Positions 1 to 64,000 of a stretch of DNA of 64,000 nt are shown here, one piece after another. Numbering within the stretch: the stretch's first letter is position 1; the number at the start of each line of letters is the position of its first letter. Position numbers and translations under genes: made by a program. The stretch is from Streptomyces niveus (lineage in GTDB: Bacteria; Actinomycetota; Actinomycetes; Streptomycetales; Streptomycetaceae): NCBI RefSeq assembly GCF_001723055.1, contig NZ_MDCR01000036.1:1-64000 (forward strand), read 5' to 3'. The notes beneath the pieces were generated by a model that was not told where the DNA came from, searched no databases, and saw only the letters and a program-made list of their open reading frames with translations.

Positions 1-7
1 AGGCGTA

Positions 8-40
8 GAGCCCGCCACCCCCTGGAGGGGGCGGGGGCTC
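8..40 (-). terminator. Terminator of ssgA
   Basis: An imperfect G+C-rich hairpin overlaps the ssgA stop codon. Positions 8-13 pair with 35-40 and 18-22 pair with 27-31, with a TGGA loop at 23-26 and a bulge and mismatch near 14-17. A hairpin without a T-run is typical of Streptomyces terminators. This is a structure call only. Confidence 0.5.
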
Positions 41-476
41 AGCCCGCGTTCTCCTCCGCGAGGATGCGGCCGAGCGTCTCCTCCAGGTTGTTCTCGAAGT
101 CGCCGAGCGCCATCTCCTGGCCGAGCGGGACCAGCCGGTCCGTGCGGTCGAGGAAGGCCACCAGCGGTGGCGCGCTGACCCGGAACAGGGCGTGCTCGGC
201 GCCGACCTGGAGCCGGATGTGGACGTCGGAGAGTTCTTCGGGCTGGGTCGGGGAGATGTACACGTCGCCGTCGCCGCTCGGCTCGTTGATGCCGTCGACC
301 AGCAGCTCGCGGCCGAAGGCCCAGGTGACCGGCGCGTCGCCGGGCAGATGGAACGTCATTCGCACCGCGTAGGGATCCGCCGTCTCGTAACGGAGTTCCA
401 CGGGAATTCGGAAGGAGAGCTCCTCGGAGACGAGGAAACTCATCAGGACTTCGGCCTGAACCAACTCGCTCATCAT
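39..476 (-). CDS. ssgA: SsgA, sporulation-specific cell division activator
   Basis: A 145-residue acidic SsgA-like protein (SALP family, found only in morphologically complex actinomycetes). Family members activate septum formation and SsgB/FtsZ placement in sporogenic hyphae. The sequence spans the whole compact family fold, with the beta-rich N-terminal half (FRIPVELRY, VRMTFHLPGD) and the conserved region around VTWAFGRELL. It is the founding member SsgA rather than another SALP because an IclR-type regulator with the features of SsgR lies directly upstream on the same strand, as in S. coelicolor and S. griseus. Two consecutive ATG codons (476 and 473) could start it. The 150 bp separating it from the regulator gene leave room for its own promoter. 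Confidence 0.93.
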   Translation of the reverse strand: MMSELVQAEVLMSFLVSEELSFRIPVELRYETADPYAVRMTFHLPGDAPVTWAFGRELLVDGINEPSGDGDVYISPTQPEELSDVHIRLQVGAEHALFRVSAPPLVAFLDRTDRLVPLGQEMALGDFENNLEETLGRILAEENAG

Positions 477-626
477 GTACCCCGCAGTGGATGACAGAAA
501 GTTACGGAGAGTAAGAAATTCGGAGGGATTTTGGGGGGTTTGAGGGGTGAAACGTCCGATATTGGTGCCCCTTGATCCTCTTCTTAATCGTCCAGTACGC
601 AGTAACGGATCACAAGGAGTGATATT

Positions 627-1403
627 TCAGATACTGATAGAGAATTCCAGCGAGCCGATCATGTTTCCGATCTCTTTGCATAGCCGTTCGACAGCGGGAA
701 GCAGCTTTTCCTCCTGATGCACCGGGACCGAGGTCGCGAGCGCCGCGACCGTCGCCCCGGCCCTGATCGGTACGGCGGCGCAGACCTGCCCGAGCGCGTA
801 TTCCTGGCGCTCGAACACGGGCCCCGTACGTCCCATGGCGCCCAGACGTGACAGCAGTGTGCGCCGGTCGGCGACGGAAAAGGGAGTGATCGGAGCGACG
901 GGATGCCGGTCCAGATGGTCCCGGCGGGCGTCCTCGTCGAGCTGGCTGAGCAGACACTGGCCGATCGCGTGCGCGTGCGCGGTCTCGCGGAAGTCGGCCC
1001 ATTCGGCGACGGCGGGCGCGGCGGGGCTGTCGGCGATCGCGACGACCTCGATCTCGCCCTCGCGGTAGATCGCGAAGTACACCGGCGCACCGATCACGTC
1101 GCGGCAGTGCTCCATCGACTCGGCCATGGTGCGCCGGGCCCGGCCCAGCCGCGGGCCCGCGCCGCTCACCAGGCGCTCCACCGCGTCCCCGAGGAAGAAG
1201 ACACCCTTCTCCCGGCGGAGATAGCCCTCGTGGGTCAGGGTGCGTAACAGGTGATAGGCGGTGGGGAGGGGCAGACCGGCCTCACGCGCCAGCTGTTTCG
1301 CCGGGGCGCCGTTCGGATGGGCGCCGGCCGACTCCAGCAGGCGCAGCGCACGTCGCACCGAACCGATCAGGGTTGGGGCAGCTGACGTGGTCGCTGTGGC
1401 CAA
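627..1403 (-). CDS. ssgR: SsgR, IclR-family activator of ssgA
   Basis: A 258-residue IclR-family regulator. The N-terminal winged helix spans roughly residues 12-75 (SVRRALRLLE, then AKQLAREAGLPLPTAYHLL as the helix-turn-helix), followed by an IclR effector domain to about residue 250. In S. coelicolor SsgR activates ssgA, and the same adjacency is seen here. The start is a TTG at 1403 with a purine-rich GGGGGTGA just upstream. Residue Leu53 (1245-1247) is encoded by TTA, the rarest Streptomyces codon, which needs the bldA tRNA. Production of this activator should therefore depend on bldA and be developmentally delayed (inference from known bldA biology). Confidence 0.9.
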   Translation of the reverse strand: MATATTSAAPTLIGSVRRALRLLESAGAHPNGAPAKQLAREAGLPLPTAYHLLRTLTHEGYLRREKGVFFLGDAVERLVSGAGPRLGRARRTMAESMEHCRDVIGAPVYFAIYREGEIEVVAIADSPAAPAVAEWADFRETAHAHAIGQCLLSQLDEDARRDHLDRHPVAPITPFSVADRRTLLSRLGAMGRTGPVFERQEYALGQVCAAVPIRAGATVAALATSVPVHQEEKLLPAVERLCKEIGNMIGSLEFSISI

Positions 1404-1653
1404 AGGTCACCCCCAGGCTTACTGACGGGCGTGCGCCCGCTCGCGGGGGCCGCCCCCGCGCCTGCCACACCCTCGGGGACCTCGGACAGAGTCTGAGGTC
1501 CGACGCCGAGAACTCGCACAATGCGTTGGTCAAAACGACCGTCGACGCTGTTTTCGCAGGATGTGGCTGAGGCTTGCCACTCTAATGGCAGCTTCTGAGG
1601 AGGGAGTGGTTTCGTCTGTGCCTTTCCCCCGCGCGGGCTAACGGCGGGGGCAC

Positions 1654-1679
1654 GGCGCCGTCCCCTCGGGGACGGCGTC
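1654..1679 (-). terminator. Terminator after the DUF5326-like gene
   Basis: A hairpin with an 11-bp stem (1654-1664 with 1669-1679, one G-U pair) and a four-base loop lies 5 bp past the stop of the small membrane protein gene. Confidence 0.6.
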
Positions 1680-1684
1680 CCGGC

Positions 1685-1903
1685 CTACCAGTCGCCGCGC
1701 GAGGACGAGGACGACGTGAACTTCCGTACCGCGAAGACGAGCCCGCCGACCAGCGCCACCAGGATCAGCACCTTGAAGACCAGTGCGATCACAAATCCGA
1801 CCACGCTCGCGATCAGCCCGCCGAACACGACGAGAACGACCACGGGCAACGCGATCCACTTCACCCACCAGGGCATTCCCGCGACAATCTCCCGTACCGC
1901 CAT
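1685..1903 (-). CDS. Small membrane protein, DUF5326-like
   Basis: A 72-residue protein. A short amphipathic N-terminus (IVAGMPWWVKW) leads into two closely spaced hydrophobic stretches at about residues 17-38 and 41-60. The tail is short and polar with a serine run ending in DW. The pattern fits the DUF5326 family of Streptomyces membrane proteins, whose function is unknown. It stands alone, with its own terminator and about 280 bp of non-coding DNA separating it from ssgR. No catalytic residues are visible. Confidence 0.75.
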   Translation of the reverse strand: MAVREIVAGMPWWVKWIALPVVVLVVFGGLIASVVGFVIALVFKVLILVALVGGLVFAVRKFTSSSSSRGDW

Positions 1904-2071
1904 CGTCCCTACCTCGTTCCGTGAGTCCCGACGTTCGTTCCGCTGCCTTCGATGCTAGAGCGGCGCGCGCCGGAACGGAGGTCCCGGAGCCCTGGAACTC
2001 CCCTGACCCGACCCTGACGCGTGGGATGAGGGTCCGCGGTCGTTCCTCTCCTCCCCGAGCCGGGGGGCGTC

Positions 2072-2389
2072 TCAGCCCTCAGGAGGGGAGAAGACGACCA
2101 TCACCCGCAGGTCCTCGCTGATGTGGTGGAACTTGTGCGCCGTGCCGGCCGGGACGTAGACGACGCTGCCGCGCCCCACCTGCGTCGTCTCCATGCCCAC
2201 GGTGATCGCCGCCCGCCCGCTCACGACGAAGTAGACCTCGTCCTGGCTGTGCGGCTGCTGCGGGTCGGTGGTGCCGGCGTCCAGCGCGTACAGGCCGACG
2301 GACATGTTCCGTTCCCGTACAAATTGCAGATATGCCCCGTCGTTGGCGGCACGTTCCGCCTCCAGCTCGTCAAGTCGAAATGCCTTCAT
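2072..2389 (-). CDS. Cupin-domain protein
   Basis: A 105-residue single-domain cupin. Motif 1 is degenerate (PHSQDEVYFVVSGRA, about residues 46-60) and motif 2 (VPAGTAHKFHH, about 79-89) supplies the second histidine of the metal site. Small cupins of this type bind a divalent metal and may be isomerases, dioxygenases or ligand-binding proteins; the substrate cannot be deduced. Its ATG is only 14 bp from the ATG of the divergent gene at 2404, leaving no space for an ordinary leader on either side. Leaderless transcription is the likely solution. Confidence 0.85.
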   Translation of the reverse strand: MKAFRLDELEAERAANDGAYLQFVRERNMSVGLYALDAGTTDPQQPHSQDEVYFVVSGRAAITVGMETTQVGRGSVVYVPAGTAHKFHHISEDLRVMVVFSPPEG

Positions 2390-2403
2390 GCCACGATCTC
2401 ACC

Positions 2404-2784
2404 ATGAAGAATTTCGTAGTCAAGACGCTGGCCAACGCGGGTGCGCTGGCCGTGGCGATCTGGTTGATCAATGACATCACCCTGACCGGTGACAGCACCG
2501 GCAAGAAGGCTCTGGCGCTGGTAGTCGTGGCGCTGATCTTCGGCGTGGTGAATTTCGTCGTCAAGCCGATCGTCCAATTGCTGACACTGCCGCTGTTCAT
2601 CGTCACCCTGGGTCTGTTCACCCTGGTCGTGAACGCGCTGATGCTGCTGCTGACCTCCTGGCTCGCCGACAAGCTCGACCTGAGCTTCCATGTCGACGGC
2701 TTCTGGACGGCCGTGCTCGGCGGACTCATCATCTCGATCGTGTCGTGGGCGCTGAACGTCGTGCTCCCCGACGACAAGGACTGA
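2404..2784 (+). CDS. Phage-holin-family (DUF1469/PF04020-like) membrane protein
   Basis: A 126-residue integral membrane protein with four predicted hydrophobic segments (about residues 7-22, 32-52, 60-80, 100-120) and the family signature NFVVKPIVQLLTLPLFIVTLG. Relatives of this type (YvlD-like, four-TM) are widespread and have no proven holin role. The ATG at 2404 is preferred to an upstream in-frame ATG because the upstream codons overlap the divergent cupin gene and encode no conserved sequence. There is no clear ribosome-binding site, so the mRNA may be leaderless. Only 6 bp separate its stop from the next gene, suggesting co-transcription. Confidence 0.85.
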   Translation: MKNFVVKTLANAGALAVAIWLINDITLTGDSTGKKALALVVVALIFGVVNFVVKPIVQLLTLPLFIVTLGLFTLVVNALMLLLTSWLADKLDLSFHVDGFWTAVLGGLIISIVSWALNVVLPDDKD

Positions 2785-2790
2785 TCGCCC

Positions 2791-3942
2791 GTGGAGAGCG
2801 AGACCGGCGCGGCGCGGGGCCCGGAGGTGGGGGACGGCACCCGGGCCGTACGGGCCGGGCTGCCCGACCCGGTGAAGTACGAACCGACGCTGCCGGGCCC
2901 GGTGTTCGCCGCGCACTTCCATCTGCCGGGCGAGCCGACGGGCCCGTACACCTACGGCCGGGACACCAATCCGACCTGGACCCATCTGGAACGGGCCATC
3001 GGTGAGCTGGAGGCCCCGGGCCGGGCCGTCGAGACGGTCACCTTCGCGTCCGGGATGGCCGCGATCTCCGCGGTGCTCTTCTCCCAGCTGCGCGCCGACG
3101 ACACGGTCGTCCTGCCGGACGACGGCTATCAGGCGCTGCCGCTGCTGCGGGAGCAGCTCACGGCGTACGGGATCGAGGTACGGACCGCGCCCACCGGCGG
3201 CGACGCGCAGCTCGGCGTGCTGGCCGGTGCCCGGCTGCTGTGGATCGAGAGCCCGTCCAACCCCGGGCTCGACGTCTGCGACATCCGCCGTCTGGTGCGG
3301 GCGGCGCACGACGAGGGCGCCCTCGTCGCCGTGGACAACACGCTGGCCACTCCCCTCGGCCAGCGCCCCCTGGAGCTGGGCGCGGACTTCAGCGTGGCCA
3401 GCGACACCAAGGGCACGACCGGCCACGGAGACATCCTCCTCGGCCATGTGACCTGCGAGAACGCCGAACTGGCGGCGGGTGTACGACGCTGGCGCAAGAT
3501 CGCCGGCGCCATCCCCGGACCGATGGAGGCCTGGCTCGCCCACCGCTCACTGGCCACCCTCCAGCTGCGCGTCGACCGGCAGTGCGCGAGTGCGCTGCTG
3601 GTCGCGCGGGCGCTCGACGGGCACGCGGACGTGAGCGGACTGCGCTACCCCGGACTGCCCGACGACCCCTCGCACGCCGTCGCGTCCACGCAGATGCGGC
3701 GCTATGGGTGCGTCGTGTCGTTCGTCCTGCCCGACAAGGAGCACGCCGACCGCTTCCTGGACGGGCTGCGGCTGGTGGACGACGCGACGAGCTTCGGCGG
3801 GGTGCGGTCGACCGCCGAGCGGCGCGGGCGGTGGGGCGGCGACGCCGTGCCGGAAGGTTTCGTCCGCCTCTCCGTGGGCGCCGAGGACCCCGACGATCTC
3901 ATCGCGGACGTGCTGCGCGCGCTTGCCGAAGCCGCGCGCTGA
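2791..3942 (+). CDS. Cystathionine gamma-lyase/synthase family PLP enzyme
   Basis: A 383-residue fold-type I PLP enzyme of the Cys/Met metabolism family, which carries out gamma-elimination or gamma-replacement on cystathionine or O-acyl-homoserine. The family motif YGRDTNPT lies at 55-62 and the phosphate-binding stretch ASGMAA at 86-91. Asp182 sits in VDNTLATP, and the Schiff-base lysine is Lys207 in SDTKGTTGHGD. The length matches the family (about 380-400). Lyase and synthase cannot be separated by eye. It starts at a GTG 6 bp after the holin-like gene and is followed by a strong terminator. Confidence 0.9.
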   Translation: MESETGAARGPEVGDGTRAVRAGLPDPVKYEPTLPGPVFAAHFHLPGEPTGPYTYGRDTNPTWTHLERAIGELEAPGRAVETVTFASGMAAISAVLFSQLRADDTVVLPDDGYQALPLLREQLTAYGIEVRTAPTGGDAQLGVLAGARLLWIESPSNPGLDVCDIRRLVRAAHDEGALVAVDNTLATPLGQRPLELGADFSVASDTKGTTGHGDILLGHVTCENAELAAGVRRWRKIAGAIPGPMEAWLAHRSLATLQLRVDRQCASALLVARALDGHADVSGLRYPGLPDDPSHAVASTQMRRYGCVVSFVLPDKEHADRFLDGLRLVDDATSFGGVRSTAERRGRWGGDAVPEGFVRLSVGAEDPDDLIADVLRALAEAAR

Positions 3943-3975
3943 CCGAAGGTCCCGCAGCGGGCTCCGCCGCGGATC

Positions 3976-4014
3976 GGGCGGTCCGAGCCTCCCCCCTCGT
4001 GGCTCGGACCGCCC
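3976..4014 (+). terminator. Terminator after the cystathionine lyase gene
   Basis: A perfect 14-bp stem (3976-3989 with 4001-4014) with an 11-base loop lies 33 bp past the stop codon. The nearest downstream gene has its own promoter region. Confidence 0.8.
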
Positions 4015-4177
4015 ACGGGTTCCACGCGTGAAGAACCACGCTCACAAGGCTAGTTGACTGTGCGTCAGTGTCCAATCACAGTAGCGACAGCCGCCTATCG
4101 ACTTATTTATAGTTGGACGCTCCGGCGACGGATCCCGGGACGGGTTCGCGTGGGGCCGGAAGTTGAGGAGGGCTGCC

Positions 4178-5071
4178 ATGGACCTGGCCCTGCTGCGCAC
4201 CTTCGTCACCGTCCACCGAGCCGGCTCCTTCACCCGCGCCGCCGCCCTCCTCGGGCTCTCGCAGCCCGCGGTCACCGGCCAGATACGCACGCTGGAACGC
4301 CAGTTGGGCCGCCCGCTGTTCCTGCGCCAGGCCCGTGGCGTCACCCCCACCACCATCGGCGACGAACTCGCCCACCGCGCCGCGCCCCACCTCGACGCAC
4401 TGGTCGAGATCACCGAGACCGGGCTCGACGACGAGTCCGGGGTCCGCACGCTGCATCTCGCGGGGCCGCCGGAGTTCACCTCCGTACGCGCCCTGCCCGC
4501 GCTCACCCCGCTGATCAGCCAGGGCCTCGCGCTCCGCGCGTCCTTCTTCACCAACGCCGAGGAGACCCTGGACGGCCTGGCCGCCGGACACCACGACCTC
4601 GCCATCGCCACCGCCCGGCCACGCGGCGGCCTGCTCACCGCGACCCCGCTGTGCGACGAGGAACACGTCCTGGTCGCCTCGCCGCGCTGGGCGGCCCGGC
4701 TGGGCCACGACGTACTGCGCAAGGGCCACGTCGTCCTGGAACAGCTCCCGGTGGTGGAGGTCCACGAATCCCTGCCGCTCGTCTCCCGCTACTGGGCGTC
4801 GGTCTTCGACTCCCGGCCGGCCGCCGCGGGGGCCGTCATCGCGCCGGACCTGCGCGCCGTCCTGGAGAGCGCGGCGGCGGGCGCCGGACTCGCCGTACTG
4901 CCCCGCTATCTGTGCGAGGCCGCCCTGGAACGCGGCGAGATCGTCGCTCTCTACGACCCGCCGGTGCCCCCGCTGCGCACGTACTTCCTCGTCGTGCGCA
5001 CCGGCACACTCGCCCTGCCGCACATCGCGCGGGCGCACGAGTGGCTGCTGCGCGCTTCGGTGGACTGGTGA
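4178..5071 (+). CDS. LysR-family transcriptional regulator
   Basis: A 297-residue LysR-type regulator. The N-terminal winged helix-turn-helix covers residues 1-60 (FTRAAALLGLSQPAVTGQIRTLE), and a periplasmic-binding-protein-like effector domain runs from about 88 to 290. The start is ATG 4178, with GAGGAG 8 bp upstream. An upstream in-frame ATG at 4163 precedes that ribosome-binding site and is rejected. The target is not evident: there is no divergent partner, since the gene upstream runs the same way and is closed by a terminator. Autoregulation or control of the following Nudix gene is possible. Confidence 0.9.
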   Translation: MDLALLRTFVTVHRAGSFTRAAALLGLSQPAVTGQIRTLERQLGRPLFLRQARGVTPTTIGDELAHRAAPHLDALVEITETGLDDESGVRTLHLAGPPEFTSVRALPALTPLISQGLALRASFFTNAEETLDGLAAGHHDLAIATARPRGGLLTATPLCDEEHVLVASPRWAARLGHDVLRKGHVVLEQLPVVEVHESLPLVSRYWASVFDSRPAAAGAVIAPDLRAVLESAAAGAGLAVLPRYLCEAALERGEIVALYDPPVPPLRTYFLVVRTGTLALPHIARAHEWLLRASVDW

Positions 5072-5123
5072 CCGCCGGGGCCCGGAGAGTTTCGACCGGG
5101 CCTTATCGGGCCACGCTCTTCCC

Positions 5124-5603
5124 ATGACCGAACGGCCCGTGGTCAAGCGCACCGCACGCGCCATCCTGCTCGACGGCGACCATCTCGTCCTCATCAAGCG
5201 CACGAAGCCTGGTGTGGATCCGTACTGGCTGACCCCCGGCGGCGGCGTCGAGCCCGACGACGCCACCGTCGTCGACGCGCTCCACCGCGAGGTGGACGAG
5301 GAGCTGGGCGCCAAGATCACCGATGTGGTGCCGTGCTTCGTGGACACCGTCGAACACATCGCGGACCGCGGCGTCACCGGCGTGAAGGTGCAGCACTTCT
5401 TCGTCTGCCGTCTCGAATCGATGGACCCGTCGCTGCGGCACGGACCGGAGATCGACGAGCCGAGCGGGGAGTACGAGATCGTACGGGTGCCGTTCAGCCG
5501 GGTCGGGATCGCCGCCGTCCATCTCGTACCGCTGTCGCTGCGGCACTACCTGGACGGCAACATCGAGGGCGTACGGGCGATGCACGCGCCCGACCTGGGC
5601 TGA
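5124..5603 (+). CDS. Nudix hydrolase
   Basis: A 159-residue Nudix-fold protein, probably hydrolysing a nucleoside diphosphate linked to another moiety. The Nudix box starts at TPGGGVEPDD (about residues 37-46) and ends with the metal-binding core REVDEELG (about 55-62). The first glutamate of the canonical box (GX5E) is replaced by Ala/Thr, while the essential REVxEE core is intact. It lies 52 bp after the LysR gene on the same strand and could be co-transcribed. Substrate is unknown. Confidence 0.88.
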   Translation: MTERPVVKRTARAILLDGDHLVLIKRTKPGVDPYWLTPGGGVEPDDATVVDALHREVDEELGAKITDVVPCFVDTVEHIADRGVTGVKVQHFFVCRLESMDPSLRHGPEIDEPSGEYEIVRVPFSRVGIAAVHLVPLSLRHYLDGNIEGVRAMHAPDLG

Positions 5604-5686
5604 TCCACAAGACCGACCGGATCCCGCAGATCCCGCTAGGTGCGTTCCCGCCCGACCAGTGCGAACGCCTCGCGCAGATCGCCTCC

Positions 5687-6319
5687 CTACGTATGGCTGG
5701 CGAGCCCGGCCAGATGGTGGTCCGCGTTCACCGCCACCGCGCGGGGCACTGACGCGAAGATCGCCGCGTCGGACAGGGAGTCCCCGAAGGCGACGCAGTC
5801 GTCGAGCCGGACCTCGAAGCGCGCGCACAGCTCGCGCGCGATCCGTACCTTGGCCGCCGTGTCGAGAATCCCCGCCCGGTCCACGGGCTGGGTGAACGGC
5901 AGGGCCGGCCAGCGTGAGCCGTGCGTCGCGTGCGCTCCCCACGGCAGCAGAAGTCTCACGAAGAAGTCCGGCGAGAGCGAGATGACGGCGCAGTAGTCGC
6001 CCCGCGCGCGGATGCCGTCCCAGACGTCCCGGATCCCGGCCAGCCACGGCGCGCCCTCGAAGGCCGCCTCGACCTGTGCGGCCGTCAGCTCCGCCCACAG
6101 CTCCCTGGCCCGTACGGCGAACTCGTGCGGGGCCAGTCCGGCGGCCTGGAACTCGCGCTCCAGCGCGGCGATCTCGGCACTCACCCCGAGCTGACGGGAG
6201 ATCTCCATGGCGGCGGCCGATCCGCGGATCAGCGTGCCGTCGAGGTCGAAGAGATAGAGGGTGCGGGCGCGGTCACCGTCGCGCGTTCCTTCGCCGATGT
6301 GCTTCCCCGGGCTGTCCAT
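5687..6319 (-). CDS. HAD-superfamily hydrolase, SerB-like
   Basis: A 210-residue HAD phosphatase with all four motifs. Motif I is FDLDGT with nucleophile Asp25 and acid/base Asp27. Motif II lies in CAVISLSPDFF. The motif III lysine is in AAKVRIA, and motif IV is GDSLSDAAIF. The placement of the cap and the GDSxxD form fit the SerB/PSP (type IB) branch, so a small phosphomonoester such as a phosphoserine analogue is the likely substrate, not proven. It converges on the Nudix gene; no strong terminator is visible between them. Confidence 0.85.
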   Translation of the reverse strand: MDSPGKHIGEGTRDGDRARTLYLFDLDGTLIRGSAAAMEISRQLGVSAEIAALEREFQAAGLAPHEFAVRARELWAELTAAQVEAAFEGAPWLAGIRDVWDGIRARGDYCAVISLSPDFFVRLLLPWGAHATHGSRWPALPFTQPVDRAGILDTAAKVRIARELCARFEVRLDDCVAFGDSLSDAAIFASVPRAVAVNADHHLAGLASHT

Positions 6320-6386
6320 GTACGCCGAGGTTAGTACGGGCGGTTACTCCCGCCGTCAGACGCCCCGCGAGGCGAATCACGACACC

Positions 6387-6932
6387 GTGTTTCACGTGAA
6401 ACCACTCAAGCGGCCCGTCCGCCGGGCACTCCTCGTCGTCCATGTCGCCGTCTCCGTGAGCTGGCTGGGCCTGACCCTGGGCCTGCTCACGCTGGGGATC
6501 ACCGCGTACACCACCGGCGATCCCACCCTCACCGACGCCTCCTACCGCGCGATGAAGGTCTTCTCCGACTGGCTGCTCGCGCCCGTCGTCGTGGTCACGT
6601 TCGTCAGCGGACTGGTGCTCTCCCTGGGGACGCCCTGGGGGCTGGCCCGCCACCACTGGGTCTGGATCAAGTTCTGGATCACCCTGGTGACGGGCGCCGC
6701 GACGGTCTTCGCGCTGCGGCCGGGGATCGTGCAGGCCGCAGGCAGCGGAGGTGTGCCCGACAGCAGCCTGGTCGCCGCTCCGTCGGTGGCGACCGCCGCG
6801 TACCTCTTCATGACCGTCGTCTCGGTACTGAAGCCGTGGGGCCTGACCCGCCGGGGGCGGCGGCTGCGGGCCGGACGGGTCGTCCGTGGCGGTCGTACGG
6901 CGGCGGAGAAGCCCCTCAGCCCGATCGCCTGA
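6387..6932 (+). CDS. Four-TM membrane protein, DUF2269-like
   Basis: A 181-residue integral membrane protein with four hydrophobic segments at about residues 14-38, 62-84, 94-112 and 131-150, and an Arg-rich cytoplasmic tail. The pattern resembles DUF2269-type proteins of unknown function; the assignment is tentative. The start is uncertain. GTG 6387 places a complete parS site (6389-6402) in codons 2-6, encoding FHVK; the next candidate is GTG 6396 inside parS. Its stop is separated by a single base from the stop of the convergent MFS gene. Confidence 0.7.
   Translation: MFHVKPLKRPVRRALLVVHVAVSVSWLGLTLGLLTLGITAYTTGDPTLTDASYRAMKVFSDWLLAPVVVVTFVSGLVLSLGTPWGLARHHWVWIKFWITLVTGAATVFALRPGIVQAAGSGGVPDSSLVAAPSVATAAYLFMTVVSVLKPWGLTRRGRRLRAGRVVRGGRTAAEKPLSPIA
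6389..6402. other. parS site 1
   Basis: A perfect 14-bp copy of GTTTCACGTGAAAC, the Streptomyces ParB-binding centromere sequence. It overlaps the first codons of the four-TM membrane protein gene. ParB bound here could also affect that gene (inference). Confidence 0.95.
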
Positions 6933-6933
6933 G

Positions 6934-8148
6934 TCATACCGGCCGGACGAGGGACGGGGCGGTGCCGGTGGTGTCCGTGGCGGCGGCCTCGCTGTCCCGG
7001 ACCCCGCCACGGCGCTCCAGGGTGTGCGAGACGACGGCGAGGAGCAGCGCGGAGGCGGCCAGCGCGGCACCGACCCAGTTGGGCGCGGTGTAGCCGAATC
7101 CGGCGCCGATGACCAGACCGCCGAGCCAGGCGGCGAGGGCGTTGCCGAGGTTGAACGCGCCGATGTTGACGGCGGACGCGAGTGTCGGGGCACCGGACGC
7201 CTGGTCGAGTACGCGCTTCTGGAGCGGCGGCACGGTGGCGAATCCGAGTCCGCCGATCAGGGTGATGGTGACGGCCGCGGCGATCTTGTCGTGCGCGGTG
7301 AGCGTGAACAGCGCCAGGACCACGGCCAGGGCCCCGAGCGACACGTACAGCATGGGCATGAGATGGCGGTCGGCGTACCTGCCGCCGATGAGGTTGCCGC
7401 CGACCATGCCGAGACCGAGGAGTACCAGGAGCCAGGTGACGGAGGAGTCGGCGAAGCCGGCGGTCTTCGTCATCATCGGGGTGATGTAGGTGATCGCGGC
7501 GAAGACACCGCCGAAGCCGAGGACCGTCATCCCCATGGCGAGCAGAACCTGGACGTTGCGGAACGCGGCCGCCTCGTGGCGCAGCCGTACGCCCTCGGGA
7601 CGCGGCTGCTCCGGTACGAGCTTGGCGACACCGGCGAGACCGACGACGCCCAGGCCCGCGACGAGGAGGAACGTCGCGCGCCAGCCGGTGGTCTGGCCGA
7701 CGTATGTCCCGAGGGGGACGCCCACGACGTTGGCGAGGGTGAGGCCGGTGAACATCATCGCGATGGCGCCGGCCCGTTTGTGCGGGGCGACGAGCCCGGC
7801 GGCGACGACCGAGCCGATGCCGAAGAACGCGCCGTGGGCGAGCGAGGCGACGACCCGGCCGGTGAGCATGAGGCCGAAGGTGGGGGCGAGGGCGGACAGG
7901 ACGTTGCCCGCGATGAACAGGCCCATCAGCAGCATCAGCATGCGCTTACGGCTGACGCGGGTGCCCAGGATCGTCATGATCGGGGCGCCGAGTACGACTC
8001 CGAGGGCGTAGCCGCTGACCAGATGACCCGCGGTGGGGATGGTGACCCCGTACTCGGTGGCGACCTCGGGGAGCAGCCCCATGATCACGAATTCGGTGGT
8101 CCCGATCCCGAACGCCCCGATGGCCAGGGCGAGGAGTGCGAGAGGCAT
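6934..8148 (-). CDS. MFS drug-efflux transporter (DHA1 type)
   Basis: A 404-residue twelve-TM major facilitator of the DHA1 drug:proton antiporter branch. The N-terminus carries the branch signature GTTEFVIMGLLPEV, and motif A appears after TM2 as GTRVSRKR. Relatives include AraJ- and chloramphenicol-exporter-like proteins; the substrate is not deducible. ATG 8148 is chosen over an upstream start because it begins exactly at the conserved MPLALLALAIGAF. It is divergent from a MarR regulator across an A+T-rich region with repeated TTGCA motifs, so MarR repression relieved by a small molecule is likely. Confidence 0.9.
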   Translation of the reverse strand: MPLALLALAIGAFGIGTTEFVIMGLLPEVATEYGVTIPTAGHLVSGYALGVVLGAPIMTILGTRVSRKRMLMLLMGLFIAGNVLSALAPTFGLMLTGRVVASLAHGAFFGIGSVVAAGLVAPHKRAGAIAMMFTGLTLANVVGVPLGTYVGQTTGWRATFLLVAGLGVVGLAGVAKLVPEQPRPEGVRLRHEAAAFRNVQVLLAMGMTVLGFGGVFAAITYITPMMTKTAGFADSSVTWLLVLLGLGMVGGNLIGGRYADRHLMPMLYVSLGALAVVLALFTLTAHDKIAAAVTITLIGGLGFATVPPLQKRVLDQASGAPTLASAVNIGAFNLGNALAAWLGGLVIGAGFGYTAPNWVGAALAASALLLAVVSHTLERRGGVRDSEAAATDTTGTAPSLVRPV

Positions 8149-8227
8149 GGGTGGTGGCCTTTCCCAAGGAAGAAGGAAGTACGTCGGCACACTGTTTGCG
8201 CGTGCGCTTTACGAGCGTGGACAATAC

Positions 8228-8266
8228 TTGCAGACGCGGTTTAATTGCAAGCGCGCTATATTGCAC
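8228..8266. promoter_or_regulatory. Putative MarR operator region (TTGCA repeats)
   Basis: Between the divergent MFS and MarR genes, TTGCA occurs at 8228, TTGCAA at 8245-8250 and TTGCAC at 8261, spaced 16-17 bp apart in unusually A+T-rich sequence. The spacing puts the copies on similar helix faces, as expected for a MarR dimer operator overlapping both promoters. This is inference from sequence alone. Confidence 0.4.
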
Positions 8267-8347
8267 ACGTGCCCTATCCTGGTCGCAGGAAGCTCCCGTC
8301 GACGGAGACGGTCGCTGAAGACGTCGGAGACGACGGAGGAAGACGCC

Positions 8348-8821
8348 ATGCCTGCCACGGACCCCGCACTCACCGCCCTCGCCCAGGGCTGGGTGGCCCT
8401 CTCCCTCCTGCACAGCAGGATCGAGTCGCACATCGAGCGGGCTCTGCAGAGCGGGCACGATCTCAGCGTTCGCGAGTACTCACTGCTCGACGTCCTCAGC
8501 CGCCAGCACGACGGCGAGGGCGGGCACCTCCAGATGAAGCAGGTCGCCGACGCCGTGGTGCTCAGCCAGAGCGCCACCACCCGCCTGGTCACCCGCCTTG
8601 AGGACCGCGGACTGCTCACCCGCTATCTGTGCCCGACGGACCGGCGCGGGATCTACACCGACGTCAGCGAGTCGGGCCTGCGGCTGCTGGCCGAGGCGCG
8701 GCCGACGAACGACACGGCGCTGCGCGAGGCACTGGACGCGGCGGCCACGAATCCCGAGCTCGCCCCGCTGGTCAGGGCCGTGGAGGAACTCCGTGTGCCC
8801 GCCCGGCCGGCCCCGGCGTAA
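8348..8821 (+). CDS. MarR-family transcriptional regulator
   Basis: A 157-residue MarR regulator. The dimerization helices flank a winged helix-turn-helix at about residues 55-95 (MKQVADAVVLSQSATTRLVTRLEDRGLL). The wing follows at PTDRRGIYTDVSESG, containing the family's DxR-type motif. ATG 8348 follows GGAGGA at a good distance. It is divergent from the MFS exporter gene, the classic arrangement in which MarR represses the pump and itself. A GNAT gene follows 10 bp downstream. Confidence 0.9.
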   Translation: MPATDPALTALAQGWVALSLLHSRIESHIERALQSGHDLSVREYSLLDVLSRQHDGEGGHLQMKQVADAVVLSQSATTRLVTRLEDRGLLTRYLCPTDRRGIYTDVSESGLRLLAEARPTNDTALREALDAAATNPELAPLVRAVEELRVPARPAPA

Positions 8822-8831
8822 TCTGCGGACC

Positions 8832-9296
8832 ATGAACGATCTGCACATACGGCCGGCCGACGCCGGTGACCTCCCGGAGATCGTGGCGATGCTCGCCGAC
8901 GACCCGCTGGGCGCGGCGCGCGAGTCGCCGGACGACCTCACCCCGTACCTCAAGGCCTTCGAGCGGCTCGCCGACGACCCGAATCAGTACCAGGTCGTCG
9001 CCGAGCGCGACGGCCGGGTCGTCGGCACGCTGCAACTGACGATCATCGCGGGCATCTCCCGCCGGGGCGCGACGCGTTCGGTCATCGAAGGCGTACGGGT
9101 GCACGCCGACGAGCGCGGCTCCGGCCTCGGCACGCGACTGATCCAGTGGGCCATCGACGAATCCGGGCGCCAGGGCTGCCAGTTGGTCCAGCTGACGTCC
9201 GACGCGTCGCGTACCGACGCCCGGCGCTTCTACGAGCGGCTCGGCTTCACCGCGTCCCACGTCGGATTCAAGCTGAACCTGCCGGACACGCCCTAG
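8832..9296 (+). CDS. GNAT-family N-acetyltransferase
   Basis: A 154-residue single GNAT domain. The acetyl-CoA pyrophosphate loop is motif A, EGVRVHADERGSGLGTRL (about residues 78-95), followed by motif B around DARRFYERLGF. It starts 10 bp after the MarR gene and is probably in the same transcript. The acceptor substrate is unknown; in such clusters the enzyme may acetylate the compound that the pump exports (speculative). Confidence 0.85.
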   Translation: MNDLHIRPADAGDLPEIVAMLADDPLGAARESPDDLTPYLKAFERLADDPNQYQVVAERDGRVVGTLQLTIIAGISRRGATRSVIEGVRVHADERGSGLGTRLIQWAIDESGRQGCQLVQLTSDASRTDARRFYERLGFTASHVGFKLNLPDTP

Positions 9297-9335
9297 TCGC
9301 CGAGGGGGATGGGGCCGGGTTCGGCGCGGCGTCCG

Positions 9336-9349
9336 GTTTCACGTGAAAC
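9336..9349. other. parS site 2
   Basis: A perfect GTTTCACGTGAAAC in the 72-bp space between the convergent GNAT and serine hydrolase genes. Confidence 0.95.
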
Positions 9350-9368
9350 ATCACCGGCCCGTGACGCG

Positions 9369-10745
9369 TCACAGACCGCGCCAGCCCTGCTCGTCCACCC
9401 CGCCCGGGACCGCGTCCGCCGGCGCGTACGGCGCACGGGTGTAGACGAAGGAGCCCAGATCGAGATGGCTCACCTCGCCGTCCGGGCGGCGGACGACCTT
9501 CAGCGTCTCCCCCGTGTAGTAGCCGTCGAGCCCCTTCCAGGTGCCGTCGGGCCGCGCCTCGAACCGGGAGCGGCGGCCCCCCGCGCGCAGCGGCTGGAAG
9601 TCCAGCCCGCCGTCAGCCGTCAGCCGCAGGGCGAACGGGGTCGCGCCCCAGTACCAGGGACCGGTCAGCGCCAGCAGCTCCTGGTCGATCTCGGGCAGTG
9701 GCCGCCATGGCTGGGGGATACGGGGCTCCGCGTCCGCCACGATGCCGATCAGCTCGGCGGCGACGACTCCGACGAAGGGGCCTGAGGTGGCGTTGGCGAG
9801 CGTGACCGCGACCAGTCCGTCCTCGGCGCTCACCCAGAGCGCGGCGATGAAGCCCGGCAGCGAGCCGGTGTGCCCGACGAGCGTACGGCCGCCACCGTGG
9901 ACGAGCTGGAAGCCGAGCCCGTAACCACCGCCCCAGTCACCGCTCTCGGGGGGCGTGGCGGGTGCCAGGGCCTCCCGCAGGGACGCGGCGCCCAGGACGA
10001 GGTCGTCGCCGGCGGCGAGGAACGCCCCGAAGCGGCACAGATCCTCGGCCGTCGACCAGAGCTGGCCCGCCGGGGCCATCAGGCCCAGATCCTCGGCCGG
10101 TTCGGGCAGGATCGCGTCGGCCCAGGGGTGTACGGCGAATCCGCCGGCCGCCGGGGCGACGGGCCGCACGGTCGTACGGTGCATCGACAGCGGCTCCAGC
10201 ACCTCCCGCCGCAGCACCTCCTCCCAGGACGCGCCACGCACCGCCTCGATCAGCGAACCGAGCAGCGTGTAGCCGGGGTTGGAGTAGTGGTGCAGCCGGC
10301 CGGCCGGATGCAGCACGGGCTGCTCGCCGAGCACATCGGCCAGCTCGGGGCGCGTCGTCCCCGGTGTGCGCTCCCACCAGGGCGCCGGCGCCTCGGCCGC
10401 CAGACCGGCCCCGTGGCCGAGGAGCTGCGCGATGGTGACCTCGCCGACCCCGGTGCCGGGCAGATGCCGCTCCAGCGGGTCCGCCAGATCGAGCAGGCCC
10501 TCGTCACGCAGCCGCAGCACCAGAACCGCGGTGAAGCACTTGGTGATCGAGCCGATCCGGTACTGGGTGTCCGCGTCCGGCTCATGCCCGTCCACACAAC
10601 TGCGCCCGGCCGACCAGACGGTACGCCCGTCGCGCGCGACGGCGCCGACGACGGAGGGGGCGCGGCCCTCGGACTGCGCGGTGGCGATGCGATGCAGCAG
10701 GGCTCGTCGGGTGCCGGGAAGAAGATCTTCGAAAGGTGAGGTCAT
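9369..10745 (-). CDS. Serine hydrolase, beta-lactamase/S12 family
   Basis: A 458-residue penicillin-binding-like serine hydrolase. The nucleophile motif SITK is at 66-69, the tyrosine motif YSN at 154-156, and an HTG third motif occurs in GHTGSLPGF (about 330). A C-terminal lipocalin-like region follows (about 360-458). No signal peptide is visible, so it may be cytoplasmic, like esterase EstB-type members. ATG 10745 starts the conserved sequence; an upstream start would add poorly conserved residues. D-aminopeptidase, esterase and beta-lactamase activities cannot be separated. Confidence 0.85.
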   Translation of the reverse strand: MTSPFEDLLPGTRRALLHRIATAQSEGRAPSVVGAVARDGRTVWSAGRSCVDGHEPDADTQYRIGSITKCFTAVLVLRLRDEGLLDLADPLERHLPGTGVGEVTIAQLLGHGAGLAAEAPAPWWERTPGTTRPELADVLGEQPVLHPAGRLHHYSNPGYTLLGSLIEAVRGASWEEVLRREVLEPLSMHRTTVRPVAPAAGGFAVHPWADAILPEPAEDLGLMAPAGQLWSTAEDLCRFGAFLAAGDDLVLGAASLREALAPATPPESGDWGGGYGLGFQLVHGGGRTLVGHTGSLPGFIAALWVSAEDGLVAVTLANATSGPFVGVVAAELIGIVADAEPRIPQPWRPLPEIDQELLALTGPWYWGATPFALRLTADGGLDFQPLRAGGRRSRFEARPDGTWKGLDGYYTGETLKVVRRPDGEVSHLDLGSFVYTRAPYAPADAVPGGVDEQGWRGL

Positions 10746-10888
10746 GGGACCACATCTATCCGCAGAGCCCCGCCGAGTCGACCGCATTTCCGCCTGCCCC
10801 GGTACGTGGCCTCCCTGTTCGGCCGGTTCGCCGAAGCACTCACCGACTTGGCCGAACACGGGGCCTGGGCGCCTGGCGCCGTGTTCGT

Positions 10889-11719
10889 TCAGTGCCGGGA
10901 GATCCGGTCGGCGTGCATCGATCCCAGAAGGCTGAGCGCATGGGCGCTGGGGCTGTCCGGTTCGGCCTGGTAGACGACGAGCTGCTGTCCGGGGGCGTCA
11001 CGGACGTCGAGGCACTGGTAGGTGAGGGTCAGCGGGCCGACGTCCGGGTGCAGGAGGTGTTTGGCGCCCCGGGTCTTGCCACGGACCGTATGGGCGTTCC
11101 ACAGGCGTGTGAAGTCCTCGCTGCGCCCGGTCAGAGAGGCGACCAGCTCACGCAGGCGGCGGCTGTCGGGTTCATGGCCGGCCGCCTCGCGCAGGTTGGC
11201 CACCGTCGCCTGTGCGGCCCAGTTCCACCGCGAGTTGAAGAGACGCCCCGCCGGGTCGAGGAACGTCATGCGCGCCAGGTTGTCCGCCGCCTCGAACGGT
11301 GAGAACAGGGCATCGGCCAGCGCGTTGGTCGCGAGGAGGTCCAGCGTCCGGTTGAGCACGAACGCCGGCGCGTACGCGTAACCGTCCATCAGCTGGCGCA
11401 GCGTCGTGCTGACCGTGTCCTCGGTGTGCGTGAACCGGTCGCCGGGAACGGTCCCGGTGAGCCGGAACAGATGGGCACGGGAGTCCGCGTCCAGGCACAG
11501 GGCCTGGCTGAGGGCGTCGAGCACCTGGGCCGAGGGGTGCCGCTCACGGCCCTGTTCCAGGCGGGTGTAGTAGTCCCCGTTCACGCCCGCCAGGACGGCG
11601 ACCTCCTCACGCCGCAGCCCGCTCACACGGCGGACACCGTGACTCGGCATCCCGACGTCCTGCGGCTGCACACCCGCACGGCGTGCGCGCAGGAACTCTC
11701 CCAAGTCGTTGCCGGCCAT
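10889..11719 (-). CDS. XRE-family regulator with MmyB-like ligand domain
   Basis: A 276-residue regulator. A helix-turn-helix lies at residues 10-75 (SGLRREEVAVLAGVNGDYYTRLEQGR), and an MmyB-like domain (about 95-270) follows; in relatives that domain binds a fatty-acid-like ligand. Start ATG 11719 gives the typical N-terminus MAGNDLGEFLRARR. It is divergent from a DHFR-like gene, and a 41-bp perfect palindrome lies 24 bp upstream of its start. This arrangement suggests autoregulation plus control of the neighbour. Confidence 0.9.
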   Translation of the reverse strand: MAGNDLGEFLRARRAGVQPQDVGMPSHGVRRVSGLRREEVAVLAGVNGDYYTRLEQGRERHPSAQVLDALSQALCLDADSRAHLFRLTGTVPGDRFTHTEDTVSTTLRQLMDGYAYAPAFVLNRTLDLLATNALADALFSPFEAADNLARMTFLDPAGRLFNSRWNWAAQATVANLREAAGHEPDSRRLRELVASLTGRSEDFTRLWNAHTVRGKTRGAKHLLHPDVGPLTLTYQCLDVRDAPGQQLVVYQAEPDSPSAHALSLLGSMHADRISRH

Positions 11720-11742
11720 GCGTCCCAGGCTAGACCGCACAC

Positions 11743-11783
11743 CTCCGTGCTGCCTGGGTGTGGCACACCCAGGCAGCACGGAG
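11743..11783. promoter_or_regulatory. 41-bp perfect palindrome, putative operator
   Basis: Two perfect 20-bp arms (11743-11762 and 11764-11783) around a single central base in the XRE/DHFR divergent intergenic region. The core half-site reads CTGCCTGGGTGTG. The position beside the XRE start makes it the best operator candidate. It is far too symmetrical for chance, but hairpin formation in RNA is an alternative. Confidence 0.6.
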
Positions 11784-11858
11784 CAGATCGCGCACCGATG
11801 AGTTTCCCGCGCCGCGCCGGTCTGTACGCGAGAGACCGACTCACGGAAAGCTGGCGCC

Positions 11859-12422
11859 ATGCGAAAACTGATCTACGGCATGAACGTGTCCTTGGACGGC
11901 TACATCGCCGCGCCCGGCGAGGACATCAGCTGGGGCGTGCCGAGCGACGAGCTGTTCCAGTTCTGGTCCGACCAGTTGCGGGCGACCGACCTGACGCTGT
12001 ACGGGCGCAAGCTGTGGCAGACGATGAGCTCCCACTGGCCGACCGGCGATCAGCGGCCGGGCGCCACCCCGGCGGAGATCGAGTTCGCGCGCCGCTGGCG
12101 GGACATGTCGAAGGTGGTGTTCTCCTCGACGATCGACAAGGTCGACTGGAACACCCGCCTGGTCACCGGCGACGCGGTCGCCGAGATCACCCGGCTCAAG
12201 GCGGAGGACGGCGGCCCGATGGACATCGGCGGCCCGACGCTCGCCGGGGCGGCCATGCGCGCAGGACTGATCGACGAGTACGTGCTGGCCACCTCTCCGG
12301 TCCTGGTGGGCGGCGGCAAGCCGTTCTTCAGCGCGCTGGACAGCTGGGTGAACCTGAACCTGGTGGAGACGCGGACGTTTCCCGGCGGCGTGACCCTGAC
12401 CAGGTACGAGACGAGACGCTGA
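11859..12422 (+). CDS. Dihydrofolate reductase-family (RibD C-terminal-like) protein
   Basis: A 187-residue stand-alone RibD_C/DHFR-fold protein. The N-terminus is MNVSLDGYIA, the substrate/NADPH region YGRKLW (about 47-52), and the nucleotide-binding DIGGPTLA segment lies near 125-132. Such proteins are usually NADPH-dependent reductases of unknown substrate rather than true folate enzymes. It is divergent from the XRE regulator across a long palindrome and is probably the regulator's target. Confidence 0.85.
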   Translation: MRKLIYGMNVSLDGYIAAPGEDISWGVPSDELFQFWSDQLRATDLTLYGRKLWQTMSSHWPTGDQRPGATPAEIEFARRWRDMSKVVFSSTIDKVDWNTRLVTGDAVAEITRLKAEDGGPMDIGGPTLAGAAMRAGLIDEYVLATSPVLVGGGKPFFSALDSWVNLNLVETRTFPGGVTLTRYETRR

Positions 12423-12427
12423 ACACG

Positions 12428-12465
12428 GAAGCGCGCCGCCCTCGCGATGTCAGGCGGCGCGCTTC
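12428..12465. terminator. Bidirectional terminator between convergent genes
   Basis: A perfect 13-bp stem (12428-12440 with 12453-12465). The 12-base loop contains the stop codon of the convergent minus-strand gene, so one hairpin serves both strands. Confidence 0.7.
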
Positions 12466-13082
12466 ACGTGGCGGACCAGCCACATCAGCAGTGCGTCCAG
12501 GTCGGCGGCGGCCGAGAGGACCCGGTCGACCGCCTCCGGGGTGTGCAGCCACTCCTCGCAGCCGAGGGGACGCGCGGCGATCAGTGAGCGGTGGCGCAGG
12601 AGGTCCGTACGGGAGTGGTCCGCCGGATAGCCGCGCGGGGGGCGTTTCATCACGTCCCCGGAGATGTCGTAGCCCTTCTTCCGCACGTCCTCGACGATGG
12701 CGGCCAGTTCGCGACCGCTCCCCTCGGAGGCCACGGCTCGGCGGAACATGTCCACCTGACCGGGATCGGGATACCACCAGGCGCCCTGGATCCGCAGACC
12801 GTCCAGGGAGAACCGGAGTCCGATCTCGATCTTGCGGCCGAGCCGGATCACCGCGCTCTGGTGCTGCCACCACCAGGAGTCGGTGCGGTAGTGCCAGACG
12901 GAGAAGTCCTCGTACCGGGAATCGGTGTCCGCGACCGCGTTGAGAAGGCCGATCATCGGCTGCCGGACCAGACGCTCGCGGTCCGCGCGGCAGCGCTCAC
13001 GGGTCGCGTGATCCGGTTCGCCCTGGAGCTGCCACAACACATCCATGGCCTGCTCCGGCCAGCCGGTGAACTGTCCGGACAT
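12450..13082 (-). CDS. DUF2461-like hypothetical protein
   Basis: A 210-residue soluble protein, tryptophan-rich in the middle (SWWWQHQSAVIRLG, GAWWYPDPGQV), with an IEIGLRFSLDGL strand pattern reminiscent of DUF2461/TIGR02453 proteins. The resemblance is partial and the function is unknown. Start ATG 13082 is preferred; a GTG at 13100 would add six residues. The dnaB terminator palindrome (13100-13125) sits immediately upstream. It has no recognisable catalytic motif. Confidence 0.65.
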   Translation of the reverse strand: MSGQFTGWPEQAMDVLWQLQGEPDHATRERCRADRERLVRQPMIGLLNAVADTDSRYEDFSVWHYRTDSWWWQHQSAVIRLGRKIEIGLRFSLDGLRIQGAWWYPDPGQVDMFRRAVASEGSGRELAAIVEDVRKKGYDISGDVMKRPPRGYPADHSRTDLLRHRSLIAARPLGCEEWLHTPEAVDRVLSAAADLDALLMWLVRHVKRAA

Positions 13083-13099
13083 GCGCGGATGGTAGCTCA

Positions 13100-13125
13100 C
13101 CCACTCTCCGCGCGCGGAGAGTGGG
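13100..13125 (-). terminator. Terminator of dnaB
   Basis: A 26-bp perfect palindrome with arms CCCACTCTCCGCG, lying 37 bp past the dnaB stop. In RNA it folds into an 11-bp stem with a four-base loop. It abuts the GTG alternative start of the next gene on the same strand. Confidence 0.65.
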
Positions 13126-13161
13126 ACGGCCGGGAAGGCGTGGGGATCCCACCGCCTCGGA

Positions 13162-15480
13162 TCACGTCTGCGCCATGTCCACGAAGCGTGAGTAGTGGCC
13201 CTGGAACGCCACCGTGATCGTCGCCGTCGGGCCGTTACGGTGCTTCGCCACGATCAGGTCCGCCTCGCCCGCGCGTGGGGACTCCTTCTCGTACGCGTCC
13301 TCCCGGTGCAGCAGCACGACCATGTCCGCGTCCTGCTCGATGGAGCCCGACTCACGCAGGTCGGAGACCATCGGCTTCTTGTCCGTGCGCTGCTCGGGGC
13401 CACGGTTCAGCTGGGAGAGCGCGATGACCGGCAGCTCCAGCTCCTTGGCCAGCAGCTTGAGGTTTCGCGACATGTCCGAGACCTCTTGCTGGCGGCTCTC
13501 CGCGCGCTTGGAACCGCCGGACTGCATCAGCTGGAGATAGTCGATGACCACCAGCTTCAGCCCGTTGCGCTGCTTGAGCCGGCGGCACTTCGCGCGGATC
13601 TCCATCATCGACAGGTTCGGCGAGTCGTCGATGTACAGCGGCGCCTGCGAGACGTCCGGCATCCGGCGGGCCAGCCGCGTCCAGTCCTCGTCCGTCATCG
13701 TGCCCGAACGCATGTGGTGCAGCGCCACCCGTGCCTCGGCCGAGAGCAGGCGCATCGCGATCTCGTTGCGCCCCATCTCCAGCGAGAAGATGACGCTCGG
13801 CAGGTTGTTCTTGATGGAGGCCGCGCGCGCGAAGTCCAGTGCGAGCGTGCTGTTGTGAGTGGGGATCATGGAACGGGTCGCCAGATACAGGTGCGCGGAG
13901 TTGTCCACCTGGACGCAGCGGACCGGGACGCTCTCGACCTCCCGGACCTCCGTGATGAAACGCCGCGTCGGCTCCGGTGTCGCCGGACCGCACCGCTCCC
14001 GCAGCGTCTGCTGCTTGCGGTCCAGCCGGAACGCCTCGTCGGCGGTCGTGAAACTGATCCCGTAGGACGTGGACGACTCCTGCGACCGTCCTTCGACGCG
14101 CTCGGTCGACATCCCGCACCGGTACCCGAGGCTCAGTACCAACTCGCGGACGCCCTCGGCCAGGGCTCGGTTGGTGACGGTGAACCGCACCGCCCCCGTG
14201 CCGGTCACCGTGCCGTGCGTGTCGAGCAGCCCGGCGAGGAGCGCCCTGCGCTGCGCGAGGGAAGCCCGCAGATACTCCCGGGGGATTTCGCCGTCCGCGT
14301 CGCCGGCCGCCTCGCCGAGCCGGGCGCCCAGCGTGTACGGCGGGACGGGCAGATCGCGCTCGGGCAGATCGAGCGGTGCGGTTGTCGTCACGGAGTGGTT
14401 CGCGCGCCCGTCGTCCGTGACGCAGCGGACCGTTTCGGCGATCTCCTTGGTGGTCTTGACCGAGGCCGGGGAGTCGCGGGTGTCCGTGAGCCACTGGTGC
14501 TCGGCGTCGGCGACGACGCTCGACCCGTCGTCGAAAGTGATCTCGTAGCAGGGGCGGTCACGCATGATGTCGGTCGCGGCAACCACCCGCGTCGGCCGCC
14601 CGGTCGCGTCGAGGAGCAGGTCGCCCGGTCGTACCTCCCCCATGGTGGTCCAGCCGGTGGGAGTGGGCAGCGGGGTGTCCAGGGCAAGCGCCTTGCCCAT
14701 GGCGGGACGGGCCGCGATGACGATCATCTGGCCGGGGTGCAGCCCGTTCGTGAGCGAGTCGAAGTCCGTGAACCCCGTCGGCACACCCGTCATCTCGCCG
14801 CTGCGTGAACCGATCGCCTCGATCTCGTCGAGCGCGCCCTCCATGATGTCGCCCAGCGGCAGATAGTCCTCGCTGGTGCGCTGCTCGGTGACCGCGTAGA
14901 TCTCGGCCTGGGCGGAGTTGACGATCTCGTCGACGTCACCGTCCGCCGCGTATCCCATCTGCGTGATCTTCGTGCCGGCCTCGACGAGACGGCGGAGCAC
15001 CGCGCGCTCGTGCACGATCTCCGCGTAGTACGACGCGTTCGCCGCCGTCGGCACGGACTGGACCAGCGTGTGCAGATACGACGCTCCGCCGACGCGGGTG
15101 ATCTCACCGCGCTTGGTCAGCTCCGCGGCCACCGTGATGGGGTCGGCCGGCTCGCCCTTCGCGTACAGGTCGAGGATCGCCTGGAAGACCGTCTCGTGCG
15201 CGGGCCGGTAGAAGTCGTGGCCCTTGATGATCTCCACGACGTCGGCGATGGCGTCCTTGGAGAGCAGCATGCCGCCGAGCACGGACTGTTCGGCGTCCAG
15301 ATCCTGGGGCGGCACTCGCTCGAAGCCGGTTGATCCGCCGTCCCACGCGGCGTTGTCCCTGCCGCGCTCGTGCTGCTCCTCGCGGCCTCTTCCCTCACCG
15401 CGGCGCTGGCGGGAGACGGGCAGACGATCGCTCGGACCGGCCTCGGTCCAGGGGTCGTCCAACGGCTCGGGAATGCTCAC
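13162..15480 (-). CDS. dnaB: Replicative DNA helicase DnaB, intein-containing
   Basis: A 772-residue precursor that would splice to a 492-residue hexameric DnaB helicase, the normal Streptomyces length. The N-terminal primase-interaction domain spans about residues 57-160 (PQDLDAEQSVLGGML). The RecA-like ATPase domain begins near 230, with Walker A read as ARPAMGK-S once the intein is removed. Walker B is VVIDYLQLM, and later motifs include SQLNRGPE and DLRESGSIEQDADM. The intein occupies 264-543. Start GTG 15480 follows a strong GGAGGAGG and matches the conserved SIPEPLDDPW N-terminus; 23 codons further upstream are not conserved. A cluster of DnaA boxes lies 150-240 bp upstream, suggesting control by DnaA. 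A palindromic terminator follows. Confidence 0.97.
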   Translation of the reverse strand: MSIPEPLDDPWTEAGPSDRLPVSRQRRGEGRGREEQHERGRDNAAWDGGSTGFERVPPQDLDAEQSVLGGMLLSKDAIADVVEIIKGHDFYRPAHETVFQAILDLYAKGEPADPITVAAELTKRGEITRVGGASYLHTLVQSVPTAANASYYAEIVHERAVLRRLVEAGTKITQMGYAADGDVDEIVNSAQAEIYAVTEQRTSEDYLPLGDIMEGALDEIEAIGSRSGEMTGVPTGFTDFDSLTNGLHPGQMIVIAARPAMGKALALDTPLPTPTGWTTMGEVRPGDLLLDATGRPTRVVAATDIMRDRPCYEITFDDGSSVVADAEHQWLTDTRDSPASVKTTKEIAETVRCVTDDGRANHSVTTTAPLDLPERDLPVPPYTLGARLGEAAGDADGEIPREYLRASLAQRRALLAGLLDTHGTVTGTGAVRFTVTNRALAEGVRELVLSLGYRCGMSTERVEGRSQESSTSYGISFTTADEAFRLDRKQQTLRERCGPATPEPTRRFITEVREVESVPVRCVQVDNSAHLYLATRSMIPTHNSTLALDFARAASIKNNLPSVIFSLEMGRNEIAMRLLSAEARVALHHMRSGTMTDEDWTRLARRMPDVSQAPLYIDDSPNLSMMEIRAKCRRLKQRNGLKLVVIDYLQLMQSGGSKRAESRQQEVSDMSRNLKLLAKELELPVIALSQLNRGPEQRTDKKPMVSDLRESGSIEQDADMVVLLHREDAYEKESPRAGEADLIVAKHRNGPTATITVAFQGHYSRFVDMAQT
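13852..14691 (-). mobile_element. DnaB intein, Ala1 (class 3 type), degenerate homing endonuclease
   Basis: In-frame 280-residue insertion between Lys263 and Ser544 of the precursor, exactly inside the P-loop GK|S. It starts with ALALDTPLPTPTGW, so residue 1 is Ala, not Cys/Ser, and ends in THN followed by Ser as +1 extein residue. Three residues mark the class 3 mechanism: Trp67 two positions after the block B histidine (AEHQW), Cys259 in block F (VRCVQV) and Thr278 just before the terminal His-Asn. A LAGLIDADG endonuclease region lies at about residues 118-190. Its motifs read LGARLGEAAGD and LLAGLLDTHG, with the first catalytic Asp changed and the second Asp replaced by His, so homing activity is probably lost. 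Splicing is still expected, because DnaB is essential. Confidence 0.92.
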
Positions 15481-15627
15481 CGGCCACCTCCTCCCGTCCG
15501 CCAGGCGGACCTCGCCGTGCCACTCTTTTCTACGGCACGACACTGACAAATCGAGTGGCCTGACTCCGGTTGCGGCGCGTCGGACGTCGGTCCACGGTAG
15601 GCCCGCGGGGACCGTCCGCCAATCTGG

Positions 15628-15716
15628 TTATCCACAGGCCATGTGGACGAAAGACCATATGCTGTGGAGAACTCCGTCGATCCTGTGCACGGACCGGGGG
15701 ACAGCACTGTGGACAA
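15628..15716. other. DnaA-box cluster upstream of dnaB
   Basis: The 423 bp between dnaB and the MATE gene hold TTATCCACA (15628-15636, perfect), TGTGGACGA (15642-15650), TGTGGAGAA (15663-15671) and TGTGGACAA (15708-15716, a perfect reverse-strand box). TGTGGGGGA occurs near 15771. The cluster lies upstream of the dnaB start and could regulate dnaB or titrate DnaA. The rest of this interval contains the MATE promoter and no gene that I can support. Confidence 0.7.
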
Positions 15717-15867
15717 CCTCGCGCCCCGCTCGCCACACCACCCCTGACCTGGGATTTCTCCATCCACCGGCTGTGGGGGAGAAAAACTTTTCAAGCTGGT
15801 CCAAGATCCGAGCAAACGGCGCACAGCCGTGCCCGAATCCTGCCCGACAGTAAGGATCACTTACGCA

Positions 15868-15897
15868 TTGCATCTCTTACCTGTGGAAGATTAGATT
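15868..15897 (+). promoter_or_regulatory. Leaderless promoter of the MATE gene
   Basis: TTGCAT (15868-15873) and TAGATT (15892-15897) are 18 bp apart. The -10 box ends 6 bp before ATG 15904, so transcription would begin at or next to the start codon. No ribosome-binding site precedes the ATG, which supports a leaderless mRNA. Confidence 0.5.
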
Positions 15898-15903
15898 GAG
15901 CGC

Positions 15904-17265
15904 ATGACACAGGTCCCCACGGCACCCGGGCCCGGACCCGACAGCCGGTCCAAGGCCGGCCGCCGACGGCACGATCGCGAGATCGTCGCACTCGCCGTTC
16001 CGGCCTTCGGCGCGCTCGTCGCCGAGCCCCTCTTCCTGATGGTCGACAGCGCGATCGTCGGCCATCTCGGCACTCCGCAGCTCGCCGGTCTCGCGATCGC
16101 GGCGGCGCTGCTGACGACCGCCGTGAGTGTCTTCGTCTTCCTCGCCTACGCCACCACGGCGGCCGTCGCGCGTCGCGTCGGCGCGGGTGATCTTCAGGCG
16201 GCCATCCGGCAGGGCATGGACGGGATCTGGCTCGCCCTGCTGCTGGGCGCCGTCGTCATCGCCGTCACCCTCCCCCTGGCCCCCTGGCTCGTCGACATCT
16301 TCGGCGCCTCGGACACCGCCGCCCCGTACGCGATCACCTATCTGCGGATCTCCAGCCTCGGCATACCCGCCATGCTGGTCGTCCTGGCCGCGACGGGTGT
16401 CCTGCGCGGTCTCCAGGACACCCGCACCCCGCTGTACGTCGCCATCGGCGGCTTCGCCGCCAACGCTGTCCTCAACGTCGTGCTCGTCTACGGCGCCGGC
16501 CTCGGCATCGCCGGTTCCGCCTGGGGCACCGTCATCGCCCAGTTCGCCATGGCCGCCGCCTATCTGGTGGTGGTCGTACGGGGCGCCCGCCGCCACGGCG
16601 CCTCGCTGCGGCCCGACGCCGCCGGGATACGGGCGAGCGCCCACGCGGGCGTCCCCCTTCTGGTCCGTACGCTCTCCCTGCGCGCGGTCCTGATGATCGC
16701 CACCGCCGTCGCCGCCCGCCTCGGCGACGCCGATGTCGCCGCGCACCAGATCATCCTGTCGCTGTGGAGCCTGATGGCCTTCGCGCTCGATGCCATCGCC
16801 ATCGCAGGACAGGCGATCATCGGCCGGTATCTGGGGGCGAACGACCCCCGGGGCGCGAGGGAGGTCTGCCGTCGCATGGTGCAGTGGGGAGTGGTCTCCG
16901 GCGTGGGGCTCGGGGTGCTCATCATGCTGACGCGCCCCTTGTTCACCCCGCTCTTCACCGGCGACCAGCTGGTCCAGGACACCTTGCTGCCGGCGCTTCT
17001 GGTGGTGGCGCTCACGCAGCCGATCGCGGGCATCGTCTTCGTCCTGGACGGTGTGCTGATGGGCGCGGGCGACGGTCCCTATCTGGCAAAGGCGATGGTG
17101 GTCACGCTGGCCGTCTTCGCGCCGGTGGCTCTGCTGGTGCCGGTGTTCGGGGGCGGACTGACCGCTCTGTGGTGGGCGATGACGCTGATGATGGCGGTCC
17201 GCCTGGTGACGCTGTGGCTGCGCACCCGGTCCGGCCACTGGCTGGTCACGGGCGCCACCCGCTGA
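15904..17265 (+). CDS. MATE-family efflux transporter (DinF-like)
   Basis: A 453-residue multidrug and toxic compound extrusion protein with about 12 hydrophobic segments in two repeated halves. The first helix carries the family signature EPLFLMVDSAIVGHLG (about residues 40-55), and the second half has DVAAHQIILSLWS (about 275-290). Members export cationic drugs or metabolites using Na+ or H+ gradients; the substrate here is unknown. The start is ATG 15904 with no Shine-Dalgarno sequence, consistent with the leaderless promoter. It ends before a parS site and a strong bidirectional terminator shared with rplI. Confidence 0.93.
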   Translation: MTQVPTAPGPGPDSRSKAGRRRHDREIVALAVPAFGALVAEPLFLMVDSAIVGHLGTPQLAGLAIAAALLTTAVSVFVFLAYATTAAVARRVGAGDLQAAIRQGMDGIWLALLLGAVVIAVTLPLAPWLVDIFGASDTAAPYAITYLRISSLGIPAMLVVLAATGVLRGLQDTRTPLYVAIGGFAANAVLNVVLVYGAGLGIAGSAWGTVIAQFAMAAAYLVVVVRGARRHGASLRPDAAGIRASAHAGVPLLVRTLSLRAVLMIATAVAARLGDADVAAHQIILSLWSLMAFALDAIAIAGQAIIGRYLGANDPRGAREVCRRMVQWGVVSGVGLGVLIMLTRPLFTPLFTGDQLVQDTLLPALLVVALTQPIAGIVFVLDGVLMGAGDGPYLAKAMVVTLAVFAPVALLVPVFGGGLTALWWAMTLMMAVRLVTLWLRTRSGHWLVTGATR

Positions 17266-17289
17266 CCGGTGCCGGCCGCGCTCGCGAAC

Positions 17290-17303
17290 GTTTCACGTGA
17301 AAC
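17290..17303. other. parS site 3
   Basis: A perfect GTTTCACGTGAAAC, 24 bp past the MATE stop and directly before the shared terminator. Confidence 0.95.
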
Positions 17304-17305
17304 GG

Positions 17306-17344
17306 ACAGAGGGCCGCACCCCCGGCTGGGGTGCGGCCCTCTGT
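17306..17344. terminator. Bidirectional terminator between the MATE gene and rplI
   Basis: A perfect 17-bp stem (17306-17322 with 17328-17344) with a five-base loop, starting 2 bp after parS. It serves the convergent MATE and rplI transcripts. Confidence 0.88.
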
Positions 17345-17365
17345 TCATTGCTTGGCGGTCAGGCC

Positions 17366-17812
17366 CTAGGCGGGCACGACCTCGACGCCGAACTTCGCGG
17401 CGACCTCGGGGTGCAGACGCACGGACACCTGGTGCGAGCCCAGGGTCTTGATCGGCGAACCGAGCTCGATGCGGCGCTTGTCGACCTCCGGACCACCGGC
17501 GGACTTGATCGCCGAAGCGAGGTCGGCCGGGGTGACGGAGCCGAAGAGACGGCCGGCGTCGCCGGAGCGAACGGCCAGACGCACCTTCACACCTTCGAGG
17601 CGGGCCTTGATCTCGTTGGCCTGCTCGATGGTGGCGATCTCGTGGATCTTGCGAGCGCGACGAATCTGCTCGACGTCCTTCTCGCCACCCTTGGTCCAGC
17701 GGATCGCGAAACCACGCGGGACCAGGTAGTTGCGGGCGTATCCGTCCTTGACGTCGACGACGTCGCCGGCGGTGCCGAGGCCGGTGACCTCGTGAGTGAG
17801 GATGATCTTCAT
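17366..17812 (-). CDS. rplI: 50S ribosomal protein L9
   Basis: A 148-residue L9 that binds 23S rRNA at the base of the L1 stalk. The N-terminal domain has the signature [22 protein letters not shown]-like stretch at about residues 6-28, followed by the long connecting helix and a C-terminal domain ending in VEVVPA. Length is typical. It is the last gene of the operon rpsF-ssb-rpsR-rplI, 18 bp after rpsR, and ends at the shared terminator. Confidence 0.98.
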
Positions 17813-17830
17813 GATTAAGTCACCCTCCCC

Positions 17831-18067
17831 TTATCGCGCGGTGGACGTGTAGGGCAGCAGCGCCATCTCACGGCTGTTCTTGACTGCCGTGGCGACATCA
17901 CGCTGGTGCTGCGTGCAGTTGCCGGTGACGCGGCGGGCACGGATCTTGCCGCGGTCGGAAATGAACTTCCGCAGCATGTTCGTGTCCTTGTAGTCCACGT
18001 ACTGGGTCTTGTCCTTGCAGAATGCGCAGACCTTCTTCTTAGGCTTGCGCACAGGCGGCTTCGCCAT
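17831..18067 (-). CDS. rpsR: 30S ribosomal protein S18 (zinc-binding C+ form)
   Basis: A 78-residue S18 that pairs with S6 on the 30S platform. The N-terminus contains VCAFCKDK (a CxxC pair) and a later GNCTQHQRD, giving four Cys/His ligands, so this is the zinc-containing C+ version. Streptomyces usually carry a second, zinc-free S18 under Zur control elsewhere, which explains why this feature matters. It lies 42 bp after ssb in the rpsF operon. Confidence 0.97.
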
Positions 18068-18109
18068 GGTGTTTCTCCTGTGTGATCAAGAAAGTGGGAG
18101 CGAGCTGCC

Positions 18110-18721
18110 CTAGAAGGGCGGCTCGTCCGAGTAGCCGCCGCCGGAACCGCCGGAGCTTCCGCCCCAGCCGCCTCCGTTGCCTCCGCCACCCTGCTGCTGC
18201 GGGGTACCGCCGCCGGCCGGCGCGCTGGTCGCCCAGGGGTCGTCGGCGGATGCTCCGCCGCCGCCCTGCTGGCCACCACCGGGACCGCCGCCCCAGTTGC
18301 CGCCGCCCTGCTGCTGACCGCCGCCACCGCCGCCGTAACCGCCCTGGCCACCGCGACCCGTGGTCTTGGTGACCTTGGCCGTGGCGGTCTTCAGGCTGGG
18401 GCCGACTTCCTCGACGTCCAGCTCGTAGACCGTGCGCTTGACGCCCTCGCGGTCCTCGTACGACCGCTGCTTCAGACGGCCCTGCACGACGACGCGCATA
18501 CCCCGCTGAAGCGACTCGGCGACATTCTCCGCCGCCTGACGCCAGACCGAGCAGGTGAGGAACAGGCCATCGCCGTCCTTCCACTCATTGGTCTGCTTGT
18601 CGAAGATGCGGGGAGTGGACGCGACACGGAACTTCGCGACCGCCGCACCGGACGGGGTGAAGCGCAGCTCGGGGTCGTCGACGAGATTGCCGACGACCGT
18701 GATGACGGTCTCGCCTGCCAT
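18110..18721 (-). CDS. ssb: Single-stranded DNA-binding protein SSB
   Basis: A 203-residue SSB. The OB-fold covers residues 1-112 ([20 protein letters not shown]). It is followed by a glycine- and glutamine-rich linker of about 80 residues and the acidic tip SDEPPF, which docks replication partners. The tip shows that this is the replicative SSB. It sits between rpsF and rpsR, its usual place. A second ssb is common in Streptomyces and is not seen in this window. Confidence 0.97.
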
Positions 18722-18794
18722 TGGGTGAACCTCTCGGCGGGGATTGCTTCTGCTGCTGGCTGCTACTCGGACCCGATGACGCTGAGCTGGAAGC

Positions 18795-19085
18795 TCAGTG
18801 CGTCTCGGGGCGGAGGACCTTGGTCCGGAGGACCGACTCGTTCAGGTTCATCTGTCGGTCGAGCTCCTTGACGATCGCGGGCTCAGCCTGCAGATCGATG
18901 ACCGAGTAGATGCCCTCGGGCTTCTTCTTGATCTCGTAAGAGAGACGACGACGGCCCCAGGTGTCGACCTTCTCCACCTTTCCTTCGCCCTCACGGACGA
19001 CGGAGAGGAAGTTCTCGATCAGCGGGGAGACTGCTCGCTCCTCGAGATCGGGGTCGAGGATGACCATCACCTCGTAGTGACGCAT
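18795..19085 (-). CDS. rpsF: 30S ribosomal protein S6
   Basis: A 96-residue S6 with the family start [16 protein letters not shown] and the internal signature [17 protein letters not shown] 19085 follows GGAGGTGGG at a suitable distance; upstream in-frame codons are not conserved. It is the first gene of the rpsF-ssb-rpsR-rplI operon. The 272 bp upstream, up to the divergent membrane protein gene, should contain the operon promoter. Confidence 0.98.
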
Positions 19086-19357
19086 GTGGAACCCACCTCC
19101 TTTGGACTCAGCGGCCACGGTCGTTCCGTGGCAGGAGGGTCGTGATGCGTGAGCAACGGTATCGGCCGCCACTGACAATCCCGCTCGACGAGCGATGATC
19201 GCGTTCTGGCCTGGGCAGACACCGGTGCAGACCGTACAGACTACCTCTTGACCGCCTTCCGGTTGAAATCCGGCCGGGTACGGCCGCACCCTGGACACAT
19301 CGGGTGTGGGCGGCGCTACGGTGCGCCGCCTTCCGGCAAGGCGCCAGGAGGTGCCCC

Positions 19358-19681
19358 ATGGCACAGGCAATGCAACCGAAGGTTCCGAAGACGACCGGTT
19401 CTCTCTTCGCCACCGATCACCGGCCCCATCCCCTCCAGGACATCCTGATCTGGGTGACGGCGGTCCTGGGCGTCACCGCGTTCATCTCCTCGATGTTCTA
19501 CAACCTGCATCTGCTCAGCTCCTGGACGGGGCTCATCGGCATCCTCACGGGCCTGTACAGCCAGTTCGTCTCGGTGACGACCCACGAGCGGTTCGCCACT
19601 CTCATGGGCCTGGGCTCCGCGGCGGTCGGCTTCTACCTCGGGATGGCACACGGCGGCCTCTTCGGCGGCGTGCTGGGCTGA
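19358..19681 (+). CDS. Small three-TM membrane protein, unknown
   Basis: A 107-residue protein not assigned to a family. Its N-terminal 35 residues are polar ([14 protein letters not shown]). Three hydrophobic segments follow at about residues 33-53, 57-72 and 82-105, the last rich in glycine ([12 protein letters not shown]). ATG 19358 is preceded by AGGAGG at 19346, an excellent ribosome-binding site. It diverges from rpsF and precedes femX by 136 bp. Conservation in position near femX in Streptomyces is expected but could not be tested. Confidence 0.75.
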
Positions 19682-19817
19682 GGCCCGGCCCGAAAGAGAG
19701 GTCCCGAGGCACGCTCCGCCCCGTGGCCGGTCGGGGCGCTCCCACGGCAAGTAGGCTTCGGCGCGAGAGCCGGAGCCCCCCTACTCCATGGGGACACATC
19801 TGCGAGGAGCGCCCCGC

Positions 19818-20936
19818 ATGACCCTGACGCTGAGCACCATCAGTCGCGAGCAGCATCTGGCGTACATCCAGAGCCTGCCCGCGGCCAGCCACTGCCAGGT
19901 CCCCGCGTGGGCGGACGTGAAGACGGAGTGGCGCTCGGAGAGCCTGGGCTGGTTCGACAGGGACGGCCAGTTGGTCGGCGCCGGGCTGGTGCTCTACCGC
20001 CAACTGCCCAAGATCAAGCGGTATCTGGCGTATCTCCCCGAGGGCCCGGTCATCAACTGGTACGCCCCGAACCTGGCCGACTGGCTCCAGCCGATGCTCG
20101 CGCATCTGAAGAACCAGGGCGCGTTCTCCGTGAAGATGGGCCCGCCCGTGGTGATCCGCCGCTGGGACTCGGCGGCCATCAAGTCCGGGATCCAGGACCA
20201 GGACGTGAAGCGGCTGCGCGACGTGGAGGCCACCCACATCGAGCCGCGCGCCTTCGAAGTGGCCGACCGGCTGCGGAAGATGGGCTGGCAGCAGGGCGAG
20301 GACGGCGGGGCCGGCTTCGGAGACGTACAGCCTCGCTACGTCTTCCAGGTCCCGCTGGCCAACCGGTCCCTGGACGATGTCCTCAAGGGCTTCAACCAGC
20401 TGTGGCGGCGCAACATCAAGAAGGCGGAGAAGGCGGGCGTCGAAGTCGTCCAGGCCGGCTACAACGACCTGGAGGAGTGGCAGCGGCTGTACGAGATCAC
20501 GGCCGAGCGCGACCACTTCCGGCCCCGCCCGCTCTCGTACTTCCAGCGGATGTGGACCGTCCTCAACTCCGAGGACCCCAACCGCATGCGGCTGTACTTC
20601 GCCCGGCACGAGGGAGAGAACGTCGCCGCCGCGACGATGCTCATCGTGGGCGGCCACGTCTGGTACTCCTACGGGGCGTCGGCCAACCACAAGCGGGAGG
20701 TCCGGCCGTCGAACGCGATGCAGTGGCGGATGCTCCGTGACGCCTATGCGATGGGTGCGACCGTCTACGACCTGCGGGGCATCTCCGACTCCCTCGACGA
20801 GACGGACCACCTGTTCGGTCTCATCCAGTTCAAGGTCGGCACGGGCGGCGAGGCCGTCGAGTACGTGGGTGAGTGGGACTTCCCGCTCAACAAGCTGCTC
20901 CACAAGGCTCTCGACATGTACATGTCCCGCCGCTGA
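19818..20936 (+). CDS. femX: FemX-like lipid II:glycine aminoacyltransferase
   Basis: A 372-residue FemABX-family protein. Such enzymes use aminoacyl-tRNA to add the first cross-bridge residue to lipid II; in Streptomyces this residue is glycine attached to LL-diaminopimelate. Two GNAT-like halves are visible. The second contains FNQLWRRNIKKAEKAGVEV (about residues 195-213), the conserved HVWYSYGASANHKREVRPSNAMQW region and YDLRGISD. Start ATG 19818 has GAGGAG upstream; an earlier ATG at 19788 lacks one. The alanine-racemase-like gene downstream supports a cell-wall role. Confidence 0.88.
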   Translation: MTLTLSTISREQHLAYIQSLPAASHCQVPAWADVKTEWRSESLGWFDRDGQLVGAGLVLYRQLPKIKRYLAYLPEGPVINWYAPNLADWLQPMLAHLKNQGAFSVKMGPPVVIRRWDSAAIKSGIQDQDVKRLRDVEATHIEPRAFEVADRLRKMGWQQGEDGGAGFGDVQPRYVFQVPLANRSLDDVLKGFNQLWRRNIKKAEKAGVEVVQAGYNDLEEWQRLYEITAERDHFRPRPLSYFQRMWTVLNSEDPNRMRLYFARHEGENVAAATMLIVGGHVWYSYGASANHKREVRPSNAMQWRMLRDAYAMGATVYDLRGISDSLDETDHLFGLIQFKVGTGGEAVEYVGEWDFPLNKLLHKALDMYMSRR

Positions 20937-21113
20937 CCGCGCCCCCGACCCTGTGGACAGCGGAGTGCCGGTGGTCAGCAGACTGCGGTGCCAGACACCG
21001 GACAACCCCGCCGACGCGCCCAGCAGAACCAATAATTGCGTAAGGCTCCCAAGGCCCCCAAGAACGTTCATATCCTTCATACACCGCAGCCACGAGAAAG
21101 GTTCCGGACCGGC

Positions 21114-22145
21114 ATGGCGCTCTCCCTCTACGTCGACACCGCGCGCTGGCGGGCGCACCAGAAGTCGGTCATTGACCAGTTCCCGGGCCTCGTCCCGGTC
21201 TGCAAGGGCAATGGCTACGGCTTCGGCCACGAGCGGCTCTCCGAGGAGACCACCCGCTTCGAGTCGGACATCCTCGCCGTCGGCACCATCTACGAGGCCG
21301 CCCGCATCAAGGACTGGTTCAGCGGCGACCTGCTGGTCCTGACCCCCTTCCGCCGCGGCGAGGAGCCCGTACCGCTGCCCGACCGCGTCATCCGCTCCGT
21401 CTCCTCGGTCGACGGCGTCTTCGCCCTGGTCGGCGCCCGCGTCGTCATCGAGTGCATGAGCACCATGAAGCGCCACGGCGTCCGCGAGGAGGAGCTCGGC
21501 CAGCTGCACGCGGCCATCGAGGACGTACGCCTCGAAGGCTTCGCCCTGCACCTGCCGCTCGACCGTACGGACGGGTCCGACGCGGTCGAGGAGGTCATCG
21601 GCTGGATGGACCGGCTGCGCGCGGCCCGGCTCCCGCTGCACACCATGTTCGTCAGCCACCTGCGCGCCGAGGAACTGGCCAGCCTCCAGCGGCAGTTCCC
21701 CCAGACCCGGTTCCGCGCCCGCATCGGCACCCGGCTGTGGCTCGGCGACCACGACGCCACCCAGTACCGGGGCGCCGTGCTGGACGTGACGCGCGTCGTC
21801 AAGGGCGACCGGTTCGGCTACCGCCAGCAGAAGACCGCCTCCGACGGCTGGCTGGTGGTCGTCGCCGGCGGCACGTCGCACGGCGTCGGACTCGAGGCAC
21901 CCAAGGCGCTGCACGGCGTGATGCCGCGCGCCAAGGGCGTGGCGCGCGCGGGCCTGGCGACGGTCAACCGCAATCTCTCGCCCTTCGTGTGGTCGGGCAA
22001 GCAGCGCTGGTTCGCCGAGCCGCCGCACATGCAGGTGTCGATCCTGTTCGTGCCGGCCGACGCCCAGGAGCCCAAGGTCGGCGACGAGCTGGTGGCGCAC
22101 CTGCGCCACACGACGACGCAGTTCGACCGTCTCGTGGACCGCTGA
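21114..22145 (+). CDS. Alanine racemase-like fold-type III PLP protein
   Basis: A 343-residue protein with the alanine racemase N-terminal PLP barrel. The Schiff-base lysine lies in VPVCKGNGYGFGHERLSEE (about residue 31), the PLP-Lys context of the family. The C-terminal region is shorter than in catalytic Alr/DadX and has no obvious catalytic tyrosine motif, so true racemase activity is doubtful. It follows FemX by 177 bp and may act on a peptidoglycan precursor or amino acid. ATG 21114 is preferred over an upstream start at 21036 that encodes a Lys/Pro-rich, unconserved stretch. Confidence 0.78.
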   Translation: MALSLYVDTARWRAHQKSVIDQFPGLVPVCKGNGYGFGHERLSEETTRFESDILAVGTIYEAARIKDWFSGDLLVLTPFRRGEEPVPLPDRVIRSVSSVDGVFALVGARVVIECMSTMKRHGVREEELGQLHAAIEDVRLEGFALHLPLDRTDGSDAVEEVIGWMDRLRAARLPLHTMFVSHLRAEELASLQRQFPQTRFRARIGTRLWLGDHDATQYRGAVLDVTRVVKGDRFGYRQQKTASDGWLVVVAGGTSHGVGLEAPKALHGVMPRAKGVARAGLATVNRNLSPFVWSGKQRWFAEPPHMQVSILFVPADAQEPKVGDELVAHLRHTTTQFDRLVDR

Positions 22146-22180
22146 CCGCCGCAAGGGCAGCCACACCGCCGGAGAACCGC

Positions 22181-22219
22181 TCAGGGGCCGTACGGGCCGA
22201 CAGCCCGTACGGCCCCTGA
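22181..22219. terminator. Bidirectional terminator
   Basis: A perfect 17-bp stem (22181-22197 with 22203-22219) and a five-base loop between the convergent racemase-like and GT87 genes. Confidence 0.88.
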
Positions 22220-22245
22220 CTCGTTCCCGGCGCCCGTGAACCGCC

Positions 22246-23742
22246 TCACGCGGCCCCGGGCGGCCTCACTCCCCACGACACGCGCTGCGACGCCTCCACC
22301 GTGTGCGCCGCGTACTCCTTCGGCCGGGCGGTCTGCCCCAGCACGAACACGTCCGGCGCCCCGTCCAGCACCCCGCCCGACGGATCGTCCGACCCGTCGC
22401 GCCGTACGCCGTCGCGCTCCGGCAGCAGGATGTCCCGTACGACGACGGCGCACAGGTACAGCGTCCCCAGCAGGTGCAGCGCGATGGCCAGTTGGTAGCC
22501 CTCGGTCGGCAGTCCCTTGTGGGCGTCCCCGCTCGTCGTGTACGCGAGATACATCCAGATGCCCAGGAAGTACATGACCTCGCAGGCCTGCCAGATCAGG
22601 AAATCGCGCCACCTCGGCCGGGCCAGCGCGGCGAGCGGGATCAGCCACAGCACGTACTGCGGCGAGTAGACCTTGTTGGTCAGGATGAAGGCGGCCACGA
22701 CCAGGAAGGCGAGCTGCGCGAACCGGGGCCGTCTCGGCGCCGTCAGCGCGAGTCCCGCGATGCCCGCGCACGCCAGGACCATCAGCACCATCGACCACGT
22801 GTTGACGGTCTCGACCTCCAGGGACCGCCCCGTGCGCTGCGTGATGATCAGCCAGAAGGACCCGAAGTCGACCTGCCGCTCCTGACTGAAGGTGTAGAAC
22901 TTCTTCCACCCCTCCGGCGCGAGCAGCATCACCGGCAGGTTCACCAGCAGCCACGAGGTCGCCGTACCGCCCAGCGCGACCCCGAACTCCCGCAGCCGCC
23001 CGGCGCGCCAGCACAGCACCAGCAGCGGCCCCAGCAGCAGTACGGGATAGAGCTTGGCCGCCGTCGCGAGACCGATGAGGATGCCGAAGGCCAGCGGCCT
23101 GCCGCGCGACCACATCAGCATTCCGGCCGCCAGGAGGGCGACGGCCAGCAGATCCCAGTTGATGGTCGCGGTGAGGGCGAAGGCGGGCGCCAGGGCGAGC
23201 AGCAGGGCGTCCCAGGGGCGGTGCCGGTGGGTGCGGGCGACGCAGACGGCGATGACCACCGCGCAGATCATCAGCATGCCCGCGTTGACCATCCAGTAGA
23301 TCTGTTCGCGGTGCTGGATGTCGCCGCCGCCCGGCGTGAGCCAGGAGGCGACCTCCATGAACAGACCGGTCAGGACGGGGTACTCCAGGTACTGCATGTC
23401 GCCGCTGAGCTGGTCGAAGTACGGCACGAGATTCTCGGCGAAACCGCGCCCGAGGAAGAGGTGCGGGATGTCGGAGTAACAGGCGTGCGTGTACTGGGAG
23501 CTGGCGCCCCGGAACCACGCCCACTCGTAGCAGGGCATCTTCTGCACCATGCCGAGCGCGAACATCCCGATCGCCACCAGCGCGACCACGCGTACCGGGG
23601 TGAGCCGGCTGGTGCCGTACCAGGCCCAGCGGCCGATGGGGCCGCCGATCAGCTCGCTGCCGGACGCGGCGATCCTGTCCCGCCTGGTGGGCGGTACGAC
23701 CGGCCGGTCCTTGGGCACCCTGGTGTCTTCTGTGCTCGGCAT
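22246..23742 (-). CDS. GT87-family polyprenyl-linked mannosyltransferase-like membrane protein
   Basis: A 498-residue protein with about 11 hydrophobic segments. A GT-C fold is indicated by the acidic residue in the first extracytoplasmic loop (YTHACYSDIPHLF, about residue 95) and the long TM bundle with LEYPVLTGLFM. The GT87 (DUF2029) family contains polyprenyl-phosphate-mannose-dependent alpha-mannosyltransferases of actinobacteria. The acceptor, whether lipoglycan or protein, is unknown. ATG 23742 gives the conserved N-terminus MPSTEDTRVPKD. It lies downstream of the class A PBP gene on the same strand, 168 bp away. Confidence 0.85.
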   Translation of the reverse strand: MPSTEDTRVPKDRPVVPPTRRDRIAASGSELIGGPIGRWAWYGTSRLTPVRVVALVAIGMFALGMVQKMPCYEWAWFRGASSQYTHACYSDIPHLFLGRGFAENLVPYFDQLSGDMQYLEYPVLTGLFMEVASWLTPGGGDIQHREQIYWMVNAGMLMICAVVIAVCVARTHRHRPWDALLLALAPAFALTATINWDLLAVALLAAGMLMWSRGRPLAFGILIGLATAAKLYPVLLLGPLLVLCWRAGRLREFGVALGGTATSWLLVNLPVMLLAPEGWKKFYTFSQERQVDFGSFWLIITQRTGRSLEVETVNTWSMVLMVLACAGIAGLALTAPRRPRFAQLAFLVVAAFILTNKVYSPQYVLWLIPLAALARPRWRDFLIWQACEVMYFLGIWMYLAYTTSGDAHKGLPTEGYQLAIALHLLGTLYLCAVVVRDILLPERDGVRRDGSDDPSGGVLDGAPDVFVLGQTARPKEYAAHTVEASQRVSWGVRPPGAA

Positions 23743-23910
23743 GCCGCCCATCCTGCCGTACGCCGCCCCGGGCACGGCAAAGGCCGCCGCACCGGCCCGT
23801 ACACGCTGTGTGTACGGCCCTGGCGCGGCGGCCTCGGTGTCGTCACAGGGCTTCCGGCCCGTTACGGACCCCTGTCCGGCCTCTGGTCTCCTGGCCGGTC
23901 CCGGGTGTCC

Positions 23911-26589
23911 TCAGCCTCGCCCGCCGCCGAAGATGCCGCCTCCGTTGTTGCCGCCTCCGTTGTTGCCACCCTCGGCGTCTCCGGTTGAGGGTGGCGGACT
24001 GGACGAAGTGCCCGGGCCTCCGATCACGCCGCCGGGATCCTCGCCGCCAGGACCACCCGGATCACCGGCGCCTCCGTCCTCACAGCCGTTCCACTGGTCA
24101 CAGGTTTCGGACGCCGTCTCGGACGGCGTCGTCGAGGGGGACTCGGGCGCCGACTCGGACGCCGACTCCGAGGGGGACTCGGTCACCGACTCGGACGGGG
24201 ACGGCTCCTCGCTCTTCGAACCGCCGCCGTAGACAGCCTCGCCGATCGGCTCGGGCTCGGGGAACTTCAGGAGATCCTTCCCCTTCATCGCCACCGTCAT
24301 GTAGTCCTGCCAGATGTCGGCCGGGAACGACGCACCATGGATCTTGTCCTGGCCACCGGTGCCGAACATCTCCAAGAACTCGCGGTTCTTGTTCTCCGCG
24401 TTGTCGTCCAGCCGGTACATGTCGATGGCGGTCGACAGCTGCGGGGTGTAGCCCACGAACCAGGCCGACTTGTTTCCGTCGGTGGTACCGGTCTTGCCGG
24501 CCACCTCACGGCCGTCCGGCAGCTGGGCCGAGGTGCCCGTGCCGCCCTTCTCCATGACCACGGACTTCAGCACGTCCGTCACGTTGTGCGCGATGTCGGC
24601 GTCGAACTTGTTCTCCGCCTTCTCCTTGTGCTTGAAGACGGTGACGCCCCGCTCCTTGACCTCCTCGACGGAGTAGGGCTCACGCTGGGTGCCGTTGTCG
24701 GCGAAGGTGGCGTACGAGGCCGCCATGCGGATGGCGCTGGGGTCGGAGATACCGATGGAGAACGAGGGGTTGTCACCGCTCGGAAGGCTGTCCTCCAGCA
24801 GTCCCGCGTCGACAGCTGCTTCCCTGACCTGCGGAATGCCGACGTCCATGCCGAGCTGGACGAAGGGGGAGTTGGCCGAGACCTTCATGGCTTCACGCAG
24901 ATCGATGTCGCCGTAGGACTCGTCACCGTCGTTGCGCTGGAGCCACTCCTTCCCTTCCTCGTTGGTCCAGATCTCGCCGTTGTATTCCTTGATCTTCAGC
25001 TTGTTCTTGCTGCTGTACCGGCTCTTGTCCGGCGAGACCGGCGTGCGCTGCTCGAGGCTCTGGTTCGGACCGAGCTTGGGGTCGCGTACACCGTCACGCA
25101 TCGCCGCCGCCAGCACGTACGGCTTGAAGGTCGATCCGACCTGGGCACCCGTCTGGTCGGCGTTGTTGGTGAAGTGCTTGGTGGCGTCCTGACCGCCGTA
25201 GATCGCGACGATCTTGCCGGACTCGGGCTCCACCGAGGCGCCGCCGAACTGCACGTGGGTGTCGGTCTTCGGGCGCTTTTCGGGGTCGATGTTCTTCTTG
25301 TAGACGTCGGTGACGGCCTTGTTGAGCGCGTTGACCTTCTTCTCGTTGAAGGTCGTCTTGATCTCGTAGCCGCCCTTGGCCAGGTCGTCGGCCGTGATGC
25401 CCCGGTCGTTGTTGTTGATGAAGTAGGCCTTGGCGAGGTCCACGAGGTAGCCGATCTGGCCGCCGAGCTGGGCGTCCTTCTTCGGCTTGTCGGGCATCGG
25501 GAATTCCTTGTACTTCGCCCGCTCCGCCTCGGGAAGGTGCTTGTCCTTCACCATCTCGTCGAGAATCCAACTCCAGCGCTTCGTGGCGCGCTCGGTGTTG
25601 TTCTTCTCGGTGGCGTTCGCGTCGATCGACGGGTTGCCGTTCGGGTCGTAGTACGTCGCGCCCTTGAGCAGCGTCGCCAGGAAGGCGCACTCGCTCGGGT
25701 TGAGCTCCTTGGAGTCCTTGCCGTAGTACGTACGGGCCGCCGCCTGGATGCCGTAGGCGCCACGTCCGTAGTAAGAGGTGTTGAGATACCCCTCCATGAT
25801 CTCGGGCTTCTCCATGTCGGCGCCGACCTTGATGGAGATGAAGAGCTCTTTGACCTTACGGGTGTAGGTCTGCTCCTGGTTGAGCATGGCGTTCTTGACG
25901 AACTGCTGGGTGATGGTCGAGCCACCCTGCGTCTGACCGCCCCTGGCCATGTTGAAGACGGCCCGGCCGATACCCATGGGGTCGACGCCGCTGTCCTCCC
26001 TGAACGTCTTGTTCTCCGCCGAGATCACGGCGTTCTGCATCGCTGCGGGGATCTGCTCGATCCCGACGATCTGCCGGTTGGTCTCGCCACCGGTGGCGAC
26101 CATCTGAGACCCGTCGTCCCAGAGGTAGACGTTGTTCTGCGCCGTGGCGGCCAGGCTCATCTTGGGCTCTTCGACCAAGGAGTACGCGATGGTCGCCGCG
26201 GCCAGCAAGCTGCCCATGAAGCCGATGAACAGACCGGTCACGAGCTTCCAGGAGGGCGTCCAGCGCTGCCAGCCGTCCTTGTCGTGACGCGGGTAGTCGA
26301 TGATCCGCTTCTTACGCGGCGGCCCTCCGCGCGCGCGGCCGGAGCCGGGACCGGGGCCACCCCCGCCACGGCGGCCCCCGCCACGGCCACGCTGCGCGGC
26401 CCTGCGTGCTTCGGCCCGGCCTCCGTAAGAAGGCTCCGGATCGCCGGATTCGGCGTGGGAGGCCGTGGGGACGCCACGGGAGGGATCCGCGCGGCGGCCG
26501 GCCGGCCGCTGGGCGGCACGCCTGGCCGCGGCTCGTCCGCCCCCCTGACCACCCTGCGGCGGTGGCTGTTTGCGACGGTGCTCGCTCAT
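23911..26589 (-). CDS. Class A penicillin-binding protein (transglycosylase/transpeptidase)
   Basis: An 892-residue bifunctional peptidoglycan synthase. The cytoplasmic N-terminus (1-110) is Arg/Gly-rich. The TM anchor is at about 116-138. The GT51 glycosyltransferase domain covers about 170-350, with catalytic Glu192 in SAENKTF and the RKVKELFISIKVG region. The transpeptidase domain covers about 445-770, with nucleophile Ser486 in STFK, SAN at 571-573 and KTG at 699-701. The tail is a Ser/Glu/Pro repeat region followed by a Gly/Asn-rich end, probably in the wall. ATG 26589 is chosen by conservation. Its neighbour is a PadR regulator with a strong palindromic operator, divergently oriented, so co-regulation is possible. 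Confidence 0.95.
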   Translation of the reverse strand: MSEHRRKQPPPQGGQGGGRAAARRAAQRPAGRRADPSRGVPTASHAESGDPEPSYGGRAEARRAAQRGRGGGRRGGGGPGPGSGRARGGPPRKKRIIDYPRHDKDGWQRWTPSWKLVTGLFIGFMGSLLAAATIAYSLVEEPKMSLAATAQNNVYLWDDGSQMVATGGETNRQIVGIEQIPAAMQNAVISAENKTFREDSGVDPMGIGRAVFNMARGGQTQGGSTITQQFVKNAMLNQEQTYTRKVKELFISIKVGADMEKPEIMEGYLNTSYYGRGAYGIQAAARTYYGKDSKELNPSECAFLATLLKGATYYDPNGNPSIDANATEKNNTERATKRWSWILDEMVKDKHLPEAERAKYKEFPMPDKPKKDAQLGGQIGYLVDLAKAYFINNNDRGITADDLAKGGYEIKTTFNEKKVNALNKAVTDVYKKNIDPEKRPKTDTHVQFGGASVEPESGKIVAIYGGQDATKHFTNNADQTGAQVGSTFKPYVLAAAMRDGVRDPKLGPNQSLEQRTPVSPDKSRYSSKNKLKIKEYNGEIWTNEEGKEWLQRNDGDESYGDIDLREAMKVSANSPFVQLGMDVGIPQVREAAVDAGLLEDSLPSGDNPSFSIGISDPSAIRMAASYATFADNGTQREPYSVEEVKERGVTVFKHKEKAENKFDADIAHNVTDVLKSVVMEKGGTGTSAQLPDGREVAGKTGTTDGNKSAWFVGYTPQLSTAIDMYRLDDNAENKNREFLEMFGTGGQDKIHGASFPADIWQDYMTVAMKGKDLLKFPEPEPIGEAVYGGGSKSEEPSPSESVTESPSESASESAPESPSTTPSETASETCDQWNGCEDGGAGDPGGPGGEDPGGVIGGPGTSSSPPPSTGDAEGGNNGGGNNGGGIFGGGRG

Positions 26590-26883
26590 CGAACGACTAC
26601 TCCTCGGGCAGGCGCGTACGCCTGGAAGCGGCAGTTGAGTTCCGGTCCCCCCGAAATGAATACGGATGTACCCGCCGTAGGGCTCATCCGGCATGCATCC
26701 AGAACGATGACGCTCTCACACGTCACGCGGTTCCCGGTGGTCTGCATGCCGCACAGACTACGCAGGGTCAAACCCCTCCCAGACCCGAACTTCATCCCAA
26801 ACCAGGCAAGTTACTCGCTGTGAATCGGTGATGTGACGCCGTTCACGATGGTCCCTCTTGTCCCATGAGCATCGGTGTTCTAT

Positions 26884-26916
26884 CGTCCCGATGTATCGAG
26901 TCGATACATCGGGACG
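26884..26916. promoter_or_regulatory. 33-bp perfect palindrome, putative PadR operator
   Basis: Two 16-bp arms (26884-26899 and 26901-26916) with one central base; the core reads ATGTATCGAGTCGATACAT. ATGT...ACAT ends are typical of PadR operators. It is 35 bp upstream of the padR-like start in the 361-bp interval separating it from the PBP gene. I see nothing else of note in that interval. Confidence 0.7.
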
Positions 26917-26950
26917 GCATAAGTGGCCGGGACGACGGAGGAGGCGAGCA

Positions 26951-27754
26951 GTGAGCAGACGCTCGGGCATCCTTGAGTTCGCCGTCCTGGGCCTGCTGCG
27001 CGAGTCTCCGATGCACGGCTACGAGCTGCGCAAGCGGCTCAACACGTCGCTGGGGATCTTCCGGGCCTTCAGCTACGGGACGCTGTATCCCTGCCTCAAG
27101 ACGCTGGTCGCGAGCGGCTGGTTGATCGAGGAGCCGGGCAGTGCCCCCGAGGAGGCGCTCGCCGCGTCACTCGCGGGCCGCAGGGCCAAGATCGTCTACC
27201 GGCTCACGGCGGAGGGCAAGGAGCACTTCGAGGAGCTGCTGTCGCAGGCGGGCCCCGACGCCTGGGAGGACGAGCACTTCGCCGCTCGCTTCGCCTTCTT
27301 CGGGCAGACGGAGCGCGAGGTACGGATGCGCGTGCTGGAGGGCCGTCGCAGCCGGCTGGAGGAGCGCCTGGAGAAGATGAGCGCCTCTCTGGCCCGTACC
27401 CGGGAACGCCTCGACGACTACACGCTCGAACTTCAGCGGCACGGCATGGAGTCCGTGGAGCGCGAAGTGCGCTGGCTCAACGAGCTGATCGAGAGCGAGC
27501 GGGCGGGACGGGATCAGCGACGACCCGGCCCTGACAGCCTCGCTCCTGAGCGGAACGGCCCTTCGCGGAGCCCGGCGGGCGGCGCGACGGGCAGCACGAC
27601 CAACAGCAACACAACGGGAGACTCGGACGGCCTGCCCCGGCCAGCCGGATCCGTCCGGGGAGACCACCCCATGAGGTTCCGCATCAGCGCGGGGCTTCAT
27701 CGCAACATTGAGATCACACACAGGGAGCAACCAGGATGGGTTCCGTTCGCGTAG
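26951..27754 (+). CDS. PadR-family transcriptional regulator
   Basis: A 267-residue regulator with an N-terminal PadR winged helix at residues 1-95 ([25 protein letters not shown], then [13 protein letters not shown]). A long C-terminal coiled-coil dimerization region follows at about 125-185. The last 80 residues are low-complexity (Ser/Thr/Asn/Gly) and run 19 bp into the next gene, ino1. Start GTG 26951 lies just downstream of the palindromic operator, so it probably represses itself and may control ino1 or the divergent PBP gene. A frameshift extending the C-terminus is not excluded. Confidence 0.85.
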
Positions 27755-28818
27755 CCATTGTCGGCGTGGGCAACTGTGCCGCCTCGCTGGTGCAGGGCGT
27801 CGAGTTCTACAAGGACGCCGATCCGGCCGGCAAGGTGCCCGGCCTGATGCACGTTCAGTTCGGCGACTACCACGTGCGGGACGTGGAGTTCGTCGCCGCG
27901 TTCGACGTCGACGCCAAGAAGGTCGGTCTCGACCTCGCGGACGCCATCGGTGCCAGCGAGAACAACACCATCAAGATCTGCGACGTCCCGAACTCGGGCG
28001 TGACCGTCCAGCGCGGCCACACCTACGACGGTCTGGGCAAGTACTACCGCGAGACGATCGAGGAGTCGGACGAGACCCCGGTCGACATCGTCCAGACCCT
28101 CAAGGACAAGCAGGTCGACGTCCTGGTCTGCTACCTGCCCGTCGGTTCCGAGGCCGCCGCGAAGTTCTACGCGCAGTGCGCCATCGACGCCAAGGTCGCC
28201 TTCGTCAACGCCCTCCCGGTCTTCATCGCCGGTACGAAGGAGTGGGCGGACAAGTTCACCGAGGCCGGCGTCCCGATCGTCGGTGACGACATCAAGTCGC
28301 AGGTCGGCGCCACGATCACGCACCGCGTGATGGCGAAGCTGTTCGAGGACCGCGGTGTCGTCCTGGACCGCACGATGCAGCTGAACGTCGGCGGCAACAT
28401 GGACTTCAAGAACATGCTGGAGCGCGAGCGCCTGGAGTCGAAGAAGATCTCCAAGACGCAGGCCGTCACCTCACAGATCCCGGACCGCGACCTGGGCGCC
28501 GACAACGTCCACATCGGCCCCTCGGACTACGTGGCGTGGCTGGACGACCGCAAGTGGGCGTACGTCCGCCTCGAGGGCCGCGCGTTCGGCGACGTCCCGC
28601 TGAACCTGGAGTACAAGCTGGAGGTCTGGGACTCCCCGAACTCCGCCGGTGTCATCATCGACGCCGTGCGCGCCGCGAAGATCGCCAAGGACCGCGGCAT
28701 CGGCGGCCCGATCCTCTCGGCCTCCTCGTACTTCATGAAGTCCCCGCCGGTGCAGTACTTCGACGACGAGGCCCGCGAGAACGTCGAGAAGTTCATCAAG
28801 GGCGAGGTCGAGCGCTAG
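27736..28818 (+). CDS. ino1: Inositol-3-phosphate synthase
   Basis: A 360-residue myo-inositol-1-phosphate synthase of the short actinobacterial type. It converts glucose-6-phosphate to inositol phosphate, the precursor of mycothiol and phosphatidylinositol. The Rossmann motif is [13 protein letters not shown] (residues 9-21). The NAD/catalytic regions include [19 protein letters not shown] and [23 protein letters not shown], and catalytic lysines lie around [12 protein letters not shown] 27736 follows GGAGCAACCAGG. It overlaps the end of the PadR gene and is closed by a terminator. Confidence 0.95.
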
Positions 28819-28859
28819 ACCTCTCGGGGGAGCGCGGTTCTTCCTCGTACACGCACCGT

Positions 28860-28895
28860 CGAAGGGTCTCCGGGCAGTCGTCCGGGGGCCCTTCG
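28860..28895 (+). terminator. Terminator of ino1
   Basis: A hairpin with a stem of about 14 pairs (28860-28873 with 28882-28895, two G-U pairs), 42 bp past ino1 and before the MFS gene. Confidence 0.65.
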
Positions 28896-28931
28896 CGTGT
28901 GACGCCCGTGACGTGTGTGACTCTGATCCAC

Positions 28932-30197
28932 ATGTCTGTCGTACGCGATCTGCGCGGGCTCCTGCGTCTGCCCGACTTCCGCCGTCTGCTGACCGTGCGT
29001 CTGCTCTCGCAGGCGGCCGACGGGGTCTTCCAGGTCGCGCTGGCCGCGCACGTCGTGTTCTCCCCCGAGAAGCAGACCACTCCCGGCGCCATCGCGTCGG
29101 CCATGGCGGTGCTGCTGCTCCCCTACTCGCTCATCGGCCCGTTCGCCGGGGTGCTGCTCGACCGCTGGCGCCGGCGTCAGATCATCCTGTACGGGAATCT
29201 GCTGCGCGCCCTGCTGGCCGCCTGCACCGCCGTACTGATCCTCAGCTCCCTGCCGGACTGGCTCTTCTACGCCTCCGCGCTGGCCGTGACCGCCGTCAAC
29301 CGGTTCGTACTCGCGGGGCTCTCGGCCGCGCTGCCCCGCGTCGTCGAGGACGAGCGGCTGGTCGTCGCCAACTCCCTCTCCCCGACCGCCGGTACGCTCG
29401 CCGCGACCGCGGGCGGCGGTCTCGCCTTCCTGGTGCGGCTGGTCCTCTCCAACTCGGACGCCGCCGTGGTGCTGCTGGGCGCCGCGCTGTATCTGTGCTC
29501 GGCGCTGGCCTCCGTCACCATGGCGCGCGATCTCCTCGGCCCCGATCCCGGGCTGATCCAGCCACGGCTGCGGGTCGCCCTCGCGTCCACCGCGCGCGGT
29601 CTCGGCGCCGGGCTGCGCCATTTGGCCGAGCGGCGTGACGCGGCGGTCGCGCTGGCCGCGATGACGCTGATGCGCTTCTGCTACGGGGCGCTGACCGTGA
29701 TGGTGCTGATGCTCTGCCGCTACGCCTGGTCGCATTCCGAGGAGGACGGGCTCGCCCTGCTGGGTGTGGCACTCGCCGTCTCGGGAGCCGGCTTCTTCGT
29801 CGCCGCCGTCGTCACGCCGTCGGCGGTCGGGCGCCTCGGCGCGTTCGGCTGGATGGTGACATGCGCCGCGTCGGCGGCCGTGCTGGAGCCGGCGCTGGGA
29901 CTGCCGTTCTCGCCCGCCCCGATGCTCGTCGCCGCGTTCGTCCTCGGTCTGATCACGCAGGGCGCGAAGATCTCGACGGACACGGTCGTACAGACCTCGG
30001 TGGACGACGCCTACCGGGGGCGGATCTTCTCCCTCTACGACGTGCTGTTCAACGTCGCCTTCGTCGGCGCGGCGGGGGTCGCCGCACTGATGCTGCCGCC
30101 GGACGGCCGCTCGGCGCCCCTCGTGCTGGGCGTGGCGGTGCTCTACGCGGTGGTCGCGGCCGGGCTGTTCCGCTGGAAGAAGCTCGCGAAGAAGTAG
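28932..30197 (+). CDS. MFS transporter
   Basis: A 421-residue major facilitator with about 12 TM segments. The N-terminus RDLRGLLRLPDFRRLLTVRLLSQAADGVFQVALAAHVVF is typical of the MFS_3/enterobactin-exporter-like branch, and motif A appears as GVLLDRWRRRQIIL. The substrate is unknown. The start is ATG 28932; upstream in-frame sequence lies inside ino1. Two parS palindromes follow directly after its stop and may terminate its transcript. Confidence 0.88.
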   Translation: MSVVRDLRGLLRLPDFRRLLTVRLLSQAADGVFQVALAAHVVFSPEKQTTPGAIASAMAVLLLPYSLIGPFAGVLLDRWRRRQIILYGNLLRALLAACTAVLILSSLPDWLFYASALAVTAVNRFVLAGLSAALPRVVEDERLVVANSLSPTAGTLAATAGGGLAFLVRLVLSNSDAAVVLLGAALYLCSALASVTMARDLLGPDPGLIQPRLRVALASTARGLGAGLRHLAERRDAAVALAAMTLMRFCYGALTVMVLMLCRYAWSHSEEDGLALLGVALAVSGAGFFVAAVVTPSAVGRLGAFGWMVTCAASAAVLEPALGLPFSPAPMLVAAFVLGLITQGAKISTDTVVQTSVDDAYRGRIFSLYDVLFNVAFVGAAGVAALMLPPDGRSAPLVLGVAVLYAVVAAGLFRWKKLAKK

Positions 30198-30223
30198 CGG
30201 AAGAGGTCACGAGGCACAGGGAA

Positions 30224-30255
30224 GGGGGTGATGTTTCACGTGAAACATCACCCCC
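30224..30255. terminator. Terminator-like hairpin built on parS site 4
   Basis: A 32-bp perfect palindrome (16-bp arms) centred on parS and extended by GGGGGTGA and its complement. It lies 26 bp past the MFS stop, between convergent genes. Function as a terminator is inferred. Confidence 0.5.
30233..30246. other. parS site 4
   Basis: A perfect GTTTCACGTGAAAC; its centre is 44 bp from that of site 5, making the only close pair in the window. Confidence 0.95.
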
Positions 30256-30267
30256 ACTCCGCCACCG

Positions 30268-30299
30268 CCGGTCGATGTTTCACGTGAAACATCGACCGG
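30268..30299. terminator. Terminator-like hairpin built on parS site 5
   Basis: A second 32-bp perfect palindrome (16-bp arms) centred on parS with different flanks (CCGGTCGA and complement), 20 bp past the cca stop on the minus strand. Confidence 0.5.
30277..30290. other. parS site 5
   Basis: A perfect GTTTCACGTGAAAC between the convergent MFS and cca genes. Confidence 0.95.
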
Positions 30300-30319
30300 A
30301 GCCACGGTCCGACCCGCGC

Positions 30320-31789
30320 TCAGCTCTGCTGGGCGGCCCACCATTCCTTCAGCGCGCTCACCGCGTCGTCCCGCTCCATGGGCCCGTTCTCCAGCCGCAG
30401 CTCCAGCAGGAACTTGTACGCGGCCCCGATCACCGGCCCCGGACCGACGCCCAGCGTCTCCATGATCTGGTTGCCGTCCAGGTCGGGCCGGATGGAGTCG
30501 AGCTCCTCCTGCTCCTGCAACTGCGCGATCCGCTCCTCAAGGCCGTCGTAGGCCCGCGAGAGCGCGGCGGCCTTCCGCTTGTTGCGGGTGGTGCAGTCCG
30601 AGCGGGTCAGCTTGTGCAGCCGGTCCAGCAGCGGGCCGGCGTCGCGTACGTACCGCCGCACCGCCGAGTCGGTCCACTCACCCGTCCCGTAACCGTGGAA
30701 GCGCAGATGCAGCTCCACCAGCCGTGAGACGTCCCGCACCAGCTCGTTCGAGTACTTGAGCGCGGTCATCCGTTTCTTGGTCAGCTTCGCCCCCACCACC
30801 TCGTGGTGATGGAAGGAGACCCCGCCGTCCTTCTCGAAGCGCCGCGTCCGGGGCTTGCCGATGTCATGGAGCAGCGCGGCCAGCCGCAGCACCAGGTCCG
30901 GCCCGTTCTCCTCCAGGTCGATGGCCTGCTCAAGAACGGTCAGCGAGTGCTCGTACACGTCCTTGTGCCGGTGATGCTCGTCGCTCTCCAGCCGCAGCTC
31001 GGGCAGCTCTGGAAGCACGCGCCCGGCGAGGCCGGTGTCGACCAGGAGCGCCAGGCCCTTGCGCGGGTGGCCGGAGAGGATCAGCTTGTTCAGCTCCTCC
31101 CGTACGCGCTCCGCGGAGACGATCTCGATCCGCTCCGCCATGGCCTTCATGGCGGCGACGACGTCCGGGGCGACCTCGAAGTCAAGCTGCGCGGCGAAGC
31201 GCGCGGCCCTGAGCATGCGCAGCGGGTCGTCGGAGAAGGACGCCTCGGGGGTACCAGGCGTACGCAGTACACCGGCCGCGAGGTCCTGGAGGCCCCCGTG
31301 CGGATCGATGAACTCCTTCCGCGGCAGCGCGACGGCCATCGCGTTGACGGTGAAGTCCCGGCGTACGAGGTCGTCCTCGATGGAGTCCCCGTACGACACC
31401 TCGGGCTTGCGCGAGGTGCGGTCGTACGCCTCGGAGCGGTAGGTGGTGACCTCGATCTGGAAGTCCTGCCGCTCGTCGCCGACCCGGCCCTCCTTCTGGA
31501 CACCGACCGTGCCGAACGCGATCCCGACCTCCCACACCGAGTCCGCCCAGGGCCGGACGATCTTCAGTACGTCGTCGGGCCTGGCGTCGGTCGTGAAGTC
31601 GAGGTCGTTGCCGAGGCGACCGAGGAGGGCGTCCCTCACCGAGCCCCCCACCAGGGCGAGTGTGAACCCCGCCTCCTGGAATCGGTGGGCGAGGTCGTCG
31701 GCGACAGGGGACACCCGCAGCAGTTCGCTGACCGCGCGGCGCTGCACCTGGCTCAGTGCAAGGGGAGTCTCTTCGTTGGCGTTCGGCAC
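30320..31789 (-). CDS. cca: CCA tRNA nucleotidyltransferase
   Basis: A 489-residue class II nucleotidyltransferase that builds the 3' CCA end of tRNAs; this matters here because the tRNA-Ile in this window has no encoded CCA. The catalytic head has LVGGSVRDALLGR and NDLDFTTDA (about residues 38-62), followed by the RRDFTVNAMA region. A C-terminal HD domain contains LHDIGKPRTR. GTG 31789 starts the sequence expected of the family (PNANEETPLALSQVQ). It has no Shine-Dalgarno sequence, but TACCCT lies 8 bp upstream, so it may be leaderless. ATG 31861, with GGAAG upstream, would add 24 basic residues and is the alternative. Confidence 0.92.
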   Translation of the reverse strand: MPNANEETPLALSQVQRRAVSELLRVSPVADDLAHRFQEAGFTLALVGGSVRDALLGRLGNDLDFTTDARPDDVLKIVRPWADSVWEVGIAFGTVGVQKEGRVGDERQDFQIEVTTYRSEAYDRTSRKPEVSYGDSIEDDLVRRDFTVNAMAVALPRKEFIDPHGGLQDLAAGVLRTPGTPEASFSDDPLRMLRAARFAAQLDFEVAPDVVAAMKAMAERIEIVSAERVREELNKLILSGHPRKGLALLVDTGLAGRVLPELPELRLESDEHHRHKDVYEHSLTVLEQAIDLEENGPDLVLRLAALLHDIGKPRTRRFEKDGGVSFHHHEVVGAKLTKKRMTALKYSNELVRDVSRLVELHLRFHGYGTGEWTDSAVRRYVRDAGPLLDRLHKLTRSDCTTRNKRKAAALSRAYDGLEERIAQLQEQEELDSIRPDLDGNQIMETLGVGPGPVIGAAYKFLLELRLENGPMERDDAVSALKEWWAAQQS

Positions 31790-31978
31790 AACAGAAAAGG
31801 GTACGTGCCCCGGTCGGCCGCGGCGTCCGGGTTTCCGGTGCACCGGTTTGCCCCGGCCCATGAGATTCTTCCGATCATGAGGGTCGGTCCCCGGCACTTC
31901 GTCACAGCGCACATCGTTACCATGCGTGGACGCACAATCGACGACGACCATTGACGACGATGAGGGACGGGCGGGCGC

Positions 31979-34495
31979 GTGGCCGAGGCGGCAGACATCC
32001 AGGGGATGAAGCACTCTCCTGCCCGCCGATGGCTGGGGCGCACCGGCGCCGTGGCCGCAGGGGTGCCGCTCCTGGCCGGGCTACTGGGGGGCCTCGCGGC
32101 TCCGCAGGCGACCGCTGCCGTCTCGACCCCCTCGACGGCCGCCTCAGGCCCTGTCACGGCGTCCCCGGCGAGCACCACGGCCGAGCCCTCCGGGTCGAGC
32201 ACCGTCTCCATCGCTCTCGACACCCTGGCGCCCAGCGCGCCGACGAAGGGCGACACCCTCACGATCTCCGGGACGGTGACCAACAAGAGCAAGAAGCCGG
32301 TCACCGACGCCCAGGTCGATCTCCGGGTGGGCCCGCAGCTGACCGGCCGGACCGCCATCGACGACGCGGTCGAGCGTTCCAACGACACCACGTACGACCC
32401 GCTGCCGGTGGGCGGCAAGTACAAGGTGGAGTTCAAGAAGCTCGCCTCGGGCATCAGCTACGACTTCGCCCTGTCGGTGCCGGTGAGCAAGCTCGGCCTG
32501 GGGGCGGACGGTGTCTACCAGCTCGGCGTGACGCTCACGGGCCGGACGGCGGCCGAACCCTACGACCACACCCTCGGCGTCCGGCGGACGTTCCTGCCGT
32601 GGCAGCCGGAGTCGGTGGACACCAGGACCAAGTTCACCTATCTCTGGCCGCTGATCTCCACCTCGCACGTCTCGGCGGAGACGGGTTCGGACGACCAGCA
32701 GACCCCCCTCTTCGAGAACGACGACCTGGCCGAGGAGCTGGCCCCCGGCGGCCGGCTGGAGCAGCTCGTCTCCCTCGGCAGCCAGCTCCCCGTCACCTGG
32801 GTCGTCGACCCGGACCTCCTCGCCACCGTCTCGGCGATGACCGAGCCGTACCGCGTCAGGGACGGCAACTCCACGGTCGCGGGCAAGAACCAGCTCGTGG
32901 CCAGGACCTGGCTCAACTCCCTGGAGAAGGCCGTCCAGGACAACCCCCACATCGTCGCCCTGCCCTTCGGTGACCCGGATCTGGCGTCCCTGGCCCACGG
33001 CGGCGAGACCGTGTCCGGCACCCTCGGCCACCTCCAGGGCTCCAGCGAGGTCGCGGCGGTGACCGTGGAGTCCATCCTCCATGCGCAGCCCGCCACCGAC
33101 TTCGCGTGGCCCGTGAACGGCGCCGTCGATCCGTCGATCGTCGATGTGGCGACCTCCGCGGGCGCCGACAAGGTGATCTCGCGCAGCGACAGCATCCAGG
33201 ACAACCTGCCGTACACGGCGAGCGCGGCACGGCCCATCGGCGGCGGTACGACGGCCGTCGTCAGCGACACCCGGCTGTCCACGGCCTTCGAGGGCGACGT
33301 GACCACGGCGGGCAGTTCCACGCTGGCGGTCCAGAAGTTCCTCGCCCAGTCGCTGGCCGTGACCCTCCAGGACTCCTCGAAGCAGCGCAACATCGTCGTC
33401 GCCCCGCAGCGGACGCCGTCGGCCAGCCAGGCGCAGTCCATGGCCCGTGCCCTCCAGGGGCTGGACGGGCAGCGCTGGACGCAGTCGTCCGACCTGGTCG
33501 CCGCCGCCGCAGCCAAGCCCGACACGAACGCCACGACGAAGGTGCCCGGCGCCTCGCGGTATCCGGACAAGCTCCGTGACCAGGAACTCCCCCCGTCGGC
33601 GTTCGAGGAGATCAAGGGGATCGACGAACGCCTCGGGAAGTTCAAGGCGATCCTGACCCTGCCCGACCGGGTCGCGACGCCCTTCGCCAACGCCGTCAAC
33701 CGGGCGCTCTCGACGTCCTGGCGGGGCGACGCGACAGGCGCCAGGGAGTACCGCGGCTCGGTGAACCGCTATCTGGTGAGCCTCACCGGTGAGGTCCAGC
33801 TCATCCAGAAGTCGGAACTGACCCTGTCCGGACGCAGCGCGACCATCCCGGTGACGGTCCAGAACCAGCTGCTGCAAGGTGTCGACCACCTCGTCCTGCG
33901 TCTCAAGTCCACGAACAAGACCCGTCTGAAGCTGGACGACGGCAGTGCGGTCGCCCAGCAGACGATCAAGATCGACGGCGGACACACCCAGGTCGTGAAG
34001 TTCACCGGCGATGCCAACGCCAACGGGCCCGTGGGCCTCACCGCGCAGCTCTACACCGCCGACGGACGGCCGTACGGCAATCCCATGTCGTTCCAGGTCC
34101 GGGTCTCCGAGCTGACTCCCACGGTGATGCTCGTCATCGCCGGCGGTGTGCTGCTGCTCGTCCTGGCCGGGGTCAAGATGTACAGCCAGCGCAAGCGGGC
34201 GGTGGCGGCGAAGGCGGCCGAGGACAAGGCAGCCGCGGACGCCGCCGAGGCCGAGGCCGGCGACGCCGACGACTCCGACGGGGACACCGCCGACGGCGAC
34301 GCCCGCGGCGACGACTCCGAGGACCCCGCCGACGACGGCACGGAGCCCACCCCGGCACCCGCCGCTGCCCCCTCGGCGGAGAAGATTCCCGCAGACATCA
34401 ACGGCGCCGAACCCGGGCAGCCGAGTGACCCGACCCCGGACACCCGTCCGGAAAGCGGGGACCCGTCGGGCAAGGGTGAGAAAGTGGACCGTTGA
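31979..34495 (+). CDS. DUF6049-family secreted/membrane-anchored protein
   Basis: An 838-residue exported protein encoded directly upstream of murJ, as is its counterpart in mycobacteria. The signal peptide spans about residues 10-47 (RRWLGRTGAVAAGVPLLAGLL...PQATAA). A long extracytoplasmic region contains beta-sandwich-like repeats, including SGTVTNKSKKPVTDAQVDLRV. One TM anchor lies near residues 717-738 (VMLVIAGGVLLLVLAGVKMY), and a very acidic Ala/Asp/Glu-rich cytoplasmic tail ends the protein. Function is unknown; synteny suggests a role in lipid II flipping or envelope assembly. The start may be GTG 31979 or ATG 32006. Confidence 0.85.
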   Translation: MAEAADIQGMKHSPARRWLGRTGAVAAGVPLLAGLLGGLAAPQATAAVSTPSTAASGPVTASPASTTAEPSGSSTVSIALDTLAPSAPTKGDTLTISGTVTNKSKKPVTDAQVDLRVGPQLTGRTAIDDAVERSNDTTYDPLPVGGKYKVEFKKLASGISYDFALSVPVSKLGLGADGVYQLGVTLTGRTAAEPYDHTLGVRRTFLPWQPESVDTRTKFTYLWPLISTSHVSAETGSDDQQTPLFENDDLAEELAPGGRLEQLVSLGSQLPVTWVVDPDLLATVSAMTEPYRVRDGNSTVAGKNQLVARTWLNSLEKAVQDNPHIVALPFGDPDLASLAHGGETVSGTLGHLQGSSEVAAVTVESILHAQPATDFAWPVNGAVDPSIVDVATSAGADKVISRSDSIQDNLPYTASAARPIGGGTTAVVSDTRLSTAFEGDVTTAGSSTLAVQKFLAQSLAVTLQDSSKQRNIVVAPQRTPSASQAQSMARALQGLDGQRWTQSSDLVAAAAAKPDTNATTKVPGASRYPDKLRDQELPPSAFEEIKGIDERLGKFKAILTLPDRVATPFANAVNRALSTSWRGDATGAREYRGSVNRYLVSLTGEVQLIQKSELTLSGRSATIPVTVQNQLLQGVDHLVLRLKSTNKTRLKLDDGSAVAQQTIKIDGGHTQVVKFTGDANANGPVGLTAQLYTADGRPYGNPMSFQVRVSELTPTVMLVIAGGVLLLVLAGVKMYSQRKRAVAAKAAEDKAAADAAEAEAGDADDSDGDTADGDARGDDSEDPADDGTEPTPAPAAAPSAEKIPADINGAEPGQPSDPTPDTRPESGDPSGKGEKVDR

Positions 34496-34540
34496 GGATG
34501 TCGTGGCCGGCCGGCCGGGGACGATGAGGTGGGGTAAACC

Positions 34541-36859
34541 ATGAACGCGCCGTACGACGGTGACCGCGGGCAAGGTCCTGGCGGCGATCCGGCAGGGCAT
34601 GTTCCGCCGCAGCCTCCCGCCGCCGACCCCAACGCCACCGTGCCTGACCCCGCAGCGCGGGATCCGTACCGCCAGGGCGGCCCGTACGCCCCGGGCCCCC
34701 AGGGTCCGTACCCTCAAGGCCCGCACGCCCAGGGTCCGTACACCCAACCGCCGTACGCCCAGGCCCCGTACAGCCCCGAGCAGTACGCGCAGGACGCCTA
34801 CGCCCAGGATCCGTACGTCCAGGACGCGTACCACCCCGATCCCTACCGCGCGCAGGACCTCTCGGCGCAGGACCCGGTGTCCGAGGCGCTGTACGACCGC
34901 GCCGCGCACCCGCCGCCGCCTCCCGGCACCTATCCGGAGACGACGCCGCTCTACCAGCAGCCGCCGGTGCAGCAGTACGCGCCCGATCCGCGTGTCTGGG
35001 CGCAGCCCCCGCCGCCGGAGCCCGACGGCCCCTCCCGCCATCTTCCGTTCGGGGACGACGCGCGGACCACACAGTTCATGGGCGTCGACGAGCTCGTCAC
35101 CCGGGCCCGTACCGACGAAGAGGGCCCCGACGCCTTCGCGCATCTGTTCCGCGATCAGCAGGGGACGGGCCGACCGCAGGCCGCCGCCCCCGAGGTGGCC
35201 CCCGCGCCGGCGCCCGCGAAGAAGGCCGGCGGACGGGCCTCGGGCCTGCTGAAGTCCAGCGCCGTGATGGCGGCGGGCACGCTCGTCTCGCGGCTCACCG
35301 GCTTCGTACGCTCCGCCCTGATCGTGGCCGCGCTCGGCGCCGCCACCCTCGGCGACACCTTCCAGCTCGCCATCACCCTGCCGACGATGATCTACATCCT
35401 GACCATCGGCGGCGGTCTCAACTCGGTCTTCGTCCCGCAGCTCATCCGCGCGATGAAGGACGACGAGGACGGCGGCGAGGCGTACGCGAACCGCCTGCTC
35501 ACGCTCGTCATCGTCATCCTCGGCACACTGACCGCGCTTTCGGTGCTCGCCGCCCCGCTGCTGGTGCGCCTGATGTCGGTGAGCATCGCCGACAACCCGG
35601 CCGCCAACGACGTCGCCGTCACCTTCGTGCGCTACTGCCTGATCACCATCTTCTTCATGGGCGTGCACGTGGTGATGGGGCAGATCCTCAACGCCCGTGG
35701 CAGGTTCGGCGCGATGATGTGGACGCCGGTCCTCAACAACATCATCATCATCGCCACGCTCGTCATGTTCATCTGGGTGTACGGCGCCGCCGAGGACTCC
35801 GGGATGACGGTCGCTTCCATCCCGCCGCAGGCGGAGCGCCTGCTCGGTGTCGGTGTGGTGCTCGGTCTGACCGTCCAGGCCCTCGCGATGATCCCCTACC
35901 TCCGCGAGACGGGCTTCCGCATCCGGCTGCGCTTCGACTGGCGCGGCCACGGCCTCGGCAAGGCCGCCAAGCTCGCCAAGTGGACCGTGCTGTTCGTCCT
36001 CGCCAACCAGGCCGGTGTGCTGGTCGTCTCGCAGCTCTCCACGGCGGCGGGCGTCGACTCGGGCACCCAGGGCGCCGGTTACATCGCCTACTCCAACGCC
36101 CAGCTGATCTGGGGCATGCCGCAGGCCATCATCACCGTCTCGGTCATGGCGGCCCTGCTGCCCCGGCTCTCCCGCTCGGCGCACGACGGCGACACCGGAG
36201 CCGTACGCGACGACATCTCGCAGGGCCTGCGCAACTCGGCCGTCGCGATCGTCCCCGTCGCCTTCAGCTTCGTCGCGCTCGGCATCCCGATGTGCACCCT
36301 GATCTTCGGCTCGTCCGGCATCGAGTCGGCGCGCTCCATGGGCTACATGCTGATGGCCTTCGGGCTCGGGCTGATCCCCTTCTCCGTGCAGTACGTGGTG
36401 CTGCGTGCCTTCTACGCGTACGAGGACACCCGAACTCCCTTCTACAACACGGTCATCGTGGCCGCCGTGAACGCCGCCGCCTCCGCCGTCTGCTTCGTCG
36501 TCCTGCCCTCGCGCTGGGCTGTCGTGGGCATGGCCGCCTCGTACGGCCTCGCCTACGCCGTCGGCGTGGGCATCGCCTGGCGCAGGCTCAAGAAGGTGCT
36601 GGGAGGCGATCTGGACGGCTCTCACGTCCTGCGTACGTACGCGAGGCTCTGCCTGGCGTCCGTGCCCGGCACGATCGCCGCCGGCGCCGCCGCCTACTTC
36701 GTGCTGGAGAAGCTCGGCAGCGAGGTGCTGGGGTCGTTCACCGCGCTGGCGGTCGGCGGGATCGTCCTGCTGGGCGGCTTCTTCGTCGTCGCCCGAAAAC
36801 TGCGTATCGAAGAGATGAACGCCTTGGTCGGAATGGTCAGAGGCCGCCTCGGACGCTAG
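34541..36859 (+). CDS. murJ: Lipid II flippase MurJ (MviN) with long N-terminal extension
   Basis: A 772-residue protein. Residues 1-235 form a cytoplasmic, disordered Pro/Tyr/Gln/Ala-rich region with repeated QGPY, YAQ and DPY units, followed by an acidic segment. From about 245 the MurJ core begins (LKSSAVMAAGTLVSRLTGFVRSAL) with the multi-helix MOP-family fold. It includes the NARGRFGAMMWTPVLNNI region and FYAYEDTRTPFYNT. MurJ moves lipid II across the membrane. In mycobacteria the same protein has a fused pseudokinase; here that module is the next gene, 59 bp downstream. It precedes sigM in the same direction. Confidence 0.93.
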   Translation: MNAPYDGDRGQGPGGDPAGHVPPQPPAADPNATVPDPAARDPYRQGGPYAPGPQGPYPQGPHAQGPYTQPPYAQAPYSPEQYAQDAYAQDPYVQDAYHPDPYRAQDLSAQDPVSEALYDRAAHPPPPPGTYPETTPLYQQPPVQQYAPDPRVWAQPPPPEPDGPSRHLPFGDDARTTQFMGVDELVTRARTDEEGPDAFAHLFRDQQGTGRPQAAAPEVAPAPAPAKKAGGRASGLLKSSAVMAAGTLVSRLTGFVRSALIVAALGAATLGDTFQLAITLPTMIYILTIGGGLNSVFVPQLIRAMKDDEDGGEAYANRLLTLVIVILGTLTALSVLAAPLLVRLMSVSIADNPAANDVAVTFVRYCLITIFFMGVHVVMGQILNARGRFGAMMWTPVLNNIIIIATLVMFIWVYGAAEDSGMTVASIPPQAERLLGVGVVLGLTVQALAMIPYLRETGFRIRLRFDWRGHGLGKAAKLAKWTVLFVLANQAGVLVVSQLSTAAGVDSGTQGAGYIAYSNAQLIWGMPQAIITVSVMAALLPRLSRSAHDGDTGAVRDDISQGLRNSAVAIVPVAFSFVALGIPMCTLIFGSSGIESARSMGYMLMAFGLGLIPFSVQYVVLRAFYAYEDTRTPFYNTVIVAAVNAAASAVCFVVLPSRWAVVGMAASYGLAYAVGVGIAWRRLKKVLGGDLDGSHVLRTYARLCLASVPGTIAAGAAAYFVLEKLGSEVLGSFTALAVGGIVLLGGFFVVARKLRIEEMNALVGMVRGRLGR

Positions 36860-36918
36860 CGCGCGGCGCCCGAGCACAACCATCGTCGGCCGCCGTGTGT
36901 CGTGCATAGCGTCCAACT

Positions 36919-38772
36919 GTGGGCACAATTGGCGTGGCTGTTGGACAGTGCGCAACGGATGGGGAGGCAGGAGCGACGGTGGCGGAACGGAGCACGGCTG
37001 CCGTCGAGGTGGCCGACAACAGCGGTGACGAACCGCCGGCCGCCCAGGCGGAGAAGGCCACCACCGACGGGGTGGCGAAAGCCCAGGACGCGACAGAGGA
37101 CGAGCGGACCGAGGAGTCCGGACCGCCCGAACCGGCGGAGTCCGACCCCGGGAAGCCGGCGAAGTCCGAGGACGGCGACGCCGCGGGACCGGGCGACGGA
37201 AAGCGCAGGGAGTCCCGGCCGACCGTGGCCGCGCCCGAACTCCACAGCGGCCACAAACTCGCCAGACGCTACCGCCTCGAAGAGTGCATCACCCGACTGG
37301 ACGGGTTCAGCAGCTGGCGCGCGGTCGACGAGAAACTGCGCCGCGCCGTCGGCGTGCACCTGCTGCCCGCCGACCACCCGCGAGCCCGCTCCGTACTGGC
37401 CGCGGCCCGCTCCTCCGCCCTCCTCGGCGACCCCCGCTTCGTCCAGGTCCTCGACGCCGTCGAGGAGAACGACCTCGTCTACGTCGTCCACGAGTGGCTG
37501 CCCGACGCGACGGAACTCACCGCGATCCTCGCGGCGGGTCCCATGGAGGCCCACGACGCCTACCAACTCGTCAGCCAGCTCTCCCAGGCCATGGCCGCCG
37601 CGCACCGCGAGGGCCTGGCCCATCTGAAGCTCACGCCCGGCGCCGTCCTGCGCAGCTCCACCGGCCAGTACCGGATCCGCGGTCTCGCCGTGAACGCCGC
37701 CCTGCGCGGCATCAGCGCGGAACGCCCGCAGCGCACCGACACCGAGGCGATCGGCGCGCTGCTGTACGCGGCGCTGACCCACCGCTGGCCGTACGAGACC
37801 GACGCGTACGGACTCGCGGGGCTGCCGAAGGGCGTCGGCCTGATCGCCCCGGACCAGGTGCGGGCAGGGGTCCACCGAGGTCTGTCCGAGCTCGCCATGC
37901 GCGCCCTGGTCAACGAGGGCGCCACCGCCTCACGGCAGGACCCGCCCTGCACCACGCCGGACGAACTCGCCAAGGCCGTCGCCGAGATGCCCCGTGTCCG
38001 GCCCCCGGAGCCCACGTTCGCCGCGCCGCCCGAGTACCAGCGCACCACCTACCAGCAGGGCTCGTACGCGCGTCCCGCCACCCGGCCCATCGGCGCGCCC
38101 GCCACCCAGCCCGTGCCCGTCCCGCCGCCGCCTCTCCAGAGCCGTACCGGCAAGGCACTGAAGTGGACCGTCTCCGCGCTCCTCATCGCGGTGCTGGGGC
38201 TCGCCAGCTGGCAGGTGGCCGACCATCTGCTCAACCGGTCGGACGGCGACGAGACGACGCAGTCCCAGTCGACGGACGGCGAGCAGCAGAAGCCTCCGCC
38301 GCGGACCCCGAAAGATCTGAAGATCGCCGACGCGTCGGTCTTCGCGCCCGACGGTGACGGCGTGAAGGCCGAGGACGTCCACCTGGCCACGGACGGCAAT
38401 GCCGGCACCGCCTGGATCACCCCGAAGTACAACGGGTACGCGAACTACGGCAATCTCCCCAACCGCAAGGGCGGCAGCGGGATAGTCGTGGATCTCGGCA
38501 GCGTGCAGGATGTGTACGGCATCGACGTCGCCATGTACCGCGGCGGCCAGAAGGTCCAGGTCCTCGCCGCCGGCGAGGGCGCCTCGTCCCCGTCGGGCCT
38601 GTCGGACTTCTCCCAGCGCCTCACCGAACTGGGGCAGACCGGCAGCAATGTGAAGACGACCCTGGACAAGCCCGTCAGAACCAGGTACGTACTGATCCAC
38701 ATCACGGAACTCGCTCCGGAGTCCGCGAACGAGTTCCGGGGCGGAATCTCGGAGATCAAGGTCATAGGCTGA
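36919..38772 (+). CDS. MurJ-associated membrane pseudokinase with discoidin-like domain
   Basis: A 617-residue protein. The acidic, disordered N-terminus covers about residues 1-110, followed by a protein-kinase fold at about 113-350. Catalytic residues are missing: the VAIK lysine site reads VGVHLL, HRDLKP reads HLKLTP, and DFG reads RGL. It is therefore a pseudokinase. One TM helix at about 415-437 (LKWTVSALLIAVLGLASW) leads to an extracytoplasmic discoidin/galactose-binding-like domain (GSGIVVDLGSVQDVYGIDV). In mycobacterial MurJ the pseudokinase is recruited by phosphorylation to an FHA protein; this separate protein probably plays the same regulatory role. The start (GTG 36919) is uncertain within the acidic region. 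Confidence 0.88.
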   Translation: MGTIGVAVGQCATDGEAGATVAERSTAAVEVADNSGDEPPAAQAEKATTDGVAKAQDATEDERTEESGPPEPAESDPGKPAKSEDGDAAGPGDGKRRESRPTVAAPELHSGHKLARRYRLEECITRLDGFSSWRAVDEKLRRAVGVHLLPADHPRARSVLAAARSSALLGDPRFVQVLDAVEENDLVYVVHEWLPDATELTAILAAGPMEAHDAYQLVSQLSQAMAAAHREGLAHLKLTPGAVLRSSTGQYRIRGLAVNAALRGISAERPQRTDTEAIGALLYAALTHRWPYETDAYGLAGLPKGVGLIAPDQVRAGVHRGLSELAMRALVNEGATASRQDPPCTTPDELAKAVAEMPRVRPPEPTFAAPPEYQRTTYQQGSYARPATRPIGAPATQPVPVPPPPLQSRTGKALKWTVSALLIAVLGLASWQVADHLLNRSDGDETTQSQSTDGEQQKPPPRTPKDLKIADASVFAPDGDGVKAEDVHLATDGNAGTAWITPKYNGYANYGNLPNRKGGSGIVVDLGSVQDVYGIDVAMYRGGQKVQVLAAGEGASSPSGLSDFSQRLTELGQTGSNVKTTLDKPVRTRYVLIHITELAPESANEFRGGISEIKVIG

Positions 38773-38801
38773 CCCTGCGGACCAGGGGAGGGGGCTCACC
38801 G

Positions 38802-39551
38802 TTGGAAGACGCCGCACTCGGCGACGTGAACGACCAGGATCTCCTGGCGCGGCACGTCGAAGGGGATCCTGACGCCTTCGGTGAGCTCGTACGACGCCAC
38901 CGCGACCGGCTCTGGGCCGTGGCGCTGCGCACGCTGGGAGACCGCGAGGAAGCCGCAGACGCCGTCCAGGACGCGCTCGTGTCCGCCTTCCGCGCCGCCC
39001 ACACCTTCCGCGGTCAGTCCGCCGTCACGACCTGGCTGCACCGCATCACCGTCAACGCCTGTCTCGACCGTGCGAGGAAGGCCGCCTCCCGCAAGACCTC
39101 CCCCGTGGACGACACGGAGCGTCTGGAGCAGCTTCTCGAACCGCACGAGTCGGCCGAGGCCCCCGCCCAGCGCCAGGACCTCCACCGCCAGCTCCTCGTC
39201 GCCCTCGCCAAGCTGCCCGCCGACCAGCGGGCCGCGCTGGTCCTGGTCGACATGCAGGGGTACCCCGTGGCGGAGGCCGCTCAGGTACTCGACGTACCCG
39301 TCGGGACCATAAAGAGCCGCTGCGCGCGCGGCCGGGCCAGACTTCTGCCGATGCTCACCCATCTGCGGGAGAGCACCGGCGGCACCGGCGAGAGAGGCGG
39401 TCTGGGAGCACAAAGGAACCGGACGCCGGGGGCATCCGTCCCATCGGAGCCGGGACCACCGAACAGAGGACCGGACACAGGGCCAGACACCGGACCAGAC
39501 GCGGGACCACAAGGTCCTGCCGCCGTGAAGGGAGGAGGTGGGCGCGCGTGA
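38802..39551 (+). CDS. sigM: ECF RNA polymerase sigma factor SigM
   Basis: A 249-residue ECF sigma factor. Region 2 covers about residues 10-85 (NDQDLLARHVEGDPDAFGELVRRH, then TWLHRITVNACLDRAR), and region 4 about 125-185 (LPADQRAALVLVDMQGYPVAEAA, then VGTIKSRCARGRARL). A Gly/Pro-rich tail of about 55 residues follows. The start is a TTG at 38802 behind a strong GGAGGGGG; GTG 38826 has no ribosome-binding site. The order murJ-sigM-anti-sigma-trxB-trxA matches Mycobacterium, where SigM responds to cell-surface or redox conditions. Its stop overlaps the anti-sigma start by 4 bp, giving translational coupling. Confidence 0.92.
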   Translation: MEDAALGDVNDQDLLARHVEGDPDAFGELVRRHRDRLWAVALRTLGDREEAADAVQDALVSAFRAAHTFRGQSAVTTWLHRITVNACLDRARKAASRKTSPVDDTERLEQLLEPHESAEAPAQRQDLHRQLLVALAKLPADQRAALVLVDMQGYPVAEAAQVLDVPVGTIKSRCARGRARLLPMLTHLRESTGGTGERGGLGAQRNRTPGASVPSEPGPPNRGPDTGPDTGPDAGPQGPAAVKGGGGRA

Positions 39552-40477
39552 CGACCACGACCGGCACGACCGAGCACCCCGACGTCTCGGAGATCTCCGA
39601 CCTCACGGAGGGCCTGCTCTCCCCCGCGCGGAGCGTCGAGCTGCGCGAACATCTCGACGGCTGCTCACTGTGCGCCGATGTGTACGAGTCGCTGGAGGAG
39701 ATCCGCGGACTGCTGGGCTCGCTGCCCGGCCCGCCGCGTATGCCCGCCGACGTGTCCGCCCGGATCGACGCCGCCCTGGCCGCCGAGGCACTGCTGAGCG
39801 CGTCCGCACCGGACCCGCTCACGGCGGACGCGACGGCCGATGTTTCACGTGAAACATCGCCCGCCCCCGCGTCCATCGCCGACACCCCTCGGACGGACCG
39901 GGCCGACCGCCCCGCAGGCCGCCCACGGGCGGCCACGGGCCCCGGCCGCTCCCGGCAGCAGCGCCGCCGTCGCGGTGCGATCCTCGGCGCCGTCTTCGGC
40001 ACTGCGGCGATCGGCGTGAGTGTGCTGCTGTTCCAGACGGTGTCGGGCTTCGGTGGCGACGACGCGTCCTCCTACAAGAGCGACGCGGGAGCGAGCGCGG
40101 CCGACAGCGACGGTGCCGCGTTCTCCGGCACCGGGATCCAGGAGAAGGTCCACTCGCTGCTCAAGCCCGCCCCGGCCACCGGCGAGCCACGCGTGGCCGA
40201 GGGCCAGAATTCCACCAAGGAGGGACCCAGCACATCGGCGTCCCCCAAACTGACCCAGCAGGTGCCGCCCTGCATCCAGCAGGGAACGGGCCGTAAGGAC
40301 TCGCCGCTCGCCGCCGAGCGGGGCACGTACAAGGGCGTCGACGCCTTCCTCCTGGTCCTGTCCGACCCCACCGACGGCAATCTGGTGGAGGCGTACGTCA
40401 TCGACGCCGCCTGCGTCGACAACATCCCGCCCGTCAAGGGTGAACTCCTGCTCTCGCAGAGCTATCCCCGCCGCTGA
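39548..40477 (+). CDS. Membrane anti-sigma factor of SigM (ZAS type)
   Basis: A 309-residue cognate anti-sigma factor coupled to sigM by a GTGA overlap. The N-terminal zinc anti-sigma domain has HLDGCSLC (His35, Cys39, Cys42), the HxxxCxxC motif that binds zinc and can sense thiol oxidation. A linker of about 45 residues contains DVSRETSP, encoded by a parS site. One TM helix lies at about 137-160, and an extracytoplasmic domain (about 165-309) has two cysteines. The topology fits release of SigM by an envelope or redox signal. Confidence 0.9.
   Translation: MTTTTGTTEHPDVSEISDLTEGLLSPARSVELREHLDGCSLCADVYESLEEIRGLLGSLPGPPRMPADVSARIDAALAAEALLSASAPDPLTADATADVSRETSPAPASIADTPRTDRADRPAGRPRAATGPGRSRQQRRRRGAILGAVFGTAAIGVSVLLFQTVSGFGGDDASSYKSDAGASAADSDGAAFSGTGIQEKVHSLLKPAPATGEPRVAEGQNSTKEGPSTSASPKLTQQVPPCIQQGTGRKDSPLAAERGTYKGVDAFLLVLSDPTDGNLVEAYVIDAACVDNIPPVKGELLLSQSYPRR
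39842..39855. other. parS site 6
   Basis: A perfect GTTTCACGTGAAAC inside the anti-sigma factor gene, encoding V-S-R-E-T in the linker between the zinc domain and the TM helix. Confidence 0.95.
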
Positions 40478-40506
40478 CAGACTGCCCGGCGCCGCCGGGA
40501 CCTCGC

Positions 40507-40533
40507 GGGAATGCGAGGCCCGTAGGATCCGTT
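40507..40533 (+). promoter_or_regulatory. SigR-type promoter of trxBA
   Basis: GGGAAT (40507-40512), then exactly 18 bp, then GTT (40531-40533). This is the known Streptomyces SigR (thiol-stress sigma factor) consensus, and trxBA is a classic SigR target. The -35 element lies in the loop of a small CCTCGC/GCGAGG hairpin. Confidence 0.88.
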
Positions 40534-40603
40534 GGGTGGGGTGAGAGTCCTGAACCGCCCCGTTGGCAGTAGCAGGCAGTCTGCAGAGACGAGGAAGAAA
40601 CCC

Positions 40604-41596
40604 GTGAGCGACGTCCGTAATGTGATCATCATCGGCTCCGGGCCGGCCGGGTACACGGCTGCGCTCTACACCGCACGCGCGTCGCTGCATCCCCTCGTGT
40701 TCGAGGGTGCCGTCACCGCGGGTGGCGCGCTGATGAACACCACCGATGTGGAGAACTTCCCCGGTTTCCGCGACGGCATCATGGGCCCCGACCTGATGGA
40801 CAACATGCGGGCGCAGGCGGAGCGGTTCGGCGCCGAGCTCGTCCCGGACGACGTCATCTCGGTCGACCTCAGCGGGGAGATCAAGACGGTCACCGACACG
40901 GTGGGCACGGTGCACCGGGCGAAGGCCGTGATCGTCACGACCGGCTCGCAGCACCGCAAGCTCGGACTCCCGCGCGAGGACGCCCTCTCCGGACGCGGCG
41001 TCTCCTGGTGTGCCACGTGTGACGGGTTCTTCTTCAAGGACCAGGACATCGCGGTGGTCGGCGGCGGCGACACGGCGATGGAGGAGGCGACCTTCCTCTC
41101 GCGTTTCGCCAAGTCGGTCACGATCGTCCACCGCCGCGACAGCCTGCGGGCCTCCAAGGCCATGCAGGACCGTGCCTTCGCCGACCCGAAGATCCGGTTC
41201 GCCTGGGACAGCGCGGTCGAGGAGATCCACGGCGACCAGAAGCTCTCCGGTCTGACGCTGCGCAACACCAAGACCGGTGAGACGTCCGAGCTGCCGGTGA
41301 CCGGGCTGTTCATCGCCGTGGGCCACGACCCGCGTACCGAACTCTTCAAGGGCCAGCTCGACCTCGACGACGAGGGTTACCTCACGGTGGACGCGCCCTC
41401 CACTCGCACGAACCTCACGGGTGTCTTCGCCGCCGGCGACGTCGTCGACCACACCTACCGACAGGCGATCACCGCCGCGGGCACCGGCTGTTCCGCGGCC
41501 CTCGACGCCGAGCGCTTCCTCTCCGCGCTGGCCGACGGCGAGAACGCCGCCGAGCCGGAGAAGAGCACCGAGCCGGAGCAGACCGCCTCCGTCTGA
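40604..41596 (+). CDS. trxB: Thioredoxin reductase
   Basis: A 330-residue FAD-dependent thioredoxin reductase that uses NADPH to reduce TrxA. The FAD motif is [21 protein letters not shown] (about residues 6-26), the active-site disulfide is CATC in SWCATCDG (about 143-146), and the NADPH motif is [13 protein letters not shown] final FAD motif VFAAGDVVD is present, and the last 20 residues are a Glu-rich tail. GTG 40604 follows GAGGAA; upstream codons are unconserved. It is transcribed with trxA from a SigR-type promoter. Confidence 0.97.
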
Positions 41597-41638
41597 CCAG
41601 CAGTTCCGACCGACACCCCACGAAGTTAGGAGGCCGCC

Positions 41639-42001
41639 GTGGCCGGCGACCTGAAGCATGTGACCGACGACTCGTTCGACGAGGACGTCCTGAAGAGCGA
41701 CAAGCCCGTACTGGTGGACTTCTGGGCCGCCTGGTGCGGACCGTGCCGCCAGATCGCTCCGTCGCTCGAAGCCATCGCGGCCGAGCACGGCGACAAGATC
41801 GAGGTTGTCAAGCTCAACATCGACGAGAACCCGGCCACCGCAGCCAAGTACGGCGTCATGTCCATCCCGACGCTGAACGTCTACCAGAACGGCGAGGTCG
41901 CCAAGACCATCGTCGGCGCCAAGCCCAAGGCCGCCATCGTGCGCGACCTGGAGAGCTTCATCGGTGACAGTGCTCCGGTGAGCAAGGAAGCAAGCAACTA
42001 A
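41639..42001 (+). CDS. trxA: Thioredoxin
   Basis: A 120-residue thioredoxin with active site WCGPC (about residues 33-37) in VDFWAAWCGPCRQIAP. It has the cis-proline region MSIPTLNVYQNG and a short C-terminal extension. GTG 41639 is preceded by TTAGGAGG. It lies 42 bp after trxB in the same operon and is the reductant for ribonucleotide reductase, RsrA and other disulfides. No terminator is visible after it; a degenerate parS follows. Confidence 0.97.
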   Translation: MAGDLKHVTDDSFDEDVLKSDKPVLVDFWAAWCGPCRQIAPSLEAIAAEHGDKIEVVKLNIDENPATAAKYGVMSIPTLNVYQNGEVAKTIVGAKPKAAIVRDLESFIGDSAPVSKEASN

Positions 42002-42013
42002 GCACCACGCGAT

Positions 42014-42027
42014 GTTTCACGTATCTC
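42014..42027. other. Degenerate parS (half-site)
   Basis: GTTTCACGTA followed by TCTC. The left half and centre match parS and the right half is lost. It lies between trxA and the convergent acetyltransferase gene and may be a decayed site. Confidence 0.55.
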
Positions 42028-42049
42028 CCACGACACATGAGGGCCGCGA

Positions 42050-42667
42050 TCAGAGCGGTCTGAGCGCCGGGTCCTTCTTCACCGCGCCCAGCAGTCGGTC
42101 CAGCGCGTGCTCGACGTCTTCCTTCCAGGACAGCGTCGTCCGCAGATCAAGCCTCAGCCGCGGATACGTGGGATGCGTCCGTACGGTCTTGAACCCCACC
42201 GCCAGCAGATGGTCCGCGGGCAGCACACAGGCCGGCTCCTTCCACCGCGCGTCCCCGAAGGCCTCGATCGCCTTGAACTCACGCCGCAGCAGGTCCTTCG
42301 CGACGGTCTGCACCATCACCCGCCCGAGCCCCTGCCCCCGGTAGCCCGGCATGATCCAGCCGGTCATCAGCTGTACGGCGTCGGGAGAGACCGGGCTCGT
42401 CGAGAACGCCGTGGCGCGGGGCACATACGCCGGAGGCGCGTACAGAACGAAGCCCACGGGCACGTCGTCCACATAGACCAGCCGGCCGCACGACCCCCAC
42501 TCCAGGAGGACGGCCGAGATCCATGCCTCCTTCTCCTCCCGCGCCCTGCCGGCTCCTACCGCCGCTTTCCCTCTGACCGGATCAAGCTCCCAGAAGACGC
42601 ACTCCCCGCATCGCCGGGGGAGGTCGGGAAGGTTGTCCAGCGTGAGCGGTACGAGCCGACGCCCCAT
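42050..42667 (-). CDS. GNAT-family N-acetyltransferase
   Basis: A 205-residue acetyltransferase. Motif A is GWIMPGYRGQGLGRVMVQTV (about residues 108-127, containing the acyl-CoA pyrophosphate loop). The N-terminal CGECVFWELD is a recurring feature of this Streptomyces family. It is conserved next to parB in the genus; its substrate is unknown. Its ATG (42667) has GAGGAA upstream and lies inside a possible overlapping small gene on the same strand. Confidence 0.87.
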   Translation of the reverse strand: MGRRLVPLTLDNLPDLPRRCGECVFWELDPVRGKAAVGAGRAREEKEAWISAVLLEWGSCGRLVYVDDVPVGFVLYAPPAYVPRATAFSTSPVSPDAVQLMTGWIMPGYRGQGLGRVMVQTVAKDLLRREFKAIEAFGDARWKEPACVLPADHLLAVGFKTVRTHPTYPRLRLDLRTTLSWKEDVEHALDRLLGAVKKDPALRPL

Positions 42668-42813
42668 CGAGGCAGTTCCTCACTTCCTGCGCCTGCCGCG
42701 CCACGAGCCGCGGTCAGCGCGCTGCGCTCCCGAAGCAGGCTGCCGACGAAGCCGCCGACGACCCCCAGGCCCAGTCCAGCTGACATCAGTTGGCTGCGGC
42801 TCACCGATTGCAT
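42556..42813 (-). CDS. Possible small membrane protein overlapping the GNAT gene
   Basis: An 85-codon frame with an excellent ribosome-binding site (AGAGGAAGGG before ATG 42813). Its N-terminus could span the membrane (QLMSAGLGLGVVGGFVGSLL). The last 37 codons overlap the acetyltransferase gene in another frame and look non-conserved. A short real peptide, a translational leader for the acetyltransferase, or chance are all possible. I cannot assign a function. Confidence 0.35.
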   Translation of the reverse strand: MQSVSRSQLMSAGLGLGVVGGFVGSLLRERSALTAARGAAGAGSEELPRWGVGSYRSRWTTFPTSPGDAGSASSGSLIRSEGKRR

Positions 42814-42910
42814 GGCCCCGCCCTTCCTCTGAGATGGATCAAGGTGGATGCGCCATACCAGAACGCATCGTATCCACCCAGAGGTGCGCCGCACACCGGG
42901 AGACGGCAAA

Positions 42911-42950
42911 GGGCGGGCCGTGTCCGGTACCCACCGGACACGGCCCGCCC
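42911..42950 (-). terminator. Terminator of parAB
   Basis: A perfect 18-bp stem (42911-42928 with 42933-42950) with a four-base loop, 20 bp past the parB stop. Confidence 0.9.
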
Positions 42951-42970
42951 TGATGGCGGTACGTGGAGCG

Positions 42971-44113
42971 TCAGCCCTTGTCGGACTCCAGGCCGTTGGC
43001 CCGGTCCGGCCCGTCCACGGCGTCCGTGTCGTCCCCGTCCTCGTCGGCCGGTCCCCTGTCGAGGACACGCCCCTCACCGGGGGCGAGGGTGCCGAGGATG
43101 CGCTCCAGATCGACCAGCGAGGCGAACTCGACGGTGATCTTCCCCTTCTTCTGCCCCAGATCGACCTTCACCCGGGTCTCGAAGCGGTCGGACAGCCGGG
43201 TCGCCAGATCGGTCAGCGCGGGCGAGGGAAGGGCGCCGGCCCGCAGGCCCTTCGAGCGGGGCGCGCTCTTGGGCTGTGAACTCATCAGGTTCACGATTTC
43301 CTCGACGGAACGCACCGACAGCCCCTCGGCCACGATGCGATGGGCCAGCCGGTCCTGCTCGTCCGAGTCGTCCACCCGGAGCAACGCCCTGGCGTGCCCG
43401 GCCGACAGCACACCGGCGGCGACCCTGCGCTGCACGGGAAGGGAGAGCCGCAGCAGCCGCAGCGTGTTGGTGACCTGCGGACGCGAGCGCCCGATCCGAT
43501 CGGCCAGCTGATCGTGCGTGCAGTTGAAGTCCTTGAGCAACTGGTCGTAGGCCGCGGCCTCTTCCAGCGGGTTCAGCTGTGACCGGTGCAGGTTCTCCAG
43601 CAGCGCGTCCAGCAGCAGCTTCTCGTCCTCGGTGGCACGGACGATCGCCGGGATGCGCTCCAGGCCGGCCTCCCGGCAGGCTCGCCAGCGACGCTCGCCC
43701 ATGATGAGCTCGAAGCGCTCCGGCCCCAACTGCCGTACGACGATGGGCTGGAGCAGTCCCACCTCCTTGATGGAGGTGACCAGCTCGGCGAGAGCGTCCT
43801 CGTCGAACACCTCACGGGGCTGCCGCGGGTTGGGCGTGATGTAGTCCATCGGCACTTCGGCGAAGTACACACCCTCCGGAGCGGTCACCTCGGCCGAGAC
43901 CGGTGTGTCCTGGGCGGGAATCTCCGCCGTCGCCGGTGCGGCCGTCTGCGGCAGCGTCGTCACCTTGGCCGCCGCGACCCCTCGCTCAGCCGTCAGGACC
44001 GGTCCCTGGCCGGGGGAGTCGGTCTCCCCGGCAGAGGTTGTCTGCTTCTCCTGCGGAGCCGCGGGGATCAGCGCATTGAGCCCACGCCCCAAACCTCTAC
44101 GTCGGTCGCTCAC
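42971..44113 (-). CDS. parB: Chromosome-partitioning protein ParB
   Basis: A 380-residue CTP-dependent DNA clamp that loads at parS and compacts the origin for segregation into spores. The N-terminal CTPase domain (about residues 70-165) contains [18 protein letters not shown] and the nucleotide motif GERRWRA, followed by [13 protein letters not shown]. The helix-turn-helix is at about 178-205 ([21 protein letters not shown]). The dimerization domain is at the C-terminus. The disordered first 65 residues are usual in Streptomyces. Its GTG overlaps the parA stop (GTGA). Eight perfect target sites are in this window. Confidence 0.97.
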
Positions 44114-45186
44114 TGCGTCCCCTCCGAAATGCTCTGCTGACTGTTGCCGATCGCGTGGGCGTGCTTGACGTCGTAGCTCATGCCGACCCCACGCAGGGCG
44201 ATTTCACGAGCCGCTTCGAGGTACGACAGGGAGCCGCTGGAACCCGGATCATAGGTCAGGACCGTCTGCCCGTAGCTCGGCGCCTCCGAGATGCGGACCG
44301 AGCGAGGGATGCTCGTTCTCAGCACCTCCTCACCGAAATGGCTGCGGACCTCGTCGGCCACCTGCGAGGCGAGCCGGGTCCTGCCGTCGTACATGGTGAG
44401 CAGAATCGTGGAGACATGCAGCGTGGGGTTCAGATGCGCCCGCACCAGGTCCACGTTCCGGATCAACTGCCCCAGCCCTTCGAGCGCGTAGTACTCGCAC
44501 TGGATGGGGATCAGCACCTCGGCGCCGGCGACCAGCGCATTGACGGTCAGCAGACCGAGCGAGGGCGGGCAGTCGATCAGGATGTAGTCCAGCGGCTGCT
44601 CGTACGCCTCGATCGCCCGCTGAAGCCGGCTCTCCCGCGCGACCAGCGACACCAGCTCGATCTCCGCACCGGCGAGGTCGATGGTGGCGGGCGCGCAGAA
44701 GAGACCTTCGACGTCCACCACGGGCTGGACCACCTCGGAGAGCGGCTTGCTCTCCACCAGGACGTCGTAGATCGAGGGGACTTCGGCGTGGTGATCGATC
44801 CCGAGCGCCGTGGAGGCGTTGCCCTGGGGATCGAGGTCGACCACGAGGACGCGCGCGCCGTGCAGCGCGAGCGAGGCGGCGAGGTTGACCGTGGTCGTGG
44901 TCTTGCCGACGCCACCCTTCTGGTTGGCGACGACCATGACCCGTGTCTGCTCGGGGCGTGGCAGGCCCTCACCGGCACGGCCCAGGGCCTCCACGGCCAG
45001 CTGGGCAGCACGGCCGATGGGGGTGTCGTCCATCGGGGGCGGCGATGTTTCACGTGAAACATCGCCGCCCGACGACTCGGAACGGGGGCCGGGGACCGGA
45101 TCGGTCATCGGTCCCGCGATGTTGGCGTCGGACCGCAAGGATTCACTCTCCTCGACTTCAGGCTCGCAATGAGGAGAGCCTGCCAT
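44110..45186 (-). CDS. parA: Chromosome-partitioning ATPase ParA
   Basis: A 358-residue Walker-type ATPase that positions ParB-origin complexes and interacts with the polar protein Scy in Streptomyces. The deviant Walker A is [11 protein letters not shown] (about residues 89-99), with DLDPQGNAS and the switch DCPPSLGLL. The N-terminal 80 residues are disordered and include DVSRETSP, encoded by a parS. ATG 45186 begins a family-typical N-terminus ([14 protein letters not shown]). The frame is open 55 codons further, to a GTG at 45351 that overlaps another parS. The upstream region with parS and two DnaA-box-like sequences probably holds the promoters. Confidence 0.95.
45047..45060. other. parS site 7
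   Basis: A perfect GTTTCACGTGAAAC within parA, at the centre of a 34-bp perfect palindrome (45037-45070). Confidence 0.95.
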
Positions 45187-45335
45187 GCTTTCGGGGTCGG
45201 GAACCAGCGAGGCCCGTGGTTCTGTGGATGAATCCCGATCTGTGGCCAACCCGGTACCTCTTACGAGGGGTTTCATGCCCCGTGGTGCGGAAGCAGCGCG
45301 ACCTCGATCGATAATGCCCTGCAGCAGTGAGCGAC

Positions 45336-45349
45336 GTTTCACGTGAAAC
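45336..45349. other. parS site 8
   Basis: A perfect GTTTCACGTGAAAC 150 bp upstream of the parA start, in the probable promoter region. It is flanked by an outer inverted repeat GCCCTGC (45316) and GCAGGGC (45364). It is the parS nearest oriC in this window. Confidence 0.95.
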
Positions 45350-45422
45350 ACGATGCACTTGCCGCAGGGCTAGACCGTTACGACACTCCGCAGTCGACGG
45401 CCAGGGCTCCTTCTATGGAGCA

Positions 45423-46139
45423 TCAGCGACGGCGTCGCGCCCGGTCCGCACGGGCGGCCTTCGCGCGCTTCGTGGCGAACCGCACCCCGCCGGGGCTCTC
45501 CCCGACCTCCGCGCGCACCACCGTGGCCGGCGGATCCACCACTCCCTCACCGACGCGCAGCACCGAGGCATCGATCACACCGAGCTTGCTCAGCGCCGAC
45601 CGGGCGCCCTTCAGCTCCTCCTCGGCCGTGTCCCCCTTGAGCGCCAGCATCTCTCCGTACGGGCGGAGCAGCGGTACGCCCCAACCGGCCAGCCGGTCCA
45701 GCGGGGCCACGGCGCGCGCCGTCACCACATGGACGGGCTGGAGCGTCCCGAGCACTTCCTCGGCGCGTCCCCGTACCACCGTCACATGGTCCAGACCCAG
45801 CAGCTCGACCACTTCCTGGAGGAAGTTCGTCCGCCGCAGCAGCGGCTCCAGCAGCGTGATCTTCAGATCCGGGCGCACCAGCGCCAGCGGGATCCCCGGC
45901 AGCCCCGCCCCCGAGCCGACGTCACAGACACTCACGCCCTCGGGCACGACCTCGGAGAGCACCGCGCAGTTCATCAGGTGCCGCTCCCAGAGCCGGGGCA
46001 CCTCACGCGGCCCGATGAGACCGCGAGTGACTCCCGCGTCAGCGAGGAGCCCCGCGTACCGCACAGCGGCCGGGAAGGAGTCTCCGAACACCGTCCTCGC
46101 CTCGTCCGGCGCAGGGGGAAGCTCTGCTGCCTCCGTCAC
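45423..46139 (-). CDS. rsmG: 16S rRNA m7G methyltransferase RsmG (GidB)
   Basis: A 238-residue SAM-dependent methyltransferase that modifies G527 (E. coli numbering) of 16S rRNA; loss gives low-level streptomycin resistance and altered antibiotic production in Streptomyces. The SAM motif is CDVGSGAGLPGIPLAL (about residues 74-89), preceded by WERHLMNCAVLSE and followed by the ARAVAPLDRL region. The tail is basic (KAARADRARRRR). GTG 46139 follows GGAAGG; an earlier start at 46187 has no such site. It lies between jag and parA, as usual. Confidence 0.95.
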   Translation of the reverse strand: MTEAAELPPAPDEARTVFGDSFPAAVRYAGLLADAGVTRGLIGPREVPRLWERHLMNCAVLSEVVPEGVSVCDVGSGAGLPGIPLALVRPDLKITLLEPLLRRTNFLQEVVELLGLDHVTVVRGRAEEVLGTLQPVHVVTARAVAPLDRLAGWGVPLLRPYGEMLALKGDTAEEELKGARSALSKLGVIDASVLRVGEGVVDPPATVVRAEVGESPGGVRFATKRAKAARADRARRRR

Positions 46140-46204
46140 GGGAACCGTCCTTCCGTACAGAACCACCCGAGTGTGGCTCACAGTCACTGTTGGCTGACAA
46201 ACGA

Positions 46205-46233
46205 CGGCCCCGCCTGGTGGACAGACGGGGCCG
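46205..46233 (-). terminator. Possible terminator between jag and rsmG
   Basis: An 8-bp stem (46205-46212 with 46226-46233) with a 13-base loop, 17 bp past the jag stop. It is weaker than others in the window. Confidence 0.45.
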
Positions 46234-46249
46234 AGAACCGGGGGATCGC

Positions 46250-46762
46250 TCAGGCGGGGAGCACGACGACGAAGCGCTGCGGCTCCTCGCCCTCGGACTC
46301 GCTGCGCAGTCCGGCCGCCGCGACGGCGTCGTGCACGACCTTGCGCTCGAAGGGCGTCATGGGGTTCAGCTTCACCGGCTCACCGGTGCTCTTCACCTCG
46401 TCGGCCGTCTTGGCACCCAGCTCGGCGAGCTCCGTACGCTTCTTGGCCCGGAAGCCCCCGATGTCCAGCATCAGCCGGCTGCGGTCACCGGTCTCCCGGT
46501 GCACCGCGAGGCGGGTCAGCTCCTGGAGCGCTTCGAGCACCTCGCCGTCCCGCCCGACGAGCTTCTGCAGGTCACGGCCGCTCACATCGCTGATGATCGA
46601 AACCGCGGCCCGGTCGGCCTCGACGTCCATGTCGATGTCACCGTCGAGGTCGGCGATGTCGAGCAGACCTTCGAGATAGTCGGCCGCGATCTCACCTTCC
46701 TGCTCAAGGCGGGTGAGGGTGTCGCTACCCTCGGCGGCGGCGGAGATGGTGCCTTCCGACAC
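46250..46762 (-). CDS. jag: Jag/KhpB-like RNA-binding protein (KH-R3H)
   Basis: A 170-residue RNA-binding protein. The KH domain is at about residues 42-115 (SGRDLQKLVGRDGEVLEALQEL contains the GxxG-like GRDG), and the R3H domain at about 120-170 has the RxxxH signature in FERKVVHDAVA. The usual N-terminal Jag domain is absent, as in other actinobacteria. It follows yidC by 60 bp, the conserved order, and links RNA binding to cell growth and division. Confidence 0.92.
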   Translation of the reverse strand: MSEGTISAAAEGSDTLTRLEQEGEIAADYLEGLLDIADLDGDIDMDVEADRAAVSIISDVSGRDLQKLVGRDGEVLEALQELTRLAVHRETGDRSRLMLDIGGFRAKKRTELAELGAKTADEVKSTGEPVKLNPMTPFERKVVHDAVAAAGLRSESEGEEPQRFVVVLPA

Positions 46763-46822
46763 GGATGGACTCCTTCTTACTACGGGCTGGCTACGGGCCC
46801 TACGGGCTACGGGAAGCTGCGC

Positions 46823-48109
46823 TTACTTCTTGGTCGGGTGCTTGGGCCGCTGCTGACCCTTGCGCGCCCCGGCCTTGGCCCGTGCGCCACCGCTGCCGTT
46901 CTTGCGCGGCGGCTGCTTGGGCTGGCTGTCCTTCGGCTCGTCGTTCTTCTGCAGCGACGTCTTGGGCGCGGCATCCGCGGCATCGTCGGCGTCGGTCGAA
47001 GGCTTCGTTCCCGAGGTCTTCGACGCGGGCTGCTGGCCGCCGCCCGTGTGCCGCTTCGACTTGGGCTGGCGCTTGGGCTGCTGGCGCTTCGTCGCGTGCG
47101 ACTCGCCCTCGGGGAGCGCCTCGCCCTTGATCACGGTGCCGTCGGCCTGCGCGACAAGACCACTCTTCGAGAGGCTGTTGATGAACTTGCGCTCATTGTC
47201 GTTGCGGTCGGGGCCCTTGGCCACGATCGCCGAGACGATGTTGCGCCTGCGCTTCGAGCGGACCTCGTTGTGCGTGGTGATGCCCTTGAGCAGCCGCTGG
47301 AGGTACTGGTCCTGGGCCTTGCTGCCCGGAGTCGGGTTCTGGTTGATCACGTACATCTGCTGGCCCATGGTCCACACGTTGGTGGTCAGCCAGTAGACGA
47401 GGACACCGACGGGGAAGTTGATGCCCATGACCATGAAGATCACGGGGAAGATGTACATGAGCATCTTCTGCTGCTGCATGTACGGCGTCTTGACCGTCAG
47501 GTCGACGTTCTTCGTCATCAGCTGGCGCTGCGTGTAGAACTGCGACGCCGACATCAGGACGATCATGATCGCGGTGACAACACGGACTGAGATCTGCGTG
47601 GCGTCCAGGGACGCGACCTTGTCCGCGCTGTCGGTGAACTTGGCGGCCAGCGGAGCGCCGAAGATGTGCGCCTGGCGCGCGCTGTCGAGCAGCGACTGGT
47701 TGATGACGCCGATCGTCTTGCCCGAGGCGATGCTGGAGAGCACGTGGTACAGGGCGAAGAAGAACGGTGACTGCGCCAGGATGGGAAGGCACGAGGAGAG
47801 CGGGTTGGTACCCGTCTCCTTGTACAGCTTCATCATCTCTTCGGACTGGCGCTGTTTGTCGTTCTTGTAGCGCTCCTGGATGGCCTTCATCTTGGGCTGA
47901 AGGACCTGCATGTTCCGGGTCGACTTGATCTGCTTGACGAACAGCGGGATCAGACAGATCCGGATGAGCACCACCAGGGACACGATGGACAGTCCCCAGG
48001 CCCAGCCCGTGTCCGGGCCGAAGATCGCCCCGTACACCGTGTGGAACTGGACGATGACCCACGAGACTGGGGTGGTGATGAAACTGAAGAAACTGGCAAT
48101 CGTGTCCAC
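46823..48109 (-). CDS. yidC: Membrane protein insertase YidC
   Basis: A 428-residue YidC/Oxa1 insertase. The five-helix core starts with an N-terminal helix near residue 10, and the hydrophilic-groove region has [27 protein letters not shown] (about residues 40-66). A cytoplasmic helical hairpin ([12 protein letters not shown]), the [17 protein letters not shown] helix and the final [14 protein letters not shown] helix follow. A long basic, disordered C-terminal tail (about 310-428) probably binds ribosomes. It starts at GTG 48109, 3 bp after yidD. Confidence 0.95.
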
Positions 48110-48112
48110 TAA

Positions 48113-48478
48113 TCAGGCTCCTTGAGCATGGGACGAGGTCTCTGCGGCCGGACTCGAGGTTTCGGCGGCCGATGCCGAACCCCCGGAAGGCACGCCGGCG
48201 GCGGATTGCCCGCCCTTCGTGCCGCGCCACGCGTTGCGCAGCAGTTCATGCCACCGCGGGCGCTTGCGCGGTGGGACATGGTCCACCCCACCCGGCGACC
48301 ACGGATTGCACCGCAGGATGCGCCAGGCCGTCAGACCGGTGCCCTTGATCGCGCCATGCCGGTCGATGGCCGTGTAGCCGTAGTGGGAACACGACGGGTA
48401 GTACCGGCAGACGGGCCCGAGCAACGGGCTGATCGTCCACTGGTACAGCTTGATCAGAGCCAGCAGCGGGTACTTCAT
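48113..48478 (-). CDS. yidD: Membrane protein insertion efficiency factor YidD
   Basis: A 121-residue member of the YidD family with the signature [31 protein letters not shown] (about residues 8-38, three conserved cysteines) and [18 protein letters not shown]. The Ser/Ala-rich tail is dispensable-looking. YidD is membrane-associated and assists YidC. It overlaps the rnpA stop by 4 bp and precedes yidC by 3 bp, so the three genes are translationally coupled. Confidence 0.94.
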
Positions 48479-48846
48479 CGCGCGCCCCCTCCCAGCAGCC
48501 GCTCAAGGGCGGCGTCCAGGTCTCGGGCCAGCTGTGCATGGTCGGCGTCGCCCGCACCGGGCAGCGCTCGTACGACAACCAGGCTACCGGGGGCCAGCCG
48601 GGACAGCCGATCGCGTATGAGGTGGCGGAGTTTCCGCTTCACGCGGGTCCGTACGACGGCCCCGCCCACGGCTTTGCTTACGACGAAACCCGCCCGCGTC
48701 GGGGGTTCGCTCTCCCCTGACGCGTGCGGGCCCGTAGTACCGCTACGTAGATGTACGACAAGAAGCGGGCGTCCGGCCCTGCGTCCCCGGCGTACCGCGG
48801 TCGCGAAATCCTCGCGCCGCCTCAGCCGATTCTCGGTAGGCAGCAC
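48475..48846 (-). CDS. rnpA: Ribonuclease P protein component
   Basis: A 123-residue RnpA, the protein cofactor that helps the RNase P RNA trim tRNA 5' ends. The N-terminus [20 protein letters not shown] and the RNR motif region ([19 protein letters not shown], about residues 58-76) are both present. It starts at GTG 48846, 18 bp after rpmH, and overlaps yidD. Confidence 0.95.
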
Positions 48847-48864
48847 GTCATAACCTGTTGGCGA

Positions 48865-49002
48865 TCAGGCGGACAGGTTGGCGCGACCCTTGCCACGGCG
48901 GTTCGCGAGAATCGCGCGGCCGGCGCGGGTGCGCATACGGAGCCGGAAGCCGTGGGTCTTGGCACGACGACGGTTGTTCGGCTGGAAGGTGCGCTTGCTC
49001 AC
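48865..49002 (-). CDS. rpmH: 50S ribosomal protein L34
   Basis: A 45-residue, highly basic L34. It reads [18 protein letters not shown] and ends GRANLSA, the canonical L34 start and end. The start is GTG 49002. It is the first gene of the rpmH-rnpA-yidD-yidC cluster and is divergent from dnaA, a universal arrangement in bacteria. Confidence 0.98.
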
Positions 49003-49170
49003 TCGGGGGCTCCAGAGATGATGATTGGGAAGGCGGGACATCGCCTGGCTGTCACCGTGCGCCCACGAGAAGCTCGCGATTACGCCCGAGTGCACCGCTT
49101 CACGACCACAGATCGTGATCCTTGCCCATCGGAGGCAGGCGGCAGCAGCCATCGACAACTCGACCTGGTC

Positions 49171-49200
49171 ACGGTACGCGCGGCTACGCCATACGGTCAA
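49171..49200 (-). promoter_or_regulatory. Candidate rpmH promoter
   Basis: On the minus strand, TTGACC (49195-49200) and TACCGT (49171-49176) are separated by 18 bp, about 170 bp upstream of rpmH. Confidence 0.45.
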
Positions 49201-49234
49201 ACCAGCTGGCTGCCACGTTCCATTATGCACAGCC

Positions 49235-49243
49235 TGTGGACAA
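49235..49243. other. DnaA box in the dnaA promoter region
   Basis: TGTGGACAA, a perfect reverse-strand copy of the Streptomyces DnaA box, ends 4 bp before the dnaA -35 element. This placement suggests autoregulation by DnaA. Confidence 0.8.
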
Positions 49244-49247
49244 CAAC

Positions 49248-49276
49248 TTGAACCACGTGGGTGCCCTGACTACCGT
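49248..49276 (+). promoter_or_regulatory. Candidate dnaA promoter
   Basis: TTGAAC (49248-49253), 17 bp, then TACCGT (49271-49276), about 80 bp upstream of the dnaA GTG. This is the best housekeeping-type match in the 360-bp rpmH-dnaA interval, which otherwise holds only the rpmH promoter and a DnaA box. Confidence 0.65.
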
Positions 49277-49362
49277 GGCCGAACTCCGGATTCTTTTCCG
49301 CCGGTCTTCCCACCCCGTCCCGAGAACCACATATTCGTGGGACCAGCGAGAGAGCGTGCCCT

Positions 49363-51207
49363 GTGGCTGACGTACCTGCCGATCTTGCCGCAGTGTGGCC
49401 GCGAGTGCTGGAGCAGCTCCTCAGGGAGGGCCAGCAGGGCGTCGAGCCCAAGGACAAACAGTGGATCGAGCGCTGCCAGCCACTCGCGCTGGTGGCTGAC
49501 ACCGCGCTGCTGGCCGTGCCCAACGAGTGGGGCAAGCGGGTGCTCGAGGGCCGCCTCGCCCCGCTCATCAGCGAGACCCTGAGCCACGAGTGCGGGCGCC
49601 CGATCCGTATCGCCATCACGGTCGACGACTCGGCCGGTGAACCCGTACCGCCGCTGCCCCAGCAGAGCCGCTACCAGAACTCCCAGCACGACGACGGACG
49701 TGACGGTCGTGACGGACGCGACTCACGTGATCTCCGTGACAGCCGTGATTCCCGTCACGACGACCCGCGGCCGGACGACTCCCGGCACGACGACATGCGC
49801 CCCGACGGCGGCTACCACCCCTACGGCCGCCGCCCCTCCGACGACGACTCCATGCCGACGGCCCGCCCCGCCTACCCGGACTACCAGCAGCAGCGCCCCG
49901 ACCCGGGCGCCTGGCCCCGGACGCAGGAGGACCTGTCCTGGCAGCAGCAGCGGCTCGGCGGCTTCCAGGACCGTGACCCGTACGCGACCGCGCGACCGCA
50001 GCAGCCGCAGCACGACTACCGGCCGCCGCAGCCGCAGGAGAGCCGGCCCTACGATCAGCAGCAGCGCCCCGAGCGGCACGACCTGGACCCGCAGCAGTCG
50101 CGGCACGGCGGCCGGGGCGGGGCGACCGGACCGCTCGGCGCGCAGGCATCGCCGCCGCCGGGACCCGGTGAGCACCACGCGCGGCTCAACCCCAAGTACC
50201 TCTTCGACACCTTCGTCATCGGGGCGTCCAACCGGTTCGCGCACGCGGCGGCCGTCGCCGTCGCGGAGGCGCCGGCCAAGGCGTACAACCCGCTCTTCAT
50301 CTACGGCGAGTCCGGGCTCGGCAAGACGCACCTGCTGCACGCCATCGGCCATTACGCGCGCAGCCTCTATCCCGGCACCCGGGTGCGGTACGTGAGCTCG
50401 GAGGAGTTCACGAACGAGTTCATCAACTCGATCCGCGACGGCAAGGGCGACACCTTCCGCAAGCGCTACCGGGACGTCGACATCCTGCTGGTCGACGACA
50501 TCCAGTTCCTGGCGAGCAAGGAGTCGACGCAGGAGGAGTTCTTCCACACCTTCAACACGCTGCACAACGCGAACAAGCAGATCGTGCTGTCCTCGGACCG
50601 GCCGCCCAAGCAGCTGATCACCCTGGAGGACCGGCTGCGCAACCGCTTCGAGTGGGGCCTGACCACCGACGTACAGCCGCCGGAGCTGGAGACGCGAATC
50701 GCGATCCTCCGTAAGAAGGCCGTGCAGGAGCAGCTGAACGCGCCGCCCGAGGTGCTGGAGTTCATCGCCTCGCGGATCTCGCGCAACATCCGTGAGCTGG
50801 AGGGCGCGCTGATCCGGGTCACGGCGTTCGCCTCGCTCAACCGGCAGCCGGTGGACCTCGGGCTGACCGAGATCGTGCTCAAGGACCTCATCCCCGGCGG
50901 CGAGGACTCGGCCCCCGAGATCACCGCCGGCGCCATCATGGCGGCGACGGCGGACTACTTCGGGCTGACCGTGGAGGATCTGTGCGGTTCGTCGCGCAGC
51001 CGGGTGCTGGTGACGGCGCGCCAGATCGCGATGTACCTCTGCCGTGAGCTGACGGATCTGTCGCTGCCCAAGATCGGTGCCCAGTTCGGCAACCGGGACC
51101 ATACGACGGTGATGCACGCGGACCGGAAGATCCGCGCGCTGATGGCCGAGCGGCGCTCGATCTACAACCAGGTCACCGAACTCACCAACCGCATCAAGAA
51201 CGGCTGA
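49363..51207 (+). CDS. dnaA: Chromosomal replication initiator DnaA
   Basis: A 614-residue DnaA. Domain I spans about residues 1-90. The large, disordered domain II (about 95-275) is rich in Asp/Arg/His and Gln/Pro, and the enlarged domain II is characteristic of Streptomyces. The AAA+ domain III (about 280-500) has Walker A GESGLGKT (about 315-322) and Walker [10 protein letters not shown]. Domain IV carries the DnaA-box helix-turn-helix, with [17 protein letters not shown] and [15 protein letters not shown] 49363 is the start. The gene is followed by a terminator and then oriC. Confidence 0.98.
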
Positions 51208-51248
51208 CCGGTTCGCGGACCCGTCCGCGACCGGCTTCAGGACGCCTC

Positions 51249-51281
51249 AGGGCGCTTCGGGACACCGTCCCGGGGCGCCCT
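51249..51281 (+). terminator. Terminator of dnaA
   Basis: A 15-bp stem (51249-51263 with 51267-51281, two G-U pairs) with a three-base loop, 42 bp past the dnaA stop. It shields oriC from dnaA transcription. Confidence 0.75.
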
Positions 51282-51388
51282 TCGTCATGCCCGGCTCATG
51301 TCCGGCTCACGTCGGGCGGGTCATCGGGCATGGCGCGGCGCGTGACGCACCCTCAACCGCTGTTCGAATACGGGGTGTCGAGGGCCGC

Positions 51389-51961
51389 TTCTCCACAGAA
51401 AGCGGTCCGATCTCCCGTCCACACCCTGGGGATCGATAAGTTGTCCAGACTGCGTCCACAGGCGGGCCGACCGGATGTGGATCATGCCAGGTCAGACCCC
51501 TGGGGATTTGTGGCCAACTTTCCTCCACAGCCTGTGGACAGTTTTCTTGCCCACAGGCACGCGCTCGGGTTGTCCACCGGCGGCCCACAGGAGACGGCCC
51601 GTTGCCCACAGCTTCGGTCCGCTTCTCCACATCGCTGTCCACTGTTCGGCAACGAAACACGGCTGTTCACCGTGTCGAGTGAAAGGCGTCACATCGAGGT
51701 TGCCCAGGACCCTGTGGGGAACAGCGGAAAAGCTGGGGACGAGCCTGGGGAGAAGTAGGGGTGCCCTGTGCACCGCCTGTGCAGAACTTTCGGCTGTCCA
51801 CAGAGCGACGGGGTTGTCCACTGTCGGCGCCCACAGGGCCGGTGGACAAAAAAGTGGGCTTGACCTGCGAAAACAACGTTATCCACGGAATCCACAGGCC
51901 CTACTACTACTAACACCTGGAGTTACCTGGGAATCTGCTTCGAAGTGGGTGCTGTGCACAA
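51389..51961. other. oriC: oriC: chromosomal replication origin
   Basis: The 931 bp between dnaA and dnaN hold an array of about 20 DnaA-box-like nonamers, and no gene. Forward (TTGTCCACA-like): 51389, 51441, 51547, 51570, 51602, 51623, 51635, 51794, 51814, 51879 and 51888. Reverse (TGTGGACAA-like): 51476, 51509, 51533, 51713, 51841 and 51953. Weaker copies lie at 51415, 51452, 51521 and 51700. The only A+T-rich stretch is 51847-51882, next to a CTA repeat at 51901. This is the standard Streptomyces oriC layout. Confidence 0.97.
51901..51912. other. DnaA-trio-like repeat in oriC
   Basis: Four consecutive CTA triplets, read on the opposite strand as 3'-GAT-5' four times. They begin four bases (GGCC) after the DnaA box at 51888-51896. 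Box, short G+C spacer, then trio repeats is the architecture of the B. subtilis basal unwinding system. Confidence 0.65.
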
Positions 51962-52138
51962 CTCGGCGCCGGACCGGCCCCGGCCGCTTGTCGCGACTTG
52001 ACCCCGAGCAGCACCGAGTGTCGGTGCCGTACGTCAGACTGGTCCCCGGCAACCTCACCCTGCCCATGGCGGAGTGAGCTCATGCCGACGACGAAGAAGG
52101 CCGGCAGGGCGAGTCAGCAACAGCAGGAGGCGGTTCCG

Positions 52139-53269
52139 GTGAAGATCCGGGTGGAGCGCGATGTACTGGCGGAGGCGGTGGCCTGGGTGGCCCGTAGCCT
52201 CCCGGCCCGTCCGCCGGCGCCCGTTCTTGCGGGCCTTCTGCTGAAGGCCGAGGAAGGCGCGCTCAGCTTCTCCAGCTTCGACTACGAGGTCTCGGCCAAG
52301 GTCTCGGTGGACGCCGAGGTCGAGGAGGACGGCACCGTCCTCGTCTCCGGCCGGCTCCTCGCCGACATCTGCCGCGCCCTCCCCAACCGGCCGGTGGAGA
52401 TTTCCACAGACGGTGTACGGGCGACGGTGGTCTGCGGCTCCTCGCGGTTCACGCTGCACACACTGCCTGTGGACGAGTACCCGGCACTGCCGCAGATGCC
52501 GACCGCCACCGGCACGGTGCCCGGTGAGGTCTTCGCCTCCGCCGCCGCCCAGGTGGCCATCGCCGCGGGCCGTGACGACACGCTCCCGGTGCTCACCGGC
52601 GTACGGATCGAGATCGAGGGCGACACGGTCACCCTGGCCTCGACCGACCGCTACCGCTTCGCCGTCCGTGACTTCCTGTGGAAGCCGGAGGTCTCGGACA
52701 TCTCCGCGGTCGCCCTGGTGCCCGCCAAGACGCTGCTGGACACCGCCAAGGCCCTCACGAGCGGTGACACGGTCACCCTGGCGCTCTCGGGCTCCGGTGC
52801 GGGCGAGGGGCTGATCGGTTTCGAGGGCGCCGGGCGCCGGACGACCACGCGGCTCCTGGAGGGCGACCTCCCGAAGTACCGGACGCTGTTCCCGACGGAG
52901 TTCAACTCGGTCGCGGTGATCGAGACCGCGCCGTTCGTCGAGGCCGTCAAGCGCGTGGCGCTGGTCGCCGAGCGCAACACCCCGGTGCGGCTCAGCTTCG
53001 AGCAGGGCGTGCTCATCCTCGAAGCCGGTTCCAGTGACGACGCACAGGCTGTGGAGCGGGTCGACGCGAAGCTCGACGGCGACGACATCTCGATCGCCTT
53101 CAACCCGACGTTCCTGCTCGACGGTCTGAGCGCCATCGACTCGCCCGTCGCGCAGCTCTCCTTCACGACCTCCACCAAGCCCGCGCTCCTCAGTGGGAAG
53201 CCGGCGCTGGATGCCGAGGCCGACGACGCGTACAAGTACCTGATCATGCCCGTGCGGCTGTCGGGCTGA
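52139..53269 (+). CDS. dnaN: DNA polymerase III beta sliding clamp
   Basis: A 376-residue beta clamp made of three similar domains of about 120 residues. It starts KIRVERDVLAEAVAWVARSLP and ends in the conserved MPVRLSG. The dimer ring tethers polymerase III and is bound by many replication and repair proteins. GTG 52139 is placed 8 bp after AGGAGG and matches the family length; ATG 52083 would add 19 unconserved residues. It lies directly downstream of oriC. Confidence 0.98.
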   Translation: MKIRVERDVLAEAVAWVARSLPARPPAPVLAGLLLKAEEGALSFSSFDYEVSAKVSVDAEVEEDGTVLVSGRLLADICRALPNRPVEISTDGVRATVVCGSSRFTLHTLPVDEYPALPQMPTATGTVPGEVFASAAAQVAIAAGRDDTLPVLTGVRIEIEGDTVTLASTDRYRFAVRDFLWKPEVSDISAVALVPAKTLLDTAKALTSGDTVTLALSGSGAGEGLIGFEGAGRRTTTRLLEGDLPKYRTLFPTEFNSVAVIETAPFVEAVKRVALVAERNTPVRLSFEQGVLILEAGSSDDAQAVERVDAKLDGDDISIAFNPTFLLDGLSAIDSPVAQLSFTTSTKPALLSGKPALDAEADDAYKYLIMPVRLSG

Positions 53270-53402
53270 TCGCGTCCCCGCCGGGCTGGGTCGTTCCGAC
53301 CGTCCCATCGGGCCCGGCGTAGGCTCGGGCGGGGCCGCGCGGCACTGTCGCCGCCCGCCCCGTGCCTGAACGACTGTCGGCTCAACGCTTAAGGAACCAC
53401 TG

Positions 53403-54341
53403 ATGGAGCTCGGTCTCGTCGGCCTCGGCAAGATGGGCGGCAACATGCGCGAGCGCATCCGCCGCGCAGGCCACACCGTCATCGGATACGACCGGAACGC
53501 GGACGTCGCTGACGTCCACAGCCTCGAAGAGCTGGTGGGCAAGCTCAAGGGCCCCCGGGTCGTCTGGGTGATGGTCCCCTCGGGTGCGGCGACGCAGTCG
53601 ACGATCGACGAGCTGGCGGGGCTGCTGTCCCCCGGTGACGTGGTCGTGGACGGCGGCAACTCCCGCTGGACGGACGACGAGAAGCACGCGGTGCAGCTCG
53701 GCATCAAGGGCGTCGGCTTCGTCGACTGCGGTGTCTCCGGCGGCGTCTGGGGCCTGAAGAACGGCTACGCGCTGATGTACGGCGGCGACGCCGACCATGT
53801 CGCGAAGGTCCAGCCGATCTTCGACGCGCTCAAGCCGGAGGGCGACAAGGGCTCGGTCCACGCGGGCAAGGTCGGCGCCGGCCACTTCGCGAAGATGGTC
53901 CACAACGGCATCGAGTACGCCATGATGCAGGCCTACGCCGAGGGCTGGGAGCTGCTGGAGAAGGTCGACTCGGTCACCGACGTCCGCGAGGTGTTCCGCT
54001 CCTGGCAGGACGGCACGGTCATCCGTTCCTGGCTGCTGGACCTGGCGGTCAACGCGCTGGACGGTGACGAGCACCTGGCCGGCCTGCGTGGTTACGCCGA
54101 GGACTCCGGCGAGGGCCGGTGGACGGTCGAGGCGGCCATCGACCACGCGGTGCCGCTGCCCGCGATCACCGCGTCGCTGTTCGCCCGGTTCGCGTCCCGG
54201 CAGGACGACTCGCCGCAGATGAAGATGGTCGCCGCGCTGCGCAACCAGTTCGGTGGCCACGCGGTCGAGCAGGCGGACGAGAGCACGCCGGGCAAGCCCG
54301 GTAAGCCCGTCAAGCCGGGCGGGCCCAAGAACAAGAAGTAG
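53403..54341 (+). CDS. gnd: 6-phosphogluconate dehydrogenase, decarboxylating (short form)
   Basis: A 312-residue enzyme of the oxidative pentose phosphate pathway, converting 6-phosphogluconate to ribulose-5-phosphate and CO2 with NAD(P)H. The dinucleotide motif is GLVGLGKMGGNM (residues 4-15). The substrate motif DCGVSGGVWGL (about 110-120) and the catalytic lysine in GHFAKMVHNGIEYA (about 163) are intact. It is the short, YqeC-type class, with a Pro/Gly/Lys-rich tail. Its place between dnaN and recF is a conserved actinobacterial feature. Confidence 0.95.
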   Translation: MELGLVGLGKMGGNMRERIRRAGHTVIGYDRNADVADVHSLEELVGKLKGPRVVWVMVPSGAATQSTIDELAGLLSPGDVVVDGGNSRWTDDEKHAVQLGIKGVGFVDCGVSGGVWGLKNGYALMYGGDADHVAKVQPIFDALKPEGDKGSVHAGKVGAGHFAKMVHNGIEYAMMQAYAEGWELLEKVDSVTDVREVFRSWQDGTVIRSWLLDLAVNALDGDEHLAGLRGYAEDSGEGRWTVEAAIDHAVPLPAITASLFARFASRQDDSPQMKMVAALRNQFGGHAVEQADESTPGKPGKPVKPGGPKNKK

Positions 54342-54392
54342 CCCTTCGCAGTCGCGGAGGGGCGCGGGATCAGGGGAGGTCGGGGCAGGTCC

Positions 54393-55535
54393 ATGCACGT
54401 CACGCATCTCTCGCTGGCCGACTTCCGTTCGTACGCCCGGATCGAGGTGCCGCTCGATCCGGGCGTCACCGCGTTCGTGGGGGCCAACGGGCAGGGGAAG
54501 ACCAATCTGGTCGAGGCGGTCGGCTATCTCGCCTCGCTCGGCAGCCACCGGGTCTCCTCGGACACGCCGCTGGTGCGGATGGGCGCCGAGCGGGCGGTGA
54601 TCCGGGCCGCCGTCACCCAGGGCGAGCGCTCACAACTGGTCGAGCTCGAACTCAATCCGGGCCGTGCGAACAGGGCCAGGATCAACCGGTCTTCGCAGGT
54701 CAGGCCGCGTGATGTGCTGGGGATAGTGCGGACGGTGCTGTTCGCGCCGGAGGATCTGGCGCTGGTGAAGGGCGATCCCGGTGAGCGCCGGCGCTTCCTC
54801 GACGAGCTGATCACGGCCCGCTCCCCGCGCATGGCGGGCGTGCGCTCGGACTACGACCGGGTGCTCAAGCAGCGCAACACCCTGCTGAAGTCGGCGGCGA
54901 TGGCGCGGCGGCACGGCGGGCGCGGGATGGATCTCTCCACGCTCGACGTATGGGACCAGCATCTGGCACAGGTGGGCGCGGAGTTGCTGATGCGGCGCCT
55001 GGATCTGATCGAGACGCTCCAGCCGCTGACGGACAAGGCGTACGAGCAACTGGCGCCCGGTGGCGGCCCGGTGGCGCTGGAGTACCGTTCCTCCTCCGCC
55101 GACCCGGAAGGGGCGGGCCCGCAGGCGGCGCGCTCGCGCGATGAGCTGTACGCGCGGCTGATGGCCGCGCTGGCGGGGACACGCAAGCAGGAGATCGAGC
55201 GGGGAGTCACGCTGGTGGGTCCGCACCGGGACGAACTGCTGCTGAAGCTCGGCCAGTTGCCGGCCAAGGGGTACGCGAGCCACGGCGAGTCCTGGTCGTA
55301 CGCGCTGGCGCTGCGGCTGGCCTCGTACGAACTTCTGCGCGCCGAGGGCAACGAGCCGGTGCTGGTCCTCGACGACGTCTTCGCCGAGCTGGACGCGCGG
55401 CGCCGGGAGCGGCTGGCGGAGCTGGTGGCGCCGGGCGAGCAGGTGCTGGTCACGGCGGCGGTGGACGACGACGTGCCGGACATTCTGGCCGGGGTGCGGT
55501 TCACCGTGGCCGACGGCACGGTGGAGCGGGCATGA
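54393..55535 (+). CDS. recF: DNA replication/repair protein RecF
   Basis: A 380-residue SMC-like ATPase that loads RecA at gaps through RecOR. Walker A is GANGQGKTN (residues 31-39), the ABC signature region [12 protein letters not shown] lies at about 294-305, and Walker B is [12 protein letters not shown] (about 325-336). ATG 54393 has GGGGAGGTCGGGG upstream. It overlaps the dciA start by 4 bp (ATGA), so the two are translationally coupled. Confidence 0.96.
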
Positions 55536-56113
55536 GCGGCCCCGAGCGCCCGGCCGAGCGGACCGAACCCGCCGGAGCGTCCGCGCCGCAGTCGGGAGCG
55601 CCGGCGCCCGCCGAGTCCTCGGGCGTCGACCTGGCGCGGGTCGCGCTGCGGGCCGCGAAGGAGCAGGCACGGGCCCGTGGCGCAGCCGCCCAGCAGAAGA
55701 AGCAGGTCAGACGGGGTGGAAGCCTCCGGTCGGGCTCGGGGGCCGACGGCCGTGATCCGCTGGCGCTGGGCGCCGCGATCAACCGGCTGATCACCGAGCG
55801 GGGCTGGGAGACGCCTGCCGCCGTCGGCGGTGTGATGGGCCGCTGGCCGCAGATCGTGGGGGACGACCTGGCCAGGCACTGTGTGCCCGAGCGGTACGAG
55901 GAGGACGAGCGGATCCTGACGGTGATCTGCGACTCGACGGCCTGGGCGACGCAGCTGCGGCTGCTGGCCCCCCGGCTGGTGGCCCGGCTGAACGAGGACC
56001 TGGGGCACGGCACGGTGAAGGTGATCAAGGTACGTGGCCCGGCCGGGCCGCCGCGGCGCTTCGGCGGGCTGCGGGCCCCCGGCAGCAAGGGCCCGGGGGA
56101 CACGTACGGCTGA
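55532..56113 (+). CDS. dciA: DciA-family (DUF721) helicase loader
   Basis: A 193-residue DUF721 protein. The conserved domain covers about residues 72-160, with the [41 protein letters not shown] region. An Ala/Pro-rich N-terminus and a basic tail flank it. DciA is the ancestral bacterial loader of the DnaB helicase where DnaC/DnaI are missing. Its place between recF and gyrB matches Mycobacterium. It would act on the intein-containing DnaB encoded about 40 kb away in this window. Confidence 0.9.
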
Positions 56114-58805
<2,692 letters not shown>

Positions 58806-58856
58806 GTCGGTCTCCGCTGACAGATTCGAAAAGGCCGAAAGGAACACTGACCAGCA

Positions 58857-61484
<2,628 letters not shown>

Positions 61485-61489
61485 ACAGC

Positions 61490-62269
61490 GTGAGTGGAGC
61501 CACGGGCGCCGAATCGGCCGCTTCCGGAGCGAACGGTGCCCGTGGCCCTGCCACGGAGTCCCAGGGGGTTACGGTGACCGACACCCGGGGGCAGAAGCCC
61601 CCCTATGAGACGTACGGATCCGAGCAGCCGCAGCAGCAGGCTGCGCAGCCGTACCACCCGCCGCAGGCGTATCCGACGCCGTCGGGCGGGGGGACACAGG
61701 GCGGGGGCACGCAGGGCGGACGGCAGCGATCCGCCGCCCAGCCGTCGCAGGCCCAGCCGCACGTCCAGCTCGGCCAAGGCCAAGGCCAAGGACCGGGCAC
61801 GGGCGCGGGCCAGCCCGGACAGACGGCCACGAGCGGCGGCCGGCCGTCCACGACGGCGGGCGTACGCCTGCCGCGCACGGGGGCGCGTACGACTCCGCGT
61901 ACGCGCAAGGCCCGGCTGCGGGTGGCGAAGGCCGACCCGTGGTCGGTGATGAAGGTCAGCTTCCTGCTCTCCATCGCGCTCGGCGTGTGCACGGTCATCG
62001 CGGCGGCGGTGCTGTGGATGGTCATGGACGCGATGGGCGTCTTCTCGACGGTGGGCGGGACGATCAGCGAGGCGACGGGCTCGAACGAGAGCAACGGCTT
62101 CGACCTGCAGTCGTTCCTCTCGCTGCCGCGTGTGCTCATCTTCACCTCGGTGATCGCCGTGATCGACGTGGTGCTGGCGACCGCTCTGGCGACGCTCGGA
62201 TCCTTCATCTACAACCTGTCGGCGGGCTTCGTGGGCGGCGTCGAGCTGACGCTCGCCGAGGACGAGTAG
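61490..62269 (+). CDS. DUF3566 membrane protein
   Basis: A 259-residue protein. A Gln/Gly/Pro/Tyr-rich disordered region covers about residues 1-140, with repeated GQ units near GQGQGQGPGTGAG. Two TM helices (about 155-180 and 203-228) lie within the conserved DUF3566 domain (DPWSVMKVSFLLSIALG). A counterpart lies downstream of gyrA in Mycobacterium (Rv0007), also before tRNA-Ile. Function is unknown. GTG 61490 is 5 bp after gyrA, so it is co-transcribed. Confidence 0.9.
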   Translation: MSGATGAESAASGANGARGPATESQGVTVTDTRGQKPPYETYGSEQPQQQAAQPYHPPQAYPTPSGGGTQGGGTQGGRQRSAAQPSQAQPHVQLGQGQGQGPGTGAGQPGQTATSGGRPSTTAGVRLPRTGARTTPRTRKARLRVAKADPWSVMKVSFLLSIALGVCTVIAAAVLWMVMDAMGVFSTVGGTISEATGSNESNGFDLQSFLSLPRVLIFTSVIAVIDVVLATALATLGSFIYNLSAGFVGGVELTLAEDE

Positions 62270-62351
62270 GAAGCCGGGCGAGAGGGCGGGGGCGGCCTCC
62301 TTATCGATTTTGGGACTGGCCCTGGAGTGCGCTAATCTTCAGGGGCAGCGC

Positions 62352-62425
62352 GGGGCTATAGCTCAGTTGGTTAGAGCGCATCCCTGATAAGGATGAGGCC
62401 ACAGGTTCAAATCCTGTTAGCCCCA
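62352..62425 (+). tRNA. tRNA-Ile (GAT)
   Basis: A complete cloverleaf. The acceptor stem is GGGGCTA with TAGCCCC, the D-arm GCTCAGTTGGTTAGAGC, and the anticodon stem CATCC/GGATG around the loop CTGATAA with anticodon GAT at 62386-62388. The T-arm is ACAGGTTCAAATCCTGT, and the discriminator base A is at 62425. CCA is not encoded, so the cca gene of this window is needed for maturation. Confidence 0.98.
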
Positions 62426-62448
62426 CAAGAGTTGAACGTGCTGGTCAG

Positions 62449-62480
62449 AAGCCCGGCAGATCTCAGGATCTGCCGGGCTT
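62449..62480 (+). terminator. Terminator of tRNA-Ile
   Basis: A perfect 14-bp stem (62449-62462 with 62467-62480) with a four-base loop, followed by T-rich TCTG. The rest of the 311-bp interval up to the pilin-like gene shows no gene. Confidence 0.9.
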
Positions 62481-62736
62481 TCTGTATGCGTCGATACGGG
62501 TCGATCATTACCGGTCCGTCGATTGCCGGGCGTCCACAAGGCCGGGCGGAGGGCGGGCCCAATCCGTCCATTGGGCCTGGGGTTGGGCCTTGGGGCCCAT
62601 GTCGGTGGGTGTGGTGCGGTCGTACGTTTCTCATGTCGCCAGCGAGTCCGGCCAGGAGGAAGCCGGAAGCGCGGGCGGCATCGAGGACTCGTACGAGTCG
62701 GCCGGTAGACGGCCGGCCGACACAAAGGGGAATCTC

Positions 62737-62976
62737 ATGTCGAACGTCACGCTGAAGGCCGCCACCAACGTCAAGGTCTACGTCGGTACGTGGACGAACA
62801 CCGCCGTCACGGCGATCAAGCGGCGGAGCGACAAGGGTCAGGGCGCGGTCGAGTACGTCGGTGTCATCGTGCTGGTGGCGCTGATCATCGCGGCGATCGT
62901 CGGTTCGGGCGTCGACGAGTCGATCGCCGAGGGCCTGTCGAACACGGTGGACGAGATCCTTGGCGGCGGAGAGTAA
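62737..62976 (+). CDS. Flp/Tad pilin-like small protein
   Basis: A 79-residue protein with a 33-residue basic leader. It carries the class III (Tad/Flp) prepilin signature GQGAVEY, with Glu at +5 if cleaved after the first Gly. A single hydrophobic helix follows (VGVIVLVALIIAAIVGSGV), then a short acidic tail. It resembles Flp-type pilins processed by a prepilin peptidase, but could be a membrane anchor only. ATG 62737 follows AAAGGGG. The next gene has the same pilin-like module. A strong terminator follows, so it is a single-gene transcript. Confidence 0.75.
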   Translation: MSNVTLKAATNVKVYVGTWTNTAVTAIKRRSDKGQGAVEYVGVIVLVALIIAAIVGSGVDESIAEGLSNTVDEILGGGE

Positions 62977-63001
62977 TCCCCCACGACCTCCGCAGGGCAA
63001 G

Positions 63002-63037
63002 CCCGCCGGCATCGCTGAATCGATGCCGGCGGGTTTT
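63002..63037 (+). terminator. Terminator of the pilin-like gene
   Basis: A perfect 13-bp stem (63002-63014 with 63021-63033) with a six-base loop, followed by TTTT. It is the most canonical intrinsic terminator in the window. Confidence 0.92.
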
Positions 63038-63179
63038 CTCTGGTTCCGCGCCGACCGGTGCCGAAACACGAGGAGAATTCGCGCGGTGAATGACAGGCGC
63101 ATGGCGCTTTCGAGGGAACTGCGCGGCCCGTTTCTGTAGTCCTTTACGGGCAGAGGCTGACTGCCGGGGGGAGTGGGTC

Positions 63180-64000
63180 ATGCGTCGGTTGCGTCGTGTA
63201 CGGCCGAGGTGGCGCACGGACACGCGTCTGCTGGGCGCGTTGCGTAGGTCGCAGCGGGGCCAGGGAGCCATCGAGTACGTCGGCCTGGTCGTCGTGGTGG
63301 CCGCGATCGTGGGTGCGTTGGTGGGGACGGGGGTTGGGCCCGCGCTCGCCGAGGGGATCAGCACGCAGGTGTGCAGGATCACCGGCGGTGGTGACTGCGG
63401 TGGCGGGAGCGGTTCGGTCGCCGAGGGGGATGAGGGCGACGGTGAGGACGTTCCGGCCGGGGTCGATTCCGAGTCCGGCGACGGTGACAGCGGTGGCGGC
63501 GATGGCGGTGGGAAGTCCCAGACCGAGTTGGACTACGAAGCCGCGCTGAAAGAGCTTCAGGACGCCCAGGCGGCCGAGAAGAGCGATTCCGACAAGGCGA
63601 AGGAAGCGGCGAAGGAACTCGCCAGGATCCTGGCCGACGAGCTCGGTATCACCGATGCGCTGGACTGCATCACCAAGGGCGACATGGGCGCCTGTACGGA
63701 GACCCTGATCAATGTGCTTCTCAGCATTGTGGGCGGCGCCGTGGGGAAGCTGGCGGCCAAGTACGGGGCTCCGTGGAAGTGGAAGAAAGCCGTCGAGCTG
63801 GTCAAGAAGCTCAAGAAACACGGCGGGGATCTGTACGACGGTCTCAAAGGCCTGATCAAGAACCGTAAACGTGTCGACGACGCCGAGGACAGACTCGCCG
63901 ACGCGAAACGGAGACTCGACCAGGAGAACAAGGGCAAACCCAAAGACAAGCCGGACAAGTGCGCCGTCAATCACAGCTTCCTGCGCGGGACTTCGGTCCT
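63180..64000 (+). CDS. Pilin-headed polymorphic toxin with Hint domain (partial)
   Basis: At least 273 residues, truncated by the window edge. A basic N-terminus leads to GQGAIEY (residues 27-33) and a hydrophobic helix (VGLVVVVAAIVGALVGTGVG), the same prepilin-like module as in the preceding gene. Next come a Gly/Asp/Ser-rich linker (about 68-112), a coiled-coil-like region (about 115-150) and a central domain with paired cysteines (DCITKGDMGAC). A Lys-rich helical region (about 195-258) follows. At Cys261 the sequence CAVNHSFLRGTSV matches the start of a pretoxin Hint domain (Cys nucleophile, SF..GT.V). A toxin tip and an immunity gene would be expected beyond the edge. ATG 63180 follows GGGGGAG. 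Confidence 0.75.
   Translation, partial: MRRLRRVRPRWRTDTRLLGALRRSQRGQGAIEYVGLVVVVAAIVGALVGTGVGPALAEGISTQVCRITGGGDCGGGSGSVAEGDEGDGEDVPAGVDSESGDGDSGGGDGGGKSQTELDYEAALKELQDAQAAEKSDSDKAKEAAKELARILADELGITDALDCITKGDMGACTETLINVLLSIVGGAVGKLAAKYGAPWKWKKAVELVKKLKKHGGDLYDGLKGLIKNRKRVDDAEDRLADAKRRLDQENKGKPKDKPDKCAVNHSFLRGTSV

Follow-up and report, generated by a model that had tools for sequence, protein, structure and literature searches.

The 64,000-nucleotide stretch of DNA analysed here (the window) carries, between its dnaA and dnaN genes, an element that is probably the Basal Unwinding System (BUS) of the Streptomyces chromosome origin; we put the probability of this reading at roughly 0.87. It is based on the sequence and its conservation within the genus, on a low predicted duplex stability, and on the residues of the encoded DnaA. 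The original prediction had described four CTA triplets that begin four bases past a DnaA box, behind a GGCC spacer, and had likened them to the DnaA trios of Bacillus subtilis. This layout is borne out by the sequence (51888-51912), and its order, orientation, spacing, and triplet identity agree with the published BUS layout, which supports the trio-like reading. The features are as follows.

49363-51207, plus strand: dnaA initiator gene (open reading frame and alignment to a chain of 8btg)
51208-52138: oriC, the dnaA-dnaN gap; 931 bp, 65% G+C, numerous DnaA-box-like 9-mers
51847-51882: A+T-rich stretch (58% A+T) with a reverse box on one side and the BUS boxes on the other; probably auxiliary
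51879-51887, plus strand: upstream DnaA box TTATCCACG; 1 mismatch to TTATCCACA
51888-51896, plus strand: downstream, weaker DnaA box GAATCCACA; 2 mismatches to TTATCCACA; abuts the upstream box (9-bp spacing)
51897-51900: G+C spacer GGCC, directly 3' of the second box
51901-51909, minus strand: three invariant candidate DnaA trios; CTA CTA CTA on the top strand, 3'-GAT-GAT-GAT-5' on the minus (trio) strand
51910-51912, minus strand: candidate fourth trio, variable within the genus; CTA in this window
51901-51930: lowest predicted stability of any 30-mer in the gap, shared with 51900-51929; the DNA that would open first
52139-53269, plus strand: dnaN sliding clamp, a DnaN-like frame; alternative in-frame upstream ATG at 52082

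Read directly from the sequence, the four CTA triplets form CTACTACTACTA at 51901-51912 and are followed by ACACCTGG. The window agrees with the rule given in the available text of PMC8287927, namely a DnaA box, a spacer of at most 16 bp, and at least three 3'-NAN-5' trios. TTATCCACG departs once from TTATCCACA, where up to two mismatches are allowed. The second, co-oriented box, which may carry up to four mismatches and lie within 3 bp, is GAATCCACA with two mismatches at a distance of 0 bp. The first trio begins 13 bp from box 1, the more conserved one, and 4 bp from box 2, and at least three consecutive 3'-NAN-5' trios are present as four copies of 3'-GAT-5'. A length of 13 bp is also the commonest box-to-trio length in the same source (PMC8287927).

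A separate group of four DnaA-box-like sites lies within 90 bp at 15628-15716 and consists of TTATCCACA and three reverse 9-mers, one of them an exact TTGTCCACA. It precedes a dnaB-like helicase gene (13162-15549, minus strand) which, from a reading of its translation, seems to have an intein in the P-loop. This cluster could serve DnaA control of dnaB or act as a titration site.

Conservation in Streptomyces and spread beyond the genus

We sampled 101 Streptomyces genomes that were picked through the C-terminal domain of DnaA, blind to the motif. Five of 105 initial entries were excluded (G021, whose contig stops just after dnaA; G039, which is not Streptomyces; and three loci of extra DnaA-like proteins), and the 100 origins counted comprise 72 from dnaA-centred loci and 28 from motif-centred loci that also contain the dnaA end. 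Conservation across the genus had been named as a check on the original prediction, which passed it: TCCACA-N3-CCTACTACTA is present in 100 of 100 origins, and TCCACA and CCTACTACTA are identical in all 72 stretches that are not motif-centred. CCTACTACTA is a run of ten bases; no longer invariant run occurs among the 275 columns that we examined, which include 52 invariant columns in total.

Other parts of the element vary. The upstream box is TTATCCACG in 62 of the 100 origins and TTATCCACC in 18. The spacer is GGCC in 65, GCCC in 17, GGGC in 11, AGCC in 5, and another sequence in 2, with its last C kept in all 100. At the fourth triplet we found CTC (34), CGA (19), CTA (18), CCC (12), CTG (11), AGA (3), CCT (2), and CCA (1), i.e., a middle base on the trio strand of A in 63, C in 22, G in 15, and T in none. 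The predicted number of four CTAs is correct for this window, but not as a conserved number: three are found in every origin and four in only 18. This pattern, with three constant trios and a variable next one, fits B. subtilis, for which a set of three was considered the least that supports origin activity (PMC8287927).

With our first pattern, the element had appeared to be lost in 8 of 37 Streptomyces. Seven of these cases proved to be spacer variants, and in the eighth, G021, CTACTACTAC is present on a contig other than that of dnaA. A 19-mer pattern occurs in 30 of the 31 Streptomyces of a class sample, the exception (G550) having CTA CTA CTG at the trio position. Backward patterns, run as controls, gave matches in 7 of the 61 genomes of the first scan and in 1 of the 296 of the class sample. 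The 4.2-kb distance between dnaA and the BUS in G010 was rejected as an insertion; the stored sequence contains a long run of N.

Two further stretches, CTGTGCACAAC (51952-51962, including a weak reverse box) and GTGGACAAAA (51842-51851), are likewise strongly conserved over the 100 Streptomyces. Additional proteins with a DnaA C-terminal domain occur in 2 of the 101 genomes (G093, at L120 and L121, and G016, at L119), and the 1.4 kb behind their genes contains no BUS-like match.

These data bear on whether the triplets could be a repeat that arose by chance, given that perfect fourfold triplet repeats begin at seven positions of the 64 kb. The array adjoins a DnaA box, and three consecutive CTAs, expected 0.002 times per gap from independent bases, appeared in none of 8000 gaps of 931 bp in a first-order simulation. 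On both strands of the window they are confined to the BUS array, and a 22-mer with the box core and four CTAs is single copy in the 8.28-Mb assembly. Because three CTAs are conserved in all 100 origins, a chance repeat is refuted, and we assign it a negligible probability. A search of 72,556 plasmid records gave a single match, with 25% query coverage and outside the BUS.

Across the class sample as a whole, 58 of the 296 genomes and 10 of the 105 genera contain the 19-mer pattern. A scan of named genomes for the 16-mer TCCACAGGCCCTACTA gave at least 118 stretches, with 80 loci among the matches listed; the 16-mer is identical in these loci by construction, and its genomic position is independent of the selection. 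Using the DnaA and DnaN of the window as probes, we found that TCCACAGGCCCTACTA adjoins dnaA and/or dnaN in 74 of the 80 loci among the matches listed (73 co-oriented), while 6 have neither neighbour. By their record titles, these 74 loci include Bacillota, Cyanobacteria, Acidobacteria, a Myxococcales MAG, and a Trueperaceae MAG. An extra box-like 9-mer (at least 7/9) lies 7-13 bp upstream of the 16-mer in 76 of the 80 listed loci. At L242, a Bacillota MAG, dnaA-like and dnaN-like matches flank the core, which lies on the other strand.

Tandem-box spacing is 9 bp in all 38 loci that we grouped as Streptomycetaceae among the matches listed (L182-L261; L258, titled Streptosporangium, was assigned on the basis of its DnaA), whereas 16 of the 24 Bacillota loci among the matches listed have 8 bp. 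Of the 94 other actinobacterial pairs, for which only 8-10 bp was permitted, 78 also have 9 bp. The difference from most of the Bacillota loci counts against the BUS reading in that it suggests a placement of the two DnaA molecules somewhat unlike that in Bacillus.

A different reason for the conservation would be a promoter or leader element of dnaN that has nothing to do with opening. The element is indeed closer to dnaN than to dnaA and precedes the DnaN-like frame at 52139 by ~240 bp, and the promoter scan that we used covers Streptomyces promoters poorly. That scan gave no sigma-70-type promoter-like site between 51200 and 52200, a region that also lacks an Rfam match at gathering score, and the box-spacer-CTA core recurs by dnaA/dnaN in several phyla (loci among the matches listed). 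We therefore regard a dnaN element as very unlikely. Promoter, terminator, and RNA-element candidates were rejected, with none located at the trios; the one terminator-like match, at 51524-51538, is within chance.

Duplex stability and the DnaA protein

The neighbouring stretch at 51847-51882 had been described in the original prediction as the most A+T-rich of the origin. By base count this is so, as one of three tied 36-mers (58% A+T, compared with 56% for 51901-51936), but not by nearest-neighbour energy. Among all 20-, 30-, and 50-mers of the gap, the lowest stability belongs to 51901-51920, 51901-51930, and 51901-51950; for the 20-mer and the 30-mer, a start at 51900 gives an equal value. 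Of the positions sampled in the 64 kb, 0.13%, 0.09%, and 0.14% are less stable than these trio 20-, 30-, and 50-mers, respectively. In the 100 Streptomyces origins, the least stable 30-mer of the gap lies at the trio start in 74, in the upstream A+T stretch in 5, downstream in 1, and elsewhere in 20. Hence, the trios, and not the A+T-rich stretch, are the predicted weak point in most of these G+C-rich origins.

A reading in which opening begins in 51847-51882 as an E. coli-like unwinding element, with the CTA repeats merely stabilising or extending the opening, has to be weighed here. Besides its base composition, that stretch holds or overlaps the conserved GGACAAAA (51844-51851; the C at 51847 less so) and contains the conserved TGACCTG (51861-51867; the C at 51864 less so). 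It is nevertheless the more stable of the two, at -1.363 kcal/mol per step compared with -1.274 for 51901-51930, and on stability it was rejected as first choice. It also sits between boxes, and unwinding elements are never found amid the box cluster according to the available text of PMC4285127, a rule that is not clean for the trios either, since a weak reverse box follows them at 51953-51961. Long A+T-rich repeats that flank a box cluster, as in an E. coli-type element, were not found in the gap, in which the richest 36-mers are 58% A+T and lie between boxes; behind the trios, 51913-51950 is 53% G+C and forms no long A+T-rich tract. Overall, we consider an opening in the A+T-rich stretch improbable.

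The DnaA protein of the window is in keeping with a BUS at the trios. We aligned it to the B. subtilis DnaA chain of 8btg, without gaps over the region of interest, and found that E183, N187, I190, I193, R202, K222, E223, E228, and R264 are kept, while N196 is changed to G. Nine of ten residues reported to matter for trio opening, through ssDNA contact or as arginine finger, are thus retained, and none of the ten positions varies among the 30 Streptomyces DnaAs aligned. In B. subtilis, the guanine is contacted by Arg202 and Glu228, the amino group of the middle adenine by Asn187, and the backbone just ahead of the first trio by Lys222 and Glu223 (PMC10721633). N196, the residue that differs, contacts the third trio base in B. 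subtilis, and its change counts against the BUS reading.

By analogy with B. subtilis, the order of binding, the capture of bases, the choice of strand, and the start of opening at this site can be proposed. DnaA would bind the two tandem boxes as duplex DNA, and the box-bound DnaA would set its AAA+ domains over the GGCC spacer. An ATP-DnaA oligomer would then extend on the minus strand in the 3' to 5' direction, with one protomer for each 3'-GAT-5', and capture the first two bases of every triplet, so that the strands would part at and beyond 51901. If the BUS reading is true, permanganate or P1 footprints of DnaA-oriC are expected to show reactive T in CTACTACTA.

The near-invariant three-trio element offers an exact candidate for the opening site in Streptomyces oriC. 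DnaA trios were reportedly defined in a 2016 paper. Within the literature searched, part of it available only as partial text, we found no Streptomyces BUS, no natural middle-C code, and no paper that places the opening site of Streptomyces oriC; Streptomyces is named nowhere in the text of PMC8287927, and may appear in its supplementary tables or in the 2016 trio paper. Streptomyces oriC has the most boxes among the origins reviewed in PMC4285127, with 19 in S. coelicolor.

Middle bases of the trios in other Actinomycetota

Outside Streptomyces, many Actinomycetota likely use a relaxed trio code, 3'-G(A/C)T-5', in which the middle base read by Asn187 would be either A or C, each with the right amino group, in arrays of about five trios placed 4 bp behind tandem boxes. 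We compared 159 origins from 65 families, made up of the best 30 of two locus lists and 100 that we picked from those lists. The anchors were passed by 104 origins (boxes, spacer, and first triplet), 85 (boxes only), and 94 (variable spacing); origins that failed them were left uncounted and may be without the element or have another form. The trio register may err in single loci, for example in family f25, where the spacing is often 8.

Many of these origins retain the boxes and the 4-bp spacer, and their top-strand triplets are often CGA or TGA, i.e., with a middle C on the trio strand. A strict middle-A scan gave few good elements in other families, and the frequent middle C seen in the wider comparison explains this. 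In a tally of 45 families, anchored on boxes, spacer, and first triplet and using the best-scoring origin of each, the middle base of trios 2-5 on the trio strand is A in 73, C in 77, G in 22, and T in 8 of 180 cases, which corresponds to 2.05, 1.51, 0.40, and 0.21 times background, respectively. Position 1 is G in 106 and position 3 is T in 141 of the 180, and the pattern fades past the fifth triplet. The variable fourth trio of Streptomyces shows a comparable latitude at its middle base. At equivalent positions behind 159 other TCCACA sites of the same gaps, values are close to background. The middle-C count rises weakly with the G+C content of the gap (Spearman 0.37, p 0.013, 45 families; given the relatedness of the families, p-values serve as a guide only).

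With the boxes-only anchor (n=85), the first three trios all have a middle A in 22 origins and all have A or C in 59. Among the controls, A or C in all three was seen at 28 of the 212 other TCCACA sites and, under a laxer anchor, in 8 of the 72 reversed gaps. When the third base is fixed as well, A-or-C trios occur in 45 of 85 origins versus 3 of 212 other TCCACA sites. Allowing a box spacing of 8-10 bp, we found a tandem pair in 94 of 159 origins; three middle-A trios with a fixed third base come next in 28 of these origins and 12 of 43 families, and three A-or-C trios in 58 origins and 32 families. Controls for variable spacing gave 1 pair and no trios in reversed gaps, and 12 pairs with 1 trio match in reverse complements.

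Asn187 is kept in 88 of 90 DnaAs (one has R and one lies outside the alignment). Other residues vary outside Streptomyces. At position 202, 20 of the 30 DnaAs from the class and 27 of the 30 from the phylum have Q or K, a change that the relaxed-code model does not account for; no link of residue 202 to trio type was found in the 59 loci readable for both.

Past the trios, by ~15-20 bases, we observed alternating purine- or pyrimidine-rich tracts, e.g., at L019, L041, and L314. They read AGAGAGAG or AGAGTTAG in Streptomyces and ATCTCTCTCT in some other families.

A review states that the middle trio base must be A. The available text of the BUS survey only suspects deviant trios (PMC8287927), and in B. 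subtilis C can substitute for A, with wider codes being raised (PMC10721633). The A-or-C pattern in sister lineages touches a question that is open in print and provides natural variation for testing the base-capture model. If true, a relaxed code would be the deviant trio that was suspected, not shown, in PMC8287927; G+C-rich origins could remain G+C-rich at the opening site, and trio searches that require a middle A would overlook many origins.

Comparison with known unwinding systems

An annotated case among Actinomycetota is Kocuria rhizophila, whose oriC, as in the window, lies between dnaA and dnaN and has an unwinding element and DnaA-trio motifs annotated, in one genome and as annotation only (PMC12500396). 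A BUS is predicted for 1755 of the 2070 species surveyed in PMC8287927. Set against the rule of that survey, many other Actinomycetota origins in our sample are without three middle-A trios behind tandem boxes.

In Thermotoga maritima, three tandem TAG triplets are essential for unwinding (PMC10316083). Like the window, this eTrio has three tandem 5'-TAG-3' on the bound strand; unlike the window, it is not directly behind a box, an earlier-annotated trio intervening. That trio, annotated beside the box, is only supportive, which counts against our reading (PMC10316083). The element opened in clostridia lies downstream of the trio (PMC7561715), where the window has no long A+T-rich tract, and for E. 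coli a need for trios is described as not known (PMC6727663).

A further close counterpart is the BUS of B. subtilis, on which biochemistry and cryo-EM are available (PMC6669920, PMC8287927, and PMC10721633). Streptomyces has three constant trios as opposed to six in B. subtilis, and the window is without an A+T tract behind them. The 16-mer core also occurs in Bacillus loci L228 and L260, both selected by that 16-mer, and the boxes are 8 bp apart in these two loci (which are not B. subtilis oriC itself) as opposed to 9 bp in the window. In B. subtilis oriC, DnaA boxes #6 and #7, a G+C spacer, and six trios follow one another in the same order and on the same strand as in the window, with the same 3'-GAT-5' triplets.
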